A DNA stretch of 29,499 nt from Candidatus Sumerlaeota bacterium (lineage in GTDB: Bacteria; Sumerlaeota; Sumerlaeia; JAFGJS01). The position numbers were made by a program, and so were the translations under genes. Within the stretch, counting starts at the first letter, position 1. Each line of letters begins with the position of its first letter. This document shows, piece by piece, positions 1 through 29,499 of the stretch. Below the pieces are notes generated by a model that had not been told where the DNA came from, ran no database searches, and was given only the letters and a program-made list of their open reading frames with translations. The stretch lies in NCBI GenBank assembly GCA_016928995.1, contig JAFGJS010000148.1:1-29499 (forward strand). The letters are read 5' to 3'.

Positions 1-87
1 GCGTTATTGCGTTATTGCGTTATTGCGTTATTGCGTTATTGCGTTATTGCGTTATTGCGTTATTGCGTTATTGCGTTATTGCGTTAT
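1..87. repeat. 8-bp tandem repeat (GCGTTATT)n
   Basis: Ten perfect copies of GCGTTATT followed by 7 bases of an eleventh. The array runs off the left edge of the window, so its true length is unknown. It ends 9 bp before the stop codon of the kdgK-like gene, which reads towards it. Because the unit is 8 bp and lacks stop codons, it opens all three forward frames; the peptides this gives are not genes. The same GCGTTATT word occurs at the right arm of the repeat at 26894-26930, which also abuts a stop codon. Confidence 0.95.
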
Positions 88-95
88 GCTTTACT

Positions 96-1199
96 TTACC
101 GCGCCACGCGGGCGCTGCCGCCTTTCATCACGCGCTCGACTTCCGGGAGCGTGGCCATCGTGGTGTCGCCCGGCGTGGTCATGGCCAGCGCGCCATGCGC
201 CGCGCCGCAATCCACGGCGTACTGCGGCCCTTTGTCCGTCAGGAAGCCGTAGACCAGGCCGCTGGCGAATGAATCGCCGCCGCCGACGCGATCGAGAATC
301 TCCAGATTCGGACGCGGCGCCGCTTCGTAGAATTCGCCGTCATGCCAGCAGACCGCGCCCCAGTCGTTCACCGTGGCCGTCTTGGCGTTGCGCAGCGTAG
401 TCGCCACGACTTTGAAGTTCGTATAGTCTTTCACAACGCGGGCGATCATTTTTTTGAACGCGCTGGAATCGAGCTCCGCCGTGCTGCCGTGCAGATCGAC
501 GCCTTCCGGCTCATAGCCCAGGCACGCGCCGAAATCCTCTTCGTTGCCGATCATCACATCGACGTACTGCGCTAAATCGCGGTTCACCTCGCGCGCTTTT
601 TCCTGGCCGCCGATGTCCTTCCACAGCGAAGCGCGATAGTTCAGGTCGTAGGAGACCATTGTGCCGGCGGCCTTGGCGGCTTGCATCGCCTCCTTGGCCA
701 CGTCCGCCGTCGTCGCGCTCAGCGCGGCGAAGATGCCGCCGCAATGCAGCCAGCGCGAGCCTTCCGTTTCGAAAATTTGCTTCCAGTCGATGTCGCCCGG
801 CTTGAGTTGCGACGCGGCGGTGTTGCCGCGGTCGCCGCAGCCCAGCGCCGCGCGCACGCCGTAGCCGCGCTCGGTGAAGTTCAAGCCGTTGCGCGAGGTT
901 CGGCCGATGCCGTCGAACTTAATCCACTTCACGTGACGCAGATCCACGCCGCCCTGCAGGATCATATCCTCCAGCAGGCGCCCCACTTCGTTATCCACGA
1001 ACGCTGTTGCCAGCGCGGTGCGCAGGCCGAAGCAGCGCCGCAAGCCGCGCGACACGTTATATTCGCCGCCGCCTTCCCAGACTTTGAACTCGCGCGTGGT
1101 GCGCACGCGTCCTTCGCCCGGATCCAGCCGCAGCATCACCTCGCCCAGCGATACGCAGTCCCACATGCACTTTTCTTTCGGTCGTAAGTTCAGTCCCAT
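96..1199 (-). CDS. kdgK: PfkB-family sugar kinase, 2-keto-3-deoxygluconate kinase-like
   Basis: Ribokinase/PfkB-fold kinase that would phosphorylate a sugar or sugar acid from ATP in the cytosol. KDG kinase is the closest fit by general look (N-terminal SLGEVMLRLDP, then a GGGEYNVSRGL substrate-binding segment near residues 43-53). The PfkB signature is near residue 303 (DRVGGGDSFASG), with the catalytic Asp at about 309 in the GGGD anion hole, where GAGD is more common. At 367 aa it is a little longer than typical KdgK (about 310-340). The start chosen is the ATG at 1199, preceded by GAGGTG nine bases upstream; an in-frame GTG at 1211 lies inside that ribosome site and is less likely. The SDR gene upstream on the same strand suggests a sugar-acid catabolic pair, now split by the repeat-boxed gene at 1343-1915. 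Exact substrate is inferred. Confidence 0.85.
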   Translation of the reverse strand: MGLNLRPKEKCMWDCVSLGEVMLRLDPGEGRVRTTREFKVWEGGGEYNVSRGLRRCFGLRTALATAFVDNEVGRLLEDMILQGGVDLRHVKWIKFDGIGRTSRNGLNFTERGYGVRAALGCGDRGNTAASQLKPGDIDWKQIFETEGSRWLHCGGIFAALSATTADVAKEAMQAAKAAGTMVSYDLNYRASLWKDIGGQEKAREVNRDLAQYVDVMIGNEEDFGACLGYEPEGVDLHGSTAELDSSAFKKMIARVVKDYTNFKVVATTLRNAKTATVNDWGAVCWHDGEFYEAAPRPNLEILDRVGGGDSFASGLVYGFLTDKGPQYAVDCGAAHGALAMTTPGDTTMATLPEVERVMKGGSARVAR

Positions 1200-1220
1200 T
1201 GTTTCTTTCACCTCTGTTTA

Positions 1221-1296
1221 TTCTTAATCTTAATCCTAATCTTAATCGGGTTTAGGGTCTGGGGTCTAGGGTCTGGTGAAGGAGCGGCTAACGCCG
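1221..1296. repeat. Left arm of repeat-boxed element 1: hexamer array, G4 motif, REP-like hairpin
   Basis: Reading the plus strand there are about four degenerate copies of TTAATC (1223-1248). Four G-tracts follow (GGGTTTAGGG, then GGGG, then GGG, separated by TCT/TCTA, 1248-1271), which fits a canonical intramolecular G-quadruplex. GGAGCGGCTAACGCCG (1281-1296) comes next, a GGAG tetranucleotide followed by a CGGC/GCCG palindrome. The same order of G-rich repeat then GGAG-hairpin recurs at 5405-5452. It forms an inverted pair with the C-rich array at 1917-1946 across one gene. Confidence 0.8.
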
Positions 1297-1342
1297 TACT
1301 AGATAAGATCACGATAGCCCCACGTTTTTTATAGTATGAAGA

Positions 1343-1915
1343 TTAATCACCATTTATTGTTTTGTTTTGCTCAAGATTCTTTAAATAGCATTCAAGGTTA
1401 TCGCTGATTTTTTCGAATACTCGAGGGATATAACTCGCCAATTCTTCCATACTGGGATGATCGCACATTGGACATTGATGGTAAAAACGCATATGCGAAA
1501 GGATCTGTCGCTGCTCTTCTTGTGGCAATTTCTTAAAAGGATTTTCTGCTAAGCTATCATGCAAATGGGAAAGATGAATAAAGGAACAACCAAATTCATA
1601 AACGGATTTTGTCCAACTTTGAAAATTTTGCGATGCCTTAACCATTTTTCGATCGGTTACATTCTCCCATTTTCCTTTTGATGTTTTGGTTTTCCACCTT
1701 TCGCCATTTAGCGTTTGTTGGATCAATCGTTCGCGTTCCGATAGATCATTTATTAGGAGCAAATAAATGACCCGGATCATCGAATCCAGTTCTTGACGAA
1801 GAATAGAGATTACAGGGCTCAGCATATCCAGTGGACGGCAACAACTTATCGCTAGTCGATTCTGTTCGGATCGACAGCGAACCATACTGCAAAATGTCTG
1901 TGTGTTTTTTTCCAT
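1343..1915 (-). CDS. Hypothetical low-GC protein, cargo of repeat-boxed element 1
   Basis: Not recognised. 190 aa, soluble, without signal peptide or membrane segment, largely helical in appearance, with a Cys-rich stretch near the C-terminus (HQCPMCDH) that could bind a metal. Its AT-rich codon use contrasts sharply with the GC-rich kdgK-like and SDR genes on either side, a sign of separate origin. It is tightly enclosed by inverted G-rich/C-rich arrays at 1221-1296 and 1917-1946. The start ATG at 1915 has GGGGTCTAG seven bases upstream, so the flanking repeat itself appears to supply the ribosome-binding site. The enclosed-cargo arrangement is the same as for the gene at 5484-5903, though the two proteins share no obvious similarity. 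Confidence 0.7.
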   Translation of the reverse strand: MEKNTQTFCSMVRCRSEQNRLAISCCRPLDMLSPVISILRQELDSMIRVIYLLLINDLSERERLIQQTLNGERWKTKTSKGKWENVTDRKMVKASQNFQSWTKSVYEFGCSFIHLSHLHDSLAENPFKKLPQEEQRQILSHMRFYHQCPMCDHPSMEELASYIPRVFEKISDNLECYLKNLEQNKTINGD

Positions 1916-1916
1916 T

Positions 1917-1946
1917 ACTAGACCCCAAACCCTAAACCCCAGCCCC
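1917..1946. repeat. Right arm of repeat-boxed element 1 (C-rich telomere-like array)
   Basis: The plus strand reads CTAGACCCCAAACCCTAAAC and continues C-rich; the minus strand therefore has four G-tracts (GGGG, GGGG, GGG, GGGG) with 3-4 base loops, again a G-quadruplex motif. It is inverted with respect to the left arm at 1248-1271. It ends 6 bp before the stop codon of the SDR gene, so the element fills the kdgK/SDR intergenic space almost exactly. Confidence 0.8.
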
Positions 1947-1951
1947 TTTGT

Positions 1952-2725
1952 TTATAGCCGTGTCAGCCCGAAGCCGCCGCCGACTTCGATGGACTCGCCG
2001 GTGCAGTAGTCCAGGTCGCCGCGCGCGATGGCGCAGACGACTTTGGCGATGTCTTCCGGCTGGCCCATGCGTTTCGTGGGCAGCAGGCCGTCGGCGATGA
2101 GCTTTTCGTACTTGTCCTTCACGACTCTGGTCATGGGCGTTTCGATGATGCCGGGCCGGATTTCCAGCACGGGAATGTTGTATTCCGCCATGCGCACGGC
2201 GAACAATTGCGCCGCCATGGTCAGACCGGCTTTTGAGATGCAGTATTCGGCGCGGCTGATCGAGACGGTGTAGGACGAGATGGATGTGATAAACACGATG
2301 CGCGGCTGCGCGGCCGCATCCTGTTTTTTCCATTCGATCATTTTTTTCGCCAACGCCTGCGTGAGGAAATACGGCCCTTTCAGATTGATGTCCATCAGCC
2401 AGTCGTAGTTTTCCTCGGCGAGTTCCAGCATGTCGGCGCGCACGCGCGCTCCCACGCCGGCGTTGTTCACCAGCAGATCGAGCCGGCCGCATTCCCGCTC
2501 GATGGATTCGATCAGCCTGGAGCGGCTTTCCGCGTCGCTGATGTCGCAGGCGATGCCGATGGCGTCAAGCCCCATGGCCTTCGCCTCTTCCACGGCGCTG
2601 TTCATCGTGTCCGGATTGATGTCGCTGAACACGGCCTTGGCGCCGGATTGCGCCAGTTGCAGCGCGATGGCCTTGCCGATCCCCTGGCCGGAGCCGGTCA
2701 CCAGCGCGATTTGTCTTTCCAGCAT
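1952..2725 (-). CDS. Short-chain dehydrogenase/reductase (FabG-like SDR)
   Basis: Classical SDR of 257 aa acting on an alcohol/ketone with NAD(P). Visible motifs: cofactor loop GSGQGIG at residues 11-17, a DI pair at 61-62, NNAG at 87-90, catalytic Ser at 150/151, and the YxxxK pair Y161/K165 (YCISK). The PG segment after the active site is also present. The start ATG at 2725 is preceded by AGGAGAT at good spacing. An acidic residue (SDIN, residue 35) at the end of the second strand favours NAD over NADP. Lying upstream of a KDG kinase-like gene on the same strand, it may oxidise or reduce a sugar acid; a fatty-acid reductase role cannot be excluded because SDR substrate cannot be read from sequence. 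Confidence 0.9.
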   Translation of the reverse strand: MLERQIALVTGSGQGIGKAIALQLAQSGAKAVFSDINPDTMNSAVEEAKAMGLDAIGIACDISDAESRSRLIESIERECGRLDLLVNNAGVGARVRADMLELAEENYDWLMDINLKGPYFLTQALAKKMIEWKKQDAAAQPRIVFITSISSYTVSISRAEYCISKAGLTMAAQLFAVRMAEYNIPVLEIRPGIIETPMTRVVKDKYEKLIADGLLPTKRMGQPEDIAKVVCAIARGDLDYCTGESIEVGGGFGLTRL

Positions 2726-2880
2726 GGTTTATCTCCTGTCGCAAAAAAAATCACGCCTACGCTAAGCCGTTCGAAAACGACAATCAATTAAAATTCGGTT
2801 TTATTCTGAAGGGCTGATCGTGAAAAGAGCCGTCGTTGCATCTGTAGGCGAATAGCTTTTCAGCTCTAAAATGCATCAAA

Positions 2881-3034
2881 GGCTGTCATGATTTTTGCCC
2901 CGCAAAAATCCCGCCAGCCTGGGTTGGTTTGGCGTTTGACCCAGGGCGGCGCTCACGGCCTTCGGCCTACGCTCTGCCCTGGGCTGTGTTACCCAGCGCT
3001 TTCAGCGCTGATCAGGAGCCATGATTTAAGAGAT
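2881..3034 (+). repeat. Family A dispersed repeat, copy 1 (154 bp, three hairpins)
   Basis: This copy occupies much of the 400-bp gap between the SDR and lepB genes; the rest of that gap (2726-2880, 3035-3131) shows nothing recognisable. It has three consecutive inverted repeats: GATTTTTGC-CCC-GCAAAAATC; an arm pair CCCAGGGC...GCCCTGGG enclosing GGCC-TTC-GGCC; and AGCGCTTTCAGCGCT. It begins TGTCATGATTTTTG and ends GAGCCATGATTTAAGAGAT, so CATGATTT is present at both ends in the same direction. A near-identical copy is at 24858-25012. No open reading frame is shared between copies. Confidence 0.9.
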
Positions 3035-3131
3035 ACAGGTCGCGTCGTGGCTGAGAGGTGATGCATCCCGCAATCGCGCTGGACTGTGTTTCTGCTTGAC
3101 CGTTTTGGGGGTTGCGCGCAGACTGCGGGCC

Positions 3132-4205
3132 ATGACTGCCAAACACACAAAACACCAAAAATCCTCCGGTTCAGCGAAAGCTTCCGGGCCGCAAAAATCC
3201 AGCGCCGCCAAGGACGCTCCGGCTTATCCCGGAGGTCCGGCGCGCGAGTGGATCGATACGCTGGTCTTCGCCTTTTTGCTGGCGATGTTCATCCGCACTT
3301 TCGTCGTGGAACTTTACAAGATTCCGTCCGGCTCGATGTCGCCTACGCTGATCGGCGACGAGGTGGCCGAGGTGGACATGAACAACGACGGCGAGCTGGA
3401 CCTCGTGGTGCTGCGTGGCAATGGTTTTCCGCAGGTGTTTCTGCGCAAAGACGGCGAATTTTCCGGTTACGGGGAAGCGCCTCCTTCTGCGGTGCAGAAA
3501 AGCCGCATGCAGAGCCATGGATTCCGTTTCGACCGCATCGTCGTCAACAAGCTGGCCTATCTGTTCGGCGCTCCCCAGCGCGGCGACATCGCCGTGTTTA
3601 AGACGCCAAAATACCAATATGGCTCCAATAAAAGGGAATTTGATGAAGACCGGCCGATTTTCGTTAAGCGGGTCTGCGGATTGCCCGGCGAAACGGTGAC
3701 TTTTGGCGAGTATGAATCACCGCTCGTGGGAGGCCGTCTGACGATCAATGGCGAAATCGTCAATGAACCGCCGGTTTACCAACATCGCCGCTATATCGCG
3801 GGCAACTATCGGGATTCCGTCTATCATGATTATAATGACGCTGCGAATCATCTTGCCGGGCGCGATCCGTATAAAGTGCCGGCGGGCAATTATCTGATGC
3901 TCGGCGACAATACATGGAATTCGAGCGATGGACGCTGCTGGGGGCCTGTGCCGGAGATGAATTTCAAGGGACGGGCGTTTCTGCGCTATTGGCCGCTGAT
4001 GGCGCCGGGCAAAGGGCTTAACTTCGGCTGGATCGGCAACTTCGGCTTGCTGGAACAGAGCAATCCCTTAGCGCGATGGATCGCGTTTTTCCTTTTTCTG
4101 GCGGCGATTTATTGGCTTGCAGGACAATACGACAAATTCGATCAGCGCTGGAAACGGCGATTGGAGGGCGACGATGCCTCGGCCGCAAAGGAAGCCGGTT
4201 GCTGA
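3132..4205 (+). CDS. lepB: Signal peptidase I with FG-GAP/VCBS-like insertion
   Basis: Type I (S26) leader peptidase, cleaving signal peptides at the outer face of the inner membrane. Order: basic, Ser/Lys/Ala-rich N-terminus, membrane anchor at about residues 41-58, IPSGSMSPTL with nucleophile Ser68, NKLAY and RGDIAVFK near 139-157, general-base Lys179 in FVKRVCGLPGE, box E GDN...NSSDGR...GPVP near 258-274, and a second hydrophobic segment at 315-331 near the C-terminus. Residues 76-135 are an insertion: enzymes of this family normally run from the PTL box almost straight to the VNK strand. It contains DMNNDGELDLVVLRGNG (82-98), which matches the DxNxDGxxDLxV calcium-loop pattern of FG-GAP/VCBS repeats. 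Start chosen at ATG 3132; an upstream in-frame TTG (3096) is unlikely. Confidence 0.93.
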   Translation: MTAKHTKHQKSSGSAKASGPQKSSAAKDAPAYPGGPAREWIDTLVFAFLLAMFIRTFVVELYKIPSGSMSPTLIGDEVAEVDMNNDGELDLVVLRGNGFPQVFLRKDGEFSGYGEAPPSAVQKSRMQSHGFRFDRIVVNKLAYLFGAPQRGDIAVFKTPKYQYGSNKREFDEDRPIFVKRVCGLPGETVTFGEYESPLVGGRLTINGEIVNEPPVYQHRRYIAGNYRDSVYHDYNDAANHLAGRDPYKVPAGNYLMLGDNTWNSSDGRCWGPVPEMNFKGRAFLRYWPLMAPGKGLNFGWIGNFGLLEQSNPLARWIAFFLFLAAIYWLAGQYDKFDQRWKRRLEGDDASAAKEAGC

Positions 4206-4542
4206 AGCCGCCTGTGGATGCATTGATCAACGGTTTTATTCACGCCACTCTTCACAAACGCCCTGGATCCTGTGGAAAACTCCAAATCTCCGCCTTGATT
4301 TCTGGATGGATATTTGGAAAATATGAGGTTCTGTGCCGTGGAAAATTCATGTAAAATGTAACTTCTTTTGATTGAAGGGTTTACGCCGCATTGACATTTG
4401 CCGTTTCTTCATCAAAAGATCACATAATTTTGTGAAATTTTAAACAAAATGCCGTTCTCGAAGCCATTTGACGGCATTCCGGGGATTTATTAACAGAGTT
4501 TTCCACGGGCAAATTTCGGGCCAACGGGAGCGATGTGAATCA
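4206..4542. other. Gene-free region with a cluster of DnaA-box-like sites
   Basis: 337 bp without a convincing gene and more AT-rich than its surroundings. It carries five 9-mers resembling the DnaA box TTATCCACA: 4213-4221 (minus, 7/9), 4236-4244 (plus, 7/9), 4271-4279 (minus, TTTTCCACA, 8/9), 4337-4345 (minus, 7/9) and 4499-4507 (plus, 7/9). A TTGACA at 4391-4396 is a possible -35 for the downstream permease gene, but no good -10 follows at 16-18 bp. No dnaA, dnaN or gyrase gene is in the window. Function is unknown; the sites may be chance. Confidence 0.35.
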
Positions 4543-5394
4543 ATGGCGATTCGCATGGAAAAACAACTCTGGGAGCGCCGGCGGCTCCTCTGGATGTTCG
4601 TGCGGCGGGAAATCCAGACTCGTTATGCCGGCTCGATGATGGGCGTCTTTTGGTCCGTGATCAATCCGCTGATCATGCTGGCCATTTACGTCACCGTGAT
4701 CGGATTCTTTCTCGGCGGCGGGCGATTCGGCGGCGGCGAGGGCTCCGGTTCGGAATGGTTCGCGATTTTCCTCTGCTGCGGACTCCTGCCGTGGAATTGC
4801 ATCAGCGAGGCGCTGACCGGCGCGGCCAATTCCGTCACGAACAACGCATCGCTGATCAAGCGCGCCGTGTTTCCGGTCTCGATCCTTCCGGCCCAGGCGC
4901 TGGCCGGGGCTTTCATCAATTTTCTGATCACCCTCGGACTTTTTCTGCTGATCCTGGCCGGTTTCCAGATCTTCGCCCACACGCATTATCTCAACCTTTT
5001 CGTCCTGTGCCTGCCGCTGGCCATGGCTTTGCAGTTTGCGCTGCTTTTCGGGCTTTGCTACCTGGCCGCGACGCTGCAGGTTTATTTCCGCGACACGATT
5101 CAAATCCTGACGGCGGCGCTGATGATCGGCTTCTGGGCCACGCCGATCATTTACGACATCGAGGCGCTGCGCAAAATCGAACATCTGCAAGGGGCGTTTC
5201 TCAACGCCTTCAGCGTCTGGTGCGCGGTGAATCCGGCGGCGCATCTGCTGGGGATTTACCAGGACATCATCAGCAAACAGCAGCCGCCCAGCCTGGTCAG
5301 CGTGATTTATCTCCTCGTGCTCAGCGGCGCGTTCTACGCCACGGGCAAGTACCTCTTCACCCGCTCGCAGGAGCATTTCCCCGATGTGGTGTGA
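4543..5394 (+). CDS. ABC-2 type polysaccharide export permease (Wzm/TagG-like)
   Basis: Integral membrane subunit of an ABC exporter for O-antigen, capsule or similar undecaprenyl-linked polysaccharide. 283 aa, about six membrane segments, with the typical N-terminal amphipathic region followed by RREIQTRYAGSMMGVFWSVI (residues 21-40), a family hallmark, and a C-terminal motif ending in an EHFPDVV tail. Start chosen at ATG 4543 with GGGAG twelve bases upstream; an in-frame ATG at 4555 is possible. The matching ATPase (Wzt) normally follows directly, but here the next plus-strand gene is the repeat-boxed DUF6882-like gene and then a convergent glycosyltransferase. The ATPase must lie elsewhere or has been lost. 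The glycosyltransferase nearby supports a role in surface polysaccharide export. Confidence 0.88.
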   Translation: MAIRMEKQLWERRRLLWMFVRREIQTRYAGSMMGVFWSVINPLIMLAIYVTVIGFFLGGGRFGGGEGSGSEWFAIFLCCGLLPWNCISEALTGAANSVTNNASLIKRAVFPVSILPAQALAGAFINFLITLGLFLLILAGFQIFAHTHYLNLFVLCLPLAMALQFALLFGLCYLAATLQVYFRDTIQILTAALMIGFWATPIIYDIEALRKIEHLQGAFLNAFSVWCAVNPAAHLLGIYQDIISKQQPPSLVSVIYLLVLSGAFYATGKYLFTRSQEHFPDVV

Positions 5395-5404
5395 TGTGGA
5401 AGGA

Positions 5405-5452
5405 TTCGGGGTCTAGGGTCTGGGGTCTGGCGGTGGAGCGGCTGGCGCCGCA
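5405..5452. repeat. Left arm of repeat-boxed element 2 (G-rich array plus REP-like hairpin)
   Basis: Begins 11 bp after the permease stop codon. The plus strand reads CGGGGTCTAGGGTCTGGGGT, then GGAGCGGCTGGCGCCGC, a GGAG tetranucleotide with a GCGGC-TGGC-GCCGC hairpin. It matches the left arm of element 1 (1248-1296) in both sequence and order although the enclosed genes are unrelated. The partner C-rich array is at 5959-5981. Confidence 0.8.
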
Positions 5453-5483
5453 AAAAAAGGATCCTTGTATCTGGAAAACAATA

Positions 5484-5903
5484 ATGAAACGTTGCGATAA
5501 ACATAATGATGAAATTGATCGGCGTTTCGATGCGCTGCGCGCATTGTGTCTGGATGAACTGGAGCAAAAGCAAAAGTCTTTTGTTCAGGAGACTTCTCGT
5601 GTCACGAAATGGCATTATGATCTCGATCAGTGTACGTTGACATTGAGAAAATGGTTCTCTCGAAAGACATACGATATCATGCCCATAGGAATCTATGTTC
5701 CGGAAGCGGAAGAATGGTGTTGGGCTTGGGCCAATGATGCTTTTCCGGCGACGGCCATCAAAAAGGCGGAAGCGCTGAGGGAATTATATGCTCAAACCAA
5801 TTATAATATTTTCGACAGCGCATTGTGGACTGTTCGGATAACGGAAGTGGATGAGCTGTGCGCCATTGCTCTTCATCATTTGAATGCTCGTGGATTAATT
5901 TAA
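5484..5903 (+). CDS. DUF6882-like small protein, cargo of repeat-boxed element 2
   Basis: 139 aa, cytosolic, no signal peptide. Central features (WHYDLDQCTLTL near residue 43, then GIYVPEAEEWCWAWAND at about 69-85) resemble the DUF6882 family, in which a strand-rich core carries a W-W-WAN pattern. No function is known for that family and no catalytic residues can be named. Base composition is lower in GC than the flanking permease and glycosyltransferase genes. Inverted repeat arrays at 5405-5452 and 5959-5981 enclose it. No strong Shine-Dalgarno precedes the ATG at 5484 (AAGGATCC lies about 20 bases upstream). The family assignment is from memory of the motif; the repeat context is seen directly. 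Confidence 0.6.
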   Translation: MKRCDKHNDEIDRRFDALRALCLDELEQKQKSFVQETSRVTKWHYDLDQCTLTLRKWFSRKTYDIMPIGIYVPEAEEWCWAWANDAFPATAIKKAEALRELYAQTNYNIFDSALWTVRITEVDELCAIALHHLNARGLI

Positions 5904-5958
5904 AATAAAAGATTTCCAACCCTGGCTTTGCTTGGCCGTTATGCATCAGTCCATTTCA

Positions 5959-6165
5959 CCAGCCCCTAAACCCTGGCCCGGTCTTCTCACCGTCTCTTGT
6001 GGTCCAATGTATGCAAAATAATCACTCTTGCTCTTATGGATGTGCGACACGCTGTTCTTCGAGCAAGAGCAAGAAAACTCGGATTGAAGCATTCGACGAT
6101 TTCAATTCCACTCATCGTAGTGAAAAAACAAGGGCAGACCCCAAATCCTAGACCCCAGACCCTAT
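5959..6165. repeat. Right arm of element 2 and a further C-rich array (6136-6165)
   Basis: The plus strand at 5959-5981 reads CCAGCCCCTAAACCCTGG and is inverted relative to the left arm at 5405. A second C-rich array lies at 6136-6165 (GACCCCAAATCCTAGACCCC and on) and stops right at the stop codon of the glycosyltransferase gene. Between the two arrays are about 150 bp of low-GC sequence with only a 42-codon minus-strand frame (5997-6125) and a 9-bp inverted repeat (CTTGCTCTT/AAGAGCAAG). This could be the remnant of a second element whose cargo has decayed. Confidence 0.7.
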
Positions 6166-7122
6166 TCATACTTCGTGGATCGGGACGCCTTTGTTCAGCA
6201 GGCGTTGCGTGCGTTCGAGGGCGCGGAGGTAGATGAACATTTCGAGATCCTCCCAGAAGCCTTCGCGTTCGTGCTGAAACCAGCGTTGGATCGCGCGGAT
6301 CAGACGGCGGCGGCGGGAGATGGGGTAGAAGTGATGCAGCAGCCGCTGCGCCATGTAGGGATGCTTGCGGATCAGCAGCGCGGCGGACTTGCCGTTCACG
6401 CGCGCCCGCCGCAGCATCGCGCGCCAGTCGTAGTCGTGGCGATGCTCCGACACCGCCTCGGGCGCCAGGATCAGCCGCATGGATTCCTCGACGCAAAGCC
6501 GGTAGCCCAACTCCGTGTCTTCGAATGACGCGTAGGGAAACTCCTCGTCGAAGGGATGCCGCAACAGCAGGGAGCGCTTCAGCGACAGGTCGCAGGTGTG
6601 AAAATAAATCCAGTGTTCCTCGCCCGGCAGGACATCGTAATCGTAGCGGAAGGTGCGCGAGCGGAGGCTGCACATCAACGGCGTGTCGCGCTCCATTGGC
6701 GGCCAATTGGTCCAGCCGCGCACCACGATGTTTTCCGCTGGATTTTCGGCGTGCAGCCGCAGGTGTTCGGTGAAATGCACCGGATTGAGCGTGACGTCGT
6801 CATTGAGGAACAGGACGATCGGGGCGCGTGAGCGTTCGGTCATGCGGTTGCGCGCGATGGCCGGACCAGTGGACGCCTGATGCGCATAGAGCAATGCAAA
6901 GGGCCAATCGTGTTTGGCCAGCCGGCGATTTTCCTGTGTGGCCGGTTCCGGACTGCCGTCGTCGATGACAAGGACTTCGAATTCCGCGGCGGGCGACGTT
7001 TGCGCCTGGATCGACGCCAGCAGCTGCTCCAGCGCATCCGGCCGGTTGTGCGTAGGAATGATGACAGAGAGCCTGGGTGTAAAATCCCGTTGAAAATGCT
7101 TATTTTCAATTTCATTCATCAT
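6166..7122 (-). CDS. Family 2 (GT-A) glycosyltransferase
   Basis: 318 aa inverting glycosyltransferase that transfers a sugar from a nucleotide-sugar, probably at the cytoplasmic face during surface polysaccharide synthesis. N-terminal LSVIIPTHNRPDALEQLL is the classic GT2 opening, followed by VIDDGS (Asp54/55), the metal-binding LNDDV (residues 106-110), and the ED pair at 201-202 in SFEDTELGYRL that supplies the catalytic base. The C-terminal 90 residues are basic and helical without clear membrane spans. The start is one of three close in-frame ATGs (7122, 7119, or 7113 in MMNEIE); no good ribosome site distinguishes them. It is convergent with the Wzm-like permease, and the gene ends flush with a repeat array. 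Confidence 0.9.
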   Translation of the reverse strand: MMNEIENKHFQRDFTPRLSVIIPTHNRPDALEQLLASIQAQTSPAAEFEVLVIDDGSPEPATQENRRLAKHDWPFALLYAHQASTGPAIARNRMTERSRAPIVLFLNDDVTLNPVHFTEHLRLHAENPAENIVVRGWTNWPPMERDTPLMCSLRSRTFRYDYDVLPGEEHWIYFHTCDLSLKRSLLLRHPFDEEFPYASFEDTELGYRLCVEESMRLILAPEAVSEHRHDYDWRAMLRRARVNGKSAALLIRKHPYMAQRLLHHFYPISRRRRLIRAIQRWFQHEREGFWEDLEMFIYLRALERTQRLLNKGVPIHEV

Positions 7123-7138
7123 ATTTGGGAAGCGCTGT

Positions 7139-7194
7139 TTTGGAGTGCGGCGACGTGCCGCCGCTTTTGGTTTAGGGCGGCACGTCGCCCTAAA
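7139..7194 (+). repeat. REP-like GGAG hairpin and adjacent palindrome
   Basis: 7139-7168 reads TTGGAGTGCGGCGACGTGCC and on: a GGAG tetranucleotide followed by a GCGGCG...CGCCGC stem. Directly after it, TTTAGGGCG/CGCCCTAAA (7171-7194) forms a 9-bp stem with a 6-base loop. An inverted copy of the GGAG unit is at 7618-7647. The 450 bp between the two copies (7195-7617) hold no gene I can support; a 61-codon minus-strand frame at 7234-7419 has no recognisable content. Confidence 0.75.
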
Positions 7195-7617
7195 AGTCGT
7201 CTTTCACACGCACCCGGTCAATTTTAAAATTTCTCACCGTCCGATAAAACGAACTGGCGGCTGTCTGTTCAAACCAGGCAGAACTGCACCAGGCATATTT
7301 TCGGGCATCACTGCAGTTAGTCCGTTCCCCATTATTATCTCGGTTTTCAAACAGCACCGAGACCGCCAGAAAGCGATCGATAAAGCATTACCGCAACGCC
7401 GTCGGGGCCGTTCCTTCACAGTCGCGGTACTGATTGCGATGCCTTTCGAAAACAGCGTGAATTTTGCGGATCAGTATAGCATTTCTCGAAAGTCCTTGCC
7501 TCATCCGAGCCCTCCCTCGCGGTTGGGCTACTGCATTTCACAAGGCGATGTGGCAAGAACTTTTGAGTTTCGTGATAAGCGCTCCATCGAGAAAAGTTCT
7601 CGAGACACATCGAGACA

Positions 7618-7647
7618 AAAAAGCGGCGACGTGTCGCCGCACTCCAA
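7618..7647 (-). repeat. REP-like GGAG hairpin, inverted copy
   Basis: The plus strand reads AAAAGCGGCGACGTGTCGCC followed by GCACTCCAA, the near-perfect reverse complement of the unit at 7139-7168. It sits 22 bp from the stop codon of the hypothetical gene at 7670-8419 and could also act as a weak terminator for it, although no T-run follows. Confidence 0.75.
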
Positions 7648-7669
7648 GAAACTCGCGCGAGCTCTGCGG

Positions 7670-8419
7670 CTAAATTCCGTTTTCGCTGAGTATTTTGACT
7701 TCGTTCTCCACGTGGTTGCGGGTGCGCTGAAGGAATTCACGCACGTCATGCACGGTGCGAATGTGGCTGTCTTCGGGCATGGTGTTGACATCGAATTCGA
7801 TCTGCAATCCGCGATCCGCGCCGTCCTGATTGTTGCGCAAGGTGCGGATGCGCGTCCAGCGATTCGCTTCGCAGCCGAAGTCCTTTTCATCCAACCGGTT
7901 GAGCACGCTCAGGTGGATTTCGTGCGAGTTGTCGGTCAGCTCGTTGCTGCGGAAAAAATACTCCGCCAGCCGCGCGTTGGCGCTGGTGTTCGAGTCGCGG
8001 AGTTCGCGGAACAGGGTGATGATGACGCCGACGCGGTTGAAGGCCCAGCCCTGCTCGCTGACTTTGTAGATCACGTTGGCCGCCAGGTCCACGAAGTCCG
8101 GAAACCAGAAATCGAGCGGCGGTCCGGGGATGCGTTGCGTCCAGCGCAGGTGGACCTTGCGCGGGGCGACTTCAAGAATGCGCGCCTTCTGATCGCCCAT
8201 CAGGATCAGCTGGGGCACGTCGCCGGGGATTTGCGGATGCGACGGCGGAAAAACTGGCTGCATGTCGAAATCGGGCAGCGTGGACCGCAGCCATGCGGCT
8301 AATTGCTGCGGATTGAATTCAATCGGCTTGTCCGCGAACAATCCGCAGAACAGGGAAATGGGCGTGTATTCCTGGCGCAAGAGTCGTTCCTGGTCGTGAA
8401 TTCGAGTCGAATCAATCAA
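7670..8419 (-). CDS. Hypothetical protein, 249 aa
   Basis: Not recognised. Soluble, no signal peptide or membrane span, mixed alpha/beta look with a well-spaced pattern of hydrophobic strands (ARILEVAPRKVHLRW near residue 79; WAFNRVGVIITLF near 124). The C-terminal part contains an Asp/Glu-rich segment and ends VENEVKILSENGI, suggesting an amphipathic helix. The only long start is TTG 8419, with GGAG about 14 bases upstream, so the N-terminus is uncertain. It lies downstream of the polyamine operon on the same strand but is separated from it by a strong terminator, so it is probably its own unit. It is possibly one of the sporadically distributed families of unknown role; no function is proposed. 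Confidence 0.6.
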   Translation of the reverse strand: MIDSTRIHDQERLLRQEYTPISLFCGLFADKPIEFNPQQLAAWLRSTLPDFDMQPVFPPSHPQIPGDVPQLILMGDQKARILEVAPRKVHLRWTQRIPGPPLDFWFPDFVDLAANVIYKVSEQGWAFNRVGVIITLFRELRDSNTSANARLAEYFFRSNELTDNSHEIHLSVLNRLDEKDFGCEANRWTRIRTLRNNQDGADRGLQIEFDVNTMPEDSHIRTVHDVREFLQRTRNHVENEVKILSENGI

Positions 8420-8472
8420 CAGCGACTTTACGGAGGCTCCGGTGAAAATGCAATCAGTTTCCTCAGCAATGC

Positions 8473-8523
8473 GAAAACGCGGGAGAATCGCTTGGGCTTA
8501 GCGCCGGATTCTCCCGCGTTTTC
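8473..8523 (-). terminator. Rho-independent terminator of the polyamine operon
   Basis: Perfect 17-bp stem GAAAACGCGGGAGAATC / GATTCTCCCGCGTTTTC with a 17-base loop, 20 bp beyond the speD' stop codon. On the minus strand the descending arm ends in GTTTTC. The symmetry means it could also stop plus-strand transcription. Confidence 0.8.
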
Positions 8524-8543
8524 ATTTCAACTGAGCATGCGGA

Positions 8544-8948
8544 TTATTCGCGCACGACGTAACGCGAGTTCACTCGCGCGGCGCCGAAGAATTCCTTGGA
8601 GAAGCGCTCCGCCAGTTCGATATCGAAGAATTTGCAGGAAAAGATATTGATGTAACACGCGCCGGTCCCTTCGGAAAAATGGGCGACGATCGAGCTGGTT
8701 TCGATGAACTGGAGCAGCGAGTATCCCTTGGTATGCTCGCAATTTTCGCCGAAATACGGCGTCTGGGGCGGACCGTAAGGCGTCATGTCGATCACCTTGC
8801 AGAGTTCGCGGGCGTATCGTTGAATCGTCTCTTCACTGGTGATCGCGGCCATATCGCAATCGTACAAATCCAAGATCAACTCCCAGCCGAACGTGACTTT
8901 GCCGGTGGAAGGGGATTTGCAACAGGGCATGGATTCTTTCAAAGCCAT
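8544..8948 (-). CDS. Second SpeD-family protein (divergent AdoMet decarboxylase homologue)
   Basis: 134 aa, third gene of the speD-speE-speD' operon; its start overlaps the speE stop by one base, implying translational coupling. In the canonical SpeD upstream, the pyruvoyl serine, processing His and Cys are S80, H85 and C100. Here S85, H90 and C105 keep exactly the same +5/+20 spacing (FIETSSIVAHF, IFSCK), so autocleavage to a pyruvoyl enzyme looks possible. The residue before the serine is Thr84 instead of Glu, and the flanking sequence is very different. Some SpeD homologues are reported to have become pyruvoyl-dependent ornithine or arginine decarboxylases, which would supply putrescine (or agmatine) to SpeE. 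Whether this one is such an enzyme, a true AdoMetDC, or a regulatory partner cannot be told from sequence. Confidence 0.8.
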   Translation of the reverse strand: MALKESMPCCKSPSTGKVTFGWELILDLYDCDMAAITSEETIQRYARELCKVIDMTPYGPPQTPYFGENCEHTKGYSLLQFIETSSIVAHFSEGTGACYINIFSCKFFDIELAERFSKEFFGAARVNSRYVVRE

Positions 8949-9805
8949 TATCGCAGCCTCGCTTTCATATATTCTGGCAGTTGGAATGCGCTAAAATGCA
9001 CATCCGGGTTGTAGTACTTCAACGCGCCGTCGATCCTGGCGTGATTCGCTTCGATCCGGCTGCGGTCCTGCGCGCCGGGATCGACGGCCATCGAGGAGAA
9101 GGTGCTGCAGAAAAAGCCGCCGATGTAGGTCGGCGTCGCATAAACATAGACGCCGTTGTGACGATAGAGACCGCGCAAGAGGCGGATCGCTTCGGGGAAT
9201 TCATCGGGCTGCATGATCGTGGCGCCGGCCTGCCGCACGACGATGCCGTCCTGCGTCAGAATCCGCGCGACATCCTGGTAGAACTCCTGCTGGAACAGAA
9301 CGGTCGCGGGGCCGATGGGATCGGATGAGTCGATGATGACCGCGTCGAAGCGTTCGTTGGTTTCGCGGACGTATTTCGCGCCGTCCCCGATGATCAGCTC
9401 GGTCCGTTGATCTTCGAACGCGCCGTCGCAGATCGACGGCAGGTGCTCGCGGCAGGTTTCAATCACAACGGGGTCGATCTCCACCATCACCGCGCGTTCG
9501 ATGCTCGGATGCCGCAGGACTTCGCGGAGCACGCCGCCGTCGCCCCCTCCGATGATCAGCGCATGGCGCGGATTCGGATGGGCGCAAAGCGGGATGTGCG
9601 CCATCATTTCATGGTAGATGAATTCATCGCGCTCCGTGGTCTGCACGACGCCGTCCAGCAGCAGCATGCCGCCGAAGCGCTCCGAGCGGACGATGCGCAG
9701 CTGCTGAAACTCTGTTTGTTTTTCGGTCAGAGTTCCAGTGATGCGATAGCGCGTCTCCACATCGGGGAAAAGCGTTTCCTCGATCCAATTCGCTGTCTCA
9801 ATCAC
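8948..9805 (-). CDS. speE: Spermidine synthase
   Basis: Aminopropyltransferase moving the aminopropyl group of decarboxylated AdoMet to putrescine. 285 aa, the usual length. Visible: N-terminal beta hairpin domain with LDGVVQTTERDEFIYHEMM (residues 50-68), glycine-rich loop GGGDGG (86-91), acidic VEIDP (108-112), GDGAKYV (140-146), and the catalytic Asp region IIDSSDPIGPA (157-167). TPTYIGGFF near the C-terminal third fits SpeE. The start ATG at 9805 lies inside the 3' end of speD (8-bp overlap) and the stop overlaps the next gene, so all three are one translationally coupled operon. Family members can prefer other amines (cadaverine, agmatine), which sequence alone does not settle. Confidence 0.95.
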   Translation of the reverse strand: MIETANWIEETLFPDVETRYRITGTLTEKQTEFQQLRIVRSERFGGMLLLDGVVQTTERDEFIYHEMMAHIPLCAHPNPRHALIIGGGDGGVLREVLRHPSIERAVMVEIDPVVIETCREHLPSICDGAFEDQRTELIIGDGAKYVRETNERFDAVIIDSSDPIGPATVLFQQEFYQDVARILTQDGIVVRQAGATIMQPDEFPEAIRLLRGLYRHNGVYVYATPTYIGGFFCSTFSSMAVDPGAQDRSRIEANHARIDGALKYYNPDVHFSAFQLPEYMKARLR

Positions 9806-10202
9806 CGGGCATGATCCCCCTTTTCATCTCAACAAGGTTGAATCTGCCCGGCGCGAAGGCTTCCTTGATCACGGGGATCGCCTTGTACGGGTCCACGGTT
9901 CCACAGACGAAAAGATCGATCGCGGCGTATTCAAACTCCGGCCACGTGTGGATGCTCATGTGCGATTCCTGGAGAATAGCGACCCCGGAAACGCCCCCGT
10001 TGGGCGAAAACACGTGCAAGTCGACGCTTAACAGCGTAGCTCCTACGGCTTCAATGGCTTCGATAAGGATTTGACGGATGCGTGTTCCGTCGTTAAGATG
10101 GCGGGCCTGCCAAAGTTCAACAAGAAGGTGTGAACCGGCAAAGAGCATGTCGCCCTGTTGCCCGCAGTAGAGTGTGGTGTTAGAAGTAAGCGTATTTTCC
10201 AT
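9798..10202 (-). CDS. speD: S-adenosylmethionine decarboxylase proenzyme
   Basis: Class 1b prokaryotic AdoMetDC that self-cleaves at Glu79-Ser80 (LQESHMSIHTWPE) to create the pyruvoyl cofactor; H85 and C100 match the processing His and catalytic Cys of the Thermotoga enzyme in spacing. 134 aa from ATG 10202, the expected size. The frame stays open to 10307, but the extra residues do not resemble the family. GGGGAGG lies 15 bases upstream of the ATG, longer than ideal spacing. First gene of the polyamine operon, overlapping speE by 8 bp. Its product, decarboxylated AdoMet, is the SpeE co-substrate. Confidence 0.95.
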   Translation of the reverse strand: MENTLTSNTTLYCGQQGDMLFAGSHLLVELWQARHLNDGTRIRQILIEAIEAVGATLLSVDLHVFSPNGGVSGVAILQESHMSIHTWPEFEYAAIDLFVCGTVDPYKAIPVIKEAFAPGRFNLVEMKRGIMPGD

Positions 10203-10226
10203 CTGTACACATATAAACCTCCCCGG

Positions 10227-10255
10227 TTCATAAACTGGATGTTGATAATGTTCAA
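10227..10255 (-). promoter_or_regulatory. Possible sigma70-type promoter for the speD operon
   Basis: On the minus strand TTGAAC (10250-10255) and TATGAA (10227-10232) are separated by 17 bp. The predicted start would fall at about 10220, inside the GGGGAGG ribosome site of speD (10218-10224), which would leave an almost leaderless message. That conflict lowers confidence. Confidence 0.3.
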
Positions 10256-10359
10256 TCAAACCTTTGTGCAAGAGGCTTGCCCGCGGCTGGAAAGGCCTGC
10301 CGGACAATTTGTTTAGAACAAGAAGACAAATTTCTCAGCTTTCGCTGGGTCTTGTCTAT

Positions 10360-10386
10360 AAAAAAAGAGCCGCTGGTTCTTTTTTT
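10360..10386 (+). terminator. Terminator-like hairpin in the leuB leader, possible attenuator
   Basis: AAAAAAAGAGCC-GCT-GGTTCTTTTTTT, a 12-bp stem with one G-T pair and T-runs on both strands. Just upstream, AGACAA (10325-10330) and TTGTCT (10352-10357) can pair around a CAGC-TTTC-GCTG mini-hairpin. The hairpin sits between the divergent speD and leuB genes, where no gene needs termination. It may therefore insulate the two or attenuate leuB transcription; the latter is inference. Confidence 0.5.
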
Positions 10387-10510
10387 CGTTCGGGATTTTG
10401 ATTCGATGGTCATGATCATTTAATGTTTGACTGTTCGCGCCGGGTTTTTTAACCATGTTCGCTTGTTTATGAGAGCGTACAGGAGATTTTTTAGACAGGG
10501 GCAACCAACC

Positions 10511-11680
10511 ATGGCCAAGAAAGCGGCAGTTCAGCAGAGCAAGGGCAAAAAGCCCGCAAACGGAAAATCCTACAACATCGCGGTTCTCGGGGGCGACGGC
10601 ACCGGGCCGGAAGTGGCGATTGAGGCGGTCAAGGTGATCAAGGCGGCGGCCGATCGCTTTGGTTTCAAGCTCAACACCGAGTCTTACGACTGGGGCGGCG
10701 ACCGCTATCTGGCGACCGGCGAGATCCTGCCGCCCAAGGCGGCGGACATTCTGCGGCAGCATGATGCGATCCTGCTGGGCGCCATCGGCCACCCCAAAGT
10801 TGCGCCGGGGATCCTGGAGAAAGGAATTCTGCTGCAGCTGCGCTTCGAGCTCGATCAATACATCAATCTGCGGCCGGTGAAGCTCTATCCGGGCGTGGCC
10901 ACTCCGATCAAGGACAAAGGGCCGGATGAGATCAACTTCGTCGTCGTGCGTGAAAACACCGAGGACGCATACTGCGGTCTGGGCGGTTTCAGCCATAAAC
11001 ATACGAAAGATGAAGTGGCCGTTCAGACCGCGGTCTATACGCGCATGGGCGTCGAGCGCGCCATCCGCTACGCTTTCGAGCAATGCAAACTGCGCAATAA
11101 AACCAAACCCTGGCGCGGACTTTCCGATGCGGACAAGAAAAAAGGCTACATCGGCCAGGTCACGCTGGTGGGCAAGACCAACGTGCTGACTTACATTTAC
11201 GATCTTTGGGAGCGCGCCTTTCATGAAATCGGCGCGGCGGAATACCCGGAAATCAAGCGCGACTACAACCACGTCGACGCTTGCTGCATGTGGTTCGTCA
11301 AGAATCCCGAGTGGTACGACGTGATCGTGACGGGCAACATGTTCGGCGACATCATCACCGACCTGGGCGCGATGATTCAGGGCGGCATGGGCATCGCGGC
11401 GGGCGGCAACATCAACCCGGCGGGCGTGTCGATGTTCGAGCCGATCGGCGGCTCGGCGCCGAAATACACCGGGATGAACGTGATTAATCCGCTGGCGGCG
11501 ATCTGCGCGGGCGGGATGCTGCTCGACGCCATCGGTCAGCGCAAGGCGGCGGCGGCGGTGGAGCGCGCCGTGATGAAGGCGACCGGCGAGAGACTGAAAA
11601 GCATGGCCGCGCGGTATATGGGCTACTCGACCACCGAGGTCGGCGATATGGTCGCCCAGTTCGTCGCCGACGGCATCTAA
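10511..11680 (+). CDS. leuB: 3-isopropylmalate dehydrogenase-family enzyme
   Basis: NAD-dependent beta-decarboxylating dehydrogenase; by overall pattern closest to 3-isopropylmalate dehydrogenase (leucine synthesis, cytosol). Visible: [11 protein letters not shown] near the N-terminus, [49 protein letters not shown], and the C-terminal [15 protein letters not shown] and [12 protein letters not shown] motifs that bind metal/substrate and NAD. The LLLRLRFELD-type segment resembles actinobacterial LeuB more than the enterobacterial form. 389 aa from ATG 10511 with AGGGG nine bases upstream; the first 20 residues are a Lys/Ala-rich extension. No leuA, leuC or leuD is nearby. Isocitrate, homoisocitrate or tartrate dehydrogenase activity is the main alternative. 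Confidence 0.85.
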
Positions 11681-11715
11681 ACCGTTGAGCGGCGATCCGC
11701 TGCGATAACAAATAG

Positions 11716-11755
11716 AAGCGCCGGGAGGATTGAGTTTTCCTCCCGGCGCTTTTTT
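11716..11755 (+). terminator. Strong rho-independent terminator after leuB
   Basis: Perfect 14-bp stem AAGCGCCGGGAGGA / TCCTCCCGGCGCTT, 8-base loop, followed by TTTT. It lies between convergent leuB and the TolC-like gene and probably serves both. Confidence 0.92.
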
Positions 11756-11763
11756 ATTCCGTA

Positions 11764-13458
11764 TTATTCCTGCGCGAAGGGATCGGCGTAATCGATCTTG
11801 ACGCCGAGGGTTTCGAGCAGCGTGCCCTGGGAGAGCTCAAGGTCGATCACGGCCTTATTATAGGTCACGACGGAGCGCAGGTATTCCGTGCGGGCGATTT
11901 GCAGGTCTTCCTGGAAATCGAGCAGATCTTGACTCGTGGAGAGTCCCTCGCGGAAGCGCTTGATCTCCGCGTCGAGCTTGGCCTGCTCGGCCTGGATCGA
12001 AGTCTCGGCGAAGGCGATGAGCTGCCGGTTGGTCTCGATGGCGCGGCGGCTGTCGCGCAGCTGTTGAATGATCGTGTTGCGCAGGTTCTGGATTTCCAGC
12101 TGGCCCTGCTCCACGTCTTTTTGGGCCTTGGCGTATTGATAGCGCGCAGCGCGATTCTGCAGCGGATGCATCACTTGCACGCCGATGGTCCAGTTGTCGT
12201 AATCCTGGGTTTCGGCGTAGCGCTCCGCGTCGCTGTAGTCGTCATCCGTGCCGCGCAGGCCGTAGCTGCCGAACAGGTTGATCTGGGGGAGCTTCTGGTT
12301 CCGCGCGAATCGTTCATTGATCTCAAGCAGCTCCTGCGCCAGCAGCAGCTGACGGTAATCCGGCCGTTTGTTCAGCGCGTTGTCCAGCGCCTGATCCAGC
12401 GCCACATTGTATTCGCGGATCGTCGGAGCCAGATCAACGGGAACCAGGTTGGAGTCCCATGCGCCGCCGTCCACGTCCATCAGTTTTTTGATCACGTCCT
12501 GGATCATGCGAATGTTCTGCCGGGCGGTGAGATACTGCCCTTCGCGCGCGGCGACGCCGGCTTCGGCTTGCAGCACGGTGACTTTGTCCACCACGCCTTC
12601 TTCGAACTTTTTGCGCTGGTCGTTGCTGAGGCCGCGGGCCTGTTCGAGCGAGACGCGGTTCACCTCGGCGTTGCCGATGGCGAAGACCAGGTCCCAGTAA
12701 GCCCTGGCGGCCTCGGAGGCCAGAACCTGCAATTGGTATTCAAAGCTGCGTTGAGCGATCTCGTATTGCTTGCGGGCGATGTTGATCGGCGCGTTGGAGA
12801 CGAACGGTCCGAAGTTTTTCAGCAACGGCTGGGTCACGGTGATGGAATAGGTGCGGCTGAACAACGGATCATAGTAATAGCCTGCATTGTACTGGCCTTG
12901 TTTGTAGCGCACGGAAGCCGTGTCGACAGCGAGCGTCGCGCCTGTCGGCGTGAATTGCTGCAGGCCGATGGCCGCCTGGCGTTGATCGATTCTGACGGAA
13001 CTGTAATCTTGCAGCGCCATCAATGTTATCGGATCGTTGGTCAGCCGGGCCGCATCTTCGACGAGATCGGGATCTTTCGTCGATTGAATCGTGTCTTTGT
13101 ATTGTTCCGCGCTGAACAGCAGGGTTAAATCGTAAATGCCTTTGGCGGCCTGGGCGCTGTCGGCGCTTTGCGCGGCTTCCAGGCTGGTCACCTGCAGCTG
13201 GAGATTTTTCTCGAGCGCGCGCCCCAGCAGGCTGCCGGGAGTGATCGGCTCGGGAGGGCCGAACTCCTGCAAGAAATCGAGGCCGCTGGTAAGGTTGTCC
13301 GCGGACTGGGATTCAGCCGGGAACAAGGGCGATTCGGCGATCACGCCGTTTTCCAGCTCTGCAACGGCCCGTTCCTGGGCGGCGCAGGGTTTTGCAGTCA
13401 AGATGAGCAGCGCCGATGCTGGAATGAGGAGGAAGTTAAGGCGAAGCGACACAATCAT
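11764..13458 (-). CDS. TolC-family outer membrane channel
   Basis: Trimeric outer-membrane/periplasmic tunnel protein of type I secretion or RND/MFS efflux. 564 aa from ATG 13458 (AGGAG just upstream), with an N-terminal signal sequence whose hydrophobic core is near residues 8-21, ending around CAAQE. Two long helical OEP-type repeats are seen (about 80-330 and 340-540), each with the family pattern of heptad helices and aromatic strand segments (SITVTQPLLKNFG; WTIGVQVMHPLQNRAARYQY). Longer than E. coli TolC (about 470 mature). No inner-membrane pump or adaptor protein is adjacent. Instead two secreted proteins lie upstream on the same strand, so it may serve a dedicated envelope process. 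Confidence 0.92.
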   Translation of the reverse strand: MIVSLRLNFLLIPASALLILTAKPCAAQERAVAELENGVIAESPLFPAESQSADNLTSGLDFLQEFGPPEPITPGSLLGRALEKNLQLQVTSLEAAQSADSAQAAKGIYDLTLLFSAEQYKDTIQSTKDPDLVEDAARLTNDPITLMALQDYSSVRIDQRQAAIGLQQFTPTGATLAVDTASVRYKQGQYNAGYYYDPLFSRTYSITVTQPLLKNFGPFVSNAPINIARKQYEIAQRSFEYQLQVLASEAARAYWDLVFAIGNAEVNRVSLEQARGLSNDQRKKFEEGVVDKVTVLQAEAGVAAREGQYLTARQNIRMIQDVIKKLMDVDGGAWDSNLVPVDLAPTIREYNVALDQALDNALNKRPDYRQLLLAQELLEINERFARNQKLPQINLFGSYGLRGTDDDYSDAERYAETQDYDNWTIGVQVMHPLQNRAARYQYAKAQKDVEQGQLEIQNLRNTIIQQLRDSRRAIETNRQLIAFAETSIQAEQAKLDAEIKRFREGLSTSQDLLDFQEDLQIARTEYLRSVVTYNKAVIDLELSQGTLLETLGVKIDYADPFAQE

Positions 13459-13703
13459 GGTTCTCCTGTTCACTGGGATGCATCAGAAGCCGCGCGTGAT
13501 CGGGATGGAATGATCCGCGGCTGATTTGCGCGGCAGCTGAGTGCAAGGATGCGCCGCGAAGGGCGTGAATGCGAGCATAAAAATCGAAAAAAACCATCGC
13601 CAGCCATGAGCAGCGCCATTCCATCGCCCGCTTTGGGCGGCGAAAAGAGGAAATTAATGCTGAACCGTGTGAATCTGCGCGCTCCCGGCCGGCGACGCGG
13701 CTG

Positions 13704-14885
13704 TTATTTGACCTGTTCCAGAATCACTTGGCGATCATCGTGCTCCTGCAACACGAGGCGCGGATATTGCATGCTGGCCAGGCTGTTGATCAGGTTTTGC
13801 TGTTCGCCTTTGTAAACCACGGAAAGCACGACAACGTCTTCGTAGAAGCCGCGCAGGTAGACTTCCGGCAGCACAAGCTCGGTATCGCCGGCGTCGTTCG
13901 TCCATTCCGTGCCGGCCAGCGAACGGATCTGGTCCTCGATGATTTTGACGTCCTGCTGATCGACTCCTGTGATCATCACCTGATAATCCGCCGTGTCCAG
14001 ATATGCCAGCTGCCAGGCGGGATTAAAGCGTTCGGCCGCCTTTTCGGCGACTTTGCTGGTGAGCTGTTCGACGGCCTTGTCGGTTGTTTCCGTTTGGCTG
14101 CGTCCTGTGGCCTTGTAGGAATCCTTGATTGTATACAGCACGCTGTCGTCGCTGACGCGGATCACGCTGAGTTCGATCGAGGCGTCGAAATAGAAAAAGT
14201 CATCGACGAGATAGAAGGATTGCGTTCCGCCGTCCTCCAGATTGATTTTGCCCGTGACCAGCACTTCAATGCCGCTTTTCATCATTGCGATGCGCAGGTT
14301 CTTGCGCTGGCCCTCATTGAGCGAGAAGTAGTCGGTTTCCCAAGGGATGGCGCGCTGGAAATCATCCTTGCGCACACGGTTCAGAAATTGATTGTCGAAT
14401 TTTTCAATCACAATCTGGCGGCCTTCGGGATTGCGAAGGCCGGCGCCGTTTTCCTGCTGCTGAAAGAACACGGCATAGTACGGCTGATAACGCGGCTCAT
14501 AGGTGAAGCGCAGCGTCGCCATTCGCTCCTGCAGTTTGCGGAAACGCACGACAATGCGCCAGTCCTGCCGGACGGAATTCCTCTGCTCCTTCTGATCGAC
14601 GCGCAGCGCCTCGGAGACGTATTCCTTGTAGTAATTCTCGATGTACTTGTCGAGCAGGTCTTCGGCCAGGAGCATGCGCTCGCCGAAATACAGCCGGCCG
14701 ACGCAGGAGCGGACGGCTTTGATTTCCGCCAGATCCTGCAGGTCCGTCCCCTTGGGGCCGTCCACGGTCACAATCAGCGTTTGGAAATCGAGCAATTCCA
14801 GCGCGGCGGCGGATTGCGCGGCGCCGGCCAGAATAATCATCAGCCCCGCAAGCAACCAGCGTCGCGCGGCTCGTCGAAGAAACAT
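13704..14885 (-). CDS. Secreted protein resembling FlgT/LPP20 envelope proteins
   Basis: 393 aa from ATG 14885, with GGGAGAG seven bases upstream. A clear signal peptide (MFLRRAARRWLLAGLMIILA, cleavage near AAALE) places it in the periplasm or outer membrane. An N-terminal domain with helical AIKAVRSC-like and WRIVVRF segments (about residues 40-120) and a middle VLVTGKINLEDGG...DASIELSVIRV...SYKATG section resemble FlgT and LPP20/CsgG-type domains, which turn over secondary-structure repeats near the outer membrane. A C-terminal LTSKVAEKAAERF-like helix and a final strand-rich domain follow. The similarity is by pattern only. It lies between the TolC-like and coiled-coil genes and has its own consensus promoter. 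No flagellar gene is in the window. Confidence 0.65.
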   Translation of the reverse strand: MFLRRAARRWLLAGLMIILAGAAQSAAALELLDFQTLIVTVDGPKGTDLQDLAEIKAVRSCVGRLYFGERMLLAEDLLDKYIENYYKEYVSEALRVDQKEQRNSVRQDWRIVVRFRKLQERMATLRFTYEPRYQPYYAVFFQQQENGAGLRNPEGRQIVIEKFDNQFLNRVRKDDFQRAIPWETDYFSLNEGQRKNLRIAMMKSGIEVLVTGKINLEDGGTQSFYLVDDFFYFDASIELSVIRVSDDSVLYTIKDSYKATGRSQTETTDKAVEQLTSKVAEKAAERFNPAWQLAYLDTADYQVMITGVDQQDVKIIEDQIRSLAGTEWTNDAGDTELVLPEVYLRGFYEDVVVLSVVYKGEQQNLINSLASMQYPRLVLQEHDDRQVILEQVK

Positions 14886-14981
14886 GTTTGAGCTCTCCCG
14901 TGTCGGTATCATGGCGGATCGCGCATCGCTCCGCGTTCCATCCATCGGGACGCGGGCATGACGCCGCCATATAACACTCGC

Positions 14982-15012
14982 ATTATAGCCGCTTGCGCCA
15001 AATTCTTGTCAA
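14982..15012 (-). promoter_or_regulatory. Consensus sigma70 promoter for the FlgT/LPP20-like gene
   Basis: On the minus strand perfect TTGACA (15007-15012) and perfect TATAAT (14982-14987), spacer 19 bp (a little long), about 90 bases upstream of the ATG at 14885. Both hexamers being exact makes chance unlikely, though the spacing suggests moderate strength. Confidence 0.65.
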
Positions 15013-15046
15013 TCGCTAATTCAGCGATCCGGCGATCCAGAGCCGA

Positions 15047-16027
15047 TTAGAACTTCCAGCCGCCATCCTCATGATCGCCGGTCAGTTCCTCCATCCGGCG
15101 CTGGATGATCTCTTCGCGATGGGTTTTGCGGCGCTCCAGCGACTCGCGCAATGCCTTCAACTCGCGCTCCAGCTCATCCGCATTCCGGCCGCGGCTGTCC
15201 TGGCGCAACTGAAATTCCTCTTCCAGCGACCGGCGCAAAGCCTTCTCATTGGCGGAGAAATCTTCCTCCGCGGCGCGCTGGCGGCGAAGCTCACAGGCCA
15301 GCCATTCATTGCGCAAGGCCGCGGTCAGCATCGTTCCATGCGATCGGTATGCTTCCGCACCGGTCTCGTTAAACGAACCCATCAGCTGCACTTCCAATTC
15401 CGCCAGCTCGAGAATTTGCTTAAGCTGAACCGCTTGCTCGTTTGGCGCATCCTGAGCTGCGCGTTGAAGTTTCGCCCGCAATTCGGCCCATTCGGGAAAA
15501 TCACGCGAAAAGGTCTTGATGATCGCCTGCATTTCCAATGAGAACTCATCCTGAACGGCGTCGCCCTTTTTGATTTCGCCCAGGCTCCCCCGCGCTTCTC
15601 CCGGGATGTGCGGCGGGGCGCTGCGATACGCTGCTTCGCCCGGCAACGGCGAACTCAGATTTTGCGTGGCGACGTAACTCTCGCTCGCGATGCGGCGCCG
15701 GAGCTCCAGTTCGTGCAATTCGAGCGCATAGCGGTCGTGAAGCGCGCGCAGATCTTCCGCCTGTATCTTTCGATCCATCCACTCTTGCAGAAGGTCCAGC
15801 TTGGCCTGCAGGACAATGACCTGCTCATCGTCATCCAGATCTTCGGGGCGCTCGCTGTGATGGGCGCCGTGGCCGATCGCCGCGCCGCCAATCGTCTGCG
15901 CCCCGCCTTCCTGCGCCGTTCCCGCGCCCAGGCGGACATTGTCATCTCCGTCATCGGCGAAACCCAAGCCGCACATGCAAAACGCCGCCAGCAGTGCGCA
16001 TAGGATCATCGGCATGTTTATTTTCAT
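15047..16027 (-). CDS. Secreted coiled-coil protein of unknown function
   Basis: 326 aa from ATG 16027, with GGAGG seven bases upstream; a longer reading from 16066 is not supported. Signal peptide MKINMPMILCALLAAFCMCG with cleavage near FADDG; the Cys residues in it do not form a convincing lipobox. The rest is Glu/Arg/Gln/Leu-rich: long amphipathic helices at about residues 70-130 and 175-320 (for example RSLEEEFQLRQD and ELERELKALRESLERRK), separated by a Pro/Gly-rich linker. Such proteins often form periplasmic scaffolds. It is the first gene of the run leading to the FlgT/LPP20-like and TolC-like genes, but a separate promoter follows it. No family recognised. Confidence 0.7.
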   Translation of the reverse strand: MKINMPMILCALLAAFCMCGLGFADDGDDNVRLGAGTAQEGGAQTIGGAAIGHGAHHSERPEDLDDDEQVIVLQAKLDLLQEWMDRKIQAEDLRALHDRYALELHELELRRRIASESYVATQNLSSPLPGEAAYRSAPPHIPGEARGSLGEIKKGDAVQDEFSLEMQAIIKTFSRDFPEWAELRAKLQRAAQDAPNEQAVQLKQILELAELEVQLMGSFNETGAEAYRSHGTMLTAALRNEWLACELRRQRAAEEDFSANEKALRRSLEEEFQLRQDSRGRNADELERELKALRESLERRKTHREEIIQRRMEELTGDHEDGGWKF

Positions 16028-16160
16028 TTTGACACCTCCAGAGATCCCCAACGATTTGGAAGACATGATGCGAATGCGAACTTAGCAGAAATGACCCTTG
16101 TGATGCAAGTCATCTTAACCGGATGCAATAATTAACTGATGTTACGCCGTTCGCGCCAAC

Positions 16161-16267
16161 TTTGGAGTGCGCAGGCCATGCCTGCGCCTTGAGAAAAGGA
16201 AATTTGTCCTTAATCCGGCGGAATTTCGCCACAACACAAGGCGGCGGCATGGCCGCCGCAGTCCAAG
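16161..16267. repeat. REPIN-like pair of inverted GGAG hairpins
   Basis: 16161-16190 (TTTGGAGTGCGCAGGCCATG and on) has GGAG followed by a GCGCAGGC/GCCTGCGC stem. 16239-16267 is the inverted partner (AAGGCGGCGGCATGGCCGCC, then GCAGTCCAA). Together they form a 107-bp unit with two hairpins facing each other, like a REPIN. Related units are at 7139-7168 and 7618-7647. The rest of 16028-16370 holds only the adjacent terminator. Confidence 0.7.
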
Positions 16268-16299
16268 GCGTCAAGGGTGCGTAACGTCAGTAATTAAAT

Positions 16300-16350
16300 A
16301 AACAATCCCGGCTCGCGAGGTTTGCGGCGAACCGGGATTGTTTTTATTTT
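16300..16350 (-). terminator. Bidirectional terminator after the antiporter gene
   Basis: AAACAATCCCGG (16300-16311) pairs with CCGGGATTGTTT (16332-16343). The minus strand continues ATTTAATT and the plus strand TTATTTTA. It lies 20 bp beyond the antiporter stop codon. Confidence 0.85.
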
Positions 16351-16370
16351 ATGCAGGCTTGCTTCGTCTT

Positions 16371-17921
16371 TTAATGTCCAAGCAGGAAAACGAGCGTGAC
16401 GATGATCATTGGCGGAATCAGGATTCCGATACTGTAGAGCATGTAGCCGAAGAACGACGGCATCTTGATGCCGCTGCTTTCCGCGATGCTTTTGACCATG
16501 AAGTTCGGGCCGTTGCCGATGTAAGTCATGGCGCCCATGAAGACGGCGCCGATGCTGATGCCGATGAGCAGCGGCTCCGAGATGTGCGAGCCGTCCACCA
16601 GCGTCAAGGCGTGCTCCGGCGCGAAGGGCAGCGTCTTGGCCGTCTCGAAGAAGACCACGTACGTTGGCGCGTTGTCCAGGAATGACGAGAGCGAGCCGGT
16701 GGCCCAGTAGAAGTGCCACGGGGCGTGCAGGCCGAGCTCCGCGCCCTTGATGTTGAGGATTTCCACCGGCACCTGCATCGCGATGAAAATGCCGATGAAG
16801 AGGCAGGCGACTTCGGCGATGGCCTCGAAATCGAACTTGTTGGCTTCGCGGATCGCCGGACTGGTGGTGATCCAGGCGATGGCGACGAGGGTTAGCATGC
16901 AAAGTTCGCGCATGAACATCGGCGTGGTGAACAAACCGAAAAACGGCTTGCCCGGCACCATGAACGCGACGCAGAGCACGATGCCGATGAGCCAGACGAT
17001 GTTCAGCGTGCCGGTGAGTTTGAGCGGCTTGATCGCCGCGTCGTCATGGGCGATGTCGCGGATCGTCTCATGCTTGTAGGCCATCATGTCCCACACATAA
17101 TAAATGATGAGAATCATGACAGTCATCGTCAGCCATTCCGGCAGCAGCTGCAGCGTCCAGGTGAACGGCACGCCGCGCAGGTAGCCCAGGAACAGCGGCG
17201 GATCGCCGATCGGCAGCAGGCAGCCGCCGATGTTGCAGCAGAGGAAGATGAAGAAAATCACCGTATGCTTCACGTGCTTGCGTTCGCTGTTGATCTGCAG
17301 CAGCGGGCGGATCAGCAGCATCGCCGCGCCCGTGGTGCCGATGACGTTCGCCAGCACGGCGCCGATGCCGATGATGGTCGCATTGTTGCGCGGCGTGGCG
17401 CGGATGTCGCCGGCAAGGTTGATGCCGCCGCTGCACACATAAAGGCTGAACAGCAGCACGATGAACGGGATGTAGTCCACGATCACGGCGTGGTTCAGCA
17501 CTTTGAGCACGGTCGGGATGCCCGGTTCGGCGTGGTGGAAGCCCGTGTCGCGCAGGAAGTAATAGATGATCGTCACGGCCGCCATGGCGAGCGCGATGGT
17601 CAGTTTGCTGGAATTATGATGCCACCAGTGCGCCGTGGCAGGGATCAACGGCAGCAATGCGATGCACAGCAGCAGCACGACAAACGGTGAAATCCAGAAC
17701 ATGTGCGGAACAAAACCGCCATGTCCGCCATGCTCCTCTTGTTGAGCGGGGGTGTGCTCTGTTTCCGCGGCATGCGTAGCTCCGGTTGGATCCTGAACGG
17801 CGTGCGTCGCTGGTTGCTCGGAGTCGCTGTGTTCCTGACTCCAGGCCGGAACGCCGGCCGTCCCCAATAGATAAAGCAGCGCGATGCAAACTGTGAAAGT
17901 CCATGTTAAACGACGATACAT
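16371..17921 (-). CDS. NhaD-type Na+/H+ antiporter (CitMHS/ArsB superfamily)
   Basis: 516 aa inner-membrane transporter with a cleavable-looking N-terminal signal (about residues 8-27) and about 12-13 membrane segments. Superfamily marks are NNATIIGIGAVLANVIGTTGA (about 178-198), CCNIGGCLLPIGDPPLFLGY (228-247), and later SFLDNAPTYVVFF and AMTYIGNGPNFMVK, the paired reentrant-loop motifs of NhaD-like carriers. Between signal and first span is an acidic, His-rich stretch (residues 30-70, with EHGGHGG). This is unusual and could bind metal or sense pH. It would expel Na+ in exchange for protons; transport of a dicarboxylate or another anion is an alternative since the superfamily is broad. Stand-alone gene with its own terminator. 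Confidence 0.88.
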   Translation of the reverse strand: MYRRLTWTFTVCIALLYLLGTAGVPAWSQEHSDSEQPATHAVQDPTGATHAAETEHTPAQQEEHGGHGGFVPHMFWISPFVVLLLCIALLPLIPATAHWWHHNSSKLTIALAMAAVTIIYYFLRDTGFHHAEPGIPTVLKVLNHAVIVDYIPFIVLLFSLYVCSGGINLAGDIRATPRNNATIIGIGAVLANVIGTTGAAMLLIRPLLQINSERKHVKHTVIFFIFLCCNIGGCLLPIGDPPLFLGYLRGVPFTWTLQLLPEWLTMTVMILIIYYVWDMMAYKHETIRDIAHDDAAIKPLKLTGTLNIVWLIGIVLCVAFMVPGKPFFGLFTTPMFMRELCMLTLVAIAWITTSPAIREANKFDFEAIAEVACLFIGIFIAMQVPVEILNIKGAELGLHAPWHFYWATGSLSSFLDNAPTYVVFFETAKTLPFAPEHALTLVDGSHISEPLLIGISIGAVFMGAMTYIGNGPNFMVKSIAESSGIKMPSFFGYMLYSIGILIPPMIIVTLVFLLGH

Positions 17922-18212
17922 TATGACTCGCTTTCGTGATGAAATGTCTCGATCGGAACGGCGATGCGGCCGGTTGCGGACAAGTCCAGGCGTTTCACGC
18001 CTTTTCGGCGCAGGACGCCGGATGCATAAACCGATTTATCCGCTTGGCGGAATCAAAAAAACGATTTTTCCGGCAACACGCGCATGATCATCTTGTCCAA
18101 TTTCAAGGCAATCAAGCAAAACTGACCGCCGATGGGCGAAAAATGTTGATCCTTTGCGCGAAATGGAAGATGGACTATGGAGAGACAGCAGCGTGAGATT
18201 GCGAGGTCAACG
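17922..18212. other. Divergent intergenic region, nothing clear seen
   Basis: About 290 bp between the divergent antiporter and small-membrane-protein genes. Only a short AGGCG-TTTCA-CGCCT hairpin (near 17988-18002) followed by TTTT is visible. No promoter with good hexamers on either strand could be identified by eye. Confidence 0.4.
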
Positions 18213-18542
18213 ATGCAAAATCGCACACCCAATCCATGGGACGGCTTCAAGGCTGAGCGGGAGGAACTTCCCAAGGCTTCGCCCGCGATCTATGCCCTGG
18301 CGATTGTGTTGTTCGCCGTGGGCGGCGCGGCGTTGGGCGCATTCCTGTTTCTGGCTTTCGCCGGCCATGGCTTCAGTGGAACGGCTCATTATGAAATCAT
18401 GATGGATAAGGCGATCGCCCAACCGCTATTTTATGGTTTTGTGGCCATTGGTGTCATCTCTGCGGAAATCACGCTAGTGGCCGCTTGGCTGCATGGACGC
18501 AAAAGCGATGCGCGGAGCGCTGACGATGACGGAACGAAATGA
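18213..18542 (+). CDS. Small two-span membrane protein, paralogue A
   Basis: 109 aa from ATG 18213 (GAGG six bases upstream); the longer frame from 18177 lacks a ribosome site. Not recognised. Short acidic N-terminus with LPKASPA, a first glycine-rich span (about residues 27-48), a small loop, and a second span (about 71-93) ending AAWLHGRK and a charged tail. It overlaps the next gene by 17 bp, and the two proteins align along their whole length: LP-x-x-xP, glycine-rich span 1, then span 2 with AE-x-x-L and basic end. They look like a tandem duplication and may form a heteromer. Confidence 0.7.
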   Translation: MQNRTPNPWDGFKAEREELPKASPAIYALAIVLFAVGGAALGAFLFLAFAGHGFSGTAHYEIMMDKAIAQPLFYGFVAIGVISAEITLVAAWLHGRKSDARSADDDGTK

Positions 18543-18822
18543 TAAACAATCGAGCGAGGAATGGATCGTCGGCGAGGATTTGCCGGAAACGCCGCTATGG
18601 ATGCATGTGGTTTCATTCGTCGTTGTTGGCGTAATTGGCGCTGTTGTTGGTTTCTTTTTCTTCATGCAACTGGTCAATGTCGGGATTGGAGATATTGGCA
18701 CAGGTCATCTCGATGATCCTCCATTAATGCTGAAATCACTGTTCGCGATATGCCTTCTCGGTGGAGTGATTGTGGCAGAAGTATTTCTGTTTGGCAGTCT
18801 ACGGCTATGCCGGAAAAAATGA
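18526..18822 (+). CDS. Small two-span membrane protein, paralogue B
   Basis: 98 aa from ATG 18526, with GGAG eight bases upstream; the start lies within the 3' end of paralogue A, implying coupled translation. Two membrane segments (about residues 25-48 with GAVVGFFFFMQLV, and 68-92 with AEVFLFGSLRLCRKK at its end). Same layout as paralogue A but less GC-rich and with a Phe-rich first span. Function unknown; resembles subunits that sit beside larger membrane enzymes, but no such partner is recognisable here. Confidence 0.7.
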   Translation: MTERNDKQSSEEWIVGEDLPETPLWMHVVSFVVVGVIGAVVGFFFFMQLVNVGIGDIGTGHLDDPPLMLKSLFAICLLGGVIVAEVFLFGSLRLCRKK

Positions 18823-18877
18823 ACTGATGACTTTTCATCGTATTTCATCTTTGGCGACATCATACGGAATATAAAAT

Positions 18878-20230
18878 ATGGCTCAACGCACATTGAGGGG
18901 AGCGCAGGGAATCCGGATTTCGCTGGACGCGGCGATTTTTATCGCGCTGGCCGTGATCATCGCGCTTTGCGCGATGCGGATCGACCTGACGAACGCGGAT
19001 GGCGAGGTCTGGCTGCGGCTGGCGCCGAAGAAAATCAAGAATCCCATGCGTATCCTGACGCTGGCGCTGGCGGCGCGCTGGGCGCTGGATCGCTGGCTGG
19101 ACCGTCGCATGGCGGACTATTGGTTCTGGACTAACCTTCAACATTCGCGGGTTTGGCACTATGGCGTCTTCGCGCTGTTGATCGGATTGTGCTCACTGGA
19201 GCCTGCGACGAATCACATCTACGACCGGGCCGTGGCGCTGGAGCAATTCGGCGCAGCGCTGGCGCTGGTCAATCTCTACGAACTGGCGTTTTTGCTGGGC
19301 AGCGGCTCGCGGCGGGCTTTTCTCATCACGCTGGCGGTGTTCTTCGGCACGTACCTGATGCCGCTCGGTTCGGGCTATATCACGGCGAGCAGTCCGGCGC
19401 TGGGCGCGGGGTTTTGTGCGTTGTACGTGCATTTCACGGCGCGCTGGAGCGCTCAGGCGCGCGGCAAATTTAAATGGACGTTGCTCGGCGCCATGGCCGC
19501 GGCGGCCGCATGGGTGCATAGCTTCAACCTGATCCTGGCGCCGCTGGCGATCCTGGTCAGCATCGGCGCGGCCCGGCGCGACGCGGCCAACGGCATCGAT
19601 GCGCATTGGCCGCTGCGGCTGAAGCAGTTTTTTTATTTCTGCGCAAGCGCCGCGGTTGTTTTCATCGCCCTGCGGTTTGCCGGGATTGTGCCGAATCTTA
19701 ATTTTGCCGAATTAGGCAAAAGCTGGATTAATATCGCCGATCCGCAAAACTGGTTCGGATCGATGATCTTCGACCGCGAGGCGCGGCCGCATGTGTGGAC
19801 GATGCTGACCTCGCTCGAAGGCGGGCTGCTGTTTCATTGCCCGCTGATGGCCGTGGCGCTACTCGGACTCTGGCGCTGCTGGCGATTGGATCGCTGGATG
19901 GCCTCCGGCCTGCTCGTTTTCTTCGCGGCGCAGCTCGCGCTGCAAGGCGCGCTGATGGGCTGGGAGGCGGACGGCATCTTCCGTCTTGCGGTGTGCGCGC
20001 CGTTGTTTGTGATCTTGCTGAATCACCTGGCGGACAGCATGCGCGCCTGGCCGGCCTGGCCGCGGCGCGGATGTCTGGCGTTGATCTTCGCCTGCGTGCT
20101 GTGGACCGCGCTGGCCGGGTTCCAGCTCGCGCGCAATAAATTTGTGATGCCCGGCGAAGACCCGGAAATCCCCGAATGGCGTCAGCGCGTGGAATATCGC
20201 ACGAGCGGGATTGAGCGTTATTTATTTTAA
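18878..20230 (+). CDS. Polytopic membrane protein of unknown function (GT-C-like in look)
   Basis: 450 aa with about ten hydrophobic segments and many Trp/Arg residues at their edges. Weakly reminiscent of GT-C glycosyltransferases or O-antigen-ligase-like proteins, but the usual luminal DE/ED motif after the first span is not evident: between spans 1 and 2 are RIDLTNADGEVWLRLAPKK, which do contain Asp, so the idea is not excluded. Large loop near residues 270-310 (NFAELGKSWINIADPQNWFG). Starts at ATG 18878 without a good Shine-Dalgarno, 55 bp after paralogue B; may be co-transcribed with it. No function proposed. Confidence 0.6.
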   Translation: MAQRTLRGAQGIRISLDAAIFIALAVIIALCAMRIDLTNADGEVWLRLAPKKIKNPMRILTLALAARWALDRWLDRRMADYWFWTNLQHSRVWHYGVFALLIGLCSLEPATNHIYDRAVALEQFGAALALVNLYELAFLLGSGSRRAFLITLAVFFGTYLMPLGSGYITASSPALGAGFCALYVHFTARWSAQARGKFKWTLLGAMAAAAAWVHSFNLILAPLAILVSIGAARRDAANGIDAHWPLRLKQFFYFCASAAVVFIALRFAGIVPNLNFAELGKSWINIADPQNWFGSMIFDREARPHVWTMLTSLEGGLLFHCPLMAVALLGLWRCWRLDRWMASGLLVFFAAQLALQGALMGWEADGIFRLAVCAPLFVILLNHLADSMRAWPAWPRRGCLALIFACVLWTALAGFQLARNKFVMPGEDPEIPEWRQRVEYRTSGIERYLF

Positions 20231-20293
20231 CCGGCCTTTTCGCTTGCAGCGCGGCAGGCGGCTCCGCAAAATACGATACAGCGGTGTGATACG

Positions 20294-21118
20294 ATGAATC
20301 CTGCTTTGACGCAGCAACTGGATTGGGTGGAGATGTTCCGCGATGCGCAGCCGCCGGAACAGCCGTTACATCCTTCGCTGCCGCCGCGTACGCCCCCTGC
20401 GCCGCCCGACGAGTCCCGCGCCTTCACCACAGGCGAAATTCACCTGATTCTGCAAAACGCCACCCGGCGCAGCGTTGAGCTGAAATTCAATCGCAACCGC
20501 AGCACATGGATGAGCATCGTGTTTCCCGGTAGCAAGCGGGTGAAGATCAGCCTGCATGAGGCCTTTCGCCGCGCGCCGCTGGAGACGCTTCGCGCCGTGG
20601 CCGCGCTGATCGAAGGCGAAAACACCGCCGACCGGCGGCTCGTGCGTGAATTCATTCATGCGGAATCGCAACGCTGCGCCGAGGCGCCGTCGCGCCGCCA
20701 GCCCATGCGTCCGCGCGGCAGGCACTACGATCTGCGCGAGGTGCTGCGCTCGGTCTGCGCGGAGTATTTTCCCGATGAGCGGCTCATCGGCATCACCTGG
20801 GGCCGCCGCCGCAAACCCGGCCGCTACGTGGCGCTGGGGCTTTACAGCTACGACGAGCAATGCATCCGGATTCATCCGTTGCTGGACGATCCGCGCATCC
20901 CGGAGTTCTATCTCCGCTTTGTGGTTTATCATGAAATGCTGCATCACCTGTCGTCCGAGGACCGGACGGCGTCAGGCCGGCGCAGGCATCATTCGCCGGA
21001 GTTCCGCCGCCGCGAGGCGCAATTCAAGGAGCACGCCGCGGCGACGGCCTTCGAACCCAAGCTGCACAGGCTGATGCGTAAGATCTACAACTGGCAGGGA
21101 CAGCTGGAGCCCATTTAG
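20294..21118 (+). CDS. SprT-like zinc metalloprotease domain protein
   Basis: 274 aa, cytosolic. HEMLHH at residues 213-218 is the zinc-binding HExxH helix with Glu214 as catalytic base. The following HHSPEFRRRE (232-241) fits the SprT pattern, in which the third His ligand lies about 15 residues on beside a P-x-F/W-R. The region before it (GITWGRRRKPGRYVALGLY and IRIHPLLDD) matches SprT-like strands. The N-terminal 45 residues are Pro-rich, and a conserved-looking LKFNRNRSTWMSIVFPG segment (64-79) follows. Bacterial SprT-like proteins are poorly characterised; the eukaryotic relative Spartan cleaves DNA-protein crosslinks. Convergent with the IclR gene. Activity inferred from motif only. Confidence 0.78.
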   Translation: MNPALTQQLDWVEMFRDAQPPEQPLHPSLPPRTPPAPPDESRAFTTGEIHLILQNATRRSVELKFNRNRSTWMSIVFPGSKRVKISLHEAFRRAPLETLRAVAALIEGENTADRRLVREFIHAESQRCAEAPSRRQPMRPRGRHYDLREVLRSVCAEYFPDERLIGITWGRRRKPGRYVALGLYSYDEQCIRIHPLLDDPRIPEFYLRFVVYHEMLHHLSSEDRTASGRRRHHSPEFRRREAQFKEHAAATAFEPKLHRLMRKIYNWQGQLEPI

Positions 21119-21167
21119 CCGCAAATGGAATGACGCGCGAACAGGAGATGAACGCCGCGTGCGGCGC

Positions 21168-21947
21168 TCAGGCGCGTTTTAAATGCTGTTCGATCTTCCG
21201 GGCCGTGCGGTGCAATTCCTGCACGTAAAAATCCACCTTTGCCCGCAACATTTCTTCGTTCAGGCCGATCAGGCAGAGCCCGGTTTCGCTGGTCTCGTCC
21301 AGCGGCACGGCCACGGACTCATACTGCGCATGCACAGCATAGCCTTGCCGCCGCGCGCGATGGATTCTTTCCATCAATGCGTTGATGTCGATGGAATCTT
21401 TGTGCTTTTTCGGATTGCTGTAGATGTTGCGGATTTCATCGTCATGCAGGCGCGCCAGCAGCGCCAAGCCGATGGAAGAACGCTCGGCAGGATAGAGATT
21501 TCCCGGAACGATGGCCGCGTTGAGATTGTCCGTCACATCGCCATGAAACAGGTAGCTCACATACCGGCGCCACCGGACGCCCAGCGACACGGGTTGTTCC
21601 GTGCGCATTTCCAATTCCTGCAGGAACGGCAGCGCGCAACGGAAAACCCGCGAGTTGTGCAGCCCCATCGTGGCCAGAACCATCAGCCCGGGTCCGGCGA
21701 TATATTTGCGGTCGCTGGTTTTTTCGGCGAAGCCGTTGTCCGCCAGCGTGGTGAGAAAGCGATGCACACGCGCATGATCCCAATCCAGCACGCGCGCCAC
21801 TTCTCGGCTGCCGACGGGACGCTGCCACTTGGCCAGTTCCAGCAGCACTTCCAGGCCGTCACGCAGGCTTTGATTGACCTGCGTCGGGCCGCGTTTACGC
21901 GCTTTTTTGAGCTCCAGTGAAAAAATATTCTCGTTTTGTGCAAGCAT
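21168..21947 (-). CDS. IclR-family transcriptional regulator 1
   Basis: 259 aa: N-terminal winged helix-turn-helix at about residues 20-85 (SLRDGLEVLLELAKWQRPVG, then ARVHRFLTTLADNGF), then an effector-binding domain of about 170 residues (SLGVRWRRYVSYL...ERSSIGLALLARL...RQGYAV...SVAVPLDE). Starts at ATG 21947 with AAGGA eight bases upstream. It is a close paralogue of the gene at 22350-23129; the two align without gaps over most of their length. IclR proteins usually sense small organic acids and repress catabolic operons. An 18-bp palindrome at 21978-21995, about 30 bp upstream of its start, may be its own operator. Possible targets include the sugar-acid genes at the window start, but nothing proves it. 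Confidence 0.88.
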   Translation of the reverse strand: MLAQNENIFSLELKKARKRGPTQVNQSLRDGLEVLLELAKWQRPVGSREVARVLDWDHARVHRFLTTLADNGFAEKTSDRKYIAGPGLMVLATMGLHNSRVFRCALPFLQELEMRTEQPVSLGVRWRRYVSYLFHGDVTDNLNAAIVPGNLYPAERSSIGLALLARLHDDEIRNIYSNPKKHKDSIDINALMERIHRARRQGYAVHAQYESVAVPLDETSETGLCLIGLNEEMLRAKVDFYVQELHRTARKIEQHLKRA

Positions 21948-21977
21948 GGCGGATTTCCTTTTTCATCTACAAGTGTG

Positions 21978-21995
21978 CGTCTCTATTAAGAGACG
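21978..21995. promoter_or_regulatory. Candidate IclR operator (18-bp palindrome)
   Basis: CGTCTCTATTAAGAGACG: perfect 7-bp arms around ATTA, about 30 bp upstream of the IclR 1 start codon. The half-site with its spacer (ATTAAGAGACG) recurs as ATTAAAGAGACG upstream of the paralogous regulator (23158-23169). A shared site in front of two paralogous regulators fits auto- and cross-regulation. The remaining part of 21996-22286 is AT-rich with no gene. Confidence 0.6.
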
Positions 21996-22286
21996 TATCG
22001 TTGTGTTTTTTTGAATCCATAAAAAATATATTTATATAAAAAACCAGATGAAATATTTGATAAACCGGCATGGCTTCTTTTAATGTAACGAGTTACAATC
22101 AGTCATAGTGTGGAGTTTTCACCAGTCGCGATGATATCCGCCACTATCCGGAGTTGAAATGCGTGCAGTAGATGCCGTTGGACGCATGATTTTGGCCCAA
22201 CTTGGGTGGTTCTGGAGCAATTCGCCACAAAGCGACAGTGTTCTTTATGCGAGAATCATAACTTTTTTAAGGCTCTCTTTGGCGCA

Positions 22287-22313
22287 AATAAAAATGGCGG
22301 GTCAAGCCCGCCA
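22287..22313 (-). terminator. Rho-independent terminator of IclR regulator 2
   Basis: On the minus strand TGGCGGG-CTTGA-CCCGCCA followed directly by TTTTTATT, 37 bp after the stop codon. It shows that the two iclR genes are separate transcription units. Confidence 0.9.
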
Positions 22314-22349
22314 GGAAGTTCTATCGAAGATGGGCGCAGCATTGATTGA

Positions 22350-23129
22350 TCAGTATAGCTCTATCTGTTGACCGATTTTGCTCGCCGTGCGGCGTAATTC
22401 CTGCACTAGTAACGCCTTTTTTTCCTGCAGCAGCTGTTCGTTCAAGCCATACACGGAAATGGCGGTTTCGCTGGTTTCATCCAGCGGCACGGCGACCGAT
22501 TCAAACCGGACATTCATGCCATAGCCCTGCTTTCGCGTCTGGTAAATTCTGTCCATCAGTTCGTGAATGCTGATCGCATTCGAGGTTTTTTTCTGGTCGG
22601 CGTAAAGTTTGCGAATATCTTCGTCGTGCAAACGCGAGAGCAGCGCCAGGCCGATGGAGGAACGTTCGGCGGGATACAGATTGTCCGGCGCGATCGCCAT
22701 GCCCAGATCGTCGGTCACATTGCCATGATAGAGGTAGCAGACATGCCGGCGCCAACGCACGCCTAGCGACACGGGGTATCCCGTGCGCGAGCTGAGCTCC
22801 TGCAAATGCGGCAGCGCGGAATGAAACACTCGCGAGTTGTGCAGCGCCATCGTCGCCATCACCGTGAGCCCGGGTCCCGCCATGTATTTCCGGTCGCTGG
22901 ATTGCTCAGCGAAACCGCTATCCACCAAGGTGGTCAGGAAACGATGCACGCGCGCATGATCCCACTCGAGCACTCGGGCGATTTCGCGACTGCCCACGGG
23001 GCGCTGCCATTTCGCCAATTCCAGCAGAATCTCCAAGCCGTCACGCAGGCTTTGATTGACCTGTGTCGGGCCGCGCAGCCGGGATTTCTTCAGCGTCTGG
23101 ATGGGGGAAGAGTCAGGTTGTGGATACAT
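22350..23129 (-). CDS. IclR-family transcriptional regulator 2
   Basis: 259 aa paralogue of the gene at 21168-21947: the DNA-binding domain is nearly identical (PTQVNQSLRDGLE, RVLEWDHARVHRFLTTLVDS), and the effector domain differs more (ERSSIGLALLSRL is shared; IRKLYADQKKTSNAISIHEL diverges). That pattern predicts the same operator but different ligands. Start ATG 23129; the TTG just before it is not needed. AAGGA lies about 12 bases upstream. It has its own promoter with the shared half-site downstream of the -10, and its own terminator. Confidence 0.88.
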   Translation of the reverse strand: MYPQPDSSPIQTLKKSRLRGPTQVNQSLRDGLEILLELAKWQRPVGSREIARVLEWDHARVHRFLTTLVDSGFAEQSSDRKYMAGPGLTVMATMALHNSRVFHSALPHLQELSSRTGYPVSLGVRWRRHVCYLYHGNVTDDLGMAIAPDNLYPAERSSIGLALLSRLHDEDIRKLYADQKKTSNAISIHELMDRIYQTRKQGYGMNVRFESVAVPLDETSETAISVYGLNEQLLQEKKALLVQELRRTASKIGQQIELY

Positions 23130-23162
23130 CAATCAAGATCCTTTTGAATCAGCGGTTATTAA

Positions 23163-23208
23163 AGAGACGTTTGAACAGTGTATACTGCATCCCAAAAATA
23201 TACCGCAA
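23163..23208 (-). promoter_or_regulatory. Promoter and operator half-site of IclR regulator 2
   Basis: On the minus strand TTGCGG (23203-23208), 18-bp spacer, TATACA (23179-23184), predicted start near 23172. The conserved half-site AGAGACG (23163-23169, plus-strand reading) covers the start of transcription, the right place for a repressor. Only one arm of the palindrome is conserved here. Confidence 0.5.
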
Positions 23209-23292
23209 GTAAAAAAATTTAAGTAAATAAAGAATTTCGAGACCTCTAATTAGCAGCCTTCCAGCCAATTTTACTGAGGGTAAAGAAGAAAA

Positions 23293-23369
23293 TGGCGCCC
23301 CCGGCAGGACTCGAACCTGCTACCTCAGGATTAGGAATCCTGCGCTCTATCCACATGAGCTACGAGGGC
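23293..23369 (-). tRNA. tRNA-Arg (anticodon CCU)
   Basis: 77 nt including an encoded 3' CCA. Acceptor stem GCCCTCG/CGGGGGC (one U-G pair), D arm TAGCTCATGTGGATAGAGC, anticodon stem CAGGA/TCCTG with loop TTCCTAA giving anticodon CCU (reads AGG), and T arm GCAGG-TTCGAGT-CCTGC. Discriminator base G. All arms fold by eye. It reads the rare Arg codon AGG; no integrase or attachment-site duplication is seen beside it. Confidence 0.96.
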
Positions 23370-23525
23370 TTGCGATGTGAATTGATCCGTGTTGCGCCAT
23401 AAAATCAGGATCAGGAAGGATTATTTAATGGAGTCTAAACGTATGATGCGACGCTCCAGCGGTCAAGCAGTTTGTTGCGCCAGGCGGTCCTTGAACGGGA
23501 GATTTCTATAGCACATTCAAGCTCA

Positions 23526-23645
23526 ATCAAAATCGGGATCGCTATCGCTATTCGTTGGTTAATGCGTTCTTTTCATTTCATCGCTGGCCATCTCGATCAC
23601 GATCCCGATTTCGATCCCGAAAACGATATTGAAAGCGATTATGAT
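23526..23645. repeat. Inverted GATC-type hexamer arrays (repeat-boxed element without cargo)
   Basis: Left arm 23526-23553 (TCAAAATCGGGATCGCTATC and on), right arm 23590-23645 (GATCACGATCCCGATTTCGA and on), about 6-bp period and inverted relative to each other (AAATCGGGATCG versus CGATCCCGATTT). Translated in one frame they give an Asp-rich peptide (23472-23729) that is a by-product of the repeat, not a gene. The remainder of 23370-23807 shows only the hemE ribosome site. Confidence 0.65.
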
Positions 23646-23807
23646 ATGGCAATCTTGACTTTTGAAAAGTTACGAATGCTTGGGGCGCATGCCGACGTAT
23701 CCGTTTGTTTTGTATTTCAGGCTTGTTAATCCGCATGAAAAGAGGCATTTTCTCTGGGCTTGCATTAATTCGGCAGCGTGGTGATCGGGCCGGAGGAGTT
23801 TTTTTTC

Positions 23808-24836
23808 ATGCTGACAAAACGGGAACGTTATCTGCGCACGGTGCGCGGCGAGGAGACTGATCGTCCGCCGGTCTGGATCATGCGTCAGGCCGGGCGCTAT
23901 ATGCCGGAGTACATGGAACTGCGCAAGCGGCATGAGTTCCGCGAGCTGTGCCTGATCCCCGAGGCGAGCGTGGCGGCGTCGCTGCTGCCGTTGCGGTTGC
24001 TCGACATCGACATCCTGATCATCTTTAACGACATCATGATCCCGCTGGAGGAAATGGGGCTGCCGGTCACATTTCCGCAGGGCGGACCGCGGATCGCGCA
24101 GCCGTTGCGCACCGAGGCGGATTTGAGCCGCTTCCATGCGGCGGATTTTGATGATCCGCCGGTCTGCCGGTCGTTGCGCAGGCTCAAGGAGCAGGCCGGG
24201 CCGGACGTGCCGGCGCTGGGATTCGCCGGAGCGCCGTTCACGCTGGCCTGCTACGCCGTGGAAGGCGCGATGAGCAAGAACAAGCATGTGATCATGGAAA
24301 TGGTTTATCGCGAGCCGGAGCTGCTGGAGCGATTTCTGGAGCGCATCGCGGACACGGCGGCGAATTACCTGATTGCGCAGATCAAACAGGGGCATGCGGA
24401 TGGCGTGCAGTTGTTCGAGTCGTGGGCCGGATTGCTCGCTCCGACACAGGACTACGAGCGCTTCGCCGCGAAATATCAGCGCATGGTGATCGGGAAGGTG
24501 AAGGCCGCGTGTCCCGATACGCCGGTCCATCTTTTCGCCAAGGGCTCGTGCGGTTTGATCGAGGCGATGGACGCCTCGGGCGCGGACGTGCTGAGCGTGG
24601 ACTGGAGCCTTTCGCTGGCGGATGCGCGGCGGCGCACGGGAAAGTGTTTGCAGGGCAATCTTGATCCTGTGGCGATGCATGTGCCGGAGGCTGTGCCGCG
24701 GCTTGTTAGCCGCATGCTGGAGGATTTCGATTGGCGCCGGAGATGGATCGCAAATCTGGGTCATGGCATCCTGCCCCAGGCGCAGGTGGAAGGCGCGCGC
24801 GCCTTTGTGCAGGCGATCCAGGCGTTGGGGCGATAA
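23808..24836 (+). CDS. hemE: Uroporphyrinogen decarboxylase
   Basis: Cytosolic enzyme removing four carboxyl groups from uroporphyrinogen III to give coproporphyrinogen III. 342 aa, standard length. Motifs: PVWIMRQAGRYMPEY (residues 21-35) for tetrapyrrole carboxylates, catalytic Asp75 in IIFNDIMIPL, where FSDIL is more usual, GFAGAPFTLACY (about 138-149), LFESWAGLL, HLFAKGS, QGNLDP and NLGHGILPQ near the C-terminus. Start ATG 23808 with GGAGGAG nine bases upstream, clearly better than the in-frame GTG-type start at 23778. The next gene on the strand is hemN, the following step but one in the anaerobic pathway, separated by 470 bp of dispersed repeats. Confidence 0.97.
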   Translation: MLTKRERYLRTVRGEETDRPPVWIMRQAGRYMPEYMELRKRHEFRELCLIPEASVAASLLPLRLLDIDILIIFNDIMIPLEEMGLPVTFPQGGPRIAQPLRTEADLSRFHAADFDDPPVCRSLRRLKEQAGPDVPALGFAGAPFTLACYAVEGAMSKNKHVIMEMVYREPELLERFLERIADTAANYLIAQIKQGHADGVQLFESWAGLLAPTQDYERFAAKYQRMVIGKVKAACPDTPVHLFAKGSCGLIEAMDASGADVLSVDWSLSLADARRRTGKCLQGNLDPVAMHVPEAVPRLVSRMLEDFDWRRRWIANLGHGILPQAQVEGARAFVQAIQALGR

Positions 24837-24857
24837 TCAGGACGTTCGGCGTTATAC

Positions 24858-25012
24858 GGCTGTCATGATTTTTGCGGGGCAAAAATCCCGCCAGCCTGGA
24901 TTGTTTGGGCGCATACCCAGGGCGGCGCTCACGGCCTTCGGCCTACGCTCTGCCCTGGGCTGCGATCTCCAGCGCTTTCAGCGCTGATAAGGAGCCATGA
25001 TAAAAAGAGATT
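24858..25012 (+). repeat. Family A dispersed repeat, copy 2
   Basis: 155 bp, co-linear with 2881-3034 and differing mainly by scattered substitutions. The first hairpin keeps its 9-bp arms (GATTTTTGC/GCAAAAATC) while the loop is GGG instead of CCC, as if the hairpin had been flipped. The CCCAGGGC/GCCCTGGG stem and AGCGCTTTCAGCGCT are conserved. It lies in the hemE-hemN gap. Confidence 0.9.
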
Positions 25013-25196
25013 TGAATTTGCAATCCCACTCAGGGTGGAACTTACGGCTGTTGTGGGGTTCATGGCCGCTTCGCGCAGAATGAAACCGACAACCGCATTG
25101 CGAAACGCTCCGCTGGAGCCTTTCGCTGCTCTGGCTTGGGCTGGATTACGTAGCGCTTTCAGCGCTGATAAGGAGCCATGATAAAAGAGATTTGAG
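25013..25196 (+). repeat. Family B dispersed repeat, plus-strand copy
   Basis: Continues directly from family A. 25013-25135 matches the reverse complement of 29236-29360 (shared words TTACGGCTGTTGTGG, CGACAACCGC and GCGAAACGCTCCGC). 25152-25196 repeats the tail of family A (AGCGCTTTCAGCGCTGATAA, then GGAGCCATGAT and AAAGAGATTTGA). The hemE-hemN gap is thus made almost entirely of repeats; 25197-25309 shows nothing but a weak hemN leader. Confidence 0.85.
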
Positions 25197-25309
25197 AATT
25201 CGAAGATGAGCTATGATTCGCCTAACATCCGGATGGCAAGACGGTTCGTCTTGCGCGTAGCGCTTTTCTGCGATAGAGTGGCTCTTTGCCTTGAGCGGAG
25301 TGAATCAAT

Positions 25310-26704
25310 ATGACGGCGTCATTACATGCGCTGGGCATCACCGCCGAAAAAATCCGGGAGTATGACCGGCGGATTCCGCGCTATACGAGCTATCCGGCGG
25401 CGCCGGTATGGACCGAAGCGTTCGGCGCGGAGGAGTGGCAGGCGCATCTGCGCGCGACGGGCGAAAATGTGCGCAGGCTCGCACTGTATGTGCATGTGCC
25501 GTTTTGCGGGAAGCGCTGTCTGTTTTGCGGCTGCAACGTGATCGTGACGCCGAAGCGCGAAACAGCGGAAGCCTACCTCGATACGCTGGAGCGGGAACTG
25601 GCCTTGCTGCGACAGCGCTATACGGGCGACGCGCAGGTCGCGCAGCTGCACTTCGGCGGCGGCACGCCGAATTACCTCGAGCTCGAGCAGCTGGCCCGCG
25701 TGCTGGGCATGTTGCGCGGCCGGTTTGAATTCGAGCGCGAGGCGGAGATCAGCATCGAGGCAGATCCGCGCATCGCCACGCCAGAGATCATCCGTGGATA
25801 CTACGAGGACTGCGGATTCAATCGCATTTCCTTTGGCGTGCAGGATTTCAACGTCAAAACGCAAGAAGCCATCGGCCGCGGACAAACGCGCGACATCACT
25901 TTCCGCAATGTGCAGGCGGCGCGCGAGGCGGGCTTCCAGAGCGTCAACATCGACCTGATCTACGGCCTGCCGCTGCAGACCGAAGCGACGTGGCGCAAGA
26001 CCATCGATGAGATTCTGCAGCTGCGTCCGGATCGCATCGCGCTGTATAACTTCGCGTACCTGCCGGAGCGGATGCGGCATCAACAGCGGCTGGACGCGGC
26101 GCAACTCCCCGCGCCGGAAACGAAACTGAGCATGTTCATCGAGTCGCACGACCGGTTGATCGCCAACGGCTGGTCGTTCATCGGGATGGATCATTACGCC
26201 TTGCGCGAGGATGCATTGACCCGGGCGCAGCGCGAGGGGAGTCTGCGGCGGAACTTCATGGGCTACACGACGCTGCGCGGGATGGACATGCTGGCGCTGG
26301 GAGTGTCGTCGATCAGCGACTTTCAGGGCGCCTATGCGCAAAATACGAAGAAACTCAGCGTGCAGCGTAAAATGATCGAAGCCGGACTGCTGCCTGTCGA
26401 ACGAGGCCTGAAACTGTCCGACGAGGATTTATTCCGGCGCTATGTGATCGAAGAGGTGATGTGCAATGGTCTGTTGCGATTCGAAGCGGACGCCGGCGTG
26501 CCCGGACGCCATCCGGGGGATTTGGTGGTGGCGGAGCGCGAGCGGCTGGCGCCGTTGGAGCAGGATGGCCTGATCGAGCTGCATCCCGGCCGGCTTGTGG
26601 TGACGGAAAAGGGGCGCATTTTTTTGCGCAACATCGCGGTCGTGTTCGACGCTTACTTGCGCCCCGGCATGGATAAAAAGCCAGTCTTCAGCCGGGCGGT
26701 GTGA
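25310..26704 (+). CDS. hemN: Oxygen-independent coproporphyrinogen III dehydrogenase (radical SAM)
   Basis: Radical-SAM enzyme converting coproporphyrinogen III to protoporphyrinogen IX without oxygen. 464 aa, full length. The 4Fe-4S cluster motif is Cys66-x3-Cys70-x2-Cys73, followed by Cys75, in YVHVPFCGKRCLFCGCN. PRYTSYPAAPVW at 23-34 is the HemN-specific N-terminal region that separates true HemN from HemW. FGGGTPNYL, ISFGVQDFN and NIDLIYGLPLQT follow in order, with the C-terminal domain ending VFSRAV, close to the usual FSK-V end. Start ATG 25310 lacks a strong Shine-Dalgarno (TTGAGCGGAGTG nearby). With hemE it indicates anaerobic-capable heme synthesis. Confidence 0.97.
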   Translation: MTASLHALGITAEKIREYDRRIPRYTSYPAAPVWTEAFGAEEWQAHLRATGENVRRLALYVHVPFCGKRCLFCGCNVIVTPKRETAEAYLDTLERELALLRQRYTGDAQVAQLHFGGGTPNYLELEQLARVLGMLRGRFEFEREAEISIEADPRIATPEIIRGYYEDCGFNRISFGVQDFNVKTQEAIGRGQTRDITFRNVQAAREAGFQSVNIDLIYGLPLQTEATWRKTIDEILQLRPDRIALYNFAYLPERMRHQQRLDAAQLPAPETKLSMFIESHDRLIANGWSFIGMDHYALREDALTRAQREGSLRRNFMGYTTLRGMDMLALGVSSISDFQGAYAQNTKKLSVQRKMIEAGLLPVERGLKLSDEDLFRRYVIEEVMCNGLLRFEADAGVPGRHPGDLVVAERERLAPLEQDGLIELHPGRLVVTEKGRIFLRNIAVVFDAYLRPGMDKKPVFSRAV

Positions 26705-26718
26705 ACGGATTTTTTTTT

Positions 26719-26930
26719 AACGCTAAGACGCAAAGAACCGATTTTGCGAAGGGAAAGCGATGACCACAACGGCGCGTCGGAACAACGAAATGCGTTTGAT
26801 CGTTCTTGTGTAATGTCATTACTTTGCAGTGTTGCAGGAAAGACATGAATTAGGATGGGACGGGATTTTTGGCGATGAAAATCCGCATTTATCCTTTGTG
26901 TTCTTAGCGCCTTAGCGCCTTTGCGTTATT
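26719..26930. repeat. Inverted short-period arrays, element without cargo
   Basis: Left arm 26719-26740 (AACGCTAAGACGCAAAGAAC), right arm 26894-26930 (TTTGTGTTCTTAGCGCCTTA and on), inverted to each other with an 8-9 bp period. About 150 bp between them contain no gene. The right arm ends exactly at the stop codon of the gene at 26931-27587. The same AACGCAAAGACGC-type words are at 29101-29130. Confidence 0.75.
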
Positions 26931-27587
26931 TTATTCGTTGTTTTCGCGGAGTTCGTCGATCGTCGGCAGGGGCTGTTTTTTTTCGCCGGTTTTCGCGCCC
27001 ACCATTTCTGTTGTGGTCGCTCCGACTTTCATGCCTTTCAGCAGGTTGAGAAATCTGGGATCCTGGGCTACTTTATCCGAAGTAAAGTTACTCAGATCAA
27101 AGCGCAAGACGTTGTTGCCGCTGGATGATTTGCGCTCGGAAAAATGTTTGTCCAGTTTTTCTTTTTCAGGATCGGGCTGCGCGCTTTGATCGACGGTTTT
27201 CGCGCCTGGCCCGCTGGCGGGATCGTAAGCCGGCTTGATGTTGGAATCGCTGGATGCTCCGCCGGAGCGATAAGCGGCCATGGGATCGATGACTCGATCT
27301 CCCAACTTCGTGGGATCGGGAATCGAGCCGATGTCCTTGCGTGGATCGGCGTTGCTTTTCTGAGCCTCGCTGCGGATGTCCGGCCTTTTCTTCGCAACCT
27401 CCCGGCTTTCCTCTCTTAATTTGTTGCATCGGATATTGCGCCCTTGCTGGGGAGGCGTGTAGGCCTTTTCATCATAGATGATTTGATCCAAGATTCCATC
27501 CTCGTTGTCTCCTTCCGCGGCGAGCGCGGAGGACGAGATGATGGCGGCTAAGCCGGCCAGGCATATTGTCATCAAGATGGCTCTCAT
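26931..27587 (-). CDS. Small secreted protein of unknown function
   Basis: 218 aa from ATG 27587; an upstream open stretch to 27656 is probably not translated. Signal peptide MRAILMTICLAGLAAIISSS with cleavage near ALAAEG. The mature part is hydrophilic, rich in Asp, Lys, Pro and Ser, and probably largely disordered, with an LREESREVAKKRP helix and a more ordered C-terminal third (NNVLRFDLSNFTSDKVAQ and FLNLLKGMKVG). No family recognised and no enzyme motifs. Stand-alone gene; its stop codon adjoins a repeat array. Confidence 0.65.
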   Translation of the reverse strand: MRAILMTICLAGLAAIISSSALAAEGDNEDGILDQIIYDEKAYTPPQQGRNIRCNKLREESREVAKKRPDIRSEAQKSNADPRKDIGSIPDPTKLGDRVIDPMAAYRSGGASSDSNIKPAYDPASGPGAKTVDQSAQPDPEKEKLDKHFSERKSSSGNNVLRFDLSNFTSDKVAQDPRFLNLLKGMKVGATTTEMVGAKTGEKKQPLPTIDELRENNE

Positions 27588-27947
27588 CGTCCGGTTTTCC
27601 CTTTGCTGGATTCTATTAGTAAGCAATAGCCTATCACGCGGATTCCGGCGAGACAAGCTTTTTCACCGTCCTGCGTTATACATGCGGAGCGTGGAATCTG
27701 TTTGAGCAATTGACTAAACAAACTGGCGGCCTTTAACATTGTGCGGACTCCCTTCAGTTGGTGTGACAGATTTCAGTTTGGCGACGAAATCATGCCACAT
27801 GGCTCCAAGGGAGTCGCTTTTCAAATTCGTGTTTTGGACAAGAATGATATAGTTCATAAAACCAGTTCTTCGTGCCTTCGTGTCTTTGTGGTGAATTTTT
27901 TGAGGTTGCCTCTGCTCTCCAGAATGCCGCTGTAAAACGAAAGGTTG
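27588..27947. other. Gene-free stretch with an inverted repeat and a CTTCGTGTC-type array
   Basis: GACTCCCTT (27746-27754) and AAGGGAGTC (27807-27815) form a 9-bp inverted repeat around 52 bases. At 27866-27896 lies a degenerate array (TCTTCGTGCCTTCGTGTCTT and on), a type I recall as widespread in environmental bacteria; a left partner was not found. No gene supported. Confidence 0.5.
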
Positions 27948-28826
27948 CTATATTTTTCTGGAGCTCTGCTTTTCCACCATGAACTGAAAGCAGCGCCAAC
28001 CATAAAGCTGCCACTTGCTGAGCGTGGAAGGACGCCCCGTGTCGAGATGATGCTGCACCGCGCGCAGCCAGCGCCGTGTCTTGCGCGGAAGCCGCACCCC
28101 CTCGTTGACCACAAGCCCGGTGACCCGCTGCTGCTGGTGACGCCGCAGCACGCTCAACTTGCCCGGATGAATCCGATAGCCATATTTGCGTGAAAGCAAT
28201 TTGCGCGCCTTGACGATCAACGATCCGATGCGATCCGGATCATCGACGCGAAAGGAAAACGTCATGTCATCCGCATAGCGGGTGTACGTCGCGCCATGCT
28301 CATCCGCCAGCTTGCTCAGCAGCGCGTCCATGCCGCAATTGATCCGGTTGCTGATCGCCGGACTCGTCGGCGCGCCCTGCGGCAGACCGTCGTGATAAGT
28401 GCAAAGTTTCGTCAGCAACTCCGCTGCCCGGCGATTCCAGCCAATTTGCCGGAACCACCTGCGAACCCGCCGTTCGGATGTGGAAGGAAAGAAATTCTTC
28501 ACATCGAGCTTCACCACGACCTGCTTGCCGGCATGCGGAGCCGCGTTGCGCACGATGCCGCCGCCCGGCTCGAAACCCGTCGCCGCCAAATGGACCTTCA
28601 GCCTGCGCAGCAACCGCTGATTGATCCGCCGCTGCATGGCCTTGAGCTCCTTCGACGGCGCGCAGATCAGCCGGTTGCCGCCGCCGCGCTTGCGAATGTC
28701 AAACTCACGGTAATGAATCTTCACGGCGGATAGTTGCTGGCGGGTCACGCCAAGACGGCGAGCCAATTCTTCCAGATTGTGCCCCTGGCCGTCAAACAAA
28801 CCCAGAATGCTGTCAAGCAGCCCCAT
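27948..28826 (-). CDS. Retron reverse transcriptase
   Basis: 292 aa RNA-directed DNA polymerase of retron type, which copies the msr-msd RNA into multicopy single-stranded DNA. Retron hallmarks are both present: NAxxH (NAAPH, residues 94-98) and VTG (235-237). Polymerase motifs: VVVKLDVKNFFPS with Asp108, GLPQGAPTSPAISN (147-160), and YADD at 184-187 supplying the metal-binding Asps. The first 33 residues include an NLEELARRLGVTRQQLSAV helix-turn-helix-like start, found in front of many retron RTs. Start ATG 28826; the frame stays open upstream to 28973 but that part overlaps the predicted RNA. No fused or adjacent effector is visible: the neighbours are a secreted protein and repeats. Retrons with effectors act in anti-phage defence. 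Confidence 0.93.
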   Translation of the reverse strand: MGLLDSILGLFDGQGHNLEELARRLGVTRQQLSAVKIHYREFDIRKRGGGNRLICAPSKELKAMQRRINQRLLRRLKVHLAATGFEPGGGIVRNAAPHAGKQVVVKLDVKNFFPSTSERRVRRWFRQIGWNRRAAELLTKLCTYHDGLPQGAPTSPAISNRINCGMDALLSKLADEHGATYTRYADDMTFSFRVDDPDRIGSLIVKARKLLSRKYGYRIHPGKLSVLRRHQQQRVTGLVVNEGVRLPRKTRRWLRAVQHHLDTGRPSTLSKWQLYGWRCFQFMVEKQSSRKI

Positions 28827-28883
28827 CGCGAATTCCCGTGAAAATAATACAGCGGCCGCCCCATGCGCGGAGCAGCCGCCGTT

Positions 28884-29001
28884 CCGTTCTGCACGGACTG
28901 TCTCGCAATGTAATTGCGTGACAGTCCCAGCTCTTTTCTGCAGGCTCATCAAGCCCGGATGGCGAAACGCCATCCTGCGCGTATTAGGCGCCCCAGAACG
29001 G
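28884..29001 (-). ncRNA. Candidate retron msr-msd RNA
   Basis: Located upstream of the RT on its strand, ending 57 bp before the ATG, as in known retrons. Its ends are complementary: CCGTTCTG at the 5' side (plus coordinates 28994-29001) pairs with CAGAACGG at the 3' side (28884-28891), matching the a1/a2 pair. Inside are an 8-bp hairpin GGATGGCG-TTT-CGCCATCC (28957-28975, msr-like) and a long hairpin with arms GGACTGTC+CGCAAT / ATTGCG+GACAGTCC and one mismatch (28895-28927, msd-like). The branching G cannot be assigned with certainty; G residues follow a1 directly. The msd hairpin is short compared with most. Confidence 0.7.
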
Positions 29002-29100
29002 CTCTATTACTATGCCGCCAATCGGGCTGACGTGTCAATCTTTTCAAACAATCTAAAGCCAAAATAGACGCACATCTCTTAAGGGAACCTTATAAAATTT

Positions 29101-29191
29101 AACGCAAAGACGCAGAGACGCAAAGAACCGAATCTGTATCTACTTAAAATACAATGATTGAAATCTTTGTGTACTCTGTACCTCCGTGAGA
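29101..29191. repeat. Short inverted-array element without cargo (about 90 bp)
   Basis: Left arm 29101-29130 (AACGCAAAGACGCAGAGACG and on), right arm 29164-29191 (TCTTTGTGTACTCTGTACCT and on), inverted to each other, with 33 bp of AT-rich sequence between. It is the smallest member of this class in the window. 28827-28883 and 29002-29100 show nothing else but AT-rich leader sequence. Confidence 0.65.
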
Positions 29192-29235
29192 AAAATCTTT
29201 TTTAGAAGGTGACTTATGCATCTATGTCACATAAT

Positions 29236-29430
29236 CCAAAGGTCAGAGCAGCGAAAGGCACCTGCGGAGCGTTTCGCAACGCGGTTGTCGGTTTGGTTCT
29301 CCGCAGCGACTATGAACACCACAACAGCCGTGAGCTTCACTCTGAGTGAAATGACAAATTCAAATCTCTTTAAATCATGGCTCCTTATCAGCGCTGAAGG
29401 CGCTATGTATCACAGCATAGCGCGGCGTAG
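29236..29430 (-). repeat. Family B dispersed repeat, minus-strand copy
   Basis: Reverse complement matches 24955-25135: CAGCGCTGATAAGGAGCCAT, then AAAGAGATTTGAATTTG, GGCTGTTGTGG and CGACAACCGCGTTGCG. The first arm of the AGCGCT hairpin is altered to AGCGCC, and a different stem, ATGCTGTGATACAT, stands outside it. The open frame at 29216-29479 is a by-product. The window ends 69 bp after it without further features. Confidence 0.85.
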
Positions 29431-29499
29431 CCGCAACCAAAAGGAATTTATCTGGAAATGGTGTCACTCCATGAAATAAAAATGTTATCGGCCAGACAA

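Follow-up and report, generated by a model that had tools for sequence, protein, structure and literature searches.

Eukaryotic foldback (FB) elements consist of long inverted repeats built from short tandem units, with a variable and sometimes gene-bearing loop. Among bacteria, GGGNATC heptamers that form G-quadruplexes occur in Xanthomonas and Nostoc as intergenic arrays of typically about four units (Rehm et al. 2015; PMC4692102). Sense-strand heptamers in Xanthomonas lie near stop codons and antisense ones near starts, and each genome has 70-75 convergent pairs; 83% of comparable arrays hold their position between species, and the authors saw no association with mobile elements (PMC4692102). 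The TAACTGA heptamers of the Beggiatoaceae form intergenic arrays near gene starts (PMC4679880), and the BrickBuilt MITE of Porphyromonas gingivalis combines a tandem array with inverted-repeat ends in intergenic positions (PMC4596501). The intervening sequence (IVS) of Coxiella carries an S23 ORF in a stem-loop with terminal inverted repeats, preceded by a variable number of GACAGAT heptamers (PMC4990558).

The window analyzed here is one whole contig (C37) of 29,499 nucleotides from a 4.55-Mb Candidatus Sumerlaeota genome that is 92% complete in 161 contigs. The array motif, searched with up to three mismatches, is found 10 times in the window compared with 0.22 expected from shuffles. Element 1 lies between genes for a pfkB-family kinase and a short-chain dehydrogenase, and its right array ends 2 bp before the ATG of cargo gene 1. 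A sequence-only reading of this DNA had described TTAATC hexamers, a four-G-tract array and a GGAG hairpin on the left and an inverted array on the right, all of which were found where it had placed them (Table 1). The low-GC, 190-codon gene that it saw between GC-rich genes has a G+C content of 39%, and the neighboring genes have 61-64%. TAATCC arrays related to the hexamers flank an S23 gene at locus L345. The reading was correct that element 2 repeats the layout of element 1; the cargo of element 2 is a DUF6882 protein and not an orphan.

Table 1. Positions of the array-boxed genes and their arms in the window.
Feature	Position	Strand	Remark
TTAATC-type hexamers TTAATCTTAATCCTAATCTTAATC outside the left arm of element 1	1224..1247	+	Other repeat family of the genome; no right-hand partner
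Element 1 left G-rich heptamer array GGGTTTAGGGTCTGGGGTCTAGGGTCTGG, outer left arm	1248..1276	+	Four GGG tracts
Element 1 subterminal hairpin GGAG-CGGC-TAAC-GCCG (GGAGCGGCT-AA-CGCCG), inner left arm	1281..1296	+	Confined to array ends
Cargo gene 1, 190-codon ORF	1343..1915	-	A+T-rich
Element 1 right heptamer array	1918..1946	-	Inverted relative to 1248-1276; without hairpin
Element 2 left heptamer array	5408..5430	+	13 bp past the stop of an ABC-2 permease gene
Element 2 subterminal hairpin GGAGCGGCTGGCGCCG	5435..5450	+	
Cargo gene 2, DUF6882 protein, 139 aa	5484..5903	+	PF21813, E 9e-19
Element 2 inner right array	5959..5981	-	Degenerate
Element 2 second right array	6139..6162	-	Better conserved; a glycosyltransferase gene stops 3 bp away
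Left arm of an unrelated box, CTTCGTG/CTTTGTG units (CACRAAG type)	27865..27911	+	
Retron-type reverse transcriptase (RT) gene in the box	27948..28973	-	PF00078 E 1e-21, NF038233, PADLOC retron RT models
Right arm of the RT box	29082..29128	-	Inverted relative to 27865-27911

The arms of the RT box end in AGGNAACCT-like sequence, and this is the third array-boxed gene of the window; its arm score is borderline, at 34 versus 27 for shuffles in one run and 34 versus 36 in another. The contig starts with 11 perfect copies of the octamer GCGTTATT (positions 1-87), and this array is probably why the assembly stops there. Larger dispersed repeats with AGCGCTTTCAGCGCTGATAAGGAGCCATGAT cores lie at 2880-3034, 24858-25191 and 29244-29423; they are REP-like and possibly tied to the RAYT genes of the genome.

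A heptamer search of the whole genome returned about 18 array places. Ten are intact convergent pairs (C2, C15, C37 twice, C76, C91, C104, C110, C115 and C127), six are single arrays (C11, C80, C105, C137, C157 and C161), and two further places are located at contig starts (C13 and C109). All ten intact GGGTCTR pairs have the G-rich array on the left and the C-rich array on the right, none is reversed, and their interiors measure about 90 to 650 bp. The sequence-only reading had proposed this inventory of inverted pairs and their contents, and ten intact pairs with several unrelated cargo genes are what it yields. Arrays scattered singly at random would, according to the same reading, have spoken against an element; the pairs prove non-random, and single arrays do occur, many of them cut at contig ends or half-degenerated.

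Aligned from the outside inwards, the ends of the family consist of the array, TCTGG, TGATGGAGCGGCT, two bases, CGCCGC, and then often AAAAAAGAGAA; the GGAG hairpin belongs to the element arms. The copies at C76, C110 and C115 are gene-free, about 150 bp in length, and carry the same end sequence inverted on the other side. This gene-free form would be built from a (GGGTCTR)3-4 array, a TCTGGTGATGGAGCGGCT-NN-CGCCGC hairpin, an A-rich stretch and a short loop, followed by the inverted repeat of all of these. The minimal C115 copy (L011:1481-1636) folds end to end with a computed energy of -92.6 kcal/mol versus a shuffled mean of -45.6 (z -11.8). The exact combination of array and hairpin is present in no other genome in the search, and the GGGTCTR heptamer has no match in the published text searched.

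The arrays lie directly at gene ends, in many cases with 0-15 bp between array and stop codon. We take the genes on either side of the C110 copy to be fliQ and fliR and those around the C80 array to be fusA and rpsG; flanking gene names other than nuoJ come from reading the translations. At C127, the gap between nuoI and nuoJ is 252 bp with the insert, whereas it ranges from an overlap to 47 bp in the class relatives in which it is measurable; the relatives compared are at class level, with no other member of the genus or family among them. Since the gap is short in these relatives, the C127 insert is most likely an acquisition of this lineage.

Some of the GGGTCTR boxes hold unrelated small genes, namely the 190-aa orphan of element 1, the DUF6882 gene of element 2, and an S23 gene. 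The last is the C104 cargo, an S23/IVP four-helix bundle protein (PF05635, E 3e-35) encoded between inverted repeats. One array is visible beside a 335-aa orphan at C137, where the stretch up to the RNase P RNA yielded no right arm, and one is visible beside a 169-aa orphan at C109. There is no convincing intact gene inside C15 and no gene inside C2, C76, C91, C110, C115 or C127. The protein encoded by cargo gene 1 has no significant match to Pfam, NCBIfam, PHROG or PADLOC, no homologue in 38 class relatives, and no relative among the viral contigs searched; its identity to proteins encoded by two Pseudomonas plasmids is 42-45%. Occurrence of the gene without arrays, named in the sequence-only reading as evidence against its proposal, is seen in part, because no arrays surround the plasmid homologues. 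A single-sequence structure prediction of this protein had a mean pLDDT of 45 and was too poor for use, and the five cargo proteins tested against PADLOC defence models gave no match. Spread by viruses was considered and rejected: 33 viral contigs have such arrays, and none has a convergent pair around a gene like those described here.

Box and cargo were compared across S23 loci (PF05635; L339-L345, L348-L371 and L374) of this genome, of class relatives and of other phyla. The arm score is that of a local alignment between the left 400 nt and the reverse-complemented right 400 nt, judged against shuffles. Matched inverted arms that score above all shuffles by a margin are present at 23 of 32 S23 loci and at 1 of 29 NuoJ control loci. 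Direct-orientation matches are found at 4/32 S23 loci, and about a third of S23 genes are without matched arms. The arms match between S23 loci in 0.9% of 992 comparisons; the inter-locus NuoJ comparison was left out, as it is inflated by the homologous flanking nuo genes and some loci lie in opposite orientation. Besides the C104 copy, the S23 genes of this genome are nearly all boxed by unrelated arrays (AGGCATCA, GTTCAGAGTTTAGA, TTCTCG, AAATCCG and TTAATCC), and at least six unrelated repeat boxes hold S23 genes in this genome. GxxExxY genes (PF13366; L437-L466, L392:6458-6829 and L412:12779-13162) pass the strict test at 16 of 27 loci and by score alone at 19 of 24, with CACAGAG-like or CGCGGATGAA-like arms, and one boxed copy is positioned between genes that are presumably aceF and aceE. 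Among 448 background ORFs in this genome the number passing is only 6, and S23 or GxxExxY genes account for four of these; the filters for S23 and background ORFs are close and not identical, and the statistics mix genomes.

Reading 1.15 Mb of this genome in stretches identified 30 inverted versus 8 direct short-period array pairs, and the TTCTCG, GTTCAGA, TAATCT, GCGCAGAG and GGGTCTR families also occur gene-free. A hisH-like gene, native in appearance, lies between inverted AAATCCG arrays at L397:3224-3838. Genome G047 has, at several places, pairs of divergent and partial PF05635 matches separated by about 200 bp, which may represent another S23-related repeat element.

The recurrence of S23 in boxes of unrelated repeats indicates that boxes and cargo assort independently. 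The sequence-only reading had taken the boxes, and not the cargo, to be the conserved unit; unrelated cargos in one box family agree with this, and S23 genes in unrelated boxes do not. No published description of independent assortment of box and cargo was found in open-licence papers, and the S23/GxxExxY signature may be on record elsewhere.

Similar arrays are present in many phyla. They are massively amplified in the Blastocatellia MAG SSF51, with 1916 pattern matches versus 71 for the reversed control. In 270 kb of SSF51, opposite-strand neighbors within 1 kb are G-left/C-right in 14 of 14 cases, none reversed, with 56-104 bp between them, and the SSF51 pairs have their own inner end sequence. 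Over both genomes the polarity holds in 24/24 pairs, for which the chance is 6e-8. Foldback elements with GGGTTCA arrays are very numerous at loci L291-L306 of SSF51; their inner end, GGGTTTTCGAATA...TATTCGAAAACCC, is conserved, and they form a good model set for mobility. A Verrucomicrobia MAG has an array pair of the same kind around an S23 gene, in what we take to be the interval between cysH and cysD.

The balance of probability leans slightly toward element 1 being a cargo-bearing copy of a foldback family with inverted tandem-array ends, with box and cargo as separate entities. Separate entities are the best view, given the several genes within a single box family and the many box families in which S23 occurs. 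This reading builds on the inverted pairing, fixed polarity, dispersal, presence or absence at one operon, and independent assortment, all of which are observed; mobility is inferred from dispersal, because neither a target-site duplication nor a same-species empty allele nor a mobilizing enzyme was found. The right end of element 1 without a hairpin, the two right arrays of element 2 and the third or so of S23 genes that have no matched arms count against it, and the positional stability of 83% in Xanthomonas argues for slow movement. FB elements differ in being eukaryotic and kilobase-sized, and no homology is implied.

An unlikely but serious alternative is a conventional non-autonomous transposon of the MITE, TIME or mobile insertion cassette type, in which a transposase supplied in trans would recognize the arrays and hairpin as terminal inverted repeats and would move box and cargo as one unit. 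The arms are consistent, with the array outside and the hairpin inside, and gene-free copies exist beside gene-bearing ones; the dispersed copies have terminal inverted repeats, as MITEs do, and short, dispersed units with inverted-repeat ends, with and without cargo, are a likeness to all three types. Unlike these, the family has yielded no transposase parent or target duplication: the copies examined contain no transposase, the Y1 transposase loci found by searching for that family are not flanked by these ends, and inspection of the outer flanks revealed no consistent short direct repeat. Its ends are also short tandem arrays, and the cargo families are not bound to one arm type. A fixed-end transposon predicts a link between end and cargo that is not seen; a two-layer account is the simplest. 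BrickBuilt differs in that its 23-nt array is the core between small inverted-repeat ends, whereas the arrays here form both ends.

It is improbable that there is no mobile element at all, and that the heptamers arose by slippage at gene ends, with fixed polarity and transcript-end or G-quadruplex roles, so that genes in the gaps merely look boxed. The family displays the features of the Rehm class, namely intergenic tandem GGG-N4 heptamers of several units in convergent pairs with a polarity away from the flanking genes. The same polarity rule, unit number, G-rich composition and convergent pairs near gene ends characterize the Xanthomonas heptamers (PMC4692102), and class relatives have single arrays at gene ends. 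The array box alone is not new, because Xanthomonas already provides convergent pairs of G-rich heptamers, and the sequence-only reading, which knew of no named element combining G4 arrays, a GGAG palindrome and swappable cargo, put this too strongly, although the known pairs of G4 type by gene ends are without cargo (PMC4692102). The known heptamers differ in their unit and have no reported subterminal hairpin or cargo, whereas several pairs here enclose foreign genes; the Beggiatoaceae arrays are almost always direct, with one inverted case, and form no boxes. Slippage is at odds with the non-repetitive hairpin common to the arms of both sides, with the general rarity of boxed ORFs as against their frequency among S23 and GxxExxY genes, and with the split of nuoI-nuoJ in this genome alone, as against the class relatives measured. 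Non-G-rich arrays (TTCTCG, AAATCCG and AGGCAT) behave alike, so what the boxes have in common is not the G4 property.

A REP/BIME system mobilized by RAYT transposases, suggested by a GGAG-tagged hairpin in inverted doublets and nine Y1_Tnp matches in the genome, is very improbable and in its simple form already refuted, since no dispersal of the hairpin is seen beyond the array elements and the RAYT genes have other palindromes and no GGGTCTR arrays in their flanks. The hairpin consensus has 175 + 140 genome matches versus 232 + 251 for the reversed pattern, and its clear copies adjoin arrays. The term REP, used for it in the sequence-only reading, is the wrong name because the hairpin is not dispersed elsewhere and the Y1 transposase genes lack it.

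The foldback reading would have two layers. Gene-free foldback elements would spread first, filling gaps between genes, often those of one operon, near a stop codon. Small horizontally acquired mobile genes (S23/IVP, the GxxExxY nuclease and orphans) would then preferentially enter the foldback loops, much as S23 genes occupy the stem-loop tips of 23S rRNA intervening sequences; the cargo would arrive after the box. The arms probably pair in vivo and may stay alike via arm-to-arm copying through the hairpin. Inserts in operons may be tolerated because RNase III could cut them from the mRNA, as with the rRNA IVS.

The 23S rRNA IVS shares with these boxes an S23 gene at the hairpin tip of a long inverted-repeat stem and a patchy distribution. 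The C104 copy and other S23 loci have the S23 gene between inverted repeats; element 1, with its different cargo, does not. Unlike the IVS, the boxes have tandem-array arms that differ by locus and hold other genes in the same place, and element 1 and the C104 copy are situated between protein-coding genes and not in 23S rRNA. As a tentative generalization, which we consider possible rather than probable, foldbacks with locus-specific arms may be a general landing site in operons, and S23, GxxExxY, some RT and orphan genes may be one guild that homes into DNA or RNA hairpin loops. The S23/IVP and GxxExxY families are widespread with an unclear role, and the spread of the IVS has long lacked an explanation. 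If the guild exists, rRNA intervening sequences, GxxExxY genes and anonymous CACAGAG-type repeats would be one class of mobile element. The constant signature of matched inverted arrays that are different at each locus defines the element ends and lets empty sites be sought, and it leads to the prediction that RNase III processes operon mRNAs where the inserts lie. It also unites several anonymous short tandem repeats of environmental genomes under one architecture.
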